From NCBI RefSeq assembly GCF_041821085.1, contig NZ_JBGUAZ010000003.1:124001-188000 (forward strand): DNA of 64,000 bases. The letters are read 5' to 3'. Shown one piece after another: positions 1 to 64,000 of the stretch. Under the pieces are notes generated by a model. It saw only the letters and a program-made list of their open reading frames with translations. It was not told where the DNA came from and did no database searches. The stretch is from Natrinema sp. HArc-T2. GTDB taxonomy: Archaea; Halobacteriota; Halobacteria; Halobacteriales; Natrialbaceae. The position numbers and the translations under genes were made by a program. Positions within the stretch are counted from its first letter, which is position 1; each line of letters opens with the position of its first letter.

Positions 1-2
1 AC

Positions 3-2240
3 CCGACCACGTTCGAAGTGACCGTCCGCCCGGTTCACGACGAGTCTGACAGCGTCGTCTCGCTGCTCGCGCGGGCGACCGACGTCACCGATCGCGCCCG
101 CCTCGAGCACGAACTCCGCGAGTCCGAGAACCTCCATCGGGTGACGCTCAACAACATGACCGACACCGTCCTCATCACCGACGACGACGGGGCGTTTACC
201 TACGTCTGTCCGAACGTCCACTTCATCTTCGGCTACACCGACGACGAGATCCACGAGATGGGGACGATCGACGACTTGCTGGGGCCGGACCTCTTCGACC
301 GCGAGGAACTCAAGGCCGACGGCGTGCTGACGAACATCGAGTGTACGGCCACCGACAGGGCAGGCCGTGAGCACACGCTGCTGGTCAACGTCCGCAAGGT
401 CTCGATTCAGGACGGGACGATCCTCTATAGCTGTCGCGACATCACGACGCGCAAGCGCCGCGAGGAGGCACTGACGGCGTTACACCGAACCACGCGAAAG
501 CTGCTGTACGCCGAAACCGATCGCGAGATCGCCGAGGTCGTCGTCGACGACGCGATGGACGTGCTCGATCTCGAGGCCAGCGCCGCCTACCTGTTCGACA
601 CCGACGAAAACGTGTTACGGCCGGCTGCGTCCTTGCCAGGGATGGAGCGGATACACGGGCCGGTTCGCGACCACCGGGCGTCCGACGACAGCCTTCCCGG
701 CCGCGTCTTCGTCAACGGGGAAACGCGGTTCTTCGCGGACGTTCACGATTCCTCGTTGCTCTCGAATCCCGAGACGGATCTGCGAAGCGCCGCGTACGTT
801 CCCCTCGGCGACCACGGCGTCTTCGTGGCGGGATCGACCGAGCAGGGGACGTTCGACGACGTCTCCCGGGAGCTCACCGACCTGCTGGCGGCGACCGCGG
901 AAGCGGCACTCGACCGGCTCGAGCGCGAACGAACGCTGCGCGAGCGTGATCGCGAACTCAAGCGGCAGAACCGACAGCTCACACGCTTCAACCGAATCAA
1001 CGAGATCATCAGAGAACTCGATCAGGCACTGGTCCGGGCAGAAACCCGCGAGGAGATCGAACACGCCGTCTGCGATCGACTCACGACCGCCGACCGGTTC
1101 TCGTTCGCCTGGATCGGAACCGTCGAAGCCGGCGACCGCCTTGAGTCGCGGGCTCAAAGCGGCACGCTCGACGGACGCGAGTACGTAGACAGCATCTCGC
1201 TTGCACTTTCGGATGCGAGCGAACCAGCCGTCACCACGGCAACCGACCGTGAGACGACCGTCGTCTCGAACGTCGCCGATGGGCTCCGTGATGAACCGTG
1301 GCGGTCGACTGCCCTCACTTGCGGATACCAGTCCGTTATGAGTGTCCCGCTGGCCTACGACGAGTTCTCGTATGGCGTGTTGACCGTCTATGCGGATCAA
1401 CCTGAAGCGTTCGACGACATGATCCAGGCCGTCCTCTCGGAACTCGGCGAGACGATCGCCGCCGCGATCGCGGCGGTCGAGCGCAAACACGCACTGCTGT
1501 CGGATGCGAGCACACGACTCGAGTTCGACGTGACTGACGAGACGTTTCTGTTCGCCCGGCTCGCCCAGCAGGCCGACTGTACCGTCTCGTTCGACGGCGG
1601 CGTTCGCCGGTACGACGACGGCGCGTCGGTGTTCGCGACGGTCGACGGTGCCTCGCCCGAGGCCGTCGCGGCTGTGGCCACAGAGCTCGTCGGCGTCGAG
1701 CGCGCACAGGTCATCAGCAGGGTGGGACGCGCGGGCGGCGACAGCGAGGCAGACACCCCCGACACTGATCGGGACGAAACTGGCGGGACGATCCGGCTGC
1801 AGCTCTCACGGCCCGTGTTCGCCCTCCAGCTCGCGGATCACGGCATCGTGTTTCGAGGGGTCGAGGCGACCCCCTCGAGCGTGCGGGTCGTCGTCGACGT
1901 GCCGAGCTCTGCTGACGTTCGGGAAAGTGTCGACATCGTCTCGAAGACGTTCGCGGACGCCGACCTCCGATCGAAGCGGACCGTCGAGCGGACGTCGCCG
2001 CGGGATTTCCGGTCGGCGCTACGCGACCGCCTCACCGACCGCCAGCTCGAGGTCGTCCAGGTCGCCTACTACGGCGGCTACTTCGAGTCACCACGTGACC
2101 AGTCGGGTAAAGACATCGCTGCGACCCTCGATATTTCTCCAGCAGCGTTCTACCGACATGTTCGGACCGCCCAGCGGAAGCTCTTCGATGTCGTTTTCAG
2201 CGAACTCGGCGTTCCGGCGGTGCCAGCCGATGGTGGTTGA
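3..2240 (+). CDS. PAS/GAF sensor with Bat-type HTH (partial, 5' end outside window)
   Basis: The frame is open to the left edge, so the N-terminus lies upstream of the window; the GTG at 18 is only the first start-like codon seen. Counting from that GTG, the first residues are the tail of one PAS domain. A second PAS domain follows at about 35-145, then a GAF-like domain (about 150-300), a coiled linker rich in Arg/Glu, a second GAF (about 330-490), a Bat-associated domain (about 495-680) and a C-terminal HTH_10 domain (about 680-735, starting LTDRQLEVVQVAYYGGYF). Proteins of this layout are haloarchaeal bacterio-opsin-activator-like regulators that couple small-molecule, light or redox sensing to transcription. 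No kinase domain is visible in the part seen. The ligand and target genes are unknown. Confidence 0.9.
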   Translation, partial: PTTFEVTVRPVHDESDSVVSLLARATDVTDRARLEHELRESENLHRVTLNNMTDTVLITDDDGAFTYVCPNVHFIFGYTDDEIHEMGTIDDLLGPDLFDREELKADGVLTNIECTATDRAGREHTLLVNVRKVSIQDGTILYSCRDITTRKRREEALTALHRTTRKLLYAETDREIAEVVVDDAMDVLDLEASAAYLFDTDENVLRPAASLPGMERIHGPVRDHRASDDSLPGRVFVNGETRFFADVHDSSLLSNPETDLRSAAYVPLGDHGVFVAGSTEQGTFDDVSRELTDLLAATAEAALDRLERERTLRERDRELKRQNRQLTRFNRINEIIRELDQALVRAETREEIEHAVCDRLTTADRFSFAWIGTVEAGDRLESRAQSGTLDGREYVDSISLALSDASEPAVTTATDRETTVVSNVADGLRDEPWRSTALTCGYQSVMSVPLAYDEFSYGVLTVYADQPEAFDDMIQAVLSELGETIAAAIAAVERKHALLSDASTRLEFDVTDETFLFARLAQQADCTVSFDGGVRRYDDGASVFATVDGASPEAVAAVATELVGVERAQVISRVGRAGGDSEADTPDTDRDETGGTIRLQLSRPVFALQLADHGIVFRGVEATPSSVRVVVDVPSSADVRESVDIVSKTFADADLRSKRTVERTSPRDFRSALRDRLTDRQLEVVQVAYYGGYFESPRDQSGKDIAATLDISPAAFYRHVRTAQRKLFDVVFSELGVPAVPADGG

Positions 2241-2357
2241 ATACTGAACCCCTAGTTCCCACCGACGCTAGATAGTTGACGGACAGGTTCATCCTAATAT
2301 GCCTATTATTCCTAAATGCGACGACCACCAGAATCCGACTCATCCATCGTCTCTGCC

Positions 2358-2498
2358 ATGAAAGACATCAAACTCGACCCCAAGACGGAATCGACCTACG
2401 AGTGTTTCGACTGCGGGACCGTCGTCCACGCAACTGCGCCCGATTCCTGTCCGAACTGCGGTGCGGAGATGCGGAATCGCCGAATGCCGGTCGAATAA
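2358..2498 (+). CDS. Rubrerythrin-like zinc-ribbon microprotein
   Basis: A 46-residue protein with two CxxC knuckles, CFDC and CPNC, spaced as in a single zinc ribbon. The internal ATG at 2358 was chosen over the upstream ATG at 2316 because the added 14 residues look non-coding and the AT-rich TATA-like stretch at about 2295-2312 fits a transcription start downstream of 2316. Small zinc-finger proteins of this type are common in haloarchaea and often resemble the rubredoxin-like end of rubrerythrins. No catalytic part is present. A role in protein or nucleic-acid binding is a guess. It lies convergent with the phosphoribosyltransferase gene. Confidence 0.75.
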   Translation: MKDIKLDPKTESTYECFDCGTVVHATAPDSCPNCGAEMRNRRMPVE

Positions 2499-2521
2499 CC
2501 AGACTCGTTGTGAACGGTCCG

Positions 2522-3151
2522 TTAGCCGTCCCGATCGAGATACGCGATCGCTTCTTCGTCGGTTACCTGCCCGAAGTTCCGGTAGTACTGGCCGACAGCA
2601 CGGAAATCCGCTGGCGTCTGCAAAGCGATCACCTCGTCGGTCTCCCGCTCGAGTTCGTCGACCGAGCGGGGTGAGCCGACGGGGACTGCCAGCCCGACCC
2701 AGTCTGCGCCGCTTTCCTGGACTTGCCGGAGGCAGGCCGTTGCGGTCGCCCCCGTCGCGACGCCGTCGTCGACGACTGCGACCCGCTTTCCCTCGAGATC
2801 CGGTAACCCCTCCGTCTCACGGTACCGGTCCGCCTTTTGGCGCGCGTTCTCCGCTTCTTCGGCCCGGACCTCCTCGAGATACTCCTCGGGGACGTCGACT
2901 CGGGCGATCAGATCGTCGTTGTACCAGACGCTGCCGTCGCTTGCGACCGCACCCAGAGCGAGTTCGGGGTTCGCTGGGGCACCCAGCTTGCGCGCGACGA
3001 CGACGTCTAAGTCGGCGTCGAGTGCGTCTGCAACCGGGCGCGCGACGGGTAAGGCCCCGCGGGGAATCCCGAGGACGATGTCGATCTCGAGATCGCGGGC
3101 CTCGAGTTCCGCGGCGAGTCGTTCGCCAGCGTCAGTTCTGTCGTCGAACAT
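2522..3151 (-). CDS. Phosphoribosyltransferase family protein
   Basis: A 209-residue type I phosphoribosyltransferase fold. The PRPP-binding loop is at about residues 126-139 (VAVVDDGVATGATA), with the two acidic residues followed by the glycine and threonine loop expected of the family. A second motif near the N-terminus (GIPRGALPVA) matches the pyrophosphate-loop region of this subgroup. Haloarchaeal proteins of this type are usually annotated only as phosphoribosyltransferases; the base substrate cannot be read from the sequence. It is transcribed separately from the universal stress gene upstream (68 bp gap). Confidence 0.88.
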   Translation of the reverse strand: MFDDRTDAGERLAAELEARDLEIDIVLGIPRGALPVARPVADALDADLDVVVARKLGAPANPELALGAVASDGSVWYNDDLIARVDVPEEYLEEVRAEEAENARQKADRYRETEGLPDLEGKRVAVVDDGVATGATATACLRQVQESGADWVGLAVPVGSPRSVDELERETDEVIALQTPADFRAVGQYYRNFGQVTDEEAIAYLDRDG

Positions 3152-3219
3152 GGTCTAGCAGCAACCTACGATCGCAACCCACTATGGGTTTGTGTCGCAC
3201 ACGTCGAGTGGTCGTGTGA

Positions 3220-3651
3220 TTACTCCTCGTGAACGACGATCACCGTCATCGGTGCACGGCGGACGACCGTCTCGGAGACGCTGCCGAGCATCACCCGATC
3301 GACGCCGTGGCGACCGTGGCTGCCGATGACGATCTGTTCGAACGCCTCGTCGATGGCATAGTCGACGAGTTCCCGGGACGGCTTGCCAGTTTTGAGGACC
3401 GTCTCGAGCGCATGCCCTTCATCAGCCGCCGTTTCCGCGACCGATTCCAGTAGCGCTTCGCCGTGTGCCACTGCATCCTCGTAACCCGGCACTTTCGTCG
3501 TCGAATCGGAAAACGCCGTCCAATATCCCTCCGGCACCTGCACGACGTGAACTGCCGTGATTGCCGATTCGGGAAACTCCTCGAGTGCGTACGCAAGCGC
3601 TGCCTCGGCCTGCGGGGAGCCGTCGATCGCGACCAGCGTCTTCCGTCCCAT
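3220..3651 (-). CDS. Universal stress protein, UspA family
   Basis: A 143-residue single-domain UspA protein. It opens with KTLVAIDGSPQAEAAL, and near the C-terminus carries the ATP-binding signature G-2x-G-9x-G-S (GSHGRHGVDRVMLGSVS), so it probably belongs to the ATP-binding branch. The start at 3651 (MGRKTLV) is preferred; the in-frame ATG at 3666 would add five residues not typical of the family. Its function is cytoplasmic stress adaptation; the specific trigger is unknown. Confidence 0.93.
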   Translation of the reverse strand: MGRKTLVAIDGSPQAEAALAYALEEFPESAITAVHVVQVPEGYWTAFSDSTTKVPGYEDAVAHGEALLESVAETAADEGHALETVLKTGKPSRELVDYAIDEAFEQIVIGSHGRHGVDRVMLGSVSETVVRRAPMTVIVVHEE

Positions 3652-3705
3652 GTCGAAACCTACCACTGGCGTAGACTTAACGACGATTCCCCGATTCCGT
3701 GTCAG

Positions 3706-4386
3706 TCAGTTCGACGTGAGACTCGAGAGGAGCGACCGGTCCGTCGGCTGTCGCCGTCGAAGCCGCCCGCGGACGATCGGCGTCGCCGGAAAGACCCCGA
3801 CGTTCGCCCGCTCGACCTCGAGGACCTCGAACGCATCGTCGGCGACGAACCGTGCGATCGTCTCGCGGTTCAACTGACAGCCACCGGCTGCACGCGACCA
3901 CAGCGGCGTCAACGCATCCTGTGCTCGTGCGCGCCAGCCGTCGTTGCGGACGTGCTCGAGAAAGCGCAGTTCCCCGCCCGGTCGCAGGACGCGGGCGACC
4001 TCCGCGAGCGCCGCGTCGAAGTCGGGGATGGTACAGAAGACCAGACTCGAGAGCACGACGTCGAAGCTGTCGTCGGCGTAGGGTAGCGACTCGCCGCGCG
4101 CGTCACGGAGGTGCACCTGCAGGTCGGCTGTGTCTGCCTTGCGGGCGGCCCGGCGCCGCATCTTCGGGTCCGGCTCGATCGCGTGATACTCGAGGTCGCC
4201 GTCGGCGACGTCGTCGATGTAGGGTACCATCGCGCCGGTGCCGGCCCCGAGATCGAGGACGTTCCCGGCGAGGTCGGCTGCGAGGTACTCGCGGTGGGGG
4301 CCAACCAGGAAGCGGTCGGGCAGCCGATCGTACAGCGCCGCGAACAGGTCGCTCTCGGTCGCGTGCCGTGGATCGCAGTCAGCCAT
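3706..4386 (-). CDS. Class I SAM-dependent methyltransferase
   Basis: A 226-residue methyltransferase. Motif I is VLDLGAGTGAMVPYI at about residues 38-52, followed by an acidic residue at the end of strand 2 (AIEPDPKM), a motif II-like DSFDVVLSSLVFCTI and the post-motif VLRPGGELRFLEHV. This pattern is that of the Methyltransf_11/METTL7-like small-molecule methyltransferases. The start at 4386 (MADCDPRH) is preferred; the frame runs open for another 55 codons upstream, but that DNA includes the promoter region and decayed transposon sequence. The substrate is unknown. The gene end lies 54 bp from the start of the UspA gene. Confidence 0.88.
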   Translation of the reverse strand: MADCDPRHATESDLFAALYDRLPDRFLVGPHREYLAADLAGNVLDLGAGTGAMVPYIDDVADGDLEYHAIEPDPKMRRRAARKADTADLQVHLRDARGESLPYADDSFDVVLSSLVFCTIPDFDAALAEVARVLRPGGELRFLEHVRNDGWRARAQDALTPLWSRAAGGCQLNRETIARFVADDAFEVLEVERANVGVFPATPIVRGRLRRRQPTDRSLLSSLTSN

Positions 4387-4458
4387 GTCAGTACTCGGTT
4401 CACCTACGGCGGCTCGAGTGATATACTGTTGGACGATATTGGGTGTCCGATAGCCGTT

Positions 4459-4804
4459 GTGGGTCCGCAAACACTCCTGTCCGTCGTGCGGGTTCACGGC
4501 GGCAGGGATTGGAATGCAGCATGGAACATCCTTTCTCGCGGTATCAAGCACGTAGGAGCGGGACGCTCCGAATCAACGTCCTCAGAATCGCTCTGCGATT
4601 CTGATGGGCTGCGAAAATCGTTCGCCGATTTTCGAACGCCTGTGGAGACTGCGCTCCCTACGGGTGCCCATTCGGTTCCTGCAAAGCGCGTTTGTCGGGG
4701 GAACCTTGACAGGCTGTCAGGCGGAGTCTGACAACGTCGTGGAAGCAGGAAACCCGACCCGCAAGGAGCGAGCGGAAGCGAGCGAGTAGGGTGGGTCAGT
4801 TCAC
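4459..4804 (+). pseudogene. Decayed 3' end of an IS1341-type TnpB with its right end
   Basis: Several frames together spell the C-terminus of a haloarchaeal TnpB: a zinc-ribbon piece CPSCGFT (about 4470-4492), then in another frame RDWNAAWNILSRGIKHVG (RuvC-III region, Asp then NAAWNIL), TPVETALPTG and VPAKRV, then in a third frame NVVEAGNPTRKERAEASE ending at a TAG at 4787-4789. At least two frameshifts and loss of everything upstream make it a remnant. The sequence GGTCAGTTCAC at the end matches the usual right end of these elements (TTCAC). Two perfect hairpins lie inside, at 4583-4603 and 4612-4634. The right end overlaps the stop codon of the minus-strand gene that follows. Confidence 0.75.
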
Positions 4805-5130
4805 GTCCTCATCGTCGTGTCGGCACTCCGGCAGAGTTCCCGTTCCAGCACTGGTAACTCACGATACCGAACAGTCTGGCTCCTGTCGTCGTACTCGATG
4901 AATCCCTGTGCCGCCAGCTGTGGCAATACAACGTGATGCAGTTTGATGGTGATGTGTCTTCGGTCGTCGCTGATTTCGTCGTGCTCGAGGAGATTCTCTG
5001 TCAGTTCCTCTACCGTAGCAACGTCTTCTTCGGCGGCTACCAGACATCTCATGATCTGGCGACGATACACGCAGGCCAGCGTGTCGTGGACGGCACTCAG
5101 CGTATCGCTATCGATCGATGGGATGTTCAC
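4801..5130 (-). CDS. DUF7344-type winged-helix protein
   Basis: A 109-residue haloarchaeal winged-helix protein starting at GTG (5128-5130). It contains the pattern DTLACVYRRQIMRCL, a central RRHITIKLHHVVLPQLAAQGFIEYD recognition-helix region (given here by its ends, residues about 58-80) and a short C-terminal tail. Such proteins are read as DNA-binding regulators with no known ligand. The stop codon TGA (4801-4803 on the plus strand as TCA) lies within the TTCAC end of the transposon remnant, so the original C-terminus may have been changed by that insertion. Confidence 0.7.
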   Translation of the reverse strand: MNIPSIDSDTLSAVHDTLACVYRRQIMRCLVAAEEDVATVEELTENLLEHDEISDDRRHITIKLHHVVLPQLAAQGFIEYDDRSQTVRYRELPVLERELCRSADTTMRT

Positions 5131-5202
5131 AGCAGTATTTACTCCCCCACTCTACTTGGGAGATGTTATTGAGGGTTCAACTCATATTTATGGTAGAGGG
5201 CG

Positions 5203-5862
5203 TTATCCGAGATCGTGCGCGGACGTGAGCAACACCTGTTCGAGAATTTTTTCGTTACCGCGGCGAATCCGGTTCGAGACGGCCTGTTCGCTAATGTCTA
5301 ATTCCTCGGTCAGATCCTCGAGGCTCGTCTCTCGTGGCGTAGCGAAGTAGCCCCGCCGGGTGGCGAGGACCAGTGCCTCGCGCTGTTCCTGCGAGAGGTC
5401 GAATCGGTGGCCACGCTCGGTCGTTTCGGTCAGTGTGTATGTCTTATCGATGTGAATCGGGAGATCGTGTTCGATAATGAAGTTGTGAAATGACGAGAGT
5501 TTGTCGTGATCGAGAAAGCGCAGTCGGAAGGTCCACTCTTTGCGGCCACGGGCTTCGAGCACGACCGCATCGCTCGCTGCGATGGCCTCGATGAGGTCGG
5601 TCGGGTCGTCTTTCCATGCGATCCGATACAGGGCACTGTCTCCCACTTTGTCCAACGCTAGGAACTCTTTGACGGCTGAGTGAGCCTGGACGGTCTCCCC
5701 GAATACGTCGTGGCTCTTGCCGGTCGCCCACACGAACGGCATGGTCATGTCTCCAGTCGGGACAATGCGTTCGAGTTCCAAATGCATGGTATTCTGAGCC
5801 GAGAGAACCTCCCCGAGCTGGAAGTCCTTACTGTTGATAGTGAACTCCAGGATAACACTCAT
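5203..5862 (-). CDS. Bat-type HTH_10 transcriptional regulator
   Basis: A 219-residue protein with a Bat-associated N-terminal domain (about 1-155) and a C-terminal HTH_10 domain (about 160-212) that begins LSQEQREALVLATRRGYF and includes LTEELDISEQAVSNRIRRG. It is the same DNA-binding class as the large sensor at the left edge of the window but lacks PAS and GAF domains. Target genes are unknown. The TATA-like stretch at 5866-5872 is only a few bases upstream of the ATG, too close for a normal archaeal promoter for this start, so the promoter assignment is open. Confidence 0.88.
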   Translation of the reverse strand: MSVILEFTINSKDFQLGEVLSAQNTMHLELERIVPTGDMTMPFVWATGKSHDVFGETVQAHSAVKEFLALDKVGDSALYRIAWKDDPTDLIEAIAASDAVVLEARGRKEWTFRLRFLDHDKLSSFHNFIIEHDLPIHIDKTYTLTETTERGHRFDLSQEQREALVLATRRGYFATPRETSLEDLTEELDISEQAVSNRIRRGNEKILEQVLLTSAHDLG

Positions 5863-6043
5863 CCCTTATATCTCCGGGTGCCAACGATGTAGAGGTTTCT
5901 CGGCGCACTACGATGTCTCCCTTTGATGATCTTTAACACACCTCTGCAAGTATAAACGTAAAATGGTGAAAATATCGACGTACTTATCGAATCAATACTC
6001 CAATTTTGTTTCCCTGCTTAACCTCCTAACGAGACGAGACCCG
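5863..6043. other. AT-rich intergenic gap
   Basis: The 181 bp between the minus-strand Bat-type gene and the 3' end of the SDR gene are AT-rich around 5925-6020 and hold no convincing open frame. Presumably it contains the promoter of the Bat-type gene. Nothing else is seen. Confidence 0.5.
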
Positions 6044-6787
6044 TTACGCCAGTCGTCGTTCCCACTCCTCGGCTGGCAGCGATTCGCCGGTGACGCCGTC
6101 TGTTCCCTGTGCGAGCAAGCGCGTGGCCGCGTCGTTCATCACGTCTGGCTCGAGAATCTCCTCTCGTTCCGACTCCGGCAGATGCTCCCAGAAGCCGGTT
6201 TCGACACGGCCACCGGGATCGAGCGCATTGACCGTGATACCGTACTCCTCGAGTTCGGCGGCCTGTGTCCGGGTCAGTCCCTCGAGGGCCCACTTCGAGG
6301 CGACGTACGGCCCCCATTTCGCCGCACCGCGACGGCCCAGGCCCGACGAAATGTTGACGATGGCTCCGCGACCGTTGTCGATCAGTTCGGGGACGACGTA
6401 CTTCGAGAACAGGAACACGCCGGTCACGTTCACGTCCAGAATCTGCCGGAAGTCCGCGGTGTCGACCTCGTGGAGCACGCGCTGTTCACCGTACATGTTC
6501 AACAGTCCGATACCGGCGTTGTTCACGAGGCCAGTCACCGTGCCGTACTCCTCGATCGTCGCGTCGACGACCGCGCGTACCGCAGCCTCGTCGGTAACGT
6601 CCGCTGGCGCGACGAGTATCTCGCCAGCCGCGTCGGCTACGTCGGCGGCGACCGCCTCGAGATCGGCCTCGTTGCGAGCGGTCACCACGACGTTCGCCCC
6701 CTCGCGGGCGAACCGTTTCGCCATCGATGCGCCGAGTCCCCGGCTCGCACCGGTGACGATGACCGTCTCTCCGTCGAGTGTCGTCAT
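6044..6787 (-). CDS. SDR family oxidoreductase
   Basis: A 247-residue classical short-chain dehydrogenase/reductase. The NAD(P)-binding glycine motif is TGASRGLG (about residues 12-19), followed by NNAG (about 89-92), the catalytic Ser in IVNISSG and the YxxxK pair in YVASK (about 160-164). It is a cytoplasmic NAD(P)-dependent oxidoreductase; the substrate is unknown. A TATA-like CTTTTTAAG (minus strand, 6811-6820) lies about 27 nt upstream of the ATG, so the mRNA is probably leaderless. It is divergent from the aminotransferase gene, and the two promoters share a 148 bp gap. Confidence 0.93.
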   Translation of the reverse strand: MTTLDGETVIVTGASRGLGASMAKRFAREGANVVVTARNEADLEAVAADVADAAGEILVAPADVTDEAAVRAVVDATIEEYGTVTGLVNNAGIGLLNMYGEQRVLHEVDTADFRQILDVNVTGVFLFSKYVVPELIDNGRGAIVNISSGLGRRGAAKWGPYVASKWALEGLTRTQAAELEEYGITVNALDPGGRVETGFWEHLPESEREEILEPDVMNDAATRLLAQGTDGVTGESLPAEEWERRLA

Positions 6788-6935
6788 AACCGCGGCTACC
6801 GTCGCAGAGAACTTAAAAAGGCCCGTCTATCACGGCCAGTTCGGCCCCCAATCCGACGGCGGCGGTCCGAGTGCCCACGCGAGACACGGCACCGTCTCGA
6901 GTGGTTTTATGCCCGAACGCAGCGGTAGCCACCGT
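6788..6935. promoter_or_regulatory. Divergent promoter region, SDR / aminotransferase
   Basis: Two TATA-like boxes face away from each other: TTAAAAAG at 6813-6820 serves the minus-strand SDR gene and GTTTTAT at 6904-6910 serves the plus-strand aminotransferase. Each is 25-28 nt from its start codon, which is the spacing of leaderless haloarchaeal transcripts. Confidence 0.6.
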
Positions 6936-8003
6936 ATGACCGACGATCGACTCCGGATGACCCCGGGTCCGACCGAGGTGCCAGCAGCCGTCCGCGAGCG
7001 GATGAGCGAGCCGACGCCAAACCCCGACGTCGAACCCGAGTTCTTCGCGTTCTACCGCGACCTGCTCGAGAAGCTCGAAGCGATCTACGGCGACGACGAT
7101 ATCGCGACTCTGGGTGGCGAGGGAATCCTCGGGCTCGAGGCCGCCATCGCGTCGCTGGTCGAGCCGGGCGACCGGGTGCTGTGTATCGCAAACGGCCTCT
7201 ACGGCGAGGGTTTCGCCGACTTCGTCGAGATGGCTGGCGGCGAGGCGGTCGTCTGTGACGCGCCGTGGCGCGAACCGCTGGATCTCGAGGCGGTCGAAGA
7301 CCACCTCGCAGCCGACTCGTTCGACATCGCGACGATGGTTCACTGCGAGACGCCGACGGGTGTGCTCAACGACATCGAGCCGGTTCTCGAACTCCTCGAC
7401 GACCACGACGTCATCAGCGTCGTCGACGCCGTCTCCTCGCTGGGCGGGACGCCGGTCCCAACCGACCGGATCGATGTCTGTCTCGGTGCCTCTCAGAAGT
7501 GTTTCAGCGCGCCCCCGGGCCTGACCGTCTGCTCGATCAGCGACCGCGCGTGGGACAAAATCGAATCCTTCGAGACGCCGAGTCTCTACACCGACCTCGA
7601 GCCCTGGCGAAACGCCGTCGACGAGGAGTGGTTCCCTTACACGCACCTCGTGGCGAACCTCTATGGGTTCGATACCGCAATCGACCTGCTGCTCGAGGAA
7701 GGGCTCGAAGCCGTCTTCGAGCGCCACGAGACGGTCGCAGCGCACTGTCGCGACCGGGCTGCCGACCTCGGGCTGTCGCTGTACCCCGACGGGGCGCAAC
7801 CGTCGCCGACCGTGACCGCCCTCGAACTTCCGGGACGAGCGGAAGCGATTCAGTCAGCGATGGCCGACGACCACGACATCGTCCTCGCGACCGGCCTTGG
7901 CGACCTCGCCGATGACGTGCTCCGGATCGGCCACATGGGTCACAACGCGCGGCTCGATCGCGTCGATCGAACGATGGACGCGCTTGCTGCTGTCCTCGAG
8001 TAG
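6936..8003 (+). CDS. Class V aminotransferase, alanine-glyoxylate type
   Basis: A 355-residue PLP enzyme opening with RMTPGPTEVP, the usual N-terminus of alanine-glyoxylate/serine-pyruvate/phosphonoacetaldehyde aminotransferases. The cofactor-binding Asp is in SVVDAVSSLGG (about 165), and the Schiff-base lysine is in GASQKCFSAPPGL (about 190). The C-terminal domain ends with the RIGHMGH motif typical of the group. The frame is open far upstream, but the start at 6936 fits the TATA box at 6904-6910. It likely transfers an amino group between alanine or serine and a keto acid; the precise pair is not decidable. Confidence 0.9.
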   Translation: MTDDRLRMTPGPTEVPAAVRERMSEPTPNPDVEPEFFAFYRDLLEKLEAIYGDDDIATLGGEGILGLEAAIASLVEPGDRVLCIANGLYGEGFADFVEMAGGEAVVCDAPWREPLDLEAVEDHLAADSFDIATMVHCETPTGVLNDIEPVLELLDDHDVISVVDAVSSLGGTPVPTDRIDVCLGASQKCFSAPPGLTVCSISDRAWDKIESFETPSLYTDLEPWRNAVDEEWFPYTHLVANLYGFDTAIDLLLEEGLEAVFERHETVAAHCRDRAADLGLSLYPDGAQPSPTVTALELPGRAEAIQSAMADDHDIVLATGLGDLADDVLRIGHMGHNARLDRVDRTMDALAAVLE

Positions 8004-8086
8004 GTGTGCAGTCTCGAGTCGCGAGGATCGTCTTCGCTCGACAGGAGAGACACGGCAGCGCCCGGAAGTCGTGTTCGTCCGTCGGG

Positions 8087-8116
8087 CGATACTGTCTTCA
8101 TGTCACTACAGTATCG
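8087..8116. repeat. Perfect inverted repeat, 9 bp arms
   Basis: CGATACTGT at 8087-8095 and ACAGTATCG at 8108-8116 are perfect inverted copies with a 12-base spacer. It lies downstream of the aminotransferase stop (8003) and just upstream of the AT-rich TATA region (8130-8146) of the next gene. It could be a terminator hairpin or an operator. Confidence 0.5.
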
Positions 8117-8210
8117 TCTGCCATCGCCCCCGTTTTATATATTATTCTGGTGTGCGAGCGTGTGGGTCGACTCGACAACGCTGCGACGGAGCGCTCGAGT
8201 GACATGAGTC

Positions 8211-9338
8211 ATGAGCAAGAAGCACCACAATTCGACGGGTGAATCGGGCCGACTGTGGGCAACGCGTCGAGCCGCGCTTTGCGGTGCGGGGCTCGCCGGT
8301 GGACTCGCGCTGGGCGTCGGCAGTACGAGTGCACAACAGGGTTCTCCGGGGGCGAACGCCCAGCAGGGCCAGCAACAGTCGCCTGACAATAGCGAGACAG
8401 TCCCGGTAACGTGGGAGAATTACACGCGCGCAGAGTCGGACACGTACTTCGCGCGCTACGCCGAGCTGGGCGGGTTCGGGGAGTTCTATCACATCCGAGA
8501 GCCAGTCCCCATCGACCAGCAGGACGTCATCCAGATGAATCGTGATACGCTCTACTCGGCTGGCGTCTTCGACCTGACCGAGCCGGTCACCGTCACCCAA
8601 CCGGAGACTGGTGACCGCTACCAGTTGCTGATCGTCATCAATCAAGATCACTACGTGAAGGGGTCGTCCACGACTGCCGGCGAATACACGCTGACACAGG
8701 ACGAAGTCGGGACGCGGTACTGTCTGGTCCTGGTCCGCACGTTGGTCGACCCGACCGATCCGGACGACATAGAGGCCGTTCACGCCATCCAAGACGAGCT
8801 CGCGGCGAGTCAACGATCGCCCGGAACGTTCGAGATCCCCAACTGGGATCAGGACTCGCTCGAGCAAATCCGCAATGCGCTCATCACGGTCGGAGAGACG
8901 ATGGAGGATTCCCGGGGTGTGTGGGGCGACGCCGACGAGGTTGACCCCGTCAAGCACTTCCTCGGCACCGCGGTCGGTTGGGGCGGCAGTCCGGAAACGG
9001 ACGAGTTCGTCCTCTGGCGAACGCCCGAACGGAACGACGGCGACACGCCGTACACGCTCACCGTCGAGGACGTCCCCGTCGACGGGTACTGGTCGGTCAC
9101 CGTCTACAACAGCGATTGGTACCTCGAGGAAAACGAGTACGACGCGTACGCGATCAACGACGTGACCGCGGAGCGAGCCGACGACGGCAGCGTCACGATC
9201 CACTTCGGCGGTGATCCCGACCAGCCGAACTTCCTCTATACGCCGGCGGGCTGGAACTATACGGTCCGGCTCTACGAGCCGCGCGAGGAGGTCCTCGACG
9301 GGAGCTATCAGTTCCCCGAGGCCGAGCCGGTCGAGTGA
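8211..9338 (+). CDS. Tat-exported DUF1254/DUF1214 protein
   Basis: A 375-residue protein with a Tat signal: TRRAAL at about residues 18-23, a short hydrophobic stretch (GAGLAGGLALG) and a likely cleavage near STSA-QQG. A Gln-rich linker follows, then a DUF1254-like region (NRDTLYSAGVFDL, about 105-120) and a DUF1214 region at the end (GYWSVTVYNSDWYL and FLYTPAGWNY). Proteins with these two domains occur widely in bacteria and archaea and lack a firm biochemical role. The promoter is probably TTTTATATATT at 8134-8144, giving a leader of about 45 nt. Confidence 0.85.
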   Translation: MSKKHHNSTGESGRLWATRRAALCGAGLAGGLALGVGSTSAQQGSPGANAQQGQQQSPDNSETVPVTWENYTRAESDTYFARYAELGGFGEFYHIREPVPIDQQDVIQMNRDTLYSAGVFDLTEPVTVTQPETGDRYQLLIVINQDHYVKGSSTTAGEYTLTQDEVGTRYCLVLVRTLVDPTDPDDIEAVHAIQDELAASQRSPGTFEIPNWDQDSLEQIRNALITVGETMEDSRGVWGDADEVDPVKHFLGTAVGWGGSPETDEFVLWRTPERNDGDTPYTLTVEDVPVDGYWSVTVYNSDWYLEENEYDAYAINDVTAERADDGSVTIHFGGDPDQPNFLYTPAGWNYTVRLYEPREEVLDGSYQFPEAEPVE

Positions 9339-9556
9339 CAGGCATACGGCCCGCAGTCGTGGTGTTCGCTGGTGACTGTGTCACCGCGATGTCGACCGTC
9401 GGTTCGTCTCGCTTTGCTGTCGTCGCTTTTCAGCGTTATAGAGCAGGATTCTGACAATAAATGACTGCGAGAATGAAATACATGTTGGCAGAACGGTTCA
9501 AAAGACACTAAATAATAACTAAGGATATCGACACCCTGGTTTTGTGTGGGACTAGC

Positions 9557-11395
9557 ATGACACAAGTCATTTGGATCATTGCGGCAGTACTGGTGACGTT
9601 TACCGCTGGGTACGTGGGGTACTCGCGGTATCTCACGCAGTTCGTCGAACTCGACGAGGAGGCGGAAACACCGGCACACAAATACGAGGACGGACAGGAG
9701 TACGTCCCCTCGAAAAAACCGGTGTTGTTGGGGCATCACTACTCGAGTATCGCCGGTGGGGCGCCGATCGTCGGCCCGATCACGGCCGGTGCCATCTGGG
9801 GATGGGTGCCCGCGTTGCTGTGGATCGCCATCGGCAACCCGCTGATGGGTGCGGTTCACGACTTCGTCTCGCTGTCGGGCAGTCTCCGTCACGAGGGGAA
9901 GTCGATCGGCTACATGATCGGCGAGTACGTCGGGGAGAGCGGCAAGAACATGTTGCTGTGGTTCGCGTTCCTGACGATCGTGCTCGTCGTCGCGGTGTTC
10001 GCACTGGTCGTCGGGATCGTCTTCAACGCGTACCCGCAGGTCGTTACGGCATCGTTGCTCTACATCGGGCTGGCGCTGGTATTCGGCGTCTACCTCTACC
10101 AGTTCAACGGCCCGTTCATTCCGGGGACGATCCTGTTCGTCGCAGGCGTCTTCGCCGCCGTCTGGGTCGGCCTCCAGTACCCGCTGGCGCTGTTCGCCGG
10201 CGACTACCCGGCCGGGACGATCGTGTTATTCGGTGGGGCCGGCGAGTGGGTGCCCGGCGCGGGTGCCCTCGGTGGAAACACCGCGGCGTGGATTCCCTTC
10301 GTCATGGTCTACGCCGCGATCGCGAGCGCGCTACCCGTGTGGGTGTTGCTCCAGCCACGTGACTACCTGTCGTCATTCCTGCTCTATACCGGGGTCGGCG
10401 GCGCGACAGTCGCGATCATCGTCGGGACGTTCCTCGGCACGTCGGCCCAGCCGCTCGTCATCGACGAGACGATCGGCGCGTTCGAGGGCTTCTGGGGCGT
10501 CGAGGCCGCAGGGTTAGCACCGCTGTTCCCGCTGCTGTTCATTACGATCGCCTGTGGGACGATCAGCGGGTTCCACTCGCTGGTCTCCTCGGGGACGACC
10601 GCCAAACAGCTCGACAAAGAAACCGACGCCCGGCTGATCGGCTACGGTGGCATGCTGGGAGAGGGCCTGCTCGCTGCGGTCGCGCTCTCGACGCTCGCCG
10701 TGTGGGGCTTTGCCGATCCGGCTGGCGGCATCGGTGCTGCGCTACCGAACTTCGCGTCCGGCGGAGGGCTCATCCTCACCAGTCTCGGCGTTCCGGAGAC
10801 CGTCGGTGCCGTGTTCATGGCACTGGTGCTCTGTAGCTTCCTGCTGACCTCGACGGACACAGCCGTCAGGCTCGGTCGGTACATGATGGAAGAGATCGTC
10901 GGCACGCCCGCGGGACGAACCGACACCGGGCTGAACGCCGATCCCGCGTCGCTCGCGCGTGGCCGGTACACGAACCCGATCCTTCAGGTCGTTCCCGCGT
11001 ACCTGCTAGTCGTCTCCGGGCAGTGGGTCGTCCTCTGGCAGCTCTTCGGTGGGGCAAACCAGCTGCTTGCGGCGCTGGCGCTGCTGACCGCGACCGTGTG
11101 GCTGGCCAACTGGGACGACAGCAAACAGCTCGTCTCCACCGGTGTCCCGATGGCGATCATGGTGACGATCACCATCCTCGGGCTGTCGATCCTGGTGTTC
11201 TACGAGAACCTGTACCTGAACCTGCTGCAGGGTGGCGCTGGCTCGACCGAGGCGATGCTCTCTTCGGCCGTCCAGATGGTCATCGGGCTCGTGCTCATCG
11301 TCCTGGCGCTTGCACTCGTCAGGCTCGGGTACAGAAACATTAGCAACGTCCGTCGTGGCCCCGAGACGCCCGCCGCCGAACCGGGCGACGACTAA
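9557..11395 (+). CDS. cstA: Carbon starvation protein CstA family transporter
   Basis: A 612-residue integral membrane protein with about 16-18 hydrophobic segments. It carries family signatures such as KPVLLGHHYSSIAGGAPIVG and GPITAGAIWGW near the N-terminus and SGFHSLVSSGTTAKQL in the middle. CstA/BtsT proteins take up pyruvate or peptides across the cytoplasmic membrane. The ATG at 9557 gives the normal N-terminus MTQVIW. A T-run at 11414-11418 just after the stop may end transcription. The gene is convergent with the following uncharacterised gene. Confidence 0.95.
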   Translation: MTQVIWIIAAVLVTFTAGYVGYSRYLTQFVELDEEAETPAHKYEDGQEYVPSKKPVLLGHHYSSIAGGAPIVGPITAGAIWGWVPALLWIAIGNPLMGAVHDFVSLSGSLRHEGKSIGYMIGEYVGESGKNMLLWFAFLTIVLVVAVFALVVGIVFNAYPQVVTASLLYIGLALVFGVYLYQFNGPFIPGTILFVAGVFAAVWVGLQYPLALFAGDYPAGTIVLFGGAGEWVPGAGALGGNTAAWIPFVMVYAAIASALPVWVLLQPRDYLSSFLLYTGVGGATVAIIVGTFLGTSAQPLVIDETIGAFEGFWGVEAAGLAPLFPLLFITIACGTISGFHSLVSSGTTAKQLDKETDARLIGYGGMLGEGLLAAVALSTLAVWGFADPAGGIGAALPNFASGGGLILTSLGVPETVGAVFMALVLCSFLLTSTDTAVRLGRYMMEEIVGTPAGRTDTGLNADPASLARGRYTNPILQVVPAYLLVVSGQWVVLWQLFGGANQLLAALALLTATVWLANWDDSKQLVSTGVPMAIMVTITILGLSILVFYENLYLNLLQGGAGSTEAMLSSAVQMVIGLVLIVLALALVRLGYRNISNVRRGPETPAAEPGDD

Positions 11396-11412
11396 CGACT
11401 CGCCTGCCGTCC

Positions 11413-11418
11413 GTTTTT
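11413..11418 (+). terminator. T-run after cstA
   Basis: CGTTTTTCG lies about 18 bp past the cstA stop. Archaeal termination commonly needs only a short T-tract in the non-template strand, so this is a candidate terminator. There is no clear hairpin. Confidence 0.35.
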
Positions 11419-11478
11419 CGCAACCAGTACTGGTCCGCTCGAGAGAATCGTCTCGACGACGATCGATCAGCAATCGTC

Positions 11479-12087
11479 TTACCGCCAGAAGCGTCTCGCG
11501 AACCGCGAGAGGATACCCTCCTCGGGCGTGGTTACGTCGTCCCAGAGCGTAAACGCCTCCGCGACGTCGGCGACCTCACTGGCGACGTGCACGTCGGCCT
11601 CGGGGACGACGACGACGAGATTGACATCGTAGTGGCCGTGATAGCCGAACTTCAGTAACGTCCGGTCGCGAAAGCCATCGACGAACTCGCGGACATCGTC
11701 GGGCAACTCGTCGGCGACGAGAACGAACGTGATGTCCGTCCCGAAGTGTTCCTCGTCGGCGACGACGTGTTCGTCCGCCAGCTCGTGGCCGAGCTCGACG
11801 AGGCGCTCGAGTTGTGCCACCGTCGGTCGTGACTCATGTCGGGCGAAGAGGTGCTCTTCGGCCTCGTGGTCGGCGTAACTCAGCGCCGGGTGGAAGAACT
11901 GTTTCTGGCTACGCACGCGCATCTCACCATAGAGATCCCACCGCTGGCCGCCAACACGGCGATCTTTCTCGAGGTCGTAGTTGTACATCAGCCGGTCGGA
12001 GACCCGATCAAGATACTCGTTGTCCCAGTCGGGAACCGCATTCCGGATCTCCGCTGGCAGTTCGTCCGGCGTCGCTCGCTCGCTCAT
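11479..12087 (-). CDS. Uncharacterised haloarchaeal protein
   Basis: A 202-residue soluble acidic protein that I do not recognise. The N-terminal half has a basic/aromatic stretch (DRRVGGQRWDLYGEMRVR) and many Glu/His residues; the C-terminal half alternates hydrophobic strands (DITFVLVADEL, YDVNLVVVVPEADV) with helices and ends in a basic Arg/Trp tail (FARRFWR). No signal peptide or membrane segment is seen. Its 3' end faces cstA with an 83 bp gap, which suggests no operon link. Confidence 0.75.
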   Translation of the reverse strand: MSERATPDELPAEIRNAVPDWDNEYLDRVSDRLMYNYDLEKDRRVGGQRWDLYGEMRVRSQKQFFHPALSYADHEAEEHLFARHESRPTVAQLERLVELGHELADEHVVADEEHFGTDITFVLVADELPDDVREFVDGFRDRTLLKFGYHGHYDVNLVVVVPEADVHVASEVADVAEAFTLWDDVTTPEEGILSRFARRFWR

Positions 12088-12230
12088 CGTGTCTCGAGAC
12101 AGTGTAACGGTAGCCGTTCGTCACTCGGCGCTCGGTTCATGGCCCATGACCTCATACCACAGCTATCGGTTGCGGCATCAAATAGCCGTCGGTGGTGCGT
12201 ATCGAGACGCCGGACGACTGGTAGGTCAAC

Positions 12231-12297
12231 TGAGACCGGCTGCTGTCACGGTGACCCAGCGCACCAACGTGACGGGTCGCGGACCCACGGCACCCAC
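12231..12297 (-). repeat. 85 bp palindromic element, copy R1 (degenerate)
   Basis: It starts TGAGACCGGCTGCTGTCACG, which matches the reverse orientation of the consensus (TGATACGGTCTGCTGTCA), and keeps GGGTCGCGG in the middle. Its right part is lost where copy R2 begins, so R2 may have inserted into or replaced it. Confidence 0.5.
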
Positions 12298-12382
12298 TGA
12301 TACGGTCCGCTGTACCGAGTGACCGGTGGGACCGCAGTTCGGGTCGCGGGTGCATCGGCACTGACTGACTGGATCCGTCTGA
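12298..12382 (-). repeat. 85 bp palindromic element, copy R2
   Basis: It runs from TGATACGGTCCGCTGTAC to GACTGGATCCGTCTGA, 85 bp, and is close to copy R5 in the same orientation. The inner arms GACCGGTGGGACCGC and GCGGGTGCATCGGC pair imperfectly, giving one long hairpin. Confidence 0.8.
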
Positions 12383-12431
12383 GGCGGCAGCTTTTAGCCG
12401 TCGACGTCGTACTACCGTGTACGTAACCCAC

Positions 12432-12668
12432 ATGGTCGAAAAGCAAACAGAAGCCTGCGGCCGGTGTTCCATGTCGACGGTCGTCGACGTCGCATCCGCC
12501 GACGAGGCGGACGGCGACGGCAAGGAAGCCAGCGCTCGAGATCCGTTCGGCGACGCTGCGATCGAGGTCGACGACGAGACGCTCCGGCGCGTCTCACCGG
12601 GTGCGTGGGCCGGACGCGTAACCGATCGGCTCGACGACCTCGGGCGGCGGCTCATCTACGGTCGCTAG
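12432..12668 (+). CDS. Small uncharacterised CxxC protein
   Basis: A 78-residue acidic protein that I do not recognise. It has an N-terminal CGRC motif, a disordered Asp/Glu/Ala-rich centre and a basic amphipathic C-terminus (WAGRVTDRLDDLGRRLIYGR). An in-frame GTG at 12417, 19-26 nt after the TATA-like CTTTTAGC (12391-12398), is an alternative start that would add five residues. The gene is enclosed between copies R2 and R3 of the 85 bp repeat, which are in opposite orientation. Confidence 0.6.
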   Translation: MVEKQTEACGRCSMSTVVDVASADEADGDGKEASARDPFGDAAIEVDDETLRRVSPGAWAGRVTDRLDDLGRRLIYGR

Positions 12669-12677
12669 GTCACGACC

Positions 12678-12762
12678 TCATACGGTCTACTGTCAGTCAG
12701 TGCCGGTCCAACTGCAGGACGGTCGCGGTTGCACCGGTAAACCGTTACAGCAGACCGTATCA
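12678..12762 (+). repeat. 85 bp palindromic element, copy R3
   Basis: It begins TCATACGGTCTACTGTCA and ends ACAGCAGACCGTATCA, 85 bp. The outer arms pair over about 18 bp with few mismatches, and the inner GTCCAACTGC and GCGGTTGCACCGG arms also pair. The last three bases (TCA, 12760-12762) are the stop codon of the minus-strand membrane protein, and the first base is 10 bp past the stop of the plus-strand gene, so it fills the gap between two convergent genes. Confidence 0.85.
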
Positions 12763-12984
12763 CGACATCGTCACGAAGTACGTCATCGCAAACAGCAGTA
12801 TCGCAGCCGTGGCGACGTTGATGAATCCGAACTCGAGAAACCCCAGATACGACAGCCCCCAGACGACAGTCCAGCCAAAGAGCGTCGACAGGACGGCGTT
12901 CATCACGAGCAAGACTCGAGGGTCCCCCTCCGAGGACGCCACGCCAGCCTCGAATCCGTCCGCGTCGGCATCGCCATCACTCAT
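12760..12984 (-). CDS. Small two-helix membrane protein
   Basis: A 74-residue protein with an acidic N-terminus (MSDGDADADGF) and two hydrophobic segments (about 27-48, VLLVMNAVLSTLFGWTVVWGL region, and about 55-73). No family is recognised; similar two-helix proteins are frequent and uncharacterised in haloarchaea. The in-frame ATG at 13002 would add six residues. Its stop codon is the last triplet of repeat copy R3. Confidence 0.7.
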   Translation of the reverse strand: MSDGDADADGFEAGVASSEGDPRVLLVMNAVLSTLFGWTVVWGLSYLGFLEFGFINVATAAILLFAMTYFVTMS

Positions 12985-13118
12985 ACAGGGAGACGATGGC
13001 ACCGCTACTTAACTGTTCGCCGGCAGCAGTTCCCAGTTCGCCGCCTCGTTCGGCCACGCCGTTCGAGCCCTGAGCGACCACGGTATAGCTCTTTGTCTCT
13101 CGAGCGCGAACAGCGCGT

Positions 13119-13439
13119 ATGCACCTTCGCAACCGTCACGGAACACCCGTCGATCCCGTGCCGTTCGTCGTGGTCGTCGGGCTTACGTTCATGGTGCTGC
13201 TGTCGTTCGGCCCACTGTACGGGCGGGAGCTTGGGCTGGCCCTCGAGACGGCGGTCGTGCTTTCGGCAGCGCTGTTCGCGCTCGCCGTTATCGTCGCGTT
13301 TTATCGACAGGTCTGGACGTTTCGCCCGGAGGCGACCGATAACGTCCCGTCGTCGGTCCGCGCCGAGCGACTGTTCTATCTGATCCCGATTCTCACGGCA
13401 CTCATCATCGCGCTTGCAATTCCGCTACTGCTCAGCTAA
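13119..13439 (+). CDS. Small membrane protein, three predicted helices
   Basis: A 106-residue protein with hydrophobic segments at about 14-33, 41-61 and 86-105, joined by a soluble acidic loop (RPEATDNVPSSVRAERL). No family is recognised. A TATA-like TATAGC at 13084-13089 precedes it by about 30 nt. It could partner the two-helix membrane protein upstream, which is divergently transcribed. Confidence 0.7.
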   Translation: MHLRNRHGTPVDPVPFVVVVGLTFMVLLSFGPLYGRELGLALETAVVLSAALFALAVIVAFYRQVWTFRPEATDNVPSSVRAERLFYLIPILTALIIALAIPLLLS

Positions 13440-13542
13440 TCGGTCGCCAACGTGACGATGGGATTCTGTCACAGCCTCGCGATCGTGCATCAGTGACACA
13501 CAGTCGCACAGCGTTATTATGACTCCCGGTGAATACCCATCT

Positions 13543-13746
13543 ATGGGGTTTATCGAGTCGATGAAAGCGGCTTTCGCGTCGTCAGCGCCGAACGACCGTC
13601 CCGACGACGGCTCCAACGGCGCGTACTGGTGTGACGACTGCGATGTCCGGATCAGAGACGTCGACCTCGAGGGGGAGCCGGTCTGTCCGGACTGTGAAGC
13701 CGAGATGCGCTTCGAGCGCTCAACCGGCCGCAACTGTGCGTGCTGA
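13543..13746 (+). CDS. Zinc-ribbon microprotein
   Basis: A 67-residue protein with a zinc ribbon made by CDDC and CPDC in the second half, plus a C-terminal CAC. The start at 13543 (MGFIESMKAAF) is preferred to the ATG at 13519 because TTATTAT at 13513-13519 is about 25 nt upstream and would be the TATA box. It ends head-on against the CobW-family gene, with adjoining stops at 13746/13747. A role in metal or nucleic-acid binding is plausible but unproven. Confidence 0.75.
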   Translation: MGFIESMKAAFASSAPNDRPDDGSNGAYWCDDCDVRIRDVDLEGEPVCPDCEAEMRFERSTGRNCAC

Positions 13747-14979
13747 TCACGGCTCGCGGACGACAACCTCCTCGCCCTGCTCGTCGGGGAAGGGGCCCTC
13801 GAGCGACACGTCCCACTCCTCGTCGGTGACGAGCGCGTCCTCGAGGGCTGCCCGCAGCGCCGATTCGTCGTAGCTGGTGCCGATAAAGACGAGTTCGGTC
13901 TGACGATCCCCGTGCTCGTCATGCCATGCAAGATCGGGCCGGTTCGATCGGTACATGTCGCGCTCGATTTCGGGCAGGCTCGCGATCCAGGGTCCCTGTG
14001 CGGTGGCTCTGATCGATGGCCCGGCCTGGGCGACCGACACCCGCATCTCGTTGTCTGCGAGCCAGGCGACGCCTTTCGCGCGGATGATTGCCGAGGGGAG
14101 ATCCTCGAGGAACGCGGCGAATCGGTCGGGATGGAACGGTCGGCAGCGTCGGTAGACAAAGGAGGTGACGCCGTACACTTCGTCCGGATGGCGGTGGTCG
14201 TGGTGGCCGCCATCGTCGTGATCGTCGCCATGGTCCTCGTGTTCGTAGTCGTCATCTGCCGACTCGAGCGCCCGTTTCCAGCCCGGAAGGCCGTTCACGC
14301 GACCGGGATCGAACCGTTCTGCACCGAGCAGCCGGTCGGGATCGACCGCGGCGAACTCGGTGCGGATCGTCTCGGCGTCCGGTTGAAGTGCGGCGACGAG
14401 TTCTTCGGCCTCGGCGAACTGTTCGTCGGTACACAGATCGGTCTTGTTGAGCAAGACGACGTTCGACACCTCGACTTGCTCGACGAGCAGATCCGAGAGC
14501 GGGCGGTCGGCCTCGCTGCCCCGCCGTTCCGGTGTTCCCTCGCCCGCGAAGGCCTCGAGAAAGGCAGGCGTATCGAGGACGGTCACCAGCGTGTCGACGT
14601 CGTACAGCGCCGCGACGCGGGATTCGGTCGTGAACAGCCGCGCGACGGGGGCAGGCTCGGAGATACCCGACGACTCGACGACGAGGTGGTCGAACGAGCG
14701 GTCGCGGGCCAGCCGGACCACGGCGGTCTCGAGGTCGTCCTGGAGTTCACAACAGATACAGCCGTTCGAGAGTTCGGCGACGCCGTCGTCGAGTTCGAGT
14801 TCCGATCCCTCGGCGACGAGGTCGGCGTCGACGTTGACCGCGCCCATGTCGTTGACGAGGACCGCCAGTGTTCGGTCGCCGGCGTTCGAGAGCAGGTGAT
14901 TGAGTAGCGTCGTCTTTCCGGCACCCAGACTGCCCGAGAGGATCGTCACCGGAATCCTCTCGTCCGCGTTCGTCTCCAT
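13747..14979 (-). CDS. CobW/ZNG1-family GTP-binding metallochaperone
   Basis: A 410-residue G3E GTPase. The Walker A motif is GSLGAGKTT (about 16-24), the family metal-binding motif is GCICC (about 73-77), the Mg-binding acidic patch follows and the base-recognition motif is NKTD (about 178-181). A His/Asp-rich loop (EHEDHGDDHDDGGHHDHRH, about 246-264) sits between the GTPase domain and the C-terminal CobW_C domain (about 270-400). Such proteins insert or deliver Zn, Co or other divalent metals to client proteins. The His-rich loop favours Zn or Ni binding, but the metal cannot be settled here. Confidence 0.93.
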   Translation of the reverse strand: METNADERIPVTILSGSLGAGKTTLLNHLLSNAGDRTLAVLVNDMGAVNVDADLVAEGSELELDDGVAELSNGCICCELQDDLETAVVRLARDRSFDHLVVESSGISEPAPVARLFTTESRVAALYDVDTLVTVLDTPAFLEAFAGEGTPERRGSEADRPLSDLLVEQVEVSNVVLLNKTDLCTDEQFAEAEELVAALQPDAETIRTEFAAVDPDRLLGAERFDPGRVNGLPGWKRALESADDDYEHEDHGDDHDDGGHHDHRHPDEVYGVTSFVYRRCRPFHPDRFAAFLEDLPSAIIRAKGVAWLADNEMRVSVAQAGPSIRATAQGPWIASLPEIERDMYRSNRPDLAWHDEHGDRQTELVFIGTSYDESALRAALEDALVTDEEWDVSLEGPFPDEQGEEVVVREP

Positions 14980-15053
14980 GTCCGGCCACAGGGACCGCAG
15001 CGTCTTGAAACCGAGCCACGAGGGTTTTTAGCGTGCAGCACGGATGGACGGAC

Positions 15054-15350
15054 ATGGATCTGGCCGACCGGATCGACGCGTTTCGTGAGACGCTCGAGGA
15101 GTGGCTGCGGGGGCTCTATCACGGCATGATCTCGCATCCGGCCTACGAGAAGATCGAGAAGGAAGCCGAGGACGCCGAGGACGCCTTCATTCTGGCGTGT
15201 TTTCCGGACGCCTTCGGCATTCCATCGCCGGTTTCCTACTACACCGCCGAACTGCTCCCGTATCTCGAAGACGAGTTCGAGGCGTGGGAGCGGCGGCTGT
15301 GGGATCGTGGCACGTACCTCGAGCGCAAGGGCCAGCAGTATCACTTCTAA
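15054..15350 (+). CDS. Uncharacterised protein coupled to ArsA-like ATPase
   Basis: A 98-residue acidic, mostly helical protein rich in Trp and Tyr (LEEWLRGLYHGMISHPAYEK). I do not recognise the family. A TATA-like GTTTTTAGC at 15024-15032 sits about 25 nt before the ATG at 15054, so that start is preferred to the upstream start-like codon at 15033. Its stop overlaps the start of the ATPase gene by one base (TAATG), implying translational coupling. It may be a partner of that ATPase. Confidence 0.75.
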   Translation: MDLADRIDAFRETLEEWLRGLYHGMISHPAYEKIEKEAEDAEDAFILACFPDAFGIPSPVSYYTAELLPYLEDEFEAWERRLWDRGTYLERKGQQYHF

Positions 15351-16324
15351 TGGAGCCGTTCGTCTTCTTCGGTGGGAAAGGCGGCGTCGGGAAAACGACC
15401 GTCTCGTGTGCCTACGCGTTGCGCTGTGCGCGCGACGGCCAGCGGACGCTCGTCGTCTCGACCGACCCTGCTCACTCCGTCACCGACGTGTTCGACCAGC
15501 CGTTCGACGACTCCCCGCAGTCCGTCGATGGCGTCGAGGGACTCGACGCGATGCAGATCGATCCCGAGGACGAAGTCACCCGTCACCTAGACGAGATCCG
15601 TCAGGATCTCTCCGAACAGGTATCGGCGTCGATGGTCAACGAAATCAACCGGCAACTCGAGATGGCCCACGGCACGCCGGGGGCCTACGAATCGGCCCTG
15701 TTCGACCGGTTCGTCGACGTAATGCGCAACGCCGAGGCGTACGACCGCGTCGTCTTCGACACCTCGCCGACCGGCAGTACGCTGCGACTGCTCGGCTTGC
15801 CGGAACTGCTCGAGGGGTGGATCGACCGGCTGATGTACAAGCGCCGGACGAGCATCGATCTCTTCGAGAAGGCCGCAGTCGGAAACAACGAACCACGCCG
15901 TGTGATGGAGGGTGACCCCGTCCTCGCGCGCCTCCAGGAGCGCAAGGAGTTCTTCGAGTTCGCCGGCGCAGCGCTACACGACGACGCTGCCTTTTTCCTC
16001 GTCCTGAACCCGGACGAACTCTCGCTCAACGAGACCGAGCGTGCAATCGACGACTTGCGGGAGAAGGACCTCGAGGTTCGCGGCCTCGTCGCCAACAAAC
16101 TCACGCCGTCGCCCGACCCCGACGAAAACGGTCGCGGTGCACGCTACCTCCGCGAACGCGTTGCGACGGAGGACGAACGCCTCGAGACGATCCGATCCGA
16201 GTTCGAGCCGCCGCTGGTCGCTGAAATCGGCTGGCGGAGCTCGGAGGTCAAAGGAGGCCTGCTCGACGACGTCGCCGCGGAACTCGACATCGAGACGGCA
16301 GTCGAACCGCCGACGCACGTCTGA
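15350..16324 (+). CDS. ArsA/Get3-family ATPase
   Basis: A 324-residue deviant Walker ATPase. The P-loop is FFGGKGGVGKTTVS (residues about 6-19) with the extra lysine typical of ArsA/Get3/MinD proteins, switch I is DPAHSVTDVF and switch II is FDTSPTGSTLRLL. It is a single ATPase half, so it would work as a homodimer. There are no clustered arsenite-binding cysteines visible, so arsenite export is unlikely; tail-anchored protein targeting or another chaperone task is more plausible. It is coupled to the 98-residue protein upstream. Confidence 0.92.
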   Translation: MEPFVFFGGKGGVGKTTVSCAYALRCARDGQRTLVVSTDPAHSVTDVFDQPFDDSPQSVDGVEGLDAMQIDPEDEVTRHLDEIRQDLSEQVSASMVNEINRQLEMAHGTPGAYESALFDRFVDVMRNAEAYDRVVFDTSPTGSTLRLLGLPELLEGWIDRLMYKRRTSIDLFEKAAVGNNEPRRVMEGDPVLARLQERKEFFEFAGAALHDDAAFFLVLNPDELSLNETERAIDDLREKDLEVRGLVANKLTPSPDPDENGRGARYLRERVATEDERLETIRSEFEPPLVAEIGWRSSEVKGGLLDDVAAELDIETAVEPPTHV

Positions 16325-16414
16325 TTTGGTGGTCATTTGGACTTGCCACGTTTACTCATAGCACACTGAGAGCGGAACAAAACCCGTTTAGCCCGGCCGC
16401 TCCAGGGACGAACA

Positions 16415-17614
16415 ATGAGTACGAGTTACCGGATCGGACTCGTCGGCAAACCCTCCGTCGGCAAGTCCTCTTTCTTCAACGCGGCGACGATGAACGACGT
16501 GCCCGAGGGGGCCTACCCGTTCACGACGATCGACCCCAGCGTCGGCGAGGCCTACGTCCGCGTCGACTGTGCGGCACCGGAGTTCGACGAGGAGTGTACG
16601 CCCAACGTCGGCTACTGCGACCACGGGACACGGTTCGTCCCGACGAAACTCGTCGACGTCGCCGGACTGATCCCCGGCGCACACGAGGGCAACGGGCTCG
16701 GCAACCAGTTCCTCTCCGATCTCAACGAAACCGACGTGCTCGTTCACGTCGTCGACTTCTCCGGGAAAACGGACGCCGAGGGCGAACCCACCGAGGGCCA
16801 CGATCCGCGAGACGACATCGCCTTTCTCGAGGAGGAACTCGACCAGTGGTACTTGGGCGTCCTGAAGAAAGGCATCGAACGCTACGAGACGGGCTACACC
16901 ACCGAAGACGACGCCATCGAAGAAGAGCTGGCCGAACAGATGAGCGCGTTCAAGACCAACGAAGACGAGATCAAGCGCCTCATCCGACGCGTCGACATCG
17001 GCTTCGAGCCCGACGAGTGGGGGGCAGATGACAAACTCGCACTCGCCCGCGAGATCCGCAAGGAGACCAAGCCAATGGTGATCGCGGCGAACAAGATGGA
17101 CACGCCCGAAGCACAGGATAACTACGAGGAGATCACGAACGATCCCGACTACGATCACCTGACGATCGTCCCCTGCAGCGCCCACGCCGAGAAGGCGCTG
17201 AAATCGGCCGATAAGGCCGGCGTCGTCGACTACCGACCCGGTGATGCTGACTTCGACATTACCGGCGACATCTCCGGCGATCAGGAACAAGGGCTCGAGC
17301 AGATCCGGGAGTTCCTCACCGAGTTCGGCGCGACGGGTGTGCAGGCAGCCCTCGAGACGGCCCTCTTCGATGTCCTCGGTGTGACGCCGGTGTTCCCCGG
17401 CGGTGCAAACGGGCTGGGCAACGAACGCGGCGAGGTGCTGCCCGACTGTTATCTGATCCCGCCGAACTCGACTGCGGAGGACTTCGCCTACAGCCTGCAT
17501 TCAGATATCGGCGACGGCTTCCTGCACGCGATCGACTGCCGGACGAACCGGCAGCTGGGCAAAGACTACGAAGTCGAGTCGCGTGATGTAATCGAAGTCA
17601 TCACGACGAACTGA
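16415..17614 (+). CDS. ychF: Redox-regulated ATPase YchF (Obg-like)
   Basis: A 399-residue member of the archaeal YchF/OLA1 group. G1 is GKPSVGKSS (about 11-19), G3 is DVAGLIPGAHEGNGLGNQF, the changed G4 is NKMD and a C-terminal TGS domain (about 320-399) ends with the ED/SR/DVIEVI pattern. Members hydrolyse ATP rather than GTP and associate with ribosomes. A TATA-like GTTTAGC at 16386-16392 precedes the ATG by about 25 nt. Confidence 0.95.
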   Translation: MSTSYRIGLVGKPSVGKSSFFNAATMNDVPEGAYPFTTIDPSVGEAYVRVDCAAPEFDEECTPNVGYCDHGTRFVPTKLVDVAGLIPGAHEGNGLGNQFLSDLNETDVLVHVVDFSGKTDAEGEPTEGHDPRDDIAFLEEELDQWYLGVLKKGIERYETGYTTEDDAIEEELAEQMSAFKTNEDEIKRLIRRVDIGFEPDEWGADDKLALAREIRKETKPMVIAANKMDTPEAQDNYEEITNDPDYDHLTIVPCSAHAEKALKSADKAGVVDYRPGDADFDITGDISGDQEQGLEQIREFLTEFGATGVQAALETALFDVLGVTPVFPGGANGLGNERGEVLPDCYLIPPNSTAEDFAYSLHSDIGDGFLHAIDCRTNRQLGKDYEVESRDVIEVITTN

Positions 17615-17732
17615 CAGCCGATCGTCATCTCATTTCGATCCGTTCGACCGCCGACTCGAGTCGAAGTCTCGAGAGCCGGCGAGTCCGTACTGCGCCGACA
17701 AGTTCTCGTCGCGGGCCCACGTTAGGCCGACA

Positions 17733-19370
17733 ATGAGTATGGGGCAGCCCTCCGCTTACCGGCCGACGAAACCCGACGTCGCGGTGTTCGTCTCCGGCGT
17801 CACCAGTATGGGCTTAGAGATCCTCGCCGGTCGGATCATTGCCCCCCAGTTCGGCAGCAGTATCTACACCTGGGGGAGCATCATCACCGTCTTTCTGGCC
17901 GCGTTGAGTCTGGGGTACTGGCAAGGTGGGAAGCAGGCGTCGACGGCGTCGAACCAGCGCATGAGCTGGCTGCTGTTGGGGACGGCAGGCTACGTCGCAG
18001 TCGTGATCTACGCGAGCGACCAACTGCTGCTCTCGGCGTCGGCGATGCCGCTGCCGACCCGATATGCGTCGCTGCCGGCCGTCCTCATCCTCTTTGGACC
18101 GCCGACGTACCTGCTTGGCTTCATCAGTCCGTACGCGGCCGAACTCTCCCAGAAGGAGGGAACCGGCGAAGCGTCGGGCCACGTCTACGCGCTCGGTACC
18201 ATCGGCAGCATCGTCGGCGCGGGCGCGACGACGTACGTCCTCGTTCCCGCCCTCGGCATCGACATGATCGGCCTCCTGTTCGGGTTCATCCTCGTCGGGA
18301 CCGCGTTCGCGCTGACGCTGCCCAGACTCACCCCGAAGCCAGCCTCAGCCAGCGTTGCAATCGCACTCCTTCTCGTCGTCGCGGCTGGCCTCGGTCCCGT
18401 CGCATTTGACCACCGCGGTGACGTCGTCTACCAGACCCAGACGGCCTACCAGGAACTCGAGGTCATCGACGACGGTGACGTCCGGACGCTGTATCTCGAT
18501 GGTGCACGCCACAGCGCAATGGATCTCGAGGATCCCGACCGGCACGTCTTCGAGTACACGCGGTATTTCCATCTTCCAATGCTGATGGTCGACGATCCCG
18601 ACGAGGTCGAGAACGTGTTGTTCATCGGCGGGGGCGGCTACACCGGGCCAAAGGACTTCGAACGGAAGTACGATGTCGATGTCGACGTCGCCGAACTCGA
18701 CCCCGAAGTGACGCGGACGGCCAAGGAGTACTTCCGCCTCGAGGAAAGCGAGAACCTGTCCGCCCACACGGAAGACGGGCGGATCTTCCTCCAGGAGACC
18801 GACAAGGAATACGACGTGATCGTTCTCGACGCCTACCAGAAGGATCAGGTTCCCATCCACCTGACCCAACTCGAGTTCATGGAGTTGGCCGAGAGCCACC
18901 TGGACGAGGACGGCGTCTTGCTCGCGAACGTCATCGCCGCACCCAGTGGCGCTGGCTCGGCGTTCTACCGGGCACAGTACAAGACGATCGACGAGGCCTT
19001 CGCGTCGACCTACAGCTTCCGCACTTCGAGCGGTCGGTCGGTCCAGAACATCGAAGTCGTCGCGACGAAAGCCGACACCGACTTCACTGAGGCCGACCTC
19101 GAGGCGCGAAACGACCGGCGCAACCTGGGAATCGACCTGAGTAGCGAGGTCGACGCCTACATGGACGCGCCGAACACCGACGGCGTACCGCTCCTAACCG
19201 AGGACCACGCACCTGTCGACAACCTCCAGGCGTCGACGGTGGGCCAGGAGTACGTCATCGAGCAAACCGGAGACGACGAGACACAGCCCGAACCCGCATC
19301 GATTGCGGTCGGACCAGAACTGCCCGCACACGCACGACCGACGGCGGGACTCGAGTCGATCCCGTCCTGA
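17733..19370 (+). CDS. Membrane-fused spermidine-synthase-like protein
   Basis: A 545-residue fusion. The first 220 residues hold about seven hydrophobic segments including GVTSMGLEILAGRIIAPQFG. After this is a soluble domain of the spermidine synthase fold, with the SAM-binding VLFIGGGGYTGPKDF (about 289-303), an acidic residue in AELDPEV and the DVIVLDAYQKDQVP loop. A tail of about 80 residues (Asp/Glu/Pro-rich) follows. Such fused proteins are widespread in haloarchaea; polyamine synthesis is not shown for them and the substrate may differ. A second possible start is the ATG at 17739. Confidence 0.85.
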   Translation: MSMGQPSAYRPTKPDVAVFVSGVTSMGLEILAGRIIAPQFGSSIYTWGSIITVFLAALSLGYWQGGKQASTASNQRMSWLLLGTAGYVAVVIYASDQLLLSASAMPLPTRYASLPAVLILFGPPTYLLGFISPYAAELSQKEGTGEASGHVYALGTIGSIVGAGATTYVLVPALGIDMIGLLFGFILVGTAFALTLPRLTPKPASASVAIALLLVVAAGLGPVAFDHRGDVVYQTQTAYQELEVIDDGDVRTLYLDGARHSAMDLEDPDRHVFEYTRYFHLPMLMVDDPDEVENVLFIGGGGYTGPKDFERKYDVDVDVAELDPEVTRTAKEYFRLEESENLSAHTEDGRIFLQETDKEYDVIVLDAYQKDQVPIHLTQLEFMELAESHLDEDGVLLANVIAAPSGAGSAFYRAQYKTIDEAFASTYSFRTSSGRSVQNIEVVATKADTDFTEADLEARNDRRNLGIDLSSEVDAYMDAPNTDGVPLLTEDHAPVDNLQASTVGQEYVIEQTGDDETQPEPASIAVGPELPAHARPTAGLESIPS

Positions 19371-19407
19371 CGAGTGGTGTCGTCCCGAGTCCGCTGCTGG
19401 TTGCTCC

Positions 19408-20202
19408 TTACTCCGAGAGTGTGTCAGCCTCGAGTGGCGTCGCCGTCCGCCAGTAGTGATCGAGCGAGTCCTCGGCCCACGCGCGGACGACGTCGTCGTC
19501 GGTGTCGACGGCGGCCCGCAGGATGCCGGTTTCGTCACGCAAGAGCAGACAGACATCCGCGTCGACGATCATGATCGCAATCGGCACGCCCTCTTCGCGG
19601 ACTCTGATCTCGGCGTTGTCGGCGTCGAGCAGTGCCTCGAGCTGGCGGCGAAGTCCCGAGTCGTCGGCTAGCGCGTCGATCGCGTTCTGCCCGAAGACGC
19701 CCCTGAATCGCTGGTCACCGTCGGTGACGCGCTCTCGAACGACACCCAGTGTCTGCTCGTTGAACGTGTGCGAAAACGTCCGGACTTCCTCGCCCGTCCG
19801 GAGAAACTCGAGTAGCCGGCTCAGCGGCGCGTTGGGTCGTGTCGCGCTGGGGGTCGTGATCGTCGCATCCGAGAGCCGTCGGAGATCGAAGTCCATCGCG
19901 TGGGTCGGCAGGTAGTCGACGATCTCGCGGAGTTTGGCTTCCGTCTCGAGGATTTCCTGCAGATCGGTAAACCCTGCCGCGACGAGCCGGCCCGTCGCGG
20001 TGGCGACGTACGCGTTGCCGTCGTGTCTGATCCACGACCGATCCTCGAAGTCGCGCAGAATCCGTCCCAGCGTCGCCTGCGAGGCGCCGGTCGCCTCCGC
20101 CAGTTCCGTTCGCGTGTGACGTCCCTCCGAGAGCAATCGGAGGACCTCGACACGGTTCGACGAGAGTGCGAGAAACTCGATTTCCTCGAGTGCCGCTTCC
20201 AT
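19408..20202 (-). CDS. FilR1/DUF1724-type winged-helix regulator
   Basis: A 264-residue transcription regulator with an N-terminal winged helix (about 1-75: FLALSSNRVEVLRLLSEG, then TELAEATGASQATLGRILRD) and a C-terminal FilR1-type ligand domain (about 115-245: ATITTPSATRPNAPLSRLLE, later RVREEGVPIAIMIVD and CLLLRDETGILRAAV). The ATG at 20202 is chosen because a TATA-like TTTATTAG (minus strand) at 20223-20231 lies about 25 nt upstream. A perfect palindrome directly beyond that box suggests autoregulation. It is divergent from a DMT exporter gene, a likely target. Confidence 0.88.
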   Translation of the reverse strand: MEAALEEIEFLALSSNRVEVLRLLSEGRHTRTELAEATGASQATLGRILRDFEDRSWIRHDGNAYVATATGRLVAAGFTDLQEILETEAKLREIVDYLPTHAMDFDLRRLSDATITTPSATRPNAPLSRLLEFLRTGEEVRTFSHTFNEQTLGVVRERVTDGDQRFRGVFGQNAIDALADDSGLRRQLEALLDADNAEIRVREEGVPIAIMIVDADVCLLLRDETGILRAAVDTDDDVVRAWAEDSLDHYWRTATPLEADTLSE

Positions 20203-20222
20203 ACGGACTCTCGTGTCCGCTC

Positions 20223-20257
20223 TAATAAACAGCTTTCGCACCGTGAAACTGTTTCAC
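20223..20257 (-). promoter_or_regulatory. Promoter and candidate operator of the FilR1-type regulator
   Basis: A TATA-like box (CTAATAAAC on the plus strand, 20222-20230) is followed, moving upstream for the minus-strand gene, by the perfect palindrome GTGAAACTGTTTCAC (20243-20257). A related half-site GTGAAA occurs again at about 20315-20320. The position over the BRE/TATA area suits binding by the regulator itself. Confidence 0.6.
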
Positions 20258-20442
20258 GATCTGCAACGCCGGCGCGCCGCCCACGCCTTTCCCGGCCCGC
20301 TTGCCTTTCTTGCTGTGAAATATTTTCTGAATCAAACTATAAGCCCGGAGTTCGTACGGTGGAGTATGATGATCTTCGCGATTCACGCGTCGACCGCTCT
20401 CGAGTCGGCGCAGCCGGTCTCTACGGCGGTGACGGGAGAATG

Positions 20443-21426
20443 ATGTCCCGTCGCAGTGCCGTCTTCTTCGCCCTCTCGAGTCTGCTCTTCGGCGGGACCT
20501 TCGTTGCCGCGAAGGCCGGACTCGCGTACTTCCCGCCGCTGTTGTTCGTGGCGCTGCGCTACGACGTCGCGGCGGTGGTCATGCTGGCGTACGTCGGCCT
20601 GACCAGTTCGCGGTCGGAGTTGGTCCCGCGGACCAGCGGCGACGTCGCCAGTATCCTCGCGACCGGCGTCCTCGCGATCGGGCTGACCAACGCCTTGCTG
20701 TTCGTCGGCCAGCAGTACGTCTCGAGTGCCGTCTCCTCGATCATCTACAGTCTCAACCCGATCATGACGCCGGTGTTCGCCGCGGCGTTGCTCTCGGACG
20801 AACGGCTCTCTCGACGCGGCGCAGCCGGGATGGGACTCGGTCTCGTCGGCGTCAGCCTCGTAGTCAGCCCCGATCCCGCAAATCTGCTGGCAGGGGCCGT
20901 CGGGAAAGGTATCCTCTTCGTCGCCGCGATCAGCGCTGCCCTCGGTGCCGTGTTGATCCGCCGAGCCGACAGCGGCCTCTCGAGTCCGGTCCGCGTCGCC
21001 TGGGGGCTGCCCCTTGCCGCGGCGCTGAGTCACCTGCTGGCCTGGGCCAGCGGCGAGTCGGCGACTGCGATCACGTGGACGACCGAGGCGCTGCTGGCGC
21101 TTGGCTACGTCAGTGTCTTCGCCGGCGCCGTCGCCTACGTCGCCTACTTCGGGCTCATCGATTCCGCCGGCGCGATCCGTGCAAATCTGATCTTCTACGT
21201 CGTGCCTGTCGTCTCGACGCTCGGCGGCTGGGCGCTGCTGGGCGAGACGATCGACGCGCTCGCGGTCGCCGGCTTCCTGACGATCTTCGCCGGCTTCGCG
21301 GTGCTCGGCAGCAAGTCCATCGATATCGGCTCGCTGCTCCCGGACGTCGGCTCCGACGGTCCGTCCTCGTCTGCCGACGGCGAGTCGGTCGTCAGGGAGG
21401 AACCGCGGGGTTACCGCTCTGACTAA
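20443..21426 (+). CDS. DMT/EamA-family transporter
   Basis: A 327-residue membrane protein with ten predicted helices in two EamA repeats (about 5-140 and 150-290), beginning MSRRSAVFFALSSLLFGGTFVAAKAG (cited by its ends). Such proteins export amino acids or metabolites. The adjacent ATG at 20440 is equally possible; an upstream in-frame GTG at 20359, about 20-25 nt after a TATA-like ACTATAAG (20334-20341), would add an unusual polar leader peptide and is less likely. The tail after residue 300 is acidic and soluble. It is divergent from the FilR1-type regulator. Confidence 0.9.
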   Translation: MSRRSAVFFALSSLLFGGTFVAAKAGLAYFPPLLFVALRYDVAAVVMLAYVGLTSSRSELVPRTSGDVASILATGVLAIGLTNALLFVGQQYVSSAVSSIIYSLNPIMTPVFAAALLSDERLSRRGAAGMGLGLVGVSLVVSPDPANLLAGAVGKGILFVAAISAALGAVLIRRADSGLSSPVRVAWGLPLAAALSHLLAWASGESATAITWTTEALLALGYVSVFAGAVAYVAYFGLIDSAGAIRANLIFYVVPVVSTLGGWALLGETIDALAVAGFLTIFAGFAVLGSKSIDIGSLLPDVGSDGPSSSADGESVVREEPRGYRSD

Positions 21427-21474
21427 TTAACTGGCGCTCGAGTCGGTCTCGAGGCGCTCACTGCGGATCGGCGA

Positions 21475-21813
21475 TCAGAACAGCGAGAGTTCGCCGGTCA
21501 CGCTGTCGACGCGGTCGTCAGCCGCCGGGCCGACGGCCAGCGCGGTGACGGTGCCGGGCTCGAGTTGGGTGTGTCCGGCGTCGCGGATGAGCGCGTTGGG
21601 AATCCCGTTGCTATCGGCGATCTCTGAGAGTTCGTGCAGTTGGCGTTCGCTCTCACCTTTGAGGACGACCTTCTTCTGGCCGCCCTGTTTCCACTGGGAT
21701 TGCAACTGGCTGTCCGCCTTTTCGTAGGCCGACAGCGACGCGTGGGCGACCTGTGCGGCGAGTTTGCCTGTCCCCATGCCGATGTCGGTCCGGGCGACGA
21801 TGGCCTGCTTCAT
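21475..21813 (-). CDS. pth2: Peptidyl-tRNA hydrolase Pth2
   Basis: A 112-residue archaeal/eukaryotic-type peptidyl-tRNA hydrolase. It begins [21 protein letters not shown] and includes the conserved QVAHAS, KVVLKG and [18 protein letters not shown] segments, which carry the family's catalytic Lys, His and Asp positions. It frees tRNA from peptidyl-tRNA in the cytoplasm. The start at 21813 matches the family N-terminus; 27 further open codons upstream are not part of the fold. Confidence 0.95.
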
Positions 21814-21893
21814 GGCCGATTCGAGGGCGGGGATCCCTTTACTTGTACCTATCCCGCCGGCGGAACTGGCAACCGGTCCGGATGGTGACATCA

Positions 21894-21914
21894 TTGATAT
21901 GTGTGACCATCACA
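21894..21914 (+). promoter_or_regulatory. Promoter with small palindrome before MFS gene
   Basis: TTGATATG at 21894-21901 is a TATA-like box about 25 nt before the ATG at 21924. Just downstream is TGTGACCATCACA (21902-21914), a perfect inverted repeat with 5 bp arms and a 3 bp spacer. Placed over the transcription start, it would suit a repressor. Confidence 0.5.
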
Positions 21915-21923
21915 TAATCTGTC

Positions 21924-23096
21924 ATGCAGGAGCGCCGGCGGGTCCTCGTCGTGACGTCGATCGCACTCTTCTTCTCGGTGCTGGTCTGGTTCAACTACTC
22001 GGCGGTGCTCCCGCTGATCGTCGCGGAGTGGGGACTTTCGGGGACCGAAGCGGGGGTCGTCTTCGGCGCGCTTCAGGCGGGCTATCTCGTCGCGATCGTC
22101 CCCGCGGGCTGGCTTGCGGACCGCTACTCGCCGCGGTGGGTGATCGCCGTGGGCGCGACCGGGACCGCGCTCCCGAGCCTCGCGTTCGCTGCGGTCGCCG
22201 ACGGGCTCCTCATCGGCACCGGTTTGCGATTCCTGTCGGGGCTCTTTGTCGCCGGCGTCTACGTTCCGGGGATGCGCTTTGTCAGCGATTGGTTCCCCGA
22301 GGCCACGCGTGGCCGGGCGCTGGGGCTCTATATCGCCACCTACGAACTCGGCAGCGGCTTCTCGTTCGTCTTCGCGACGGTGGCCGCGGAGGCGGTCGAC
22401 TGGCGGCTCGCGATCGCCGTCACGAGCGTCGGCGCGCTGTTCGTCGCGCCGGCAATGCTCGGCTTGACCCGCGACAGCCCCGAGCGGACGACATCGTCCG
22501 CCGGTGGCTTCGATCGCTCGATCTTCCGAAACCGGGAGTACCTCGCTGCGGTCAGCATTTACTCGTGGCACAACTGGGAGTTGTTCGGCGTCCGCAACTG
22601 GTTGCTTGCCTTTCTCGTGGCGACGCCGGCGTTCGTGGCGACGGACTCGGCGGTCCTGCCAGGGCTGGTCGTCGGTGCGATGATCGCCATGAGCGGCGTC
22701 GGCAACGCCGCCGGCGGTTGGCTCAGCGACCGCGTCGGTCGGCCACAGACGATCGCCGCCGGTCTCGGCGCCAGTACCGTCCTGAGTGCGACGTTCGGAC
22801 TCCTCGGCGGGCTCCCACTGGCCGCGCTCGTCACTGTCACGCTCGTCTACGGCGTCGTCCTCGCGCTCGATAGCGCGCCCACGTCGACGCTCGTGACCGA
22901 AGTCGTCGCCGACGAACACGTCGGCACCGCGCTGTCGGTCCAATCGCTGGCCGGCTTCTCGACGACAGTCGTCTCGCCCATCGTCTTCGGGCTGGCACTC
23001 GACCGTGGCGGCTACGCCATAGCGTTTCCGACACTCGCCGCCGGTGCGTTCCTCGGCGTGCTGTCGGTCGGGGCGCTCGTCTGGACCCGACGATAA
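21924..23096 (+). CDS. MFS transporter
   Basis: A 390-residue major facilitator protein with 12 predicted helices. The loop 2-3 motif is GWLADRYSPRWV (about 62-73), and the matching half-motif in the second half is GWLSDRVGRPQ (about 268-278). It resembles the nitrate/nitrite, sugar-phosphate or cyanate-like MFS groups, but the substrate cannot be told. The mRNA is probably leaderless. Confidence 0.92.
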   Translation: MQERRRVLVVTSIALFFSVLVWFNYSAVLPLIVAEWGLSGTEAGVVFGALQAGYLVAIVPAGWLADRYSPRWVIAVGATGTALPSLAFAAVADGLLIGTGLRFLSGLFVAGVYVPGMRFVSDWFPEATRGRALGLYIATYELGSGFSFVFATVAAEAVDWRLAIAVTSVGALFVAPAMLGLTRDSPERTTSSAGGFDRSIFRNREYLAAVSIYSWHNWELFGVRNWLLAFLVATPAFVATDSAVLPGLVVGAMIAMSGVGNAAGGWLSDRVGRPQTIAAGLGASTVLSATFGLLGGLPLAALVTVTLVYGVVLALDSAPTSTLVTEVVADEHVGTALSVQSLAGFSTTVVSPIVFGLALDRGGYAIAFPTLAAGAFLGVLSVGALVWTRR

Positions 23097-23162
23097 CGGA
23101 CACGAAAAACCTGCAACCGATCGCTGGCGGCGCTTTTCGCTATGCTGGTTCGGACCGTTACA

Positions 23163-23978
23163 TCACAGAACGATGGCTTCGTTGCGAAGGAGTTCCCGTT
23201 CCGTCCGTTTCGCTTCCGGCCCCGCTTCGACGAGCGTCGGCTTGTCGATCGGCTCCGAAAACCGGTTCGGATCCGGCTCGAGCGGCTCGAGCATCGCCGA
23301 GAAGACCGAGCCGCGCCGGCCCCCGGCAGAGACGATGCCGCCGTATTTGCGCTCCTCGAAGGAAGCCTCGTCCGGGCTGGGAAACTCCTCGCGGATGATC
23401 TGTGCGGTCTCCCTGAGATACGTTGCCGCCTGCTGCTGTGAGTAGCAACTGTCCTCGTAGTACGCCTCGGCGTATTTGTCGGCCAGTTCCTCGGTGGAGT
23501 GCGCTGGTGATTCGTAGCAGATCGACTTCGTCGTCGTATACCCATCCGTAAAGCGGATGTTCATCGTAAAGCTATCCGGATATCGGAGGATGACCGGTGA
23601 AAACATCATCTCCGTGATCGTGGTTCGCTGTTGGATCCGCCACAGTCCCTCGAAGTAGTAGGCCGCCAGTGCCCCGATCCGGTCGTCGCGATCGCCACGG
23701 GCATACGCCATCGCGACCTCCTCGTAGTCATCGCCTGCAATCTGCCTGAGCCGCCGCTCGAAACTCTCGGCGATACGCTCGAGTTCCGCCTCGTAGGCAG
23801 CCAGCAGCGGAACGTCGGGGTCGGCGAGTAACTCCGCTTTCCGCTCTCGAGCGTCCGCCACGGTCATCATGTTCTCGTGGAAGGCTCGCTCGGCCGCAGT
23901 GTCGGGAAGCGGAACCCTCACCGCTCGCTGATGCAAGACTTTCGTATCGCCGTTGAAGCAATCCCGTTCCCCATCCAT
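23163..23978 (-). CDS. Uncharacterised protein
   Basis: A 271-residue soluble protein that I do not recognise. It has helices rich in Arg/Glu in the first half (ERIAESFERRLRQIAGDDYEE), a central strand region (TEMMFSPVILRYPDSFTMNI) and a Cys/Tyr/Gln-rich patch (YYEDSCYSQQQAATYLR). The start at 23978 (MDGERDCFNG) fits the very AT-rich box TTATAATTTA at 24003-24012; an ATG at 24002 would lie within that box. It is convergent with the MFS gene. The low-G+C upstream DNA is unlike its surroundings. Confidence 0.65.
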   Translation of the reverse strand: MDGERDCFNGDTKVLHQRAVRVPLPDTAAERAFHENMMTVADARERKAELLADPDVPLLAAYEAELERIAESFERRLRQIAGDDYEEVAMAYARGDRDDRIGALAAYYFEGLWRIQQRTTITEMMFSPVILRYPDSFTMNIRFTDGYTTTKSICYESPAHSTEELADKYAEAYYEDSCYSQQQAATYLRETAQIIREEFPSPDEASFEERKYGGIVSAGGRRGSVFSAMLEPLEPDPNRFSEPIDKPTLVEAGPEAKRTERELLRNEAIVL

Positions 23979-24143
23979 GCAGCAGCGTTCGTCGTGTATC
24001 ATTATAATTTATTAGGCCGCCCAGACTATAATTTCATGTAGGTAATAATAGATAGATATTGCCATACATGATCGAACGCGGCGACCGCCGGTCGCTCGAC
24101 GCGGACCGAGGAATTTAGGGCCCCGTACTCGCTCCTACTCGGT

Positions 24144-24746
24144 ATGATCCTCTCCGATGCGGACATCTTAGCGCGTCTCGAGGCCGGCGATCTCGTCGTC
24201 GAGCCACTGGACGATCCGGAACTGCAGATCCAACCAGCGAGCGTCGACCTTCGGCTGGGACGAGAATTCCTCGAGTTCCAGCGGACGAACATCCCCTGTA
24301 TCCACCCGAACTCCGAACAGGAAGTCGACGAATACGTTACGGAAACGGTCGTCGAGGACGGCGACGACTTCATCCTCCACCCCGGCGACTTCGTGCTGGG
24401 GACGACCCACGAGCGCGTCGAGATCCCGCCGGACCTGATCGCCCACGTCGAGGGCCGTTCCTCGCTGGGTCGACTCGCCGTCGTCGTCCACGCGACCGCC
24501 GGCCTCTGTGATCCCGGCTATCGCGGCCAGATCACCCTCGAGCTATCAAACCTCGGGACGGCACCGGTCGCGCTCACGCCGGGCATGCGGATCTCCCAGC
24601 TCACCTTCACCGAACTCACGACGGAAGCCGAGCGCCCCTATGGCAGCGAGCGTGGCTCCAAGTATCAGGACCAGGACGGCCCACAGGCCTCCCGCATCCA
24701 GAGCGACGACGAGTTCGGCGGCGACCAGCTCGAGCGCGACCGGTAA
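24144..24746 (+). CDS. dcd: dCTP deaminase
   Basis: A 200-residue trimeric dCTP deaminase-type protein. It begins [17 protein letters not shown], has PASVDLRLG, the core [13 protein letters not shown] and the active-site stretch [19 protein letters not shown] with the catalytic Glu. It makes dUTP from dCTP, and some archaeal members also hydrolyse dUTP. A TATA-like GAATTTAG at 24111-24118 precedes the start by about 28 nt. Confidence 0.95.
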
Positions 24747-24877
24747 GCACGTCGGCAGAAAGTTCAGTTCGGGGTCGCTCGTAACTGCGGGCATCCCCTG
24801 CCTGTGGCGTGACGGCCAAACAACGACTGGCTGTTGCAGGCATCACCGACTTTCATCGAGTCATGATAGCTGACAGT

Positions 24878-25159
24878 ATGCGTGCGACGTTTACGGATGT
24901 CGATGTCGACAAACCCGTCGAGAACGACAACGGGGAGTCGGTCGGAGTCGTCACGGCCGTCGAGGATGATGTCGCCTACGTCAGGCCAGACCCGACGGTC
25001 GTCGACTCGATCAAGTCGTCGCTCGGCTGGGAAAAAGGCGCCGAGGCAACGGTCACTCTCGAGCGGGAATCGGTACACGAGATCACCGACGATGTGATCC
25101 GGCTCGAGGGCGATCTGCCGATCCGGGACGATTCGACGGCCAAGATGAGGTCCGAGTGA
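24878..25159 (+). CDS. PRC-barrel-like small protein
   Basis: A 93-residue acidic protein with the strand pattern of PRC-barrel-like proteins (ENDNGESVGVVTAVEDDVAYV near residues 15-35). The function is unknown. The ATG at 24878 is about 25 nt after a TATA-like CTTTCATC (24850-24857); the ATG at 24863 would add five residues. It lies downstream of dcd but with a 131 bp gap. Confidence 0.65.
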   Translation: MRATFTDVDVDKPVENDNGESVGVVTAVEDDVAYVRPDPTVVDSIKSSLGWEKGAEATVTLERESVHEITDDVIRLEGDLPIRDDSTAKMRSE

Positions 25160-25300
25160 CGTGAGCCGCCGTAGCAAGCGCTGGAGACGGAGTCAGCTGG
25201 TGCGGAGATTCTCAACGAGAGTGAGACCGGTAACGTCGTAACCGAATGGCAGCCCACGTCACGCGGTTCGCGGGCTACCTACTAAGTCTCTCCTTGTGAG

Positions 25301-25407
25301 ATGTCGGCCATGGTCCGGACAGGCGACAGAGACAGTCTCGAGGGTGTCGGCGTCGCCGGCCCCGTGGACGCACAGTCGATCGTATTCGTACACGGGTCGA
25401 TGTTCAC
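25301..25407 (+). pseudogene. Alpha/beta hydrolase, N-terminal fragment split by IS
   Basis: The first 35 codons and two extra bases of an alpha/beta hydrolase gene, ending in QSIVFVHGSMFT, which is the strand-3 HG oxyanion motif. The frame is broken at 25407/25408 by a transposable element. The right fragment (26871-27570) continues it in phase: TTC AC joined to G CGA AAG gives MFTRKIWLP. Adding the pieces gives 807 bp, exactly 269 codons. An alternative start is the ATG at 25310. Confidence 0.88.
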
Positions 25408-25514
25408 AGGCGGTACGAGGCGGATGCCCCGACCCTTGAGGTCGAGGAGGAAGCCGACACTCGATGAAACTCACCACGCTCGATGGCAAGGCCGACTCCC
25501 CACCTATACGTAAA

Positions 25515-25525
25515 CCATTATTATG
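25515..25525 (+). promoter_or_regulatory. tnpB promoter
   Basis: CCATTATTATG at 25515-25525 is a TATA-like box about 27-30 nt before the ATG at 25551, so the gene still has a promoter even though it is frameshifted. Confidence 0.5.
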
Positions 25526-25550
25526 TAACAGCCGTAAATGTGAACCACGG

Positions 25551-26821
25551 ATGGACGACGCGCCACGACGCACCGTCCCCATCAAACTCGATGTGCCCGA
25601 AGAGCGTCGTGGCGACCTCCATCGAACCAAAACCCAATTTCTGCACTGTGCCAACCGCACTAGCGAGTGGGCATGGCGGTACGACGACTACTGCATCACC
25701 GTAAGTCAAAGGCTGAAAACGCCCTGTACGGTGAGCTGCGTGAGGAAACCGACCTCACCGCCAACCTCGTCCAGAAGGGCATTCGACGCGCCATCGAAGC
25801 CGTCACAGGTGGCGTCGAGAAACTGAAACAGGGCGAGAAGACGAGTCAGCCCGAGTTCGACTCGTGGAGCGTGGTGTACGACAAGCGGAGTGCGACGTTC
25901 AACGACGACCACGCCACGCTCTCCACGCCGAACGGCAGAGTCACCTGCGAATACGTCCTTCCACCCGAGGACGAACGTGAGAGTACGCCGTTTGGTCGAT
26001 ACTACGAGAGAGACGACTGGGATGCCTCCAGCGCCACGCTTCAGTACGACGAGCAAGGCGACACGTTCTACCTGCACGTCACGCTGAAAAACCCGGACTA
26101 CGTGGTTGACGAAACGGAACGCCAAGAAGCCAGTCACGATGATGAAACCCCCAAGAACGGAGTGGTTCTCGGCGTGGACTTGAACGTGACTGGCGCGTTC
26201 GCCGTCACCAGTACCGGAGCATTCCTCGGGAGCGCAGACCACCTCAACCACAAGCGCGACCAGTACGAACAACGGCGTGGACGCCTCCAACAGGTGGGCA
26301 CTCGGTCGGCTCACCGCACGATTCAGTCTCTCGGCAGTCGGTTCTCGAACTGGTCGCTTGACTGGCTCCACAACCGTGCGAACGACCTTATCAAAGAAGC
26401 CCAAGACGCGGACGTGGACGGCATCATCTTCGAGAACCTCAACCATATCCGCGAGAATATCGCCAATGGCTCGAAGTTCCAGCAGTGGGCGTATGCGAAG
26501 TTCATGGAACTCGTGGAGTACAAGGTCGAGTCCACGGAGTTGTTCGTGGACACGGTGAATCCCGCGTACACGAGCCAGCGGTGTTCGCACTGTGGGTTTA
26601 CCCACGAGGACAATCGTGACGACAAGCAGTTCGCGTGTCAATCGTGTGGGTACGAGGTGAACGCGGATTACAACGCAGCGAAGAACATTGCGAATCGGTA
26701 TTGCGGGTATATCCATCGCGGGCAGAAGTCTCGCGGTGGATGGGCTACCAGTCAGCTAGCCCTCAAGTCAGGGACGTTGAACGTGAACGGCGACTACACG
26801 CCTACCGAGTTACTCGGGTAG
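25551..26821 (+). pseudogene. tnpB: TnpB (RuvC-like RNA-guided nuclease family), frameshifted
   Basis: The first 50 codons (MDDAPRRTVPIKLDV to WAWRYDDYCIT) are in one frame and the rest (SKAENALYGELREETDL to the end) in another, with the break near 25700-25712; one missing base would explain it. The catalytic residues are all present: Asp in LGVDLNVTG, Glu in GIIFENLNH and Asp in NADYNAAKNIA, with a four-Cys zinc ribbon (CSHCG, CQSCG) between the last two. TnpB proteins cut DNA guided by RNA from the right end of their own element. With the shift, only a protein lacking the N-terminal part could be made unless the ribosome slips. Confidence 0.85.
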
Positions 26822-26890
26822 AACGGGAGTTCACTGACAAGCCTCGGGGCTTGACCCCGAGGCGGTTGACGCGAAAGATATGGCTACCCC
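26720..26890 (+). ncRNA. Candidate right-end guide RNA (omega RNA) of the TnpB element
   Basis: In this family an RNA overlapping the 3' part of tnpB and the right end acts as a guide, with the guide portion read from DNA just beyond the element. Here the scaffold would include the 26841-26863 hairpin and the guide would start at 26871 (GCGAAAGATATGG). The RNA boundaries are inferred, not seen. Confidence 0.4.
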
Positions 26891-27570
26891 AGCAGCAGGA
26901 ACTCTCCGGGGAGTTCCACACCGTCGCCCTCGACTTACCGGGACACGGATCTCGTGCCGGCAAACCGTTCCGGATGGAGCCAGCGCTCGACGTTCTGGAG
27001 GAGATCCTCGAGACGCACACCGACGGATCGGCGGTGCTCGTCGGGCTCTCATTGGGCGGCTACACGATCACGGAGTACGCCTACCGCCATCCTGACCAGG
27101 TCGACGCGCTGGTGCTGTCGGGGTGTAGTGCGAACCCAGTCGGGAAGTTGGAACTCAGCACCCGATTGACTGGCGGGCTTGCGCGGCTTCTGACCAAACC
27201 CGATCTCGGGAAGCGAGCCGCCGAGAAGTTGGCCGCACGCTGGGTTCGAAATCGGAACCTTCCACCGGATATCGAACGGGAAATCATCGAGGCCGGCTTC
27301 TATCCGAAGGGATTCGGCGACGCGGGGCCGGACATCGCGGGCGAGGACTTCCGGGCGAAACTCTCGACCTATCCCGGCTCGACGCTCATCCTCAACGGAA
27401 TAAACGACACGCTGATGCGTCGGGGTGAGCAGGCCCACGCCGGGGCCGCACAGGATGGCCGCGTGGAAGTACTTACGGACGCCGGTCACATCTGTAACCT
27501 CCACCGCCCAACGGCGTACGCAGACCGGGTTCGTCGGTTCGTCAACCGGACCGTCCTGACGCAACACTAG
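26871..27570 (+). pseudogene. Alpha/beta hydrolase, C-terminal fragment split by IS
   Basis: This is the larger part (233 codons) of the hydrolase interrupted at 25407. It begins RKIWLPQQQELSGEFHTVAL and keeps all three catalytic positions: Ser in GLSLGGY, Asp in NGINDTLM and His in DAGHICNLH. The restored protein would be 268 residues, a normal size for the family, probably an esterase or lyase of unknown substrate. As it stands it lacks its own start and the oxyanion HG motif. Confidence 0.88.
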
Positions 27571-27660
27571 GTCGGCACGGCGAAGCGGTCGGCCAGCTAC
27601 AAGTCGAAAACGGCCGGGAGAACGACGCTGGTTTCGGGAACGGGATCAGTCGACGACCGC

Positions 27661-28944
27661 TTAGGAGCGTCGCTCGCCGATCGCATCGCGCAGACGGCCA
27701 GGCACGTCGAGCATGGAGATGCCGAATCCGAACAGGACCATCAGCACGTAGACACCGAGCGTCGAGGTCCAGACGACCAGCATCGAGAGGATCGCCCACG
27801 GCCCTTCGAGGAAGTAAAACGCCGCGATCGACATCGCGGTCCCGTAGAGCAAGACGATATACGGCCCCCAGTCGCGGGCGTGGCCACGTCGAACGCGTCT
27901 CCGGACGTAGCGTTTGAGCTCACCCTCGAGGGACTCTTTCCTGACGGTGCGGTCTTCGACGTCGTCCTCGAAGGTCTCGACGCGATCGCGCAGCCGCTCG
28001 ATCTCCTCGCGCAGTACTTCGGGATCGTCCGCGCGGTCGTGTGTCCGGGCGCTCGCGCGGTCGCTGGCGCGGTCCTCGGTCGCCCCCTCGTCGGCACCCG
28101 TGGCGTCGTCGGTCATCGCTTCTGTCGAGACCTGTCGTCCGCGGGGACTTTGTAGCTGCCGATCCACTTCACGGTCGGCGATGGTCGCGTTGATGACTGC
28201 CCCGCCGATCAGGATGATCGCGCCGACGTACAGCCAGATGAGCACGAGGAACACGGCACCGAGCGCGCCGTAGACCGTGTAGCCGGTTGCGAAGTCAGCA
28301 TAGAGGAAGAACGTCTGACTGAGCGCGACCCAGCCGACGGCTGCGACGACCGTCCCCGGGAACGCCTCACGAATCCCGACACCGGCGTCCGGGAAGACGA
28401 CGTACAGCGGCAGGAACGTCACGAGCAACCCCACGACGACGAAGAACTGGCCGACGATCGCCATCTCAACTCCTGGCACGACCAGGATCAGAAACTCGAG
28501 AATTCCGACCCCAACGAGGCCCAGCGTGATACTGATCGCAACGATCGTCGCGTCCCAGAACGTCTCGAGCAGCGATTTCGACCCCACAGTCCCGTACACC
28601 CGGGAGAACGCGCGATCGAGCCCGCGCAGGACTCGACTCGAACCCCACAGCAAGCCGAGGATGCCGGCGACGGTCGCACTCTGCCGGCCAGTCTCGTCGA
28701 TGATCGTCTCGGCGAGCACCTCTCGGGCCGCCGGTGTGAGGACGTCGGTGGCCGCCGCGGAGAGTTGCATTGCGAGCGCCTCGCCGCCGAGCGACGCTGC
28801 GATCCCGATCGCCAGCAACGTAAGCGGCACGAGCGAGAGAAAGCCGTAGAACGCAACGCCGGCGGCGAGCAGCGTCAACTGCTCGTCTCTCGCGAGCCGA
28901 ACGGATCGTCCCACGAGTTCGAATCCCCATCCGTGGTCGGTCAC
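27661..28944 (-). CDS. YihY/BrkB-family membrane protein
   Basis: A 427-residue YihY/UPF0761 protein. Residues about 20-280 hold six hydrophobic segments with family text such as AAGVAFYGFLSLVPLTLLAI, GLLWGSSRVLRGLDRAFSRVY and YTVYGALGAVFLVLIWLYVG. A charged, partly coiled-coil region (about 290-365, EVLREEIERLRDRVETFEDD) and two more C-terminal helices follow, which is an extension beyond the usual family core. The GTG start at 28944 is about 25 nt from the TATA-like TTACATATTG (minus strand, 28968-28977). The function is not established. Confidence 0.88.
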   Translation of the reverse strand: MTDHGWGFELVGRSVRLARDEQLTLLAAGVAFYGFLSLVPLTLLAIGIAASLGGEALAMQLSAAATDVLTPAAREVLAETIIDETGRQSATVAGILGLLWGSSRVLRGLDRAFSRVYGTVGSKSLLETFWDATIVAISITLGLVGVGILEFLILVVPGVEMAIVGQFFVVVGLLVTFLPLYVVFPDAGVGIREAFPGTVVAAVGWVALSQTFFLYADFATGYTVYGALGAVFLVLIWLYVGAIILIGGAVINATIADREVDRQLQSPRGRQVSTEAMTDDATGADEGATEDRASDRASARTHDRADDPEVLREEIERLRDRVETFEDDVEDRTVRKESLEGELKRYVRRRVRRGHARDWGPYIVLLYGTAMSIAAFYFLEGPWAILSMLVVWTSTLGVYVLMVLFGFGISMLDVPGRLRDAIGERRS

Positions 28945-29161
28945 GCTCCCCGTTTCGGGTTCCCCCACAATATGTAATCGCACGCCACAGCCACCGAACA
29001 GACCGTTATGTGAACCCATACACGCTGCAGTAGCGGACGAGTTGGATGGCTGTGCTGTAGCCGGTCGCTTTACCAGACGCCACACCTCGATTTGGCGGTA
29101 CTCAGAAACTGCTGCTCCGCAAAAAACCAAATTTTATTGATATGATGCTATATCTGCAGCC

Positions 29162-29362
29162 ATGGACGACTACCGCTGTCCCGACTGTGGCGTCACCATG
29201 GAATCGACACCGCTCCAGACGAGCGGTGGTCACACGCTCCGGATCGAGACCGGCACCCGTGACGGAGTCCTCGGGACGATCGGGCTCAGTGAAACGACCG
29301 GCGTCGATTCGGTTTGCTGTCCCGAATGCGGCTTAGTGCGGCTGTACGCCGATCTCGAGTGA
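29162..29362 (+). CDS. Zinc-ribbon microprotein
   Basis: A 66-residue protein with CPDCG near the N-terminus and CCPECG near the C-terminus, enough for one zinc site, and a strand-rich middle (LRIETGTRDGVLGTIG). It is one of several single-zinc-ribbon proteins in this window. TTTTATT at 29130-29136 is the TATA box for a leaderless mRNA. Its 3' end meets the Trm1 gene head-on, one base apart. Confidence 0.8.
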   Translation: MDDYRCPDCGVTMESTPLQTSGGHTLRIETGTRDGVLGTIGLSETTGVDSVCCPECGLVRLYADLE

Positions 29363-29363
29363 C

Positions 29364-30479
29364 TTACTCGAGGCTGTCTTCAGTCGCCGCGCGGATCTCT
29401 CCCACGTCGGCGTCCGTCTTGAACGTCGTCCCCCCGTAGTGGGCTCTCGAGGCCTCGTAGCCGGCCTCGCGGAGGTCGGTGAGGAAGTCGTCCATCGCGT
29501 TAGCGGGTAGCCCCCAGTTCCGACAGAGTTTGTGCTGGTCGTAGTGGGTTGGCTCGTCGAGTTCCGCCGCGAGCGTGTCACAGAGTTCGCGCGCCTGTGG
29601 TGCGGTGTCGAACGTATAGGGGATTTCGTCCCGGACGGCGGCGATGAAGTCCGAGTCCTGGACGGGGCCGAGCCAGACCGGTCCGGCAGTCAGCATGCGA
29701 TTCCCGTCGCAGTGGGGACACGTCTCGAGTGGATCGGCGATCAAGCCAGGGTCGGCCTCGCGGTAGAGACAGTCTTCGCAGTGGTAGAGGTAGCCTAACT
29801 CGTCGATTGCCGCGTCGGCGGACGTGGCCTTGTGCTCGAGTTCGAGGTACGTCCGGACGTAGTGGCTGGTCGCGTGGGTTAGGATCGGCTCGACGCCGAC
29901 GTCGAAGCGGGCGGCGCTGCGCGCGAGCGCGGAGATGAGCACGCGGACGCCCATCTCGGCGTGGTAGTCCGTGTTTCTCGGCACCGCCGAGTACGAACGG
30001 ACGCCGCTATTGAAGTGGGCTCCACACAGCGGCGCGGTATCGGTCGCGGTGACACAGACCAGATCCCGGCAGTTAGCGAACGCGGCGTCGGCGAAAGGCA
30101 TCGGCGTCCCGTAAGGGTCCAGATCGATCACGTCGAACGGCTCCTCGTGCATGAGGGCGGTGACGTTGCGGTGTTCGACTCTCGCCTCGTAGTCGTTTCG
30201 CTCGAGGTTCTCACGTGCGAGGTCGACCGCTTCCTCGTTGACATCACAGCAGGTGACATCCCAGCCGTCGGCGGCGGCCCGCACGCCACGGGCGCCGCTT
30301 GCTGTCATCGCGTCTAAATACGACGTGGCACGCTCCTCGCGCTCGCGATAGGCTCGCAGCGTCGCGATCGTCAGATCCCGGTTCAACTCCTGTCGCGGGT
30401 TGTAGAAGACCGCCTCCTCGATGCCCTCGGTCTGTTCGCCGGGCACCTCGAGTTCGACCCCGCCCTCGGTGACGCGCAT
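29364..30479 (-). CDS. trm1: tRNA (guanine26-N2)-dimethyltransferase Trm1
   Basis: A 371-residue archaeal Trm1. It begins [12 protein letters not shown] and has [17 protein letters not shown], the SAM-binding [17 protein letters not shown], the DPYGTPMPF catalytic motif, and a four-cysteine zinc site (CEDC, CPHC) in the C-terminal half. It methylates G26 of tRNA. The ATG at 30479 is about 25 nt after a TATA-like GTTTTTCG (minus strand, about 30502-30509). Confidence 0.95.
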
Positions 30480-30580
30480 ACCACGTCTCGTCGGTAGCGA
30501 GCGAAAAACGGTGTGGTCTCGAGCGGCCACGCTGGCTGGACAACCAAACCGATTTTACAGTTGGGCGCACAGTCTCGGAC

Positions 30581-30937
30581 GTGTCGAAGGCAGATCCCGT
30601 CGAGCGATGGCAAGCCGCTCTCGAGGAAGCTGGCGAACTCACGCCTGAGATCGTCAGCGAGATCACGCGGATTCACGGCGACCGGGGGGCGCAGGCGATC
30701 GAGGCCGTCGGCGAGAATCGGGTGAAAGCCTACCGCGATTTCACGATCGTCGTCGGCTACGACGACGAATATATCGTCGAGGACGGGAACTGTACCTGCA
30801 AGGACAGCGAGTACAATCTGGACGACGACGACCCGACCGAGCGCTGTTGGCACTCGCTGGCCGTCGCGATCGCACGGCGGGTGGGCCACGTCGACTACCA
30901 CGACATGTGGTACTCGGACGTGCGCGAATTCCTGTAA
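30581..30937 (+). CDS. SWIM zinc-finger protein
   Basis: A 118-residue protein starting at GTG (MSKADPVERW). The C-terminal half has the SWIM pattern CxC...CxH (CTCKDSEYN, then CWHSLAVAIA, about residues 71-95). SWIM proteins bind DNA or other proteins; in archaea many are linked to recombination, but this one has no larger domain. TATA-like GATTTTAC at 30550-30557 fits a leaderless start. Confidence 0.85.
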   Translation: MSKADPVERWQAALEEAGELTPEIVSEITRIHGDRGAQAIEAVGENRVKAYRDFTIVVGYDDEYIVEDGNCTCKDSEYNLDDDDPTERCWHSLAVAIARRVGHVDYHDMWYSDVREFL

Positions 30938-31052
30938 CTGAGGGAGAACAGAGTCTCGCTGAAGTGCAGTCGTCCGTACCGGAGTGCCGCTGTATCATCG
31001 AATGAAAATCGAATATCACGAGACGGTACACCGACCGTCTCGAGCACGTCCG

Positions 31053-31715
31053 TTATTCCTCGGCGCAGATTTCGACGAAGTTCTGCAGAATCCGTAGCCC
31101 GGTCTCCCCGCTCTTTTCAGGGTGGAACTGCGTGCCGAAGACGTTGCCAGCCTCGTTCGCGACGATCGCGGGGAACTCCCGTTCGTAGTCCGTTGTCGCG
31201 ACGACTGCATTCTCGTCGTCAGGGGCCGCGTAGTACGAGTGGACGAAATAGGCGTAGTCACCGTCGACACCCTCGACGAGCGGGTGCTCGCGTTCGACCT
31301 CGAGTTCGTTCCAGCCCATGTGGGGGACTTTCTGGCCCTCCGCGAACCGGACGTTCGTCCCGGGGATCAGATCGAGACCCTGAACAGCAGACTCACCGTC
31401 GGTTTCGCCCTCCTCGCTCGTCGTGAGCAGCATCTGCATACCGAGACAGATACCAAAGAGCGGCGTGCCGCTGTCGGCGACCTCGAGGAGATCTTCGCGA
31501 AGCGGATCGGCGTTCTCGACGCCCTCGCGGAACGCGCCGACACCCGGCAGGACGACGCCGTCAGCTGCGGCAAAGGCGGCAGGATCGTCGGTGATCTTGA
31601 CGTCGGCACCCGCACGCTCTAAGCCACGAGTGACGCTACGGAGGTTTCCCAGCCCGTAGTCGACGATGACGACGGAGGCCAGCGTTTCCTCCAGTGGGGA
31701 CGAAACAGTGTTCAT
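31053..31715 (-). CDS. hisH: Imidazole glycerol phosphate synthase subunit HisH
   Basis: A 220-residue class I glutamine amidotransferase. It has VDYGLGNLRSV, LPGVGAFREGV, the nucleophile Cys in GICLGMQML and the His-x-Glu dyad in QFHPEKSG. With HisF it makes imidazole glycerol phosphate in histidine synthesis. No other his gene is in the window, so it is dispersed, as is common in haloarchaea. A TATA-like GTAATTCAC (minus strand, about 31743-31751) precedes it. Confidence 0.95.
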   Translation of the reverse strand: MNTVSSPLEETLASVVIVDYGLGNLRSVTRGLERAGADVKITDDPAAFAAADGVVLPGVGAFREGVENADPLREDLLEVADSGTPLFGICLGMQMLLTTSEEGETDGESAVQGLDLIPGTNVRFAEGQKVPHMGWNELEVEREHPLVEGVDGDYAYFVHSYYAAPDDENAVVATTDYEREFPAIVANEAGNVFGTQFHPEKSGETGLRILQNFVEICAEE

Positions 31716-32136
31716 ACATCTACTCGGTGTGGCCCGTTGAAGTGAATTACCATTCGGGCAATCGTCCTCGCGGGGCGGTCACGGATGCCTGCAATCAGGA
31801 CTGTCTCGCTGGTGCCCGCGATCGGGATTGTCGGTCGACTGCCATCCCGTCGGCTGCCATCGACGGTGTGTCGCTCTCGACTCAGTGAGATATTGTTCAT
31901 TATTGTAAATACTACAGACAAAATAGGTACGAGATGGTCGGCAGTCCCGTTGTCTCACAGTAGCTGTGTGTTTGCTCATACGAGGTTAGCTATTTCACTG
32001 TGGGGCAGATAACCGCCAGAAGAGGCCATTTCAATGCAGGTAGTGTCGCCTCTTGAGGGGTGCAGCTGTCTCCGGTATCGAAGGCACTATTAACGATCGA
32101 GTGCCGAATAATAATTGCGTGTCGAATACAAGACTA
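31716..32136. other. Intergenic region between hisH and MFS gene
   Basis: The 421 bp hold no convincing gene on either strand. There is an AT-rich patch at 31885-31925 and the TATA-like GAATAATAATT (32105-32115) for the MFS gene. Short open frames here lack codon bias and homology to anything I know. Confidence 0.55.
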
Positions 32137-33387
32137 ATGCGACTCAGACACACGATACGAGATCTCTTCGATGCGCGTGGCGTCCCGGCAGCGGACCAGC
32201 GGCTCATCGGCTATACGACGGGGGCACACGCACTCGATCACCTCGTTATCCTCTCGATTCCGCTGTTTATCCCCATCTGGATCGCCGAGTTCCAGGTGAC
32301 GACGTACGAACTGGGACTGCTCGTCACGCTCATGACCGGGTTGTACGGAGCCATGGCGCTTCCGTCCGGCATTCTCAGCGATCGGTTTGGTGCGGACACG
32401 GTGATCACCGGCTTCTTGCTGTTGACCGGTGGGGTGTTCCTGGCCGTTCCCTTCATCGATTCGTTCGCGGCGTTGGCAGTCGTGGTCGCGCTGGCAGGCG
32501 TCGGTGCCGGGTTCTACCATCCGCCGGCGCTTGCCTTCATCAGCCGTGAGGCGGAGGCACCGAGCAAGGGCTTTGCCTACCACGGCATCGGTGCGAATCT
32601 CGGAATCGGTATCGGGCCATTGCTCATCACCGCCGGACTCGCGGTCAGCGACTGGCGAACCGTCCTCGGACTGCTCGCGGTCCCACTGCTGGGATTCGGC
32701 GTGCTCTTTGCGCTCCGTGGCCCCTCGGACTCGAACGACCACACGGCGTCGGCGCACTCGCTCGGTGACGTCCTCACCCAGCTCCGTGCGCTCGTCACTC
32801 CCGTCTTCCTCGGGATCATCGCCGTCTATGTGTTCGCGGGGATCTACTACCGCGGTACACTGACCTTCCTCCCGCAGTTCATCGACACGCTGTCGTCGCT
32901 GCCGAGTCTGGATCTCGCCGGCGCGTCCGTCGGTGCTGGCCAGTGGCTCTACTCGCTAATCCTGCTGACCGGGTCAGTCGGTCAGATCGTTGGCGGCCAC
33001 CTCGGCGAACGCTTCGAGATCGAACGCGTCCTGCTTGGCGTCTTCGCCGCGACGAGTCTTGCGTTGCTCGCCCTGGGTGGCCTCTCCGGCACTGTCGTCA
33101 TCGGGGTCGGGCTCGTCTTCGGTGCCCTCCTCTTTACGCTCGCGCCGCTCCAATCGTCACTCGTCGCGAAACACACGCCTGACGCGGGACAGGGCATCGG
33201 CTTCGGGCTCGTCTTTACCGTCAATTTCGGGATCGGCGCGCTCGGTGCCTCACTGGCCGGCTGGCTCCTCTCGAGCAGCTCCTACTCGCTGCTCTTTGGC
33301 GTGCTTGCCGTGTTCCCGCTCGTCGCAGCCGCCGCGGTGCTTTCGGTCTCGAAGACAGGCCGCCCTACTGAATCGCACGCACACTAA
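32137..33387 (+). CDS. MFS transporter
   Basis: A 416-residue major facilitator protein with 12 predicted helices. The 2-3 loop is GILSDRFGADTV and the equivalent in the second half is GHLGERFEIERV, a weak form. It resembles the fosmidomycin-resistance-like (Fsr) MFS branch (FYHPPALAFISREA), which exports drugs or metabolites. The ATG at 32137 is about 25 nt after the TATA box; the frame is open 28 codons upstream but unlike protein. Confidence 0.9.
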   Translation: MRLRHTIRDLFDARGVPAADQRLIGYTTGAHALDHLVILSIPLFIPIWIAEFQVTTYELGLLVTLMTGLYGAMALPSGILSDRFGADTVITGFLLLTGGVFLAVPFIDSFAALAVVVALAGVGAGFYHPPALAFISREAEAPSKGFAYHGIGANLGIGIGPLLITAGLAVSDWRTVLGLLAVPLLGFGVLFALRGPSDSNDHTASAHSLGDVLTQLRALVTPVFLGIIAVYVFAGIYYRGTLTFLPQFIDTLSSLPSLDLAGASVGAGQWLYSLILLTGSVGQIVGGHLGERFEIERVLLGVFAATSLALLALGGLSGTVVIGVGLVFGALLFTLAPLQSSLVAKHTPDAGQGIGFGLVFTVNFGIGALGASLAGWLLSSSSYSLLFGVLAVFPLVAAAAVLSVSKTGRPTESHAH

Positions 33388-33417
33388 CCCACTTCGGATC
33401 ACAGACACACGACATCC

Positions 33418-33849
33418 ATGACCATCACGTTCACCCCAATCGGACACGTTCGCTCACCGTACGACACGCCTGCAGCCGTCGACCATGACGCGGTCGACGA
33501 GACGACCGGCGAAATCGTCCTCGAGGACGACTACGAGGACGGCCTCGAGGGCATCGACGACTTCTCACACATCGTCGTCTTCGCCCATTTGGACGAAATC
33601 GACGAGTACCGCTCGACCGCGCGACCGCCACACGCAGACGATCTCGAGGTCGGCACCTTCTCGACGCGGAGTCCCCACCGACCGAATCCGCTTGCCCAGA
33701 CGACCGTCGAGTTGCTCGAGCGCGACGGGACGACGCTGCACGTCAAGGGACTCGACCTCGTCGATGGAACGCCCGTCATCGACGTGAAACCCTATGTCAG
33801 CTCGATCGACGACGAAGACGTGTCCTTCGGGTGGCTCGAGGATCTCTGA
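33418..33849 (+). CDS. trmO: tRNA threonylcarbamoyladenosine methyltransferase TrmO
   Basis: A 143-residue TrmO/UPF0066 (VirR-like) protein. It starts FTPIGHVRSPYD and contains LEGIDDFSHIVVFAHLD, FSTRSPHRPNPLAQTTVELL and LDLVDGTPVIDVKPYV, the family's SAM-binding and catalytic strands. It methylates t6A37 of tRNA. It starts 30 bp after the MFS stop, so the two genes may be co-transcribed. Confidence 0.93.
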   Translation: MTITFTPIGHVRSPYDTPAAVDHDAVDETTGEIVLEDDYEDGLEGIDDFSHIVVFAHLDEIDEYRSTARPPHADDLEVGTFSTRSPHRPNPLAQTTVELLERDGTTLHVKGLDLVDGTPVIDVKPYVSSIDDEDVSFGWLEDL

Positions 33850-34113
33850 GACCGACTGAGACATCACGCCCACGCCATCGATCGCGATCGCTTCACCGTC
33901 GTCTCTCGACTGAAACGCGATCGCTGATCCTCTTCGGTGGACCCACCACCACCGAACGGGGCTCCACGCCAGCTTCAGATCGATGATATCCGTTGGCTCT
34001 CGGTAGTGGTTCTCAACGAGGCCGTTCGTACAGCAGCCATCCCAAAACCGTAGCGACTGCTGTCGAAGGCGTTGGCCTCGCACTTTTGTAACGTGGGTAC
34101 TTAAGTAGCGCTC
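33850..34113. other. Intergenic gap between trmO and ABC exporter
   Basis: The 264 bp have an open minus-strand frame (through NGLVENHYREPTDIIDLKLAW) that runs into the trmO gene but matches no family I can name. The only supported element is the TATA-like TTTTGTA at 34084-34090 for the next gene. It may contain decayed mobile DNA; I cannot show it. Confidence 0.35.
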
Positions 34114-35241
34114 GTGACCGCGCGAGAAAACGAGAGGCAGCCGAACGGTGAGCCCGTCGATCACCTTCTCGGTGACCGATCGGCCGTGAACGCCGCCGAT
34201 CGGCTGTCGCTCGACGAAGGGACCCGCAGCGAGGGAAACGATCCGCTGCCGGACCGCTCTTTCCGTGTTGACACACCGTCGACGGAGGACAGCGGCATCG
34301 CTGTTTCAGTTACTGGTCTGCGAAAGCGCTTCGGCGACGGAACGGAGTCCGTTATCGCCGTCGACGACGTTTCCTTCGACATCGAAACCGGCTCGATCGT
34401 CGGTCTGTTGGGACCGAACGGCGCCGGAAAAACGACGCTCATCAAGTCGATTCTGGGCATGGTGCTTCCAGACGAGGGGTCCGTTCGGATCGGCGGCGTC
34501 GATGTCTATGAACGCCCTCGAGACGCGTACGCGCACGTTGATGCGATGCTCGAGGGAGCCCGGAACGACTACTGGCGGTTGACCGTCAGGGAGAACCTGC
34601 GGTACTTCGCGACGATCAGCGGCGTCGACCCGGATTCGGTTCGCGAGCGCCACGAGCGGCTTCTGACACAGTTGGGACTTGCGGAGAAAGCGGACGTTCC
34701 CGTTCGTGAGTTGTCGCGAGGGATGAAACAAAAAGTCTCGTTGGCCAGCGTCCTCGCTGGCGGTGCCGAGGTTGTGTTCCTCGACGAGCCGACCCTTGGA
34801 CTGGATATCGAGAGTTCGCGAACGCTCCAGCAGGAACTGCGACGCCTCGTCGAGGAAGAAGCTCTTACCGTCGTGCTCAGCAGCCACGACATGGATGTCG
34901 TCGAGACGGTGTGTGACCGCGTCCTCATTATGTCCAACGGCGGGATCATCGCGGACGACACCGTCGACGCGCTGCTGTCAGGCACTGATTTGCACTCCAT
35001 CGAGATTACGAGTCGCGATCTCGATTCGGCCATCGTCTCGACCCTAGAGGAGCGCTTCGAGACGATCAGCGTCGAACCGCGCGAGCGAGGGCACCGGATC
35101 ACCGTGATGACGGACAGCGATGGGCTGTACGCGCTGTTTGCCCATCTCCGCGGCGAAGACGTCTCCCTCGAACGCGTCCGGACGATCGAACCGGATCTCG
35201 AGGACGCCTTCGTCGACTTGACGGCTGGGAGGGACCGATAA
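34114..35241 (+). CDS. ABC exporter ATP-binding protein (DrrA-like)
   Basis: A 375-residue ABC ATPase starting at GTG. After an unusual about 55-residue acidic leader come the core: Walker A GPNGAGKTT (about 95-103), Q-loop region, signature LSRGMKQK (about 202-209), Walker B VVFLDEPTLGLD (about 222-233) and the switch His in LSSHD. The C-terminal about 90 residues form the DUF4162-type tail of drug/polysaccharide exporters. It overlaps the permease gene start by one base. Substrate unknown. Confidence 0.92.
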   Translation: MTARENERQPNGEPVDHLLGDRSAVNAADRLSLDEGTRSEGNDPLPDRSFRVDTPSTEDSGIAVSVTGLRKRFGDGTESVIAVDDVSFDIETGSIVGLLGPNGAGKTTLIKSILGMVLPDEGSVRIGGVDVYERPRDAYAHVDAMLEGARNDYWRLTVRENLRYFATISGVDPDSVRERHERLLTQLGLAEKADVPVRELSRGMKQKVSLASVLAGGAEVVFLDEPTLGLDIESSRTLQQELRRLVEEEALTVVLSSHDMDVVETVCDRVLIMSNGGIIADDTVDALLSGTDLHSIEITSRDLDSAIVSTLEERFETISVEPRERGHRITVMTDSDGLYALFAHLRGEDVSLERVRTIEPDLEDAFVDLTAGRDR

Positions 35242-36050
35242 TGGCCAGCCAGCAGGGAACGGACGAAACGCCGCGGCCGGCCGGTTACTATCACCTCGCG
35301 CGGGCAGTGCTCTACCGCGAGTTCCTGATCTTCGTCCGCTATCCCGCCAACGCGATCGGCGGCATCATCATCTCGGTGTTCTTCTTTGGCGTCCTCTTCT
35401 ATGGCGGACAGATGATCGCCGGACAGGCGCTGACCGACTCGATCGAGGGGATCATCGTCGGCTACTTCCTGTGGACGCTGTCGGTGGGCGCGTACTCCTC
35501 GATCTCGAACGACATCGCGAGCGAGGTCCAGTGGGGAACCCTCGAGCGCCACGTGATGACGCCGTTCGGGTTCGCACCCGTGGCGCTGTTGAAAGGCGTC
35601 GCGAAGATCGTCCGGACGTTCATTACCTCGACGGTCATTCTGGTCGTGATGATCCTCATCACCGGGACGACGCTCCAACTGAACCTGCTCACGATCGTCG
35701 TCGTCGCGACGCTCAGCATCGTCTCGGTGCTCGGACTCGGGCTCGCAGCCGGTGGGATGACGGTGCTCTACAAACAGATCGGCAACTGGCTGAACCTCCT
35801 CCAGTTCGGGTTCATCGTTCTCGTCTCTGCTCCCGCGTTCGACCTCGGGTGGATGCAGGTGCTCCCGCTTGCCCACGGCAGCGCCCTCCTTCAGCGAACG
35901 ATGGTCGACGGTATCCGTCTCTGGGAGTTCACAGCGTTCGACCTCGCGCTGTTGTTCGTCACTGCGGCCGGCTATCTGGCGCTTGGATATGTCGTCTTCC
36001 AGTATGCGACCCGCCGGGCGCGACGCCTCGGTGTGCTTGGCGACTACTGA
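35241..36050 (+). CDS. ABC-2 type exporter permease
   Basis: A 269-residue membrane protein with six predicted helices and an N-terminal cytoplasmic stretch (YHLARAVLYREFLIFVRYP). The EVQWGTLERHVMTPFG segment is the conserved cytoplasmic coupling helix of ABC-2 permeases. Its ATG overlaps the stop of the ATPase gene (TAATG), so the two subunits are made together as a two-gene exporter. Confidence 0.9.
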   Translation: MASQQGTDETPRPAGYYHLARAVLYREFLIFVRYPANAIGGIIISVFFFGVLFYGGQMIAGQALTDSIEGIIVGYFLWTLSVGAYSSISNDIASEVQWGTLERHVMTPFGFAPVALLKGVAKIVRTFITSTVILVVMILITGTTLQLNLLTIVVVATLSIVSVLGLGLAAGGMTVLYKQIGNWLNLLQFGFIVLVSAPAFDLGWMQVLPLAHGSALLQRTMVDGIRLWEFTAFDLALLFVTAAGYLALGYVVFQYATRRARRLGVLGDY

Positions 36051-36127
36051 TCGACACGGATCGGTCACCACACTCCGCGCTCGAGTCGACCACGACGCTC
36101 AACCGATCGCCACCCGTCCGTACGACC

Positions 36128-36373
36128 ATGACTCACGACCGAATCCACGCCCGGAAACCGACACACGACCTCGAGCGCTGGTCCGTCGGCACGATCGAGT
36201 CGATTACCGACCGGGACGGCCACTGCGTCTTCGAGGTCCGAACCGCCACCGGCGAGACGATCGAACTCGTCGTCACGACTGCGATCCGGGAGCTTGTGTT
36301 GCGACGGCTCGACCTTGCGGACGACGAGTCACCGATCGGGTCCCGCGTCTGGTATCGACAACACGGCGGCTGA
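36128..36373 (+). CDS. Small uncharacterised haloarchaeal protein
   Basis: An 81-residue protein with a two-strand, one-helix pattern (WSVGTIESITDRDGHCVFEV, then ETIELVVTTAIRELVLRRLD) ending VWYRQHGG. It looks like a conserved haloarchaeal small protein but I cannot name its function. It begins 77 bp past the permease stop and is convergent with the TDT transporter. The frame extends upstream, but the ATG at 36128 is the first that gives sensible protein. Confidence 0.65.
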   Translation: MTHDRIHARKPTHDLERWSVGTIESITDRDGHCVFEVRTATGETIELVVTTAIRELVLRRLDLADDESPIGSRVWYRQHGG

Positions 36374-36382
36374 CTGGTGGTG

Positions 36383-37504
36383 TTAATCGGCTGTGAACGC
36401 GCGGCCACGGGCGACGAACCGCCAGGTCTGTCCTGCGGTAATCGTCCAGATGATCAGTAGCAGCGCCGTCACCCCGATCAGAATGTGGCCGAAGACGGCG
36501 ACGCCGAGGAAGGTCGCGAGCACGTCGGTCGAGACGGCGAACGCACCGATCGGGAAGGTGTAGGCCCACCACGTGAAGAAGAACGGATGGGTCCGACGCG
36601 TGACGTAGTAGGCGACGAGTGCGCCGGTCAGAACGAACCACCAGGCCGAAAAGCCCCACAGCAACAGCGCCAGCAGCTTCAGGAGTGGCACCAGCGGTGC
36701 GACCGCGATGTCGAAGCCGACGCCAGCCTGTAACGCGTGGGTGAGTCGCGCGAGATCGATGACGAGGACGGACGTCGGGGCGAGTCCGATGGCGAACGTC
36801 GGGGCGAGTTTCTCGTGGGGCAGTGTCTCGTAGGCATACCGGTAGAGGACGATCGAGCCGAAAAACAGGAACAGGAAGGTCCCCACGCCGAGGGCGACCA
36901 CCGAGACGGTAAAGATCGTCTGTCCGGCGAGCGTGCCGGCGTAGTACTCACTGGCGAGCAGAAAGCCGAGCAGCGGAATCACGAGGTGGGACACCGGTGG
37001 GATATACCACGCGAAGACGCCGTCATCGGGACCGATCCGATCGTTGGTGAACATAAGCGTGACCAACAGCAAGCCGAACCCGAAGATCCCGACGCTTCCG
37101 GCAACGAACAGGGCCGTCAGCAGCGGTCGCAGCGTCGCCGCTGGTAAGATGTCGCCCATCGTCTGAGCGATGCCGACGCCGAGTACGATCAGCGTGATCG
37201 GCATCGTCGGGAAGAACTGGCTCCGGATCGGGTGGGTCAGATCGGCCCACACCCGGTCGGGATAGAAAACGAGTCGCAAGCACCACGGGATCAGGTACGC
37301 GACCGTCGCGACCACCGTCAGGCTGACAAACGCGACGGCGAGCGCCGCGACGGGGGCGAGATCGGTCCGTGTTGCGACCAGCGCGAGTGCGATGCCGAGC
37401 ACGCCCGTCCCCATCGTCGATCCGAACCACTGTGGTCCGAAGAATTCGATCGTGGTTGCGATCCGCGACCACGTGTCGTCTGTGGTCCGTTCTACATTAC
37501 TCAT
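36383..37504 (-). CDS. TDT/SLAC1-family transporter
   Basis: A 373-residue membrane protein with ten predicted helices in the tellurite-resistance/dicarboxylate transporter (TehA, Mae1, SLAC1) fold. It opens with IATTIEFFGPQWFGSTMGTG, and later has PPVSHLVIPLLGFLLASEYY and LPHEKLAPTFAIGLAPTSVL, characteristic of the family. It conducts anions or C4-dicarboxylates, or sulfite in fungi; the substrate here is unknown. The ATG at 37504 is chosen because 79 further codons upstream encode unlikely sequence. Confidence 0.9.
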   Translation of the reverse strand: MSNVERTTDDTWSRIATTIEFFGPQWFGSTMGTGVLGIALALVATRTDLAPVAALAVAFVSLTVVATVAYLIPWCLRLVFYPDRVWADLTHPIRSQFFPTMPITLIVLGVGIAQTMGDILPAATLRPLLTALFVAGSVGIFGFGLLLVTLMFTNDRIGPDDGVFAWYIPPVSHLVIPLLGFLLASEYYAGTLAGQTIFTVSVVALGVGTFLFLFFGSIVLYRYAYETLPHEKLAPTFAIGLAPTSVLVIDLARLTHALQAGVGFDIAVAPLVPLLKLLALLLWGFSAWWFVLTGALVAYYVTRRTHPFFFTWWAYTFPIGAFAVSTDVLATFLGVAVFGHILIGVTALLLIIWTITAGQTWRFVARGRAFTAD

Positions 37505-37682
37505 ACACTGCCAATATAGTAGAAAGTAGGCACAACTACATTTGAAGGTATCGACTGCACTCTGTGACAGGGACCCAATTCCAGTCAGCTTTCTTTCCTC
37601 AAACGCGATATATTCTCGTTCACTCTTCGGCAGCCGATTCACAAAGTATTTGGCTGTATAGTATATATCGCACAATACAACG

Positions 37683-38075
37683 ATGGACGACGTTTCCCTG
37701 ACGACGATCAGCGACGACGGATTCGACACGCAGAGTCTCATCGGCGATTTCGAACTCGAGATCGATCCGATGGAAAAGACGGGACCGAACCCGAACGCAG
37801 TACTCGTCGCCGACTACGCGTCGTGTTTCCTGCCTGCCGTTCGCCTCGGCGCACGGAAGGCCGGCGAGGACGATCTCGGCCGCATGGAGATCGACGCGAC
37901 GGCGACGCTCGACGACGACGATCACCTCGAGTCGATCGCGTTCACCCTGTCCGTCGAAGCAGATATCGACGATCCCGACGAATTAGTTGCCCGCGGTGAA
38001 GAACTCTGTCACGTTCATGCGGCACTTCGTGAGGAGTTACACGCCGACGTTACCGTCGAAACCGACGCGTTCTAA
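37683..38075 (+). CDS. OsmC-family protein
   Basis: A 130-residue protein of the OsmC/Ohr fold. It has the helix ADYASCFLPAVRLGARKAG carrying the first redox cysteine, the strand region ATATLDDDDHLESIAFTLSV and a C-terminal helix (VARGEELCHVHAALREEL) with a second Cys. The two cysteines suit organic hydroperoxide or thiol chemistry. It appears to lack the N-terminal strand region of larger OsmC proteins. GTATATATCG at 37659-37668 is a strong TATA box for a leaderless mRNA. Confidence 0.88.
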   Translation: MDDVSLTTISDDGFDTQSLIGDFELEIDPMEKTGPNPNAVLVADYASCFLPAVRLGARKAGEDDLGRMEIDATATLDDDDHLESIAFTLSVEADIDDPDELVARGEELCHVHAALREELHADVTVETDAF

Positions 38076-38124
38076 CGACCCGGTCGTCGCGCTGTCATCG
38101 CTTCCCGAGTGAGAACAGCGCGGT

Positions 38125-38721
38125 TCAAAAGCCGTCGAGCCGCGTTTGTCCACTCTCGCTATCTGTGACACCCGCGAGGTCTGCTGCCCGCTGGAGTGCG
38201 TTCTCGAACGTCTCCTCCTGGCTGCGATCGTATAGCGTCGCCGCCGGGTGGACACAGATCAGCAGTCGCCGCGGCGTGTCGCCGATCCGGACCTCCTCGA
38301 GCGAGCCGGCCTCCTTGGTGACCGCGACCGACCGCTCCAGCAGGTGCTCGCTCGGAACTTTCCCCAGCGTGACGATCACCTCCGGATCGAGCTGGTCGAT
38401 CTCCTGTTCGAGATAGCCGCGACAATGCTCGAGTTCCTCAGTCGTTGGATCCCGGTTTTCGGGTGGCCGACAGCGCACGCAGTTAGTGATCCGAACATCA
38501 GCACGTGCGAGGCCGACAGTTCGGAGGCCGTCGTCGAGGACCGAGCCGCTCCGCCCGACGAACGGCTCGCCCTGGTCGTCTTCGTTGGCTCCAGGTCCCT
38601 CGCCGACGAACAGGAGGTCGGCGTCCTCGGGCCCGACGCCGTTGACGATCTGGCTCCGCGAGTCGACCAGCGCCGGACAGCGCGTACACTCCGTGACATG
38701 GAGATCTTCCATTTCTCCCAT
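38125..38721 (-). CDS. Family 4 uracil-DNA glycosylase
   Basis: A 198-residue Fe-S uracil-DNA glycosylase. Cys12 and Cys15 (CTRC) and Cys residues at about 81 and 84 (CVRC) are suitably placed for the cluster; the active-site loop is GEGPGANEDDQGEPFVGRSG; the second motif, CVHPAAT, carries the conserved His. It removes uracil from DNA. A second ATG three codons in (MEDLHV) is a possible start. Confidence 0.93.
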   Translation of the reverse strand: MGEMEDLHVTECTRCPALVDSRSQIVNGVGPEDADLLFVGEGPGANEDDQGEPFVGRSGSVLDDGLRTVGLARADVRITNCVRCRPPENRDPTTEELEHCRGYLEQEIDQLDPEVIVTLGKVPSEHLLERSVAVTKEAGSLEEVRIGDTPRRLLICVHPAATLYDRSQEETFENALQRAADLAGVTDSESGQTRLDGF

Positions 38722-38790
38722 ACTGGTGGCTCACGCGGTCACCTTCTACCTCTTTCGGGATGCAGGTGCCGGTCACCGTCACAATCGCTG

Positions 38791-39357
38791 TCACTCGAGC
38801 GACCGGGCGTACGAATCTGCCGCGCGAGCCGCCAGCCGGGCGACGCGAATCGGCTCCGGACGGCCACCTGCGGGCGTAAACGCCCGGACGATTTCGTCCG
38901 CGTCGCCGGACTCAAGGCCGACGGCTCTGACGTAGACGGTATCGCCGTCGAGTGACAGTTCGCGTCGCTCTGGCAGTGCCCGATAGGTTTCGAGGCGCGC
39001 CTCGAGTTCTGGGCCGGAAAACGCGTCGCGGAGGCCGGTCGTGAGCCCGTCGCTCGCCTCGAAGGTGACGGCGATTACCGGTCGCTCGGCGGCCTCGTAA
39101 ATCCGTGACAGGTCGAGAATGTTGTACCACGCAGGGGCGACAGCGCCGAGCATGACGTACCGGATGTCCGGTCGCTCGAGGTCGTCGAGCAATCCGAGAA
39201 CGGCATCGGTCGCATCGGTGCCACCGATACGACAGGAGCTGTACGCGAGTCCGTCACAGACTCGGTCGGCGCGAACGACGGCACCGGCGAGCGTGCTGCG
39301 ACCTCGATCGCCGCGGTACGATTCGGCGATGCCCAGCGCCCGTACCCCGGACTTCAT
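38791..39357 (-). CDS. DUF99 family protein (endonuclease V-related fold)
   Basis: A 188-residue DUF99 protein. It starts KSGVRALGIAES, and has LAGAVVRADRVCDG, the conserved strand RYVMLGAVAPAWYNILDLSR and RPVIAVTFEASDGL. The fold relates to endonuclease V, and archaeal DUF99 proteins have been linked to cleavage of damaged DNA. The start codon overlaps the stop of the upstream 59-residue gene (TGATG), so they form an operon. Confidence 0.92.
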   Translation of the reverse strand: MKSGVRALGIAESYRGDRGRSTLAGAVVRADRVCDGLAYSSCRIGGTDATDAVLGLLDDLERPDIRYVMLGAVAPAWYNILDLSRIYEAAERPVIAVTFEASDGLTTGLRDAFSGPELEARLETYRALPERRELSLDGDTVYVRAVGLESGDADEIVRAFTPAGGRPEPIRVARLAARAADSYARSLE

Positions 39358-39536
39358 CAGGTGTCGTCTTCGTCTTTGATCTCCTTGAGTCGATCGAGTA
39401 ATTCGTCGCTCGATGCGCCGTTTTCGAACTCGATGGTTCCGTCGTGGCTATTCGATCCCGACTTGACTGCGTCATCGTCGTCAAAATCAGCGTCTACCTC
39501 CTGCTGCTCGGATTCGTCGTAGCTCCCGAATCCCAT
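39357..39536 (-). CDS. DUF5786-like microprotein
   Basis: A 59-residue protein: an N-terminal MGFGSYDESEQQ, an Asp-rich stretch DADFDDDDAV, then HDGTIEFENGASSDELLDRL and an acidic tail. This matches the haloarchaeal DUF5786 family as I know it. The gene is short. A TATA-like CTTTTTCAATC (minus strand, about 39560-39571) lies about 26 nt upstream. Its stop overlaps the DUF99 start. The function is unknown; the coupling suggests a link with DUF99. Confidence 0.8.
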   Translation of the reverse strand: MGFGSYDESEQQEVDADFDDDDAVKSGSNSHDGTIEFENGASSDELLDRLKEIKDEDDT

Positions 39537-39755
39537 ACACGTTCTTCTATGCGATTCGGATTGAAAAAGTCAGTGGTCACTGGTTTATTAGGGGTCTCCA
39601 AGTCCCCAGGATGTTCCGGAGGTGGCCCAACACGACCAGTCCCGACACCGAATATAAGGACCTCGTCATATGGTGGGCGAATCGGACAGCCGCCTGCCGA
39701 CGGGGAACGATCATCGATACGACCGTTTTTGTCCCCGGCTGCCGACGACTTGCGT

Positions 39756-40367
39756 ATGGAGGTCCATCACGTCACCGAGGACGCGGAGACGTTCACCTGC
39801 AACGCCTATCTGGCCGTCGGCGACCGCCCCACGCTGGTCGACGCCGGTGCCATGGACGGCATCGTCGACGCGATCCGTGCACACACCGACGACCTCGAGG
39901 CAGTCGTCATGACCCACCAGCACGGCGACCACGTCGCCCAGCTCGAGGCGGTCGTCGAGGCCTTCGATCCCGACGTGTATGCCTACGCCGACCATCCGAC
40001 GCGCACCCACGCGATCGACGACGGCGACACGGTCGCGATCGGCGACGAGGAGTTCGAGGTCGTCTACACGCCCGGCCACGCCGACGACCACGTCTCGCTC
40101 GTCTCCGCGTCGTCGCTGTTCTCCGGCGACGTGGTCGTCCACGACGACGGCGCGTTCGACTACGGCAGCTTCGGTCGCACCGACATGGCCGGCCAGTCGC
40201 GCGAACGGCTCATCGAGAGCATTCGGGACCTCCTCGAGCGCATGCCCGATACTGTCGAACACATGTACGCGGGCCACGGTGGCGTCTTCCACGGCGATGT
40301 GCGCAATGTGGTCGAGACGGCGCTCGAGCGGGCCGAAAAGCGAGCGCCGAAGTATCCCGACGAGTAG
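39756..40367 (+). CDS. MBL-fold metallo-hydrolase
   Basis: A 203-residue metallo-beta-lactamase protein. The metal motif is THQHGDHV (about 52-59), with an additional His in YTPGHADDHVSL and the Asp in LFSGDVVV; a further His is in MYAGHGG. It hydrolyses or transfers thioester- or phosphate-like substrates; which is not known. GACCGTTTTTG at 39721-39731 gives a TATA box about 27 nt before the ATG. Its last 65 bp are tandemly duplicated downstream. Confidence 0.9.
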   Translation: MEVHHVTEDAETFTCNAYLAVGDRPTLVDAGAMDGIVDAIRAHTDDLEAVVMTHQHGDHVAQLEAVVEAFDPDVYAYADHPTRTHAIDDGDTVAIGDEEFEVVYTPGHADDHVSLVSASSLFSGDVVVHDDGAFDYGSFGRTDMAGQSRERLIESIRDLLERMPDTVEHMYAGHGGVFHGDVRNVVETALERAEKRAPKYPDE

Positions 40368-40527
40368 CACCGCGAGCGAAGCGAGCGGCTTTTTGATCCA
40401 GATTTTTGCAAGTGGTTCGAGCGAGCGCAGCGAGCGAGGACCCGCAGCAAAAAGGTGGGTGTGAGACGGCACTCGAACGGGCCGAAAAGCGAGAGCCGAA
40501 GTATTCCGACGAGTAGCACCGCGAGCG
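40314..40527 (+). repeat. 65 bp direct duplication of the MBL gene 3' end
   Basis: 40314-40378 (end of the MBL gene with its stop and 11 bp beyond) recurs at 40463-40527 with four mismatches. The second copy still spells RAEKRE.KYSDE then TAG but lacks the rest of the gene. Between the copies is a GCGAGCG-rich stretch and two T-runs. Confidence 0.85.
40390..40407 (+). terminator. T-runs after the MBL gene
   Basis: Two TTTTT runs (40390-40394 and 40403-40407) follow the MBL gene stop by 23-40 bp. Such T-tracts can end archaeal transcription. Confidence 0.4.
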
Positions 40528-40591
40528 CTGCGCGTACCGGGTGCTGTAGCTCTGCTCGAGTGGAACTGGTGTGAGAAAACTGCTCGCTCGA

Positions 40592-40741
40592 TTATGCCGC
40601 GCGCGCTTCCTTCGCCTTGGGGCGAAGCTTCTTGTAGCCGCACTTGCGGCAGCGCTTGGCGTCTTTGGAGTTGCGAGCGTTACAGCGCATGCAGATCATC
40701 TTCTCGAGCATCCGTTTCTCGGCGGCGTCGAAACTGGCCAT
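40592..40741 (-). CDS. rpl40e: 50S ribosomal protein L40e
   Basis: A 49-residue ribosomal protein. It reads [20 protein letters not shown] at the start, with a four-Cys zinc knuckle (CMRC at 17-20 and CRKC at 31-34) and a basic tail ([15 protein letters not shown]). It is part of the large subunit. The TATA-like GATTAAAT (minus strand, about 40765-40773) suits a leaderless start. It is easy to miss because of its size. Confidence 0.95.
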
Positions 40742-40856
40742 ACCCGGCCTTTGACTGTGGCGCATTTAATCTCTGTGATCCGACTGGGGCGTTCGCATCT
40801 CGAGCGACTAGTTCGAGAACCAACAGTTAGGTGCAGGCGATACGTAGCAGCCGATA

Positions 40857-41762
40857 ATGGCGACCGACCCGGTCAGATGGACGTTCGACCCGCGTGAAAG
40901 CTGGCTTGCGCGGCTCGTGACGTACGCGCCGTACGGTCTCCTCGGCGGGGTCGCCCTCCTGGCCCTGATCGGCGGCGTGGCGCTCATCGCCTTTGGGGCG
41001 GTCGACGCATCGGTGCTGGCGGTGCTCGTGGTTCTCGCACTCATCGGCGGGCCGATGTCGCTGCTGTATCTGTGGCTCCTCGTGAACTACGGCTCGAACG
41101 GGTCGAAGTGGCTGGGACAGCACACAGGGGCCCAGATCACGAACCGTGGCGTCGTCCTCTCGGCGGTCGTCGGTGGGCTCCTCATCGTAGCCGCGATAAC
41201 CGCCGCAGCCGAGTTACTGGCCGTCTTCGTCGCCGCCGTGCTGATCGCGGTCGTGGTCAGTAGTTCGTTCACGACACCGGTCGAACTCGAGCCACGGGAA
41301 CGACGACTGACCCTCGGCGACGACGAGGGGTTCGGCAGCCCGACCGTCGTGGGCCTCGAGAACGTCACCGGCGTCTGGCGGGTTCCACTGGGACCACTGT
41401 CGCGCTGGCGGTTCGTCGTGCTCCGGCGAGTGCGGGGGAGCCCGGTGGTCGTTCCAGTTCCGGATCGACACGTCGAGACGGTCGAGCGCACGCTCGAGGC
41501 AGGCCTCGCCGCAACCCCAACTGCAGAGCCGAAGACGACCGGAACGACGCGCCCGATGCGAATCGTGCTGGCCGCGATCGGGGTCGGATTCCTCGCGACA
41601 GCGATTGGCTTCGTCGCGCTAGCCAAGCAAGCCGAAACAGCGGCCAGCAGACGAGCGTTCGTTGCCGTCGGCTACCTCGTTCTCTTCGCTGCGATCGCAC
41701 TCGGCTACGCCGGTTACGAGTCGTGGCTCGCACGCCGTGCGACGCCGTCGTCGGACGAGTAA
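40857..41762 (+). CDS. Uncharacterised membrane protein
   Basis: A 301-residue protein that I do not recognise. It has a short soluble N-terminus (TDPVRWTFDPRESWLARLV), four hydrophobic segments before residue 145, a soluble central part of about 95 residues (PVELEPRERRLTLGDDEGFG and WRVPLGPLSRWRFVVLRRVR, which looks like a PH-like strand pair) and two C-terminal helices. A membrane scaffold role is possible but a guess. Confidence 0.75.
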   Translation: MATDPVRWTFDPRESWLARLVTYAPYGLLGGVALLALIGGVALIAFGAVDASVLAVLVVLALIGGPMSLLYLWLLVNYGSNGSKWLGQHTGAQITNRGVVLSAVVGGLLIVAAITAAAELLAVFVAAVLIAVVVSSSFTTPVELEPRERRLTLGDDEGFGSPTVVGLENVTGVWRVPLGPLSRWRFVVLRRVRGSPVVVPVPDRHVETVERTLEAGLAATPTAEPKTTGTTRPMRIVLAAIGVGFLATAIGFVALAKQAETAASRRAFVAVGYLVLFAAIALGYAGYESWLARRATPSSDE

Positions 41763-41808
41763 GACGACCGCGACGATCAGTTCCGGCGGAACTCTGCTCC
41801 GTCTTCCG

Positions 41809-42312
41809 TCACTCCTCGTCGGCCAGATAATCGTCCTGCACCGCGACGACCTCGCTCGAGTCCGCACACTCGCTGTACCGGCGTAGCGGTTCCTCGTTGA
41901 GCGTCAAGAAGGTCTCGCCCCAGCGAAACGGCTCGAGGATGTCCTCGGCTAACTCCCACTCGTCGAGGATGCAGGCCGCACCGGCGAGCGCTTCGACGGT
42001 CGTCAACTGGAACGGACGACCGTAGTTGATCGGATTCGCGGCGACGAGAAAGGGAAGTGCCCGGTGGACGCCGCGCATTTTGAACGACGCGGCTTCGGCG
42101 GACTCCCACGAACAGTCGAGGGCGACCAGCGTCCCCAGCCCGTCGTCGGCATCAGCTGGTGACAGTGCCTGCTCGGCGTGGGGGTTGAGTACGATCCCGT
42201 AGGGCACCTGCCCCATCGACCGATAGAGGGTCGCCTTGTCGAACTTCTCGAGGCGACGCGCGGTGCACTTGTCGGGATCGTCGTCGCCCTCGTAGTAGAC
42301 GTGACACTCCAC
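41809..42312 (-). CDS. tsr3: 16S rRNA aminocarboxypropyltransferase Tsr3 (DUF367)
   Basis: A 167-residue Tsr3 starting at GTG. Characteristic text: [70 protein letters not shown] (cited by its ends) and [14 protein letters not shown]. It transfers the aminocarboxypropyl group of SAM to a pseudouridine of small-subunit rRNA. The GTG at 42312 is about 25 nt from a TATA-like CTTTTCTC (minus strand); a longer frame from 42345 would add 11 codons and cover that box. Confidence 0.93.
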
Positions 42313-42398
42313 GCGAGGTGATACGGCGGGCCGCGAGAAAAGCACACGGTTCGGGACCGGAGTCGTACGCTTTTGGCGGTGGCGACGAATGCGGTGGT

Positions 42399-42758
42399 AT
42401 GGATACGGAGTCGGACGGGACGGATACCGCGCCAGACGACGGTCGCGCTCTCGTCCGTCGGTATTACGACGCGCTCGACGAGCACGACTACGACGCGCTC
42501 GAGGAGTTGCTCTCGCCCGCGTTCTTACAGCGCCGTCCCGACCGTACGTTCGAGGACCGCGAGACGTTCGTCGCCTTCATGCGCGAGAAGCGACCGAACC
42601 CGGACACCAGCCACGACCTCGCGTCGATCGTCGTCGGTGACGACCGCGTCGCAGTACGCGGTCGCGTAATCGATGACGGGACGACGCTGTTCGAGTTCGC
42701 GGACTTCTTCGAACTCGAGAGCGGACAGATTGATCGGCTCGAGACCTACTCGCGATGA
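42399..42758 (+). CDS. SnoaL-like / NTF2-fold protein
   Basis: A 119-residue NTF2-fold protein ([20 protein letters not shown], later [19 protein letters not shown] and [13 protein letters not shown]). It resembles SnoaL-like polyketide-cyclase and steroid-isomerase-like proteins; no catalytic residue can be assigned. GCTTTTGGC at 42369-42377 gives a TATA box about 25 nt before the ATG. It is convergent with the rhodanese-MBL gene. Confidence 0.88.
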
Positions 42759-42780
42759 TACTGTCGGACGACCAGTCCGA

Positions 42781-43923
42781 TCAGGCCGAACAGTTGTTCG
42801 GCCCCAACTCGAGTTCGACCCGGTCTTCCGGCGGAATCTCGGTGACACCGCGGTTGAACTCGATGATCTCCTCGTAGTTCGACGGCTTCTCACCGGCGTC
42901 GGCCATGTGATCGACGAACGCGTCTTCGTCGAGTCCGAGCAGGTCGATGCCTGTCCGCGCGTCGCGGATCGTCGTCTGAATCGGCTCACCGGGTGTGCCG
43001 TGTTCGAACTCACCGTCCGCGGTGACCGTCACGTGTCCCGGGAGGACGACGAGACCCTCGGGTTCGGACAGAATCGTCCGGCGGAGGGTCTCATAGAGCA
43101 TCCTGGCTCCTCTCTCGCCTTCGTCTTCGCTGAATTCGAGCTCCGTTCGCCCCGTCGAGTCGACATGGAGCGTGTCGGCGGTCAGCAGTGCCGCATCGTC
43201 GACCAGCAGGGAGATCATCTCGCTTGTGTGGCCCGGCGTATGGAGGGCTTTGAGCTCGCGCTCGCCAACGGAGAGCACCTCGTTATGCTCGAGCGGGGTA
43301 TACTCGCGTTCGACGTCGCGCTCGCTAGCGTGTTCGCCGAGGTAGTAGGGAACTCCGAGGTCGTCGGCCAACTGGTGACCGCCGGAGATGTGGTCGGCGT
43401 GAACGTGCGTATCGATCACGCCCGTAATCGAGAGATTAGCCTCCTCGGCGGCGGCTTCGTACTCGTCGGTGTCGTCGGTCGGATCGACGACGACGGCCTC
43501 GCCCGTCTCTGCACAGCCGACGAGATAGCCCAGACAGCCCTTCGCGCGCCGCTGAAGCTGGATGATCGCCATCCCCTCGTCGACGTCGATCTCGGCACGA
43601 TCGTAGACGCCACTCCACCCCTTCATACCGCCGTCGACAGCCATGACGTCGAACTCGTCGGTCGCCGACTCCAGCCGCGTCGCCAGATTGCTCGAGGAGA
43701 TCCCCTTCGCACAGATAGCGATCACGCGGTCGGTGTCACCGACGACGTCTCGCAGGTCCTCGAGTTTGCCGTCGAGTTCCTCCTCGGGACCGAACGGGAC
43801 ATTGACCGCACCCGAGACGTGCCAGGCTTCGTAGCTGTCTTCCGGGCGAGTATCGACGAGGACGTACTCCGCGTCCTCGTCCTGAAGTTCCGCGAGCCGG
43901 TCGGGCGAAATTGTGGTAACCAT
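42781..43923 (-). CDS. Rhodanese + MBL-fold fusion (persulfide-dioxygenase-like)
   Basis: A 380-residue fusion. The N-terminal rhodanese domain (about 1-100) has YVLVDTRPEDSYEAWH and the active-site loop with the nucleophile Cys in AICAKGISSSN. The C-terminal MBL domain (about 118-340) has THVHADHISGG and a further His in HTPGHTSEM and VLPGHVTV, as in ETHE1-like persulfide dioxygenases. The pairing suggests sulfane sulfur oxidation. The order (rhodanese first) is the reverse of the commonest bacterial fusion, in which MBL comes first. The start at 43923 is preferred over longer open sequence upstream. Confidence 0.9.
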   Translation of the reverse strand: MVTTISPDRLAELQDEDAEYVLVDTRPEDSYEAWHVSGAVNVPFGPEEELDGKLEDLRDVVGDTDRVIAICAKGISSSNLATRLESATDEFDVMAVDGGMKGWSGVYDRAEIDVDEGMAIIQLQRRAKGCLGYLVGCAETGEAVVVDPTDDTDEYEAAAEEANLSITGVIDTHVHADHISGGHQLADDLGVPYYLGEHASERDVEREYTPLEHNEVLSVGERELKALHTPGHTSEMISLLVDDAALLTADTLHVDSTGRTELEFSEDEGERGARMLYETLRRTILSEPEGLVVLPGHVTVTADGEFEHGTPGEPIQTTIRDARTGIDLLGLDEDAFVDHMADAGEKPSNYEEIIEFNRGVTEIPPEDRVELELGPNNCSA

Positions 43924-44039
43924 ACACGATTGTATCGCCTCGAGCGACGTAAACGACGAGGCGTCAACTGCCGGGGTCACCACTGGCTGGTAAGTCGACG
44001 AGACCAGTCGTTTAACTGATATGCGATCCAAGGGCCGGT

Positions 44040-45566
44040 ATGGCCCTGTCAGATTTCGTCGCCGCGGTTGTCGCCGTCCTCCGCCGTCGACCGGGCGATC
44101 TCCTGCCGTTGTACCTCCTCGGCATTGCTATCCCGGCGATCGTCCGTGTCGTCCCGTTTCTCGCGCTTGGCGTCGCCTACCTCCATCTCTCGACGAGTGG
44201 CCGACTCAAGCCGATACGCGCCCGGCTGGCCGACCTCGGGCCGCCACCGGACCCCAACGCCGATCCCGAAGCGTTCGAGACGTGGGCTAGCGGTCTCGAA
44301 CCGCTCGTCGATCAGCTCGTGACGCCGCCAGTGCTCGCGCTTGCCGCCGTCTCTGTCGTCGTGAGCGTGCTGTTGTTCGCAGTGCTGTCCGCTGTCGTCG
44401 CCGCAGGCCAGTTGTCGGCCTGTTACGGTCGGCTCCGTGATACGAGAGGGATCCTCGCTGGAATCGACGGCGCGGCCCGCTTCTGGCTCCGGTTTCTCGG
44501 ATTGTTCGTCCTCGAGGTAGTGTGCTGGGCGGTCGTCCTCGGGACCATCGGTATTGCCACGGCACTGGTCGCCGGCGGCGTCTCGCTCGCGACCGGTTCG
44601 GGGGCCGTCGCGATCCCCGTCGTTCTACTGGGTGCGTTCGTTGCGTTCCTCGTTCTACTCGTCGTTCGTGCCCTGTTCGCGCTCGCGCCGGTCGCGATCG
44701 TCGTCGACGACGCGGGCGTGGTCGCCTCGCTGCGGAACGTTCTCGGATTCGTTCGCTCGCAGCCGGTCGCGGCGGCCTTTTATTACGTGATCGCGATCGG
44801 TGTGCTCGTCGGGCTCTCGACGATCACGGGTCTGTTCTCGGTGGCTGACATCGTCACCGTCGGCTCGCTGCTCTCCGCGCTGGTCGCCATGCCAGCGCTG
44901 GATCTGTTGAAGACCGCCATCTACTGTGGCTACCGGGACCGACTGCGGCCACCGGAGCCGCCGGCGCGGTCGCTTCGGGACGAGGCTCGGGCCGGCCTCC
45001 GTCGCGGCTGGCAAGAACTGATCGCGTTCGTCCGGACACACCCAGGAGCCCACGTGTTCGCCGCCGGCCTCGGCCTCCTCGGGTTCTGGATGGGGTGGGT
45101 TGCCGCCGATCCCTTCGTCGGCACGTTCGAGGCGTCGATCACGGCCCGTCTCGAGGGGGAGTTCCCGCCGACGATGGCGGCGAACCTGTTCGGCAACAAC
45201 TGGCTGGTTGCGCTCACGACGGCCTATGCAGGCGTCGCGTTCGCGATTCCGGCGATCGTCTCGCTGCTGTTCAACGGTGTCAGTATCGGCGTCGTCGCCC
45301 GGCTCGAGGCCGATCCGCTGGAACTCGCCGCGTTCGTCGTGCCCCACGGCCTCCTCGAGATTCCGGCGATCCTGATCGCCAGTGCACTGGGGATTTCTGT
45401 CGGCGTCACCACCTGGCAGACGTGGCGGGGGCGTGTCGAGCAGTCCGAACTCGCAGACGCGCTCGAGCGGGCGTTCTGGGTGCTGGTCGGCGTCGGCATC
45501 GTGCTCGCGATCGCCGCTGTCATCGAAGGGTTCGTCAGCCCGTACTACTACCGGCTGTTCCTCTAG
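44040..45566 (+). CDS. SpoIIM-type (stage II sporulation M) membrane protein
   Basis: A 508-residue membrane protein. The C-terminal about 190 residues are a SpoIIM domain (VFAAGLGLLGFWMGW, FGNNWLVALTTAYAGVAF and FVVPHGLLEIPAILIA). An N-terminal block of about six helices (1-300) with a soluble loop near residue 60 precedes it, a fusion not usual for the bacterial protein. In archaea the SpoIIM domain is taken as a membrane-organising or membrane-remodelling protein; the role is not known. GTTTAACT at 44009-44016 is the TATA box. Confidence 0.85.
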   Translation: MALSDFVAAVVAVLRRRPGDLLPLYLLGIAIPAIVRVVPFLALGVAYLHLSTSGRLKPIRARLADLGPPPDPNADPEAFETWASGLEPLVDQLVTPPVLALAAVSVVVSVLLFAVLSAVVAAGQLSACYGRLRDTRGILAGIDGAARFWLRFLGLFVLEVVCWAVVLGTIGIATALVAGGVSLATGSGAVAIPVVLLGAFVAFLVLLVVRALFALAPVAIVVDDAGVVASLRNVLGFVRSQPVAAAFYYVIAIGVLVGLSTITGLFSVADIVTVGSLLSALVAMPALDLLKTAIYCGYRDRLRPPEPPARSLRDEARAGLRRGWQELIAFVRTHPGAHVFAAGLGLLGFWMGWVAADPFVGTFEASITARLEGEFPPTMAANLFGNNWLVALTTAYAGVAFAIPAIVSLLFNGVSIGVVARLEADPLELAAFVVPHGLLEIPAILIASALGISVGVTTWQTWRGRVEQSELADALERAFWVLVGVGIVLAIAAVIEGFVSPYYYRLFL

Positions 45567-45572
45567 TGGTGG

Positions 45573-46949
45573 CTACCGATAGGCTTCGAACTCCTCGCCG
45601 AACAGCAGGAAGTACGCGGTGCCGACGAGGCCGATTCCCGTCGCGATGGAGAAGGCGACGACCGGATCGCCGGCGAACACCTGCGTACCGGTCAGCGGGT
45701 TCGAGACGCCGTCCCAGAGCAGGCCGCCGAGTGCGGCGCTCGGGATGACGACCACGTTCCGCAGGAGATAGTACGCACCAGTCACCCGACCGCCAGCACC
45801 CTGTTCGGCGGGGCCGACGATCAACGCCTTGTGGGCCGGCAAGCCCGCGAACCGAAGCCCCGAGAACGCAAAGAGGACCGCGAGGACGGCCGGATCGGCG
45901 GGTGCGTTGATCAACAGGATCGGAAAGACTGCATAGACCACGAACCCGAGCGCGACGACCGGCTTCAGTCCGACGCGTTCGGCGGCCTTCGCGACCGGAA
46001 TCATCGTCAACAGAGCGACGACCATCTCGAGCCCGAGCAGCAGCCCGAAGTACGACTGCGGCGAGAGCGCGATCGCGCCGACGATCGGCAGGGAGACGGC
46101 CAAGCCGACCTCGAGAAACCGGGTGACGACGATGACGAAGAAGACGTAGACCATCCCGTTGGCGAAGCGGACCAGCGTATCACCGATCAGCAGGGGCCGA
46201 AGTTCGGCAGGCATCGCACGAAGGTCGGCCAGCAACTGGGTGGCCCCCTCGAACTCCGTGCCGATGTCGTCCGCGTCGGGCCTGTAGCGGACGTGCTGGA
46301 CGACCGTCCCGACGACGCCGAAGCCGACAGCGACGAGCAAGAGCAGCTGAAAGGCGGTGACGACCGAATCGTCGCTCGAGCCGAACGGGAAAAAGAGTGT
46401 GGCGGCGACCAGCGGGCCGACGAGGAAGGCGCTCCGGCGGAACGTCTCGGTGCTTGCGAAGCCGGCGGCCAGTTGCGAGGGTGACACCGCCTGCTTGACG
46501 ATGGCGAAGGTCGCTCCGAGTCCGAACGATTTCCACGCCTGTGCGAGCAGTAACCCGAGAAAGATCGCAACGATCGCAAGCGATGTCGGACCGACGGCTA
46601 CGTCCGCGAGTGCGGGCGCAACGAGCCAGACCGCGAAGCCGAGCGTCGAGCAGAACCCAAAGGCTGTCAGGGCGTACCGCGAGCCGATCAAATCCGAGAT
46701 CGCGCCGCCCGGATAGGGGTAGACGGCGCTGATGACGTTCCCGAACGTGCCAAAGAGTCCGATGACGAACACGGAGGCTCCAAGCGCCGACATGTACTCG
46801 GCCATATACCGGCTCGTCATCTGAAAGCCGAGGCTAAAGGCGAACATCGCCAGCGAGAGGACGAGCACGTCCCGTTCGAGCGCGAAAAACTGCCGGAACG
46901 CGTCCAGTGGATCAGCCCGCCCGTCTGCGGGTTCCTGTTCGAGAACCAT
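45573..46949 (-). CDS. MFS transporter
   Basis: A 458-residue MFS protein with 12 predicted helices. The 2-3 loop GAISDLIGSRYALTAFGFCS is in place. The second half has PVAKAAERVGLKPVVALGF. The ATG at 46949 (MVLEQEP) is about 27 nt after a TATA-like GTTTCAAG (minus strand), and 32 codons further upstream are open but not protein-like. Substrate unknown. Its stop is seven bases from the SpoIIM-type gene's stop; the genes are convergent. Confidence 0.88.
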   Translation of the reverse strand: MVLEQEPADGRADPLDAFRQFFALERDVLVLSLAMFAFSLGFQMTSRYMAEYMSALGASVFVIGLFGTFGNVISAVYPYPGGAISDLIGSRYALTAFGFCSTLGFAVWLVAPALADVAVGPTSLAIVAIFLGLLLAQAWKSFGLGATFAIVKQAVSPSQLAAGFASTETFRRSAFLVGPLVAATLFFPFGSSDDSVVTAFQLLLLVAVGFGVVGTVVQHVRYRPDADDIGTEFEGATQLLADLRAMPAELRPLLIGDTLVRFANGMVYVFFVIVVTRFLEVGLAVSLPIVGAIALSPQSYFGLLLGLEMVVALLTMIPVAKAAERVGLKPVVALGFVVYAVFPILLINAPADPAVLAVLFAFSGLRFAGLPAHKALIVGPAEQGAGGRVTGAYYLLRNVVVIPSAALGGLLWDGVSNPLTGTQVFAGDPVVAFSIATGIGLVGTAYFLLFGEEFEAYR

Positions 46950-47070
46950 ATCCGCTGGTTTGCAGTCCAGCGGCTTGAAACGTCTCCGTTGAACGGAACC
47001 GATCGTCGATGCCGGCGACGAAATACGAGAAAGGGAAGGGCTCATTAGCCAGTAGTGTGAGGTTCAGGAC

Positions 47071-47760
47071 ATGGCATCGTGGAAACGGGACTTCGCCAGT
47101 GGGCTCGTCGTCCTGGGTCCCATTCTCGTCACGCTCTACGCTATCTATTGGCTTTATGGACTGGTTGCCGGTCTGACACCGGGACTGATTCTTAACCCCG
47201 ACGCGCTCGAGCCGCTCATTTCCGGCTCGAGCGCGCAGGCCGCACAGACGCGCGAGCAGGTGGCCCAGTTCCTCCGCGTGATCGTCGCGCTGACCGTCTT
47301 CGTCATCCTGACGTTTTCTGTCGGCTATCTCATGCGGACGACGATCGGCGGGCTGGTCGAACGGCTCGTCGACAACGTTGCGAATCGAGTGCCCGTGATC
47401 CGGGTCGTCTACAACGCCTCGAAGATGGCCGCCGAGACGGCCTTCGGGGAACAGGAATCGCTCCAGAAGCCGGTCAAGATCGAGACCTGGGAGGGACTTC
47501 GGATGACTGCGTTCAAGACCGGCAAAATGACCACCGACGGTCGCGAAGTCCTGTTTCTGCCGACCTCGCCGAATATCACGACGGGCTACGTCATCGAAGT
47601 CGAACCGAGCGAGATTACGGAACTCGACGAGGACGTCGAGGACGCGCTGACACGTGTGCTCAGTGCCGGCTTCGGTGACGCGAACCATCGCGGCATGGAC
47701 GCCGGCATCTCGATCGACGTCATCGACGAAGCGAAGACAGGCAGGTCCGACGACGACTAA
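47071..47760 (+). CDS. DUF502 membrane protein
   Basis: A 229-residue DUF502 protein. Two hydrophobic segments (about 10-32 and 65-87) precede a soluble domain with family text VPVIRVVYNASKMAAETAF, FLPTSPNITTGYVIEV and an acidic tail. Bacterial and archaeal DUF502 proteins are membrane-anchored with no set function. It is divergent from the MFS gene. An unusual array of hairpins follows directly after the stop. Confidence 0.88.
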   Translation: MASWKRDFASGLVVLGPILVTLYAIYWLYGLVAGLTPGLILNPDALEPLISGSSAQAAQTREQVAQFLRVIVALTVFVILTFSVGYLMRTTIGGLVERLVDNVANRVPVIRVVYNASKMAAETAFGEQESLQKPVKIETWEGLRMTAFKTGKMTTDGREVLFLPTSPNITTGYVIEVEPSEITELDEDVEDALTRVLSAGFGDANHRGMDAGISIDVIDEAKTGRSDDD

Positions 47761-48242
47761 CGACCTTTTGCGCTGTCGTTCGAAAGACACTTTGTGTCTT
47801 TCGTGACTGAGCGGATCTGAGATCCGCGATGTCCGCGAAACCTTCGGTTTCGCTTGATGACGAAACGCCTCCGGCGTTTCGAACCACAGTCTGTCGCGCT
47901 GACGGCAGCAGAGCTGCCGCACAGCGCGACATCCCTCGGCAAAATCTCGAGAGAGCGAAGCTCTCTCGGACCTCGCGGGAGCTTCGCTCCCGCTTAGGGT
48001 CGATCAAAAGCCTCCTCCCTCCCTTACAGATCGGTCGTCGGCCCGCTCGCTCAGCCTTCGGCTTCGCTCGCGGTCGAAACGGTTGCTCGCCTGCCCTCCC
48101 CCGAGTCGCGCGGCTCTCGCAAGTGCTCGAGCCGCGCTCCCGGCCACAGCAATTACAATTTCGAAGACGGGAACAGAACACACCTCGGGCAGTCGTGCGG
48201 CTCGTCTCGAGCCCGATACCCAGTTCTATCGCGGGAAATCGG
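47761..48242. other. 482 bp gene-free region with an array of short hairpins
   Basis: The gap between the convergent DUF502 and ilvE genes has no supported gene. Its left half holds seven close-set perfect hairpins (47781-47993), listed separately. Its right half is a G+C-rich stretch with weaker repeats (AGCCTTCGGCT). Long open frames here are artefacts of the repetitive sequence. Confidence 0.7.
47781..47993. repeat. Array of seven short perfect hairpins
   Basis: Stems: CGAAAGACA/TGTCTTTCG (47781-47803, loop 5); GCGGATC/GATCCGC (47811-47827, loop 3); GCGAAACC/GGTTTCGC (47835-47853, loop 3); CGAAACGCC/GGCGTTTCG (47861-47881, loop 3); TGTCGCGCTG/CAGCGCGACA with nested CGGCAGC/GCTGCCG (47892-47931); CGAGAGAGC/GCTCTCTCG (47948-47968, loop 3); GCGGGAGC/GCTCCCGC (47975-47993, loop 3). 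No two share a stem, so they are independent palindromes rather than copies of one repeat. Confidence 0.85.
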
Positions 48243-49181
48243 TTATTCGATGTCGACGAATTCGAACCACTCGGCGTACTCGTCGGGGGCTTCCTCGACG
48301 ATTTCGAAGAACTTCTGCTGGATCTCTTCGGTCACGGGGCCGCGCGAGCCGTCGCCGATGACGACGTTGTCGACCTTCCGGATGGGCGTGACTTCGGCTG
48401 CAGAGCCAGTAAAGAACAGTTCGTCAGCGGTGTTGAGTTCGCCACGCGAGATGGAGACGTTGTCGTGGACGGTGTAGCCCAGTTCCTCGGCGATCGTGAT
48501 CACGGAGTCACGGGTGATGCCGTCGAGGATCGACTCCGAGAGCCCGGGCGTGTAGATCTCGTCATCGCGCACGAGGAAGACGTTCTCGCCGGGGCCTTCG
48601 GCGACGTTGCCCTCCTTGTTCAGGACGATGGCTTCCGCGTAGCCGTTGCGGCGGGCCTCCTCGCCGGCGAGCATGCTGTTGACGTAGAGCCCGCTCGTCT
48701 TGGCGTTGGTCGGAATCTGACTCGAGGCGTGTTTCCGCCACGAGGAGATCATCACGTCGATGCCGTTCTCGAGGGCGTCCTCGCCGAGGTAGGCTCCCCA
48801 CGGCCAGACTGCGATAGCAGTGCGAGTGGGGCAGTCCTTGGGGCTCACACCGAGAGAATTGTAGCCGTAGTAAGCGATCGGGCGAACGTAACAGGAGGGA
48901 AGCTCCTGGCGCTGAATGAGTTCTTTCGTCGCCTCGGTGAGTTCCTCCTTCGTGAAGTCGATATCCATCTCGTAGGGCTTTGCAGACTGGAATAGTCGCT
49001 CTAAGTGTTCCTCCCAGCGGAACAGCGCGGGGCCCTTTTCGGTTTCATAACAGCGTGCGCCCTCGAAGACACCCGACCCGTAGTGGAGGCCGTGTGTGAG
49101 AACGTGGACCTGCGCCTCGTCCCAGTCGACGAATTCGCCGTCCATCCAGATCGTATCGACGTCCATCTCGTCGAATCCCAT
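48243..49181 (-). CDS. ilvE: Branched-chain amino acid aminotransferase
   Basis: A 312-residue class IV PLP aminotransferase. It begins VDTIWMDGEFVDWDEAQVHV and has HGLHYGSGVFEGARCYE, the PLP lysine in TNAKTSGLYVNSMLA (about 164), the Glu in EGPGENVFLV and the tail pattern TGSAAEVTPI. It transfers amino groups to the keto acids of Ile, Leu and Val. The ATG at 49181 (MGFDEM) follows a TATA-like ACTTAGTA (minus strand, about 49205-49213). Confidence 0.95.
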   Translation of the reverse strand: MGFDEMDVDTIWMDGEFVDWDEAQVHVLTHGLHYGSGVFEGARCYETEKGPALFRWEEHLERLFQSAKPYEMDIDFTKEELTEATKELIQRQELPSCYVRPIAYYGYNSLGVSPKDCPTRTAIAVWPWGAYLGEDALENGIDVMISSWRKHASSQIPTNAKTSGLYVNSMLAGEEARRNGYAEAIVLNKEGNVAEGPGENVFLVRDDEIYTPGLSESILDGITRDSVITIAEELGYTVHDNVSISRGELNTADELFFTGSAAEVTPIRKVDNVVIGDGSRGPVTEEIQQKFFEIVEEAPDEYAEWFEFVDIE

Positions 49182-49288
49182 ACTCAGAACTGTTGAAATC
49201 CCCCGTACTAAGTGTTCGCGGTTTGTGGCTGTAGGCCGGCTAACGGGTCGATTCGGTCCGCACGAACGACACAGCCGATCGGCTTACC

Positions 49289-50017
49289 TTACGCTTGCCC
49301 GGCAGCGTCCCCGAGTCGCTCGAGGACCTCTCGGCCCTCGAGGTAGGCAAAGCCGTGGCGCTCGGCATAGGCGCGGGCGTCAGCGGGAGAGAGTGCTGCG
49401 CCGGTGTCGTCGTCGAGCATCTCACAGACGACGACAGCGGGCGAGCGGTCGGCGGCGTCGGCCAGTGCGAGGCCGAGTTCGGTGTGACCCTCGCGCTGGG
49501 CGAGCAGGTCGGGGGCACCTTTCAGCAGATGGACGTGGCCGGGGACCCGGAACTCGTTGGCGAAGTCAGTCGTCGCGGGCGTGGCGGCGGCCTCGCCGAG
49601 TGCCTGAATGGTTGTCGAGCGGTCCTCGTCGGTGATCCCGGTGTAGGTATCGCGGTGGTTGACCGTCAGCGAGAACGACGAGCGATCGTCGTAGCCGAGT
49701 TCGTGGTCAGCCGTCGCGGGGTGGTCGATCGCCTCCGAGTAGAAGGGGAGATCGAACGCCTCCGCGATGTCGTGGCCCAGTGCAACGCAGACCAGCCCAC
49801 CGGCGTCATTGCGAAGCCGGGCGACAGCCTCGGGCGTGACAGCGTCGGCGTGGTAGATCAGGTCCGTCTCGCCCTCGCGGTCGGCTGCGTCATGGACGAG
49901 GATCGGCTCGCCAGCCCGCAGCGCCTCGAGCGCGTCGTCGAACGCACTCGAGGACACGTCCCTCCCCGCGTTCGCGACCCCATCGGCGTTCGACCGCGGA
50001 CCGGCCTGGCCGGTCAT
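49289..50017 (-). CDS. ribB: 3,4-dihydroxy-2-butanone 4-phosphate synthase
   Basis: A 242-residue RibB. Substrate and metal residues are in [18 protein letters not shown], the conserved [14 protein letters not shown] loop (with the ITDEDRS pair) and a C-terminal [12 protein letters not shown] and [10 protein letters not shown]. It makes the four-carbon precursor of riboflavin from ribulose 5-phosphate. The N-terminal about 23 residues are extra. Its ATG overlaps the end of rbkR by 4 bp. Confidence 0.95.
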
Positions 50018-50721
50018 TCGCGATCACCCACCGAGACGGTGACGTGATCGCCGTCCTCGAGTCCGAGTTCCTCGCGGAGCTTGTCGGGGGCGATCACCTC
50101 GAGTTGGTCGTCGTCGTGGTGGGTGCGTTCGGGTGCGATGGTGTGGGCGTTGTCGTAGACCTCGCCGTCGGCGGTTTCGATCGTTGCGGGATAACAGACG
50201 GCAGGGCCGTAGGTTCGCTCTTCGGACTCCCAGCCGTCGATGGGGACGGGCTCGAGCGAGGCCATGGCGCTGCGTCGGCGGACGCTGTCCTCGCGGAGGT
50301 CGACGTTCAACGTGCCGGGGAACGGCTCGTAGCCCAGGCGCTGCTCGAACTGGCGCTGATAGCCCGACAGCGAGATGTAGTGGCGGCCCTCGCCCATGCC
50401 GCTGGTGACGGTGCCCTCGAGTGCGACCTGGGCGTCCGTCTCGAAGATCCGCCGGTAGTCCTCGTACTCGGCGTGCAGCGTCCGTTCGCCGGTCTCCGTA
50501 ACCGCGACCCACTGGCCGTCGCTGACGGTATCACGCTCGAGCAAGTCGGCACTCTCGAGGCGCTGGAGCCGACGGGAGGCGGTCTGACTCGACGCGTCGA
50601 GGCGGTCGGCGAGATGCGAACAGGAGATTTTGACGTCGCCCTCGAGTCCGCCCTCGAGTGCGAGGAGTTTGAGCACGGCGAGTTCGTCGTGCCCGACGGC
50701 GGACTCAGCTAGTACAGACAT
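50014..50721 (-). CDS. rbkR: CTP-dependent riboflavin kinase with HTH (RbkR)
   Basis: A 235-residue two-domain protein. The N-terminal winged helix (about 15-80: [41 protein letters not shown]) is followed by a CTP-dependent riboflavin kinase ([25 protein letters not shown] and [12 protein letters not shown]). RbkR in archaea both makes FMN and regulates rib genes. The ATG at 50721 is used; the frame continues 58 codons upstream over the promoter. A TATA-like CTTTTAGG (minus strand, about 50747-50754) precedes it. Its position as first gene before ribB supports autoregulation. Confidence 0.93.
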
Positions 50722-50959
50722 ACACGTCTCTATACCGTAGTTCCCTAAAAGCATACCGGAAATGGAACGCGTAACGGAATTGTGATGGTGTCCGGGCAGG
50801 GAGCGCGTACGTGGATGTCTCGAGGCGAGGAGAAAAAAGCCACCGGTCGGTGTGTCTCGTTCACAGCTGGGCTGTCCACACCACGTGCCAGTCACTCACC
50901 GTGCACAATGCAAGCCGTCGTGCTTTGCCGCGACCCGTTGAGCGTTCAGGCGTACTCGC

Positions 50960-52123
50960 ATGAAGCGGTTCCTCGAGGCGCTGTTCGGACTGCTCGCACT
51001 GACAGGCCTGCCGTATCTGATATATCTCGGCGTCTACTACCTCCGACGGCCATCGGGCACGCCGGCCAATACGTGGCCCCGAGAACCGTCGGTGAGCATC
51101 GTCCTGCCGACGTACAACGAGGCCGCCATCGTCGAGTCGAAACTCGAGGAACTGGTCGATCTCGACTATCCCATGGCAAAGGTCGAGATCGTCGTCGTCG
51201 ACTCGAGCGACGACGGAACAGCCGAGTTGGTCGAGTCCTTCTTCACCGACCGAGCCGAACCGCAGTTGACGCTCATTCGTGAGGACGAACGTCGGGGGCT
51301 CGCAGTCGCGCTGAACGAGGCCTACGCGGCTGCAGCCAACGAGGTCGTCGTCAAGACCGACTGTGACTCCCGGATCGCACCCGATGCCGTCCGGCGGGCC
51401 GTGGCGAACCTCGCCGATCCCGCCGTCGCGGCGGTAACCGGTCGCAACGCCGAGGTCCTCGGCGACAGCGAAGTCGAACGGGGCTACCGCGATATCCAGA
51501 CGATGATTCAGGTGCTCGAGTCACACATCGACTCGACGCTGATCTTCCACGGGCCGTTCTCGGCGTTCGAACGAGACGCGATCGTCCCGGTCGACGAGGA
51601 TTCGCTCGCCGACGACACCGAACTCGCGCTGAAGATTCGGCGCAATGGCGGTCGGGTCGTCTTCGATCCAGCCATCCATTACAGGGAAGCCGCTCACTCG
51701 TCGTTCGGCAAGCGCCGCGAGCAGAAAGACCGGCGCGCGATGGGGCTGTTGCGGCTGCTGTGGCGACACCGAGACGCGCTCGGCCGCCACGGGGCCTACG
51801 GCCGGGTCGTCCTCCCGTTTAACTGGTGGTTCATGGTCGTCTCGCCGTGGCTCGTCGCGACCGGACTCGCGCTGGCGACGATCGGGTCGCTGGCGATGTT
51901 GGGTCCGCTCGGGCTGGCGACGCCAGCCGGCATCCTCGTGTTCACCGCACTCGGCTCGCGCGACGCGCTCGGACCGCTCCAGCCGCTCTACTCGCTGCTC
52001 GACACCCAGATCTCGCTGTTTCGGGCGAGTGTTGCCCTGCTTCGTGCTCGAGCCGACGGCGACGACGAGACTCACGACGGCACGTGGACACCCGACGAGG
52101 AACTCCGGGAGGTGTTACAGTGA
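50960..52123 (+). CDS. Family 2 glycosyltransferase
   Basis: A 387-residue membrane-associated glycosyltransferase. An N-terminal helix (about 5-27) is followed by a GT-A domain: VSIVLPTYNEAAIVESKL, the DxD-like KTDCDSRI, FHGPFSAFERD and EDSLADDTELALKIRRNGGR. Two or three C-terminal helices (about 290-350) anchor it. It probably adds sugars to a lipid-linked or surface glycan. Its stop overlaps the start of a truncated gene (GTGA). Confidence 0.9.
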   Translation: MKRFLEALFGLLALTGLPYLIYLGVYYLRRPSGTPANTWPREPSVSIVLPTYNEAAIVESKLEELVDLDYPMAKVEIVVVDSSDDGTAELVESFFTDRAEPQLTLIREDERRGLAVALNEAYAAAANEVVVKTDCDSRIAPDAVRRAVANLADPAVAAVTGRNAEVLGDSEVERGYRDIQTMIQVLESHIDSTLIFHGPFSAFERDAIVPVDEDSLADDTELALKIRRNGGRVVFDPAIHYREAAHSSFGKRREQKDRRAMGLLRLLWRHRDALGRHGAYGRVVLPFNWWFMVVSPWLVATGLALATIGSLAMLGPLGLATPAGILVFTALGSRDALGPLQPLYSLLDTQISLFRASVALLRARADGDDETHDGTWTPDEELREVLQ

Positions 52124-52293
52124 CCGACGTCGCCATCCTCCACGATCGGTTCCCCGGCATCGGCGGTGGCGAGGAGTTCGCCATCGAGGCCGCACGCGTC
52201 CTCGACGCGCCGATCTACAGCGAGAACGACGAGGGCGGGGAGGCCATCGACGTCCCCGAGGACCATCTGCGCGAACTCGGCTACCTCGATTGA
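52120..52293 (+). pseudogene. Chimeric remnant: glycosyltransferase start joined to sulfatase-like tail
   Basis: A 57-codon frame starting at GTG, overlapping the GT2 stop by four bases. The first about 32 residues (VAILHDRFPGIGGGEEFAIE) look like the N-terminus of a family 4 glycosyltransferase. The rest (GEAIDVPEDHLRELGYLD) matches the C-terminal tail found on haloarchaeal sulfatase-like proteins; the neighbouring AlkP-fold gene ends in a similar way (EEQLRDLGYLE). So it looks like the scar of a deletion that removed the end of a GT4 gene and most of a sulfatase gene. Confidence 0.65.
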
Positions 52294-52321
52294 AAGGTGA
52301 CGGGACACGGGTCATTGCTCG

Positions 52322-52406
52322 TCATACGGACTACTGTCAGTCAGTGCCGGTGCACCCGCGACCGTCTTGCGGTTGCACCGGGACATCGTGACAGCAGACC
52401 GTATCA
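52322..52406 (+). repeat. 85 bp palindromic element, copy R4
   Basis: It runs from TCATACGGACTACTGTCA to TGACAGCAGACCGTATCA, 85 bp. The outer arms pair at 15 of 18 positions, and inner CCGGTGCACCCGC pairs with GCGGTTGCACCGG. It lies between convergent genes: 28 bp past the remnant's stop and 1 bp before the stop of the AlkP-fold gene (52408). Confidence 0.85.
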
Positions 52407-52407
52407 G

Positions 52408-53358
52408 TCACTCGAGGTAGCCCAGATCCCGAAGCTGTTCTTCCGTCGTGTCCATCACTGCCGGCTGTCGCTCGGCTCGCCTGTCGTCACTGTCGGCGGC
52501 GTGTGTGTCGACCCAGTCGCGAACGTCGAACACGCTTTTTGGCGGGTCGTCGGCGAGCGTCGTCGATGCGAGCGCCCGCCAGCTGTGAAAGCCGGGTTCG
52601 GAATCGTCGTCGATCCACGCGACTTGCATGCCGTGATCCGACAGCACCAGCAGGTCGTCGACGTGCTCGCGGACGGACCCGAGCAGGCGATCGATCCGTT
52701 CGTACACCTCACGCAGGCGGTCCGGATGCGTCGCAAAAGCGTGGCCGGCGGCGTCGAGGGCGTGCATGTGGACCCCGGCGACGGCGACATCCGTCTGTCC
52801 CATTCCCTGGAGCCAGCCGGCCTCGAGTCCGGCGTTCCCGTACAGCCGCCGCCAGAGGTCGTCGTCCGTGAGTTCGCCGGTCGAGGCGAGGTTAAGCCAG
52901 TGCCACGTCTCGCTCAGGTGTTCGCCGGGAGTGACGCCGGGCCACCAGCGGACGACGCGATTTGCAGGCTCGAAGAGATGTGGGTGGTCGGTCTGACGGA
53001 GCGTCATCCCGACGCCGTCGTTGCCACCGCCGTCTTCGGTCGCGCCGCCGTCCCCGCGCAGCCACGTGCCGATCCTGACGCGTGCCTCCTTTGGCAGGAG
53101 GTAGGGGGCCACCGCGCTCGCGTACGCGAGGATCGGATTACGCCACTGCTGTTGCTCGCCGGTCGAAGCGAGGCCGTGGGATGGCGGCTCGACGCCCGTC
53201 GCGACCGACGTCCAGACCTCGAGTGTGTTCGGGTTCTCGCCTGAATGAGCGAACGTCTCGAGTTTCCCGTGGGTCTCGAGGAGCATGTTCTCACACCCCC
53301 ACTCGCGGGCGAGGTCGTAGTCGGCAGCGTCGAGGGCGATGATCCCCAGCGTCGTCAT
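52408..53358 (-). CDS. Alkaline-phosphatase-fold (sulfatase-like) protein
   Basis: A 316-residue protein with an AlkP-superfamily layout: metal Asp pair in GIIALDAADYDLA, a Thr/Ser candidate nucleophile in WTSVATGVEPPSHG, and DHG near the C-terminus (LLVLSDHGMQVAW). The tail EEQLRDLGYLE is common to haloarchaeal sulfatases and phosphoglycerol-transferase-like proteins. It may cut or transfer phosphate, sulfate or glycan-linked esters; the substrate is unknown. The start at 53358 is chosen; the frame stays open to 53508. Confidence 0.8.
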   Translation of the reverse strand: MTTLGIIALDAADYDLAREWGCENMLLETHGKLETFAHSGENPNTLEVWTSVATGVEPPSHGLASTGEQQQWRNPILAYASAVAPYLLPKEARVRIGTWLRGDGGATEDGGGNDGVGMTLRQTDHPHLFEPANRVVRWWPGVTPGEHLSETWHWLNLASTGELTDDDLWRRLYGNAGLEAGWLQGMGQTDVAVAGVHMHALDAAGHAFATHPDRLREVYERIDRLLGSVREHVDDLLVLSDHGMQVAWIDDDSEPGFHSWRALASTTLADDPPKSVFDVRDWVDTHAADSDDRRAERQPAVMDTTEEQLRDLGYLE

Positions 53359-53663
53359 GCAGGCACACACCACGACTGGCACCTTCAACGTCCGGGCAGT
53401 GTCTCCCACGGTATCGCTGACAGAGGGTCGCAGATCGACCCCTGCCGTCGATTCGATGGTCAGAGCAGGCGGTACACTGATACGCCCGGATAATGAGTGT
53501 GACCGCACGCAACTGCGCCACTGCTAGCCATGGTGACGAGTCCCCTCCCGTGTCGGTCACGTCGATCGAACGCGCTCGCTCGAGCGACAGCCGACATAGC
53601 CGGCCCCGTGGGCCACACGAGTCGCGCTAGAATCGTCGGTCTGTCGCCGTCGGCTCGAGACGA
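53359..53663. other. Intergenic region between AlkP-fold and flippase genes
   Basis: The 305 bp contain the divergent promoters of the two genes. An in-frame extension of the AlkP-fold gene to 53508 is possible but has no family support. No RNA gene, repeat copy or mobile sequence was seen. Confidence 0.5.
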
Positions 53664-55118
53664 ATGACGGACGCGACGTCGGTCAGCCTTGGCGGCGAGA
53701 CGGTGAAGGCAACGGTCGCAAAGTTCACGATGGCTGCGATCGGCTTCGCTGGCACCGTCGTCTTCGCGCGGGTGCTCGGGCCGACCGGGTTCGGCGGGTT
53801 CTACCTGCTCTTCTCGCTGGTCAAACTCGGCGACCGGGCGGTCAACGGCTGGGGGACGGCGATCATGAAACGGTTCTCGGAAGTCGGGGCTCCCGAGCGG
53901 GAGCTAATCGGCGGCCAACTGGTGTTTACGCTCGGCTGGCTGGGACTCATGGGCGCGGTCAGCGTCCTCGCGTCGCAGTGGCTCGTGTCCTATACGGGAC
54001 TCGCCGCGGCACCGGTGTTGTTCGTCGTCCTGATGGGTGCCGTCACGCTCTACGAGCCGACCGACCGCGTCGTCCAGGCGCGGGGACTCGTCGGCGCTTC
54101 GATGTGGGTCGACACCTTCCGGTCGCTGTTGACGTTCCCGCTCCAGCTTGCACTCGTTCTCCTCGGACTCGGTGCCGCCGGCATGGCCTACGGGCTGGCT
54201 GCGGCGACGCTTCTCTCGCTGCCGGTTCTCTGGCGGTTCGTGCGGACGAAACCGGCGATACCCTCCCGCGACACGCTCGAGAGCCTCTGGTCGTACGCGA
54301 AATACAGCATTCCGAACTCGTTTCTGGGACAGACCTACGATCGGTTCGACATCCTCCTGCTCGGCTATCTCCTCGCGCCGGCGGCAGCCGGCCAGTACGA
54401 AGTCGCGCTGAAGCTCACCGTCCCGGCAACGTTCGTGATGATGGCCGCCCAGAGCGTGCTGATGGCCCGTGTCAGCCGACTTCACAGCCAGGGCGAAGAC
54501 GTCAGCGACGACGTCTCGAACACGCTCGCGTTCGCGAGCATCGTCGCTGTTCCCCTGTTCTTCGGTGCGGCTGCGATGCCCGAACAGCTCGTCGTGACGG
54601 CGTTTGGCTCCGAATACGCCGACGCCGCCACGCTGTTGGTTGGGCTCGCGCTGTTCCAGATCGTGAGCACACAAAGCGGCCCACTCACGAGCGCGATCGG
54701 CGGGATCGACCGACCGGAAGCCAACACGTGGATTTCGTCGACGACGCTTGCGCTGAACATCGTCCTCGGCGTCGCGCTGACGCTTGCCTACGGGGCGATC
54801 GGGGTCGTCATCGCGACGATCGTCGCCGAGACGCTCCGCTACGGCCTCTCTGCAGTCGTCGTCAAACGGGAGCTGCCGGCAGTCGAACTCTTTCCCCGGA
54901 CGCTGCTCGAGCAAGTTGCCGCGGCGGTGTTGATGTTCGTGCTGGTCCGACCGCTCGTCGACATCGTCACTGTCGATCGGTGGTATCACCTCCTCGGCGT
55001 CGTCGCGTTCGGTGCAGCGGTGTACTCGGTGGCGCTGTTCGCCATCAGCCACAAACTTCGCGTGACGGTCGAAGGCGTCGTCCGGGAGTCGCGACTCGAT
55101 GTCACCGGGAACAACTGA
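53664..55118 (+). CDS. Oligosaccharide flippase (Wzx-like, MATE/MVF superfamily)
   Basis: A 484-residue membrane protein with about 12-14 predicted helices. The start (KATVAKFTMAAIGFAGTVVFARVLGPTGFG, cited by its ends) is typical of polysaccharide flippases. Cytoplasmic loops include SIPNSFLGQTYDRFDILLLG, also characteristic. It probably flips a lipid-linked glycan across the membrane. The stop codon TGA (55116-55118) is the first triplet of repeat copy R5. Confidence 0.9.
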   Translation: MTDATSVSLGGETVKATVAKFTMAAIGFAGTVVFARVLGPTGFGGFYLLFSLVKLGDRAVNGWGTAIMKRFSEVGAPERELIGGQLVFTLGWLGLMGAVSVLASQWLVSYTGLAAAPVLFVVLMGAVTLYEPTDRVVQARGLVGASMWVDTFRSLLTFPLQLALVLLGLGAAGMAYGLAAATLLSLPVLWRFVRTKPAIPSRDTLESLWSYAKYSIPNSFLGQTYDRFDILLLGYLLAPAAAGQYEVALKLTVPATFVMMAAQSVLMARVSRLHSQGEDVSDDVSNTLAFASIVAVPLFFGAAAMPEQLVVTAFGSEYADAATLLVGLALFQIVSTQSGPLTSAIGGIDRPEANTWISSTTLALNIVLGVALTLAYGAIGVVIATIVAETLRYGLSAVVVKRELPAVELFPRTLLEQVAAAVLMFVLVRPLVDIVTVDRWYHLLGVVAFGAAVYSVALFAISHKLRVTVEGVVRESRLDVTGNN

Positions 55119-55200
55119 TACGGTTTGCTGTACCGATGTCCCGGTGCAACCGCAGGGCGGTCGCGGGTGCACCGGTACTGACTGACAGTAGACCGTATGA
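55116..55200 (-). repeat. 85 bp palindromic element, copy R5
   Basis: It begins TGATACGGTTTGCTGTAC (the TGA being the stop of the flippase gene) and ends TGACAGTAGACCGTATGA, 85 bp, opposite in orientation to R4. Inner arms CCGGTGCAACCGC and GCGGGTGCACCGG pair almost fully. It lies between convergent genes. Confidence 0.88.
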
Positions 55201-55249
55201 GCTAGGTCGCCGGGCGGCTGTGACCGCGTGTCCCTCGCGTGGTCGACCG

Positions 55250-56065
55250 CTACAGTTCGCGTGCGATGTAGTCGTCTATCGCGGCGACGCGATCGGGATC
55301 GTACGTCCAGAAGCCATCCCAGACACGCGGTTCGACCTCGAGACAGACCAGTGCCGCTGGCTCGAGAGCCGACGCGTCCGAACGATCGACGTGCTCGTCG
55401 GGGTTGTAGACGACGAACCAGCCATCTCGGTACTCGGCGGCTGTTCCGGTGTGGACCGTCACATCGAGGTCGATTGTCGCCGGGCTATCGGCACCGTAGA
55501 CGTGGATGTCGACATCGGTTGCTTCGAGGCTTGCGTAGACGTCGTGGGTGCCGATCTCGTCGTCGAGACGCGAGAGGTGTTGAAACGCTGATCGTAGCGT
55601 TCCGGCTCCGCCCGCCCAAGCCCGCTGTTCGATATATCGGGAAACGATGATCAACAGGAGCTTCTCTTTGTGTGCGAGCGGATAGCCGCGTAGTCGGAGC
55701 CGGGTTTCTGCAAGCCCCGAGAGCACGTCGGGAAACTCGATCTCGCCGACACCGCGTGCGCCAGTGACGAACAGATCGGAGTTGATCGCAAGGAGCGCGT
55801 CGTACAACTCGTCCATTGGGGAGGCTGCGACCGGCGTCCCGTCCTCGAGGAGGACGGCGGTATCCGCGCCCGTCTCGAGCGTCGTGGCGATCTCGGGCGC
55901 GAGTTGCCTCTCGGACGGGACGGTCGCATCCGGGTCGACGCTGATCGACTGGCCGTCGAACGCGTCGGTGAGCATCGCCTCGAGTGGTCCCGCTGCATCC
56001 TCGTTGACGACTGCGATCGTCCGGTCGGGTGAACCGATGTCCTCGATAAACGATCGAAGAGTCAC
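55250..56065 (-). CDS. DICT sensory-domain protein
   Basis: A 271-residue protein with the DICT layout (LRSFIEDIGSPDRTIAVVNED, later TAVLLEDGTPVAASPMDELY, LRGYPLAHKEKLLLIIVSRY and AAEYRDGWFVVYNPDEHVDR). DICT domains sense signals and often join GGDEF or kinases; here the protein ends without an output domain, which is usual in haloarchaea. The TATA-like TTACTATAGG (minus strand, about 56089-56098) precedes the ATG by about 27 nt. Confidence 0.87.
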   Translation of the reverse strand: MTLRSFIEDIGSPDRTIAVVNEDAAGPLEAMLTDAFDGQSISVDPDATVPSERQLAPEIATTLETGADTAVLLEDGTPVAASPMDELYDALLAINSDLFVTGARGVGEIEFPDVLSGLAETRLRLRGYPLAHKEKLLLIIVSRYIEQRAWAGGAGTLRSAFQHLSRLDDEIGTHDVYASLEATDVDIHVYGADSPATIDLDVTVHTGTAAEYRDGWFVVYNPDEHVDRSDASALEPAALVCLEVEPRVWDGFWTYDPDRVAAIDDYIAREL

Positions 56066-56263
56066 TGTCGGGTGTTTTGTCGTTGGGCACCTATAGTAAC
56101 AACTGAAACGATTTACACACCGATCGAACAGTCCTCGTGCGATCGGGTGTACATTGACTTTCAGTGGCTACTATAACTGTTCTTGCCACCGGCTGGCTCG
56201 AGCTGCCGACCGGGGGTGGGGTACACTGCACGGGTCGGCGTGGCTGGGCTGCTGCCGGTGCGG

Positions 56264-57268
56264 TTACTCGCCGGTCACAGGGTCTCGATTCCAGAACTCG
56301 CTGCCCTTTTTCAGTTTCGGCACCCACGTGTCCGTGGTCTTCGAGAGCAACGCGACGCGCGATGCCGGGACGCCCATGACCTCGTCGAACTCGGGCATGT
56401 GCTCCGTGACTTTCTCAGCGAACTCGATGACGTCCTCGTGGTCGGGCATCGACGAGCGGTCGAGGCGGCCCCGTGAGTGCCCGACGTGCATGTAGGCTTT
56501 CAGTTCGATGAAGTCGGGATCGGCCTGCTGGTAGAAGCCGGCGTACCAGTCGGGGTGGTGCATGTTTTCGCCGTCGACGAGCGTCGTCCGGATAACGGTG
56601 CGGGTCTCGTCTTTTTCGGCGAGGACGGCCATCGTCTCGAGCAGCTTCTCCCAGGCGTCGTCTTCCATCGCGCCGACGACCTGATCGAAGGTGTGGCGTT
56701 CGGGGGCGTCGACGCTGACGTACAGCTGGGTGGGGTCGCATTCACGGAGCACCTCGGGACGGGTGCCATTCGAGACGAGGAAGGTGGTGATGTCGCGGTC
56801 GTGGAAGGCCTCAATGAGTTCGGGCAGGTAGGGATACAGCGTCGGCTCGCCGTCGAGGCTGATGGCGACGTGGCGCGGTTCCATCGCCTGCTCGAAGACC
56901 TCGCGGGGAACCTCCTCGTTGCCGCCGAAGCCCGAGAGCAGTTTCTTCTGGAGTTTGATCGAGGCGTCGACCACCGCTTCGGGGTCGTCCCACTCGACGT
57001 CGTCCAGTTCGTAGGCGTGGCCGTTGTGATCGCGCCAGCAGAAGACACACCGCTCGTTGCACCGGACGACTGGCGTCATCTGGATACAGCGGTGGGACTC
57101 GATGCCGTAGAAAATGTTCTTGTAACACTTGCCCTCGCCGCGCAGGGCGTTTGCCGTCCAGCCGCAGGTCTGGGCTGCCGTGTGGTTCTCACTGTGGTAG
57201 TCCGGGCTCGAGACCTGTGCCGCTCCGCCATCGTCGGCGTCGGCCCCGGAGGGTGCGGAATCGCTCAT
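56264..57268 (-). CDS. taw1: 4-demethylwyosine synthase Taw1 (TYW1)
   Basis: A 334-residue radical SAM enzyme. The cluster motif CxxxCxxC is CNERCVFC (about 70-77), a second set of cysteines (CGWTANALRGEGKCYKNIFY, about 35-54; C at SHRC) serves the extra Fe-S cluster, and the core has SLDGEPTLYPYLPEL and ELKAYMHVGHSRGRLD. It makes the tricyclic base of wyosine at G37 of tRNA-Phe. The N-terminal about 28 residues are acidic and disordered, typical of haloarchaeal proteins. Confidence 0.95.
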   Translation of the reverse strand: MSDSAPSGADADDGGAAQVSSPDYHSENHTAAQTCGWTANALRGEGKCYKNIFYGIESHRCIQMTPVVRCNERCVFCWRDHNGHAYELDDVEWDDPEAVVDASIKLQKKLLSGFGGNEEVPREVFEQAMEPRHVAISLDGEPTLYPYLPELIEAFHDRDITTFLVSNGTRPEVLRECDPTQLYVSVDAPERHTFDQVVGAMEDDAWEKLLETMAVLAEKDETRTVIRTTLVDGENMHHPDWYAGFYQQADPDFIELKAYMHVGHSRGRLDRSSMPDHEDVIEFAEKVTEHMPEFDEVMGVPASRVALLSKTTDTWVPKLKKGSEFWNRDPVTGE

Positions 57269-57328
57269 GTTAGCGGCTGTTGGATCGGGTCGGGCAAAAG
57301 GCGTGTGGTGTGCCGAGCGGGTGCCCGG

Positions 57329-57414
57329 TCAGACAGACTCCTGTCAGTGGGTGCTGGCGCACCCACGACACCGCCCGTGGGTTTGCCGGGATCCAGTGAC
57401 AGCAGCCCGTCTCA
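57329..57414 (+). repeat. Palindromic element, copy R6 (divergent)
   Basis: It begins TCAGACAGACTCCTGTCAGT and ends TGACAGCAGCCCGTCTCA, 86 bp. It matches the family at the arms but has a changed centre (GGCGCACCCACG / CGTGGGTTTGCC, still paired). Its final TCA (57412-57414) is the stop codon of the minus-strand membrane gene. Confidence 0.75.
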
Positions 57415-57747
57415 GTCGTCGCGGCGCCTGTCGCTCGAGGAGTCGCTGTCGGAGCCATCCGGCAGCGAGAACGGATCGGCAGGCTCGTCGCCATGTGTCG
57501 TGTCGTCGCGCTCAAACAGGTACAGCGCCGGCCCACCGACGACCATCACGAGCAAGCCGGGAATCGGAACGGCAAGCGGGGCGAGATAGAGTCCCAACGC
57601 ACTCCCCCAGGCGACGATTACGATACCTGCCCAGAGCGGCGGCCTCGAGACCTCGTTTCGGGCCGCGTCCCGGTAGACGACACCGGCACAGCCGAGAATG
57701 GCTGCGACTCCCACCAGCGCGACTGCCATCCCCTGCAGCGAAACCAT
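57412..57747 (-). CDS. Small membrane protein, three predicted helices
   Basis: A 111-residue protein with hydrophobic segments at about 5-22, 38-53 and 55-75, then a soluble acidic tail (FERDDTTHGDEPADPFSLPD). No family is recognised. The start at 57747 (MVSLQGMAVALVG) is preferred over an open extension to 57831. The stop codon is the last triplet of repeat R6, and repeat R7 lies upstream, so the gene is bracketed by two copies in the same orientation. Confidence 0.68.
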   Translation of the reverse strand: MVSLQGMAVALVGVAAILGCAGVVYRDAARNEVSRPPLWAGIVIVAWGSALGLYLAPLAVPIPGLLVMVVGGPALYLFERDDTTHGDEPADPFSLPDGSDSDSSSDRRRDD

Positions 57748-57823
57748 ATCGCTCGTTAGACCGCCGGCTGTAAGTGAGTGTCGCGATCCGCCGATCGAGC
57801 CACGGCTCGCGCATGCGCGAGTG

Positions 57824-57908
57824 TGTGCCAACTTCTGTCAGTCAGTTCCAGTACACCTGCACGACGATCACAGTTGCACCGGTACACAGTGACAGCAGAT
57901 CAGACGAG
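57824..57908 (+). repeat. Palindromic element, copy R7 (degenerate)
   Basis: It keeps the core CTGTCAGTCAGTTCCAGTAC and AGTTGCACCGGTACACAGTG and then GACAGCAGA, in the same order as the other copies, but both ends are eroded. The limits are approximate, set by the 85 bp length of the others. Confidence 0.6.
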
Positions 57909-57969
57909 CCAATCACCGGTAGTGCTCTATAGCACTATGTAGGTATGAGAGAACTATGTGGCAACTGAT

Positions 57970-58004
57970 CCATATATATGGCTCATAGCATCGTATTTTT
58001 ATAG
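57970..58004 (+). promoter_or_regulatory. pstS promoter with palindrome
   Basis: ATTTTTATAG at 57995-58004 is the TATA box, about 25 nt before ATG 58025. About 14 bp further upstream is CCATATATATGG (57970-57981), a perfect 12 bp palindrome that could bind a phosphate-responsive regulator. Confidence 0.55.
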
Positions 58005-58024
58005 CCTCCCGAATTGCACACGTG

Positions 58025-59089
58025 ATGGCAGACAACCAGTTCGGGCCCTCTGCTGACGGGGTATCGCGACGGAAGTTCATCGCTGCGACCGGCGCTCTTG
58101 GATCGATGGCAGCCGCCGGCTGTCTCGGGAACGCAAGCGAGGGGAGCAGCGACACTGAACCGCTGACGGCTGACGGCTCGTCGACCGTTTACCCGATCAC
58201 CAATGACGCTGATTCGCTCTGGAACGGGAACCCGCCGGCAGACGACCAGGAGTACTGGGGGCCGGGCCAGTACGATATCGACACGGATCAAAACCTCGCA
58301 GACTACTGGGCTGGCCTCTACGGGTTCGAACCAACCGAAGAGCGCAGCGTCCCGCCGTTCCCGACGCAGGTCGCGTTGAGCCACTCCGGGACGGGTGTCG
58401 AGGGAGTCATCAACGAACGCGTCGATATCGGTGACGCGAGTTCGACGGCCGAATCCATCCTCGGATCCGACCACGAGGAACTGGACAACATCGTTGACCA
58501 CGTCGTTGCTGTCGACGGCCAGCCGATCGTCGTGAGCCGCGAGATCTACGACGCAGGCGTCACGCAGGTCACTGGCGACGAACTCCGCGCGATTTACAAA
58601 GGAGAGCTCACGAACTGGAGCGAACTCGGCGGCCCGGACAAGGAGATCTACGCGATCGGTCGTGCGGAAGACTCCGGGACCGACACCGCGTTCCGCAGCA
58701 ATCTCTACGGTGACCCCGAGGAACCGATCGATCCCGACACCCGAAAGGGGCAAAACCAGCAGGTCGCGACCCTCGTCGAGCAAAACGACAACGCGATCGC
58801 GTACATCGCACTCGCGTTCGTCGAACCCGACGGTGCGACCCCGCCGATCGGCCTCGAGCTGGACGGCACCCTCTACGAGTACGGCACGAACCTCGGTGCA
58901 AAGGAATATCCGCTCAGCCGGGACCTTCACTGCTATACTTACGATGGAACTGACAAACGCGAGAGCGCCTTTATCAACATGATCCTCTCGGAGTTCGGGC
59001 AGACGAACTTCGTCGAACCGAACAACTACTTCAAACTCCCACCGGAGCGTCGCGAGGAGGAACGAGGAAAGCTGGCAGACCAGGCCTGA
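58025..59089 (+). CDS. pstS: Phosphate ABC transporter substrate-binding protein PstS
   Basis: A 354-residue Tat-exported lipoprotein. SRRKFIAATGALGSMAAAGC gives the twin Arg and a lipobox Cys at about 33, so the protein is anchored outside by a lipid. The mature part starts DGSSTVYPITN (phosphate-binding Ser/Thr loop), with NERVDIGDASSTA and GRAEDSGTDTAFRSNLY lining the pocket. It binds phosphate for the PstCAB permease. A GTG at 58022 directly before the ATG could also start translation. First gene of the pst operon. Confidence 0.95.
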   Translation: MADNQFGPSADGVSRRKFIAATGALGSMAAAGCLGNASEGSSDTEPLTADGSSTVYPITNDADSLWNGNPPADDQEYWGPGQYDIDTDQNLADYWAGLYGFEPTEERSVPPFPTQVALSHSGTGVEGVINERVDIGDASSTAESILGSDHEELDNIVDHVVAVDGQPIVVSREIYDAGVTQVTGDELRAIYKGELTNWSELGGPDKEIYAIGRAEDSGTDTAFRSNLYGDPEEPIDPDTRKGQNQQVATLVEQNDNAIAYIALAFVEPDGATPPIGLELDGTLYEYGTNLGAKEYPLSRDLHCYTYDGTDKRESAFINMILSEFGQTNFVEPNNYFKLPPERREEERGKLADQA

Positions 59090-59191
59090 TCGGTTCTCTC
59101 GGCTCGCGCCGCCCGGCTATCGTCCGGTCTGACTATCTTCCAGTCGAGAATCACACACTATAACACTATTATGTTAGGCATACGCACGACG

Positions 59192-60280
59192 ATGTCACAA
59201 GCGGCATCACAGACATCGCGCCGGACGCTGTCGCTGGTTCGAACAGCGATGGACTTAGACCGGCCGAGTCTGCTCCTTGTGACGGCACAGATACTGTTGA
59301 TCATCGGGACGTTCGCCGGATTCGTCATCCAATCGACGTGGACGATGCTACTCCTGTACGGCTTCCTGTTGGCCGCCGGCATCGGCTGGGTGACTCGGCA
59401 GGCACTCACTGCGAAGGTGGTGACGTTTCTGATGACTGCCGCAACGCTCTCGACGCTCGGCCTCATCGGGGTGTTTCTGATCCTCGAGGCGATTCCGGTG
59501 GTTCGCCACGCTGGGCTCGACCTCATCTGGCCGTTCGGCTCGAACGAATGGAGTTCGACGCAGGGGCAGTTCTCGCTCGTTCCGATGATCTGGGGGACGC
59601 TGCTCACGACGGTCGTCGCGATCGTAATCGCGGCCCCGTTTGGCGTCGCTGGGGCGCTCTTCATCAGCGAGATCGCACCCGATTGGCTGCGTGAAATCGT
59701 CAAGCCAGCCGTCGAGTTGTTGGCAGGTGTGCCGTCGATCGTGTACGGCTTCATCGGGTTTACGGTCATCAACCCCTACGTCGGCAATCTGTTGTCGATC
59801 AATCCGGGCGCGCTGTTCGCCATCGGACTCGTGATCGGCTTTATGGCGCTTCCGACGGTCATCTCCGTGGCCGAAGACGCCCTCTCGGCGGTCCCGGAGT
59901 CGATGAAAGACGGCTCGATGGCGATGGGTGCGACGGACTGGCAGACGATGAAAAGCGTCTCCATTCCGACCGCGTTCTCCGGTATCTCCGCGGCTGTTCT
60001 GCTGGGGGTTGGCCGAGCCATCGGTGAGACCATGGCCGCGACGGTGATGATCTCACACAGCCGTCGATTGCCTAAACCGGAGCTGTACAACGCCTTCGAC
60101 AGCACGGAAACGCTGACGACGCTGATCGCTGCCAGTTACGGACACGTCACGCCGGGTGAGTTGTTCTGGAGTGCGCTGTTCGCCGCTGGCGTTCTCCTGA
60201 TGGTCATCGTCACTGGACTCGGTATCGTCTCGGAACTCGTCGAACAGCGAATGCATCGGAAACTGCGGGGTGGACAATGA
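59192..60280 (+). CDS. pstC: Phosphate ABC transporter permease PstC
   Basis: A 362-residue membrane protein with about eight predicted helices. It has GTLLTTVVAIVIAAPFGVAG and AALLGVGRAIGETMAATVM-like text (LLGVGRAIGETMAATVMI), the permease coupling EAA loop, as in PstC. The ATG at 59192 is about 25 nt after a TATA-like CACTATTATG (59164-59173), so it has a promoter of its own as well as read-through from pstS. Its stop overlaps the start of pstA. Confidence 0.95.
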   Translation: MSQAASQTSRRTLSLVRTAMDLDRPSLLLVTAQILLIIGTFAGFVIQSTWTMLLLYGFLLAAGIGWVTRQALTAKVVTFLMTAATLSTLGLIGVFLILEAIPVVRHAGLDLIWPFGSNEWSSTQGQFSLVPMIWGTLLTTVVAIVIAAPFGVAGALFISEIAPDWLREIVKPAVELLAGVPSIVYGFIGFTVINPYVGNLLSINPGALFAIGLVIGFMALPTVISVAEDALSAVPESMKDGSMAMGATDWQTMKSVSIPTAFSGISAAVLLGVGRAIGETMAATVMISHSRRLPKPELYNAFDSTETLTTLIAASYGHVTPGELFWSALFAAGVLLMVIVTGLGIVSELVEQRMHRKLRGGQ

Positions 60281-62433
60281 GCGACGCATACGAGGTACAA
60301 CTCGTCGACAGCGGTGACACGACTTACGAACGAAGTGCGATCGGTGTCGTCGTCGGTTCGTTCGGGGCCTTCGTGCTCAGTATCGCAGCACTGTTCGGGT
60401 GGGTCTCGACGGCGACGTACTTCGGCGGGGTGCTCCTCGCACTCGGCATCGCGACCGGGATGCTCGGTGCCGTCTCGCGGTGGGGCGGGGTTCAGACGAC
60501 GCCCGACCGATCGCCCGGTCTCAGCGCCGGCCTCGTTCAGGCGTTCCTCTGGACGGCCACCACCGGCTTCGTCGCCAGTAACACGCTCGGGCTCGGTGGA
60601 CTCGGATGGATCGTCGCCGTGGTCGTGGGGCCACTCGTCGGCGCGCTCACGCTCATGACGCGCGAGGATCTCGGTGCGACGATTCCGACCGCGGCGTTCG
60701 TCGCCTTCGTCGGTGTCACCATCACGACCGGCGTGATCTCCCCGTCGTGGACGTGGGAACCCGCGGCGTTCGACGCCGTTATTCCTGGGCAACTCGCGAT
60801 TCCGCTCTTGACGATGGTCGGCGGTCTCCTCGCAGGCCAATCGAGCGCGATCGCCTACGATGGCTTCGGCACGCGTGGCAGACAGAACGGAGCGTTCCTG
60901 CTGATCTCACTGGTCGTGTTGCTCACGCTCTCGGTGCTTGCGTTCCTCCTCGTGTTCGTGTTCGAGCGCGGCATCATGGTCGTCCTCGAGAACCTCACGA
61001 TCGGTGCCGGGACGGCCCTGCTCCTCGCCGCGGCGGCGCTCGTCGTGTCGGTTCGGGGTGGACACATCAACCCGGCGACCGCGGACGGGACCGACAAGAT
61101 CGGTTCGTTCGTTCAACTCGCCGTTGTAACCGTACTCGGACTCGTCACCCTGGCCTTCACATATGCAATCGTCGCGAACCACACCATCTCGGGGGACACG
61201 GTGACGATCGAACCGACGAGCACCGTCGGTGCGCTGCCGGGACTGCTCGTCGGCCTCGTCTTCCTGAACGTACTCCGGCGCTCGAGTTCGCCGTGGTCGC
61301 CGGACACCGAGGCTGGTCGTACCGTTGCCCGTCTCATCGCCGTCGCAGTCGGCGCGATGATCGTGCTCGTCTTCCTCGAGTTCCTCGTCGGAGTCGAGCT
61401 CGCGGTCGGCGGACTCGCGATCGTCCCGATACTCGCGCTCGTCGTCGGTGGCGTTTCGGCGATTACGGCCGTCGCGACCGGGAGCGCACGCGTTAGTGGT
61501 CAGTCGCTCCCGACGTGGATTCCGCCGCTGACACGGACTGGCGGCGTCACGGTGGGCGCGTTCGTTATCTGCTGTCTGCACGCTGTGTTCACGGGCAGCG
61601 CTGTCGGCGGTGCAGTCGGGATCGCAGCCAACGGTGCCATCGACTGGCCGTTCGTGATGAACCCGTCACAGGGGCTCGGCATCCAGAAAGGCGTGATGCC
61701 GGCGATGGTCGGGACGATTTGGGTCGTCCTCGGAGCCGTCCTCTTCGCCGTTCCCCTGGCCGTCGGGGCTGCCGTCTTCCTCACCGAGTACGCCGAAGAC
61801 AGTCTCTTCACCCGCGCGGTCGACATCGCCACGAACGGTCTCTGGAGCACGCCCAGTATCGTCTTCGGGCTGTTCGGACTCGCGTTCCTTGTCCCGCGAT
61901 TCGGCGGCAACCCATCGATCTTTGCTGCCCAGTTGGTGCTCGGATTCATGCTCCTCCCGCTCGTGCTCATCACGAGTCGAGAGGCGATGAAGAGTGTCCC
62001 CGACGAGTATCGGGACGCAAGCGCCGCACTCGGCGTCTCGAAGTGGCAGACGATCAGAAGCGTCGTCGTCCCCGCCTCGATGCCGGGGGTCATCACCGGG
62101 GTCATCCTCGGTGTCGGTCGTATCGCCGGCGAAACCGCGCCCCTGTTGCTCGTCCTCAACGGGCCGAACTTCCCGACGCGGTCGCCCGGTATCCTCTCGA
62201 GTTTCATGATCCGGGTCAGCCCGCAGCCGCCGTTCATCCACGTCTCGAACCCGGCATTGCTCGAGCGGGCGAGTGCACTCCCCTATCAACTGTACGCAGT
62301 CATCACCGCCGGAGTCGGTGCCGAAGAGTCCTTCGGCTGGGGAACAGCACTCGTCTTGCTGTGTGTCGTCCTCGCGTTCTTCGCGATGGGTGTCGCGAGC
62401 CGACGGTACTTCAGAAGTAAGCTCCACCAATGA
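60277..62433 (+). CDS. pstA: Phosphate ABC transporter permease PstA with long membrane extension
   Basis: A 718-residue protein. The last about 270 residues are a normal PstA domain ([40 protein letters not shown] and [20 protein letters not shown]). The first about 430 residues hold some 12 further hydrophobic segments in pairs separated by short loops, and no family could be named for them. Bacterial PstA is near 290 residues and haloarchaeal PstA is often longer; this one seems long even so. It overlaps pstC by 4 bp and pstB by 4 bp. Confidence 0.92.
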
Positions 62434-63353
62434 CAGAATCAAGCGTTACTACCACGACGGAACGAACAGACGCCGACGCAGTGACGTCGAGCAACAAAAC
62501 GACGACCGGTGAAAGCGACGAGCACACGAAAGCGGAGTGGCGCGAGTACACGTTCGACGGCGAGCCGGTCCTGTCGGTCGAGGACTTAAACGTCTGGTAC
62601 GGCGACGACCACGCGCTCAAAGACATCTCGATCGACATTCCAGAAAAGAGCGTGACGGCGCTCATCGGTCCCTCGGGGTGTGGCAAGTCCACGTTCCTCC
62701 GGTGTCTCAACCGGATGAACGATCGGATCAAAGGTGCCAGCGTCGAGGGCGAAGTCACGTTCAACGGCCAGAACATCTACGCTGACGGCACCAATCTCGT
62801 CGAACTGCGGAAACGCATCGGCATGGTGTTCCAGCACCCGAATCCGTTCCCGAAGTCGATCCGAGAGAACGTCGCCTACGGCCCGCGAAAACACGGCGAC
62901 CTCGAGCGTGGGCTGGTTCCCCGGTTGCTCGGACGCGATGACAAAGACAGAGAAGACGAACTGGTCGAGCGATGTCTTCGGGACGCAGCCCTCTGGGACG
63001 AGGTCGAAGACCGCCTCGACGACAACGCCCTCGGTCTCTCCGGCGGGCAACAACAGCGGCTGTGTATCGCGCGTTGTCTCGCTGTCGACCCCGAAGTTAT
63101 CCTGATGGACGAGCCGGCCTCCGCGCTGGACCCGATCGCGACCGCGAAGATCGAGGACCTGATCGAAGAACTCGCCAAGGAGTACACGGTCATCGTCGTC
63201 ACCCACAACATGCAACAGGCCGCACGGATCTCCGATCAGACGGCCGTCTTCCTGACCGGCGGCGAACTCGTTGAGTTCGACGATACCGACAAGATCTTCG
63301 AAAACCCCGAGAGCCAGCGCGTCGAGGACTACGTCACCGGCAAGTTCGGGTGA
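62430..63353 (+). CDS. pstB: Phosphate ABC transporter ATP-binding protein PstB
   Basis: A 307-residue ABC ATPase. After a Ser/Thr-rich acidic leader of about 45 residues come Walker [10 protein letters not shown] (about 79-87), the PstB text [20 protein letters not shown], signature [16 protein letters not shown] and Walker [15 protein letters not shown] with the switch His in [14 protein letters not shown]. It powers the PstCA channel. Its ATG overlaps pstA by 4 bp and its stop overlaps phoU by one base. Confidence 0.96.
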
Positions 63354-64000
63354 TGACGCGCGAGGACTATCAGGACCGCCTCGAGCGCCTTCGTGAGACG
63401 GTCATCGCACTGGGCGATCTCGTCCGCGACCAGCTCGCTGACGGGTTCAGCGCGCTGTTCGCCGGCGATCGTGCGCTCGCACGCGAAGTAATCGCGGACG
63501 ATCAGGCCGTCAATCGCCGCTCGCTCGAGATCGAGAGCGAATGTCTCGACCTCCTGGCGCTGTACCAGCCGGTCGCCAGTGACCTCCGGAGGGTCATCGC
63601 GACGTTCAAGATTGTCACCGATCTCGAGCGGGTGGGCGATCTCGCGACCAACATAGCGGCGTATACGCTGGCATCGACCGGATCCGCACCGACACTTCCC
63701 GACGTCGATTTCGAGCGGATCGCCGCGCTCGCACTCGAGTTGGTCGAGGACGCGGTCGAGGCGTTCGTCACCGAGGACGTGACAGCCTGTTTTGCGGTCG
63801 CCGACCGTGACGACGAACTCGACGCCCGCTGTGGGGCCGTAACCGAGCGCATCGTCCGCACGCTCATCGACCTCCGCGTCGACGGCGATGCAGTCAACAG
63901 TGCGCAGGCGTCTCTGGGCAAGTCGGACGAGTGGCCGCTCGAGGACGTTCTCACGGACGCCTCTCGGACGCTTGTAATCGTCCGCGACATAGAGCGCGTG
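63353..64000 (+). CDS. phoU: PhoU phosphate signalling protein (partial, 3' end outside window)
   Basis: The frame is open from the ATG at 63353 to the window edge, 216 codons, so the end is missing. It has ETVIALGDLVRDQLADGFSA, the helical core LLALYQPVASDLRRVIATFK and the metal-binding DLERVGDLATNIA motif of PhoU. A second three-helix unit begins near residue 115. PhoU controls Pst uptake according to phosphate supply. Its ATG is within the stop of pstB (TGATG). Confidence 0.93.
   Translation, partial: MTREDYQDRLERLRETVIALGDLVRDQLADGFSALFAGDRALAREVIADDQAVNRRSLEIESECLDLLALYQPVASDLRRVIATFKIVTDLERVGDLATNIAAYTLASTGSAPTLPDVDFERIAALALELVEDAVEAFVTEDVTACFAVADRDDELDARCGAVTERIVRTLIDLRVDGDAVNSAQASLGKSDEWPLEDVLTDASRTLVIVRDIERV

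What the first reader, a model, noticed from the sequence alone, without database searches (positions are those of the whole stretch)
25301..27570. IS1341-type element splits a hydrolase gene and leaves a perfect restorable junction
The left piece ends GATGTTCAC and the right piece begins GCGAAAG. Joined, they read ...MFTRKIWLP... in one frame and total exactly 807 bp (269 codons) with an intact Ser-Asp-His set. There is no target duplication, as expected for this family, and the insertion site is TTCAC. The insertion looks recent because the host gene shows no further damage.
Basis: seen in the sequence. Interest (0 to 1): 0.7.

Follow-up and report, generated by a model that had tools for sequence, protein, structure and literature searches.

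The report
TnpB insertion element splitting hydrolase gene
In a salt-loving archaeon, an ordinary RNA-guided-nuclease mobile element (IS1341/TnpB type, itself already broken) has jumped cleanly into an enzyme gene that close relatives still carry whole; it is a clear, well-documented example of a known kind of event.

Summary
An element of 1,463 bp (25408-26870) sits directly 3' of TTCAC in an alpha/beta-hydrolase gene. The flanks joined give an 807-bp ORF (268 aa plus stop). Haloterrigena sp. H1 carries the same locus with no element, and its DNA matches the predicted junction over about 60 bp. Twenty uninterrupted genus homologues have no extra residues there. The element is a TnpB-only (IS1341-type) IS200/IS605 member: copies about 98% identical lie elsewhere in two other genomes with essentially the same ends, and all 17 left ends found by pattern in the genus follow TTCAC. 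A reciprocal empty/filled pair also fits precise insertion.

(1) This copy's tnpB is frameshifted after about codon 49; its close copies are intact. (2) Its left-end hairpin has one mismatch. (3) The element's end encodes a covarying omega-RNA-like structure whose guide would be the downstream hydrolase sequence, so the restored junction would be its target. 'Recent' holds only as 'after the split from H1'; lack of host damage is weak evidence. The element has no tnpA, so restoration would need a transposase in trans; no matching one was identified. Ordinary biology, unusually clean.

The parts
25301..25407 (+). 5' piece of an alpha/beta-hydrolase gene (residues 1-35 and two bases of codon 36), ending in TTCAC
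   Evidence: joined ORF; homologous and continuous in H1
25403..25407 (+). TTCAC target / TAM motif directly 5' of the element
   Evidence: precedes the left end in 17 of 17 copies found by left-end pattern in the genus; background frequency 6.4e-4 per position in this window
25408..26870 (+). IS1341-type (TnpB-only) IS200/IS605 element, 1463 bp
   Evidence: copies of 98.4% and 97.8% identity elsewhere in G007 and G022 with the same left end and right end (the G022 right end reads GGC for GAC); empty site in H1
25427..25447 (+). left subterminal hairpin (CCCCGACC...GGTCGAGG), with one mismatch at 25445
   Evidence: most related copies with this hairpin, including the two 98% copies, read GGTCGGGG; position; fold weak, z -1.27
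25551..26821 (+). tnpB, frameshifted near 25700 (after about codon 49); the remaining open frame 25667-26821 keeps RuvC and zinc-ribbon motifs
   Evidence: one base short relative to copies in G007 and G022, whose frames are open throughout; NCBIfam guided_TnpB 158 bits, cut-off 100; Pfam Cas12f1-like_TNB; PDB TnpB/Cas12f hits
26691..26870 (+). predicted omega-RNA scaffold overlapping the 3' end of tnpB and the right end
   Evidence: 47-pair consensus, 94.4% of cells paired, 21 pairs with changes on both sides, 0 of 500 shuffles as high, lost when slid by 1-3 columns
26841..26863 (+). right terminal hairpin GCCTCGGGGCTTGACCCCGAGGC
   Evidence: ssDNA fold of the right end, z -4.9; conserved across copies
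26866..26870 (+). TTGAC at the right end (presumed right cleavage site)
   Evidence: TTGAC in most full-length relatives, TTTAC or TTCAC in related ends
26871..26890 (+). would-be guide segment (GCGAAAGATATGGCTACCCC), which is also hydrolase codons
   Evidence: position relative to the right end; the 18-mer of TTCAC plus its first 13 bases occurs in the genus only at the H1 hydrolase and nowhere in the own genome
26871..27570 (+). 3' piece of the hydrolase gene
   Evidence: joined ORF; 93% protein identity to uninterrupted H1 gene

Best explanation
A TnpB-only IS200/IS605 element inserted as single-stranded DNA directly 3' of TTCAC in the hydrolase gene of a Natrinema/Haloterrigena-group haloarchaeon, after its split from the Haloterrigena sp. 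H1 lineage. A Y1 transposase (TnpA) acted in trans, leaving no duplication, so the flanks are the ancestral gene cut in two. The gene is very probably non-functional now, because the VHG motif near the N-terminus is separated from the rest. While tnpB was intact, its RNA guide would have been the downstream hydrolase sequence and would have cut any precisely emptied copy, favouring retention; in this copy tnpB is frameshifted, so that safeguard is probably lost. Shown here: boundaries, motif, empty site, ancestral junction, frameshift, conserved RNA structure. Inferred: TnpA in trans, guide function, loss of enzyme function.
For: Exact empty site in H1. Twenty uninterrupted homologues with no extra residues at the junction. 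Near-identical ends in 98% copies at unrelated sites. TTCAC before 17 of 17 left ends. Reciprocal empty site: the H1 copy's target is uninterrupted in the own genome. Profile hits to guided_TnpB and no Y1 domain in the element. Covarying omega-RNA structure. Literature: ISDra2 excision needs TnpA, not TnpB, and restores the interrupted gene (PMC2806898); TnpB is proposed to cut emptied sites next to a TAM, and AmaTnpB uses TCAC (PMC10278001).
Against: No TnpA with matching ends was identified in the own genome; three Y1 genes exist, but the ends that could be read next to them look different. PMC3119063 notes IS605-type movement in Haloquadratum although nearly all tnpA genes there are disrupted, so the mobilising enzyme is not settled. 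A single-base frameshift in a 32-contig draft could be a sequencing error.
Confidence: 0.94

Rival explanations
1. The apparent split is an assembly or chimera artefact, and the hydrolase is intact in the living strain.
For: Draft assembly of 32 contigs; repeats can cause false joins.
Against: The full element sequence is found only once in the own genome, so there was no second copy to mis-join; both breakpoints coincide to the base with the element's ends as defined by independent copies.
Confidence: 0.02
2. The interrupted arrangement is ancestral and H1 lost the element by precise excision.
For: Excision of this family is precise in ISDra2 (PMC2806898), so a single empty site cannot by itself give direction.
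Against: All 20 homologues read at the junction are uninterrupted, so loss would have to be repeated many times; the element sits elsewhere in H1.
Confidence: 0.03
3. The insertion is old and the gene pieces have been kept because they do something, for example the fused downstream ORF 26635-27570 is translated.
For: The right piece is open for about 233 codons without damage and joins an upstream open frame, 311 aa in all.
Against: H1, a near relative, lacks the insertion; the upstream 78 codons lie on tnpB in another frame; 11 assigned substitutions on this branch in the right piece are too few to expect a stop codon.
Confidence: 0.04

Closest known systems
IS1341-type (TnpB-only) elements of haloarchaea, IS200/IS605 family (PMC3119063)
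   Same: tnpB alone, near-terminal palindromes, no target duplication, short target motif on the left, few copies per genome, tnpB often disrupted, strain-specific insertions
   Different: Nothing essential; here the boundaries are unusually well fixed by two empty/filled pairs
ISDra2 of Deinococcus radiodurans (PMC2806898)
   Same: insertion 3' of a pentanucleotide, precise excision chemistry that restores an interrupted gene, TnpB beside it
   Different: ISDra2 carries its own tnpA; motif TTGAT instead of TTCAC
AmaTnpB (PMC10278001)
   Same: TAM TCAC, contained in the TTCAC seen here; omega RNA at the 3' end
   Different: experimentally active nuclease; here tnpB is frameshifted
PATEs (palindrome-associated elements, PMC3119063)
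   Same: element ends without an intact tnpB; a 348-bp internally deleted derivative with these ends, also after TTCAC, is in G008
   Different: the window copy keeps nearly the full tnpB

Membership tests
IS1341-type IS200/IS605 element | encodes TnpB (RuvC plus zinc ribbon) and no TnpA | tested here: met
   guided_TnpB 158 bits over cut-off, TNB domain over cut-off; RuvC Asp/Glu/Asp motifs GVDLN, FENLN, NADYN and both CxxC pairs present; no Y1 match at this locus. The reading frame is broken near 25700
IS1341-type IS200/IS605 element | subterminal hairpins at both ends, asymmetric positions | tested here: met
   left hairpin begins about 20 nt from the end (one mismatch), right hairpin ends 7 nt from the end
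IS1341-type IS200/IS605 element | insertion 3' of a short conserved motif without target duplication | tested here: met
   TTCAC in 17 of 17; exact empty site
IS1341-type IS200/IS605 element | structured omega RNA at the 3' end running into the flank | tested here: met
   structure covariation; transcription not tested; no Rfam omega-RNA/sotRNA match up to E 1
IS1341-type IS200/IS605 element | mobilised by TnpA in trans | not testable with these tools
   three Y1 transposases in the genome, none with shown matching ends
alpha/beta-hydrolase (Abhydrolase_6) | fold profile and Ser-Asp-His set in the joined frame | tested here: met
   Pfam 84 bits; motifs; no NCBIfam equivalog passes its cut-off, so the substrate is unknown

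The most novel reading that the evidence does not exclude
A natural case of uncoupled retention: the element's guide matches the precisely restored gene, but its nuclease is broken and no other close copy exists in the genome, so a rare excision by a TnpA in trans would give back a working gene that is no longer re-cut.
Probability: 0.25. Interest if true: 0.35.

Novelty: new member of a known kind. Interest (0 to 1): 0.2.

Why it matters
The ends of IS1341-type elements are hard to fix because they have no inverted repeats and no duplications (PMC3119063). Two independent empty/filled pairs, plus copies with matching ends, define this one to the base and give its motif (TTCAC) and probable guide RNA. 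That makes it a usable example, but it changes no view of the field.

Tried and rejected
Rfam search for the known haloarchaeal sotRNA families gave nothing relevant even at E up to 1. No cognate TnpA could be named: hairpins near the own Y1 genes differ, though in G007 a Y1 gene lies near a right end with the same hairpin. The element has no near match in the phage collection; among the listed plasmid records full-length relatives are at most about 86% identical. Age from host substitutions was tried and is uninformative.

Full report
What was claimed and what is there. All sequence details hold. The left piece ends GATGTTCAC at 25407, the right piece starts GCGAAAG at 26871, and the joined gene is 807 bp, 268 residues and a stop. 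The joined protein is an alpha/beta hydrolase (Pfam Abhydrolase_6, 84 bits); no NCBIfam equivalog model passes its cut-off, so the substrate is unknown.

Is the junction the original sequence? Yes. A search of 29 genomes of the genus found 22 with the hydrolase at E up to 1e-30, the own genome included. The best, G022, is Haloterrigena sp. H1, by a named search that gives the same coordinates. Its DNA runs through the site without any gap, identical over about 60 bp around the join, while the flanks overall are 94% identical. Twenty homologues were read at the junction: none has extra residues there, and TTCAC itself is present in 18 of the 20.

What the element is. It spans 25408-26870. Copies at 98.4% (G007) and 97.8% (G022) identity lie at unrelated places and begin and end at the same positions; the G022 right end differs by one base. 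A pattern search for the left end gave 17 places in 12 genomes, every one directly after TTCAC, against a background of 0.00064 per position. The H1 copy has its own empty site in the window's genome, again continuous across ...TTTCAC|TAGGA.... There is a hairpin near each end. The protein is TnpB by NCBIfam, Pfam and solved-structure hits, with the RuvC residues and zinc ribbon in place. There is no tnpA.

First, tnpB is frameshifted: this copy is one base short near 25700 relative to its intact 98% copies, so the open frame 25667-26821 lacks roughly the first 50 proper residues. Second, the left hairpin has a mismatch at 25445 that most related copies with the hairpin, including the two closest, do not have. 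Third, the last 180 bases fold into a structure supported by changes on both sides of 21 pairs, with no shuffle of 500 reaching it and collapse when slid, as expected for an omega RNA. By the known rule the guide is the flank downstream of the right end; here that is hydrolase coding sequence. The 18-mer of TTCAC plus the start of that guide occurs in the genus only in the intact H1 gene.

How it most likely works. By analogy with ISDra2, where TnpA alone excises the element and restores the interrupted gene (PMC2806898), the element was inserted by a TnpA acting in trans. An intact TnpB would cut the restored junction and so favour keeping the element (PMC10278001; PMC11870625). In this copy TnpB is probably dead. 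The genome has three Y1 transposases but none could be matched to these ends. These steps are inferred, not shown.

Age. The insertion follows the split from H1. Beyond that, host-gene damage is a poor clock: assigned changes in the right piece are 6 non-synonymous and 5 synonymous on this branch, 7 and 6 on the H1 branch. The gene is dispensable in the genus: seven genomes have no match at the threshold used, and G021 has a frameshifted copy.

Comparison and verdict. This is a member of the IS1341-type group long described in haloarchaea (PMC3119063), where strain-specific insertions, disrupted tnpB and core-deleted derivatives are all known. It is real, precise and well supported, and ordinary.

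Noticed in passing
L102 (G021:C1:2685500-2688800), about 1225-2021: The hydrolase homologue in G021 is frameshifted near residue 88, an independent loss of the same gene.
   Followed up: partly
L035/L076 (G008:C63:24671 onward): A 348-bp internally deleted derivative with the same left and right ends after TTCAC, a PATE-like element.
   Followed up: partly
L091 (G000:C6:186000-193500): A second TnpB-only element in the own genome with a similar right hairpin but ending TTCAC, and with a related left hairpin after an A/T-rich sequence, near a separate TnpA-TnpB pair.
   Followed up: no
A1 columns 61-67 and 177-183 (window about 26751-26757 and 26864-26870): The last seven bases of the element can pair with an upstream GTCAGCT/GTCAACT, so the right cleavage site is also part of the predicted omega-RNA fold.
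   Followed up: partly
L100 (G007:C2:490000-495000), 1163 and 2497-3177: A Y1 TnpA lies near a right end with the same hairpin, so a TnpA-bearing relative of this element family may exist in the genus.
   Followed up: no
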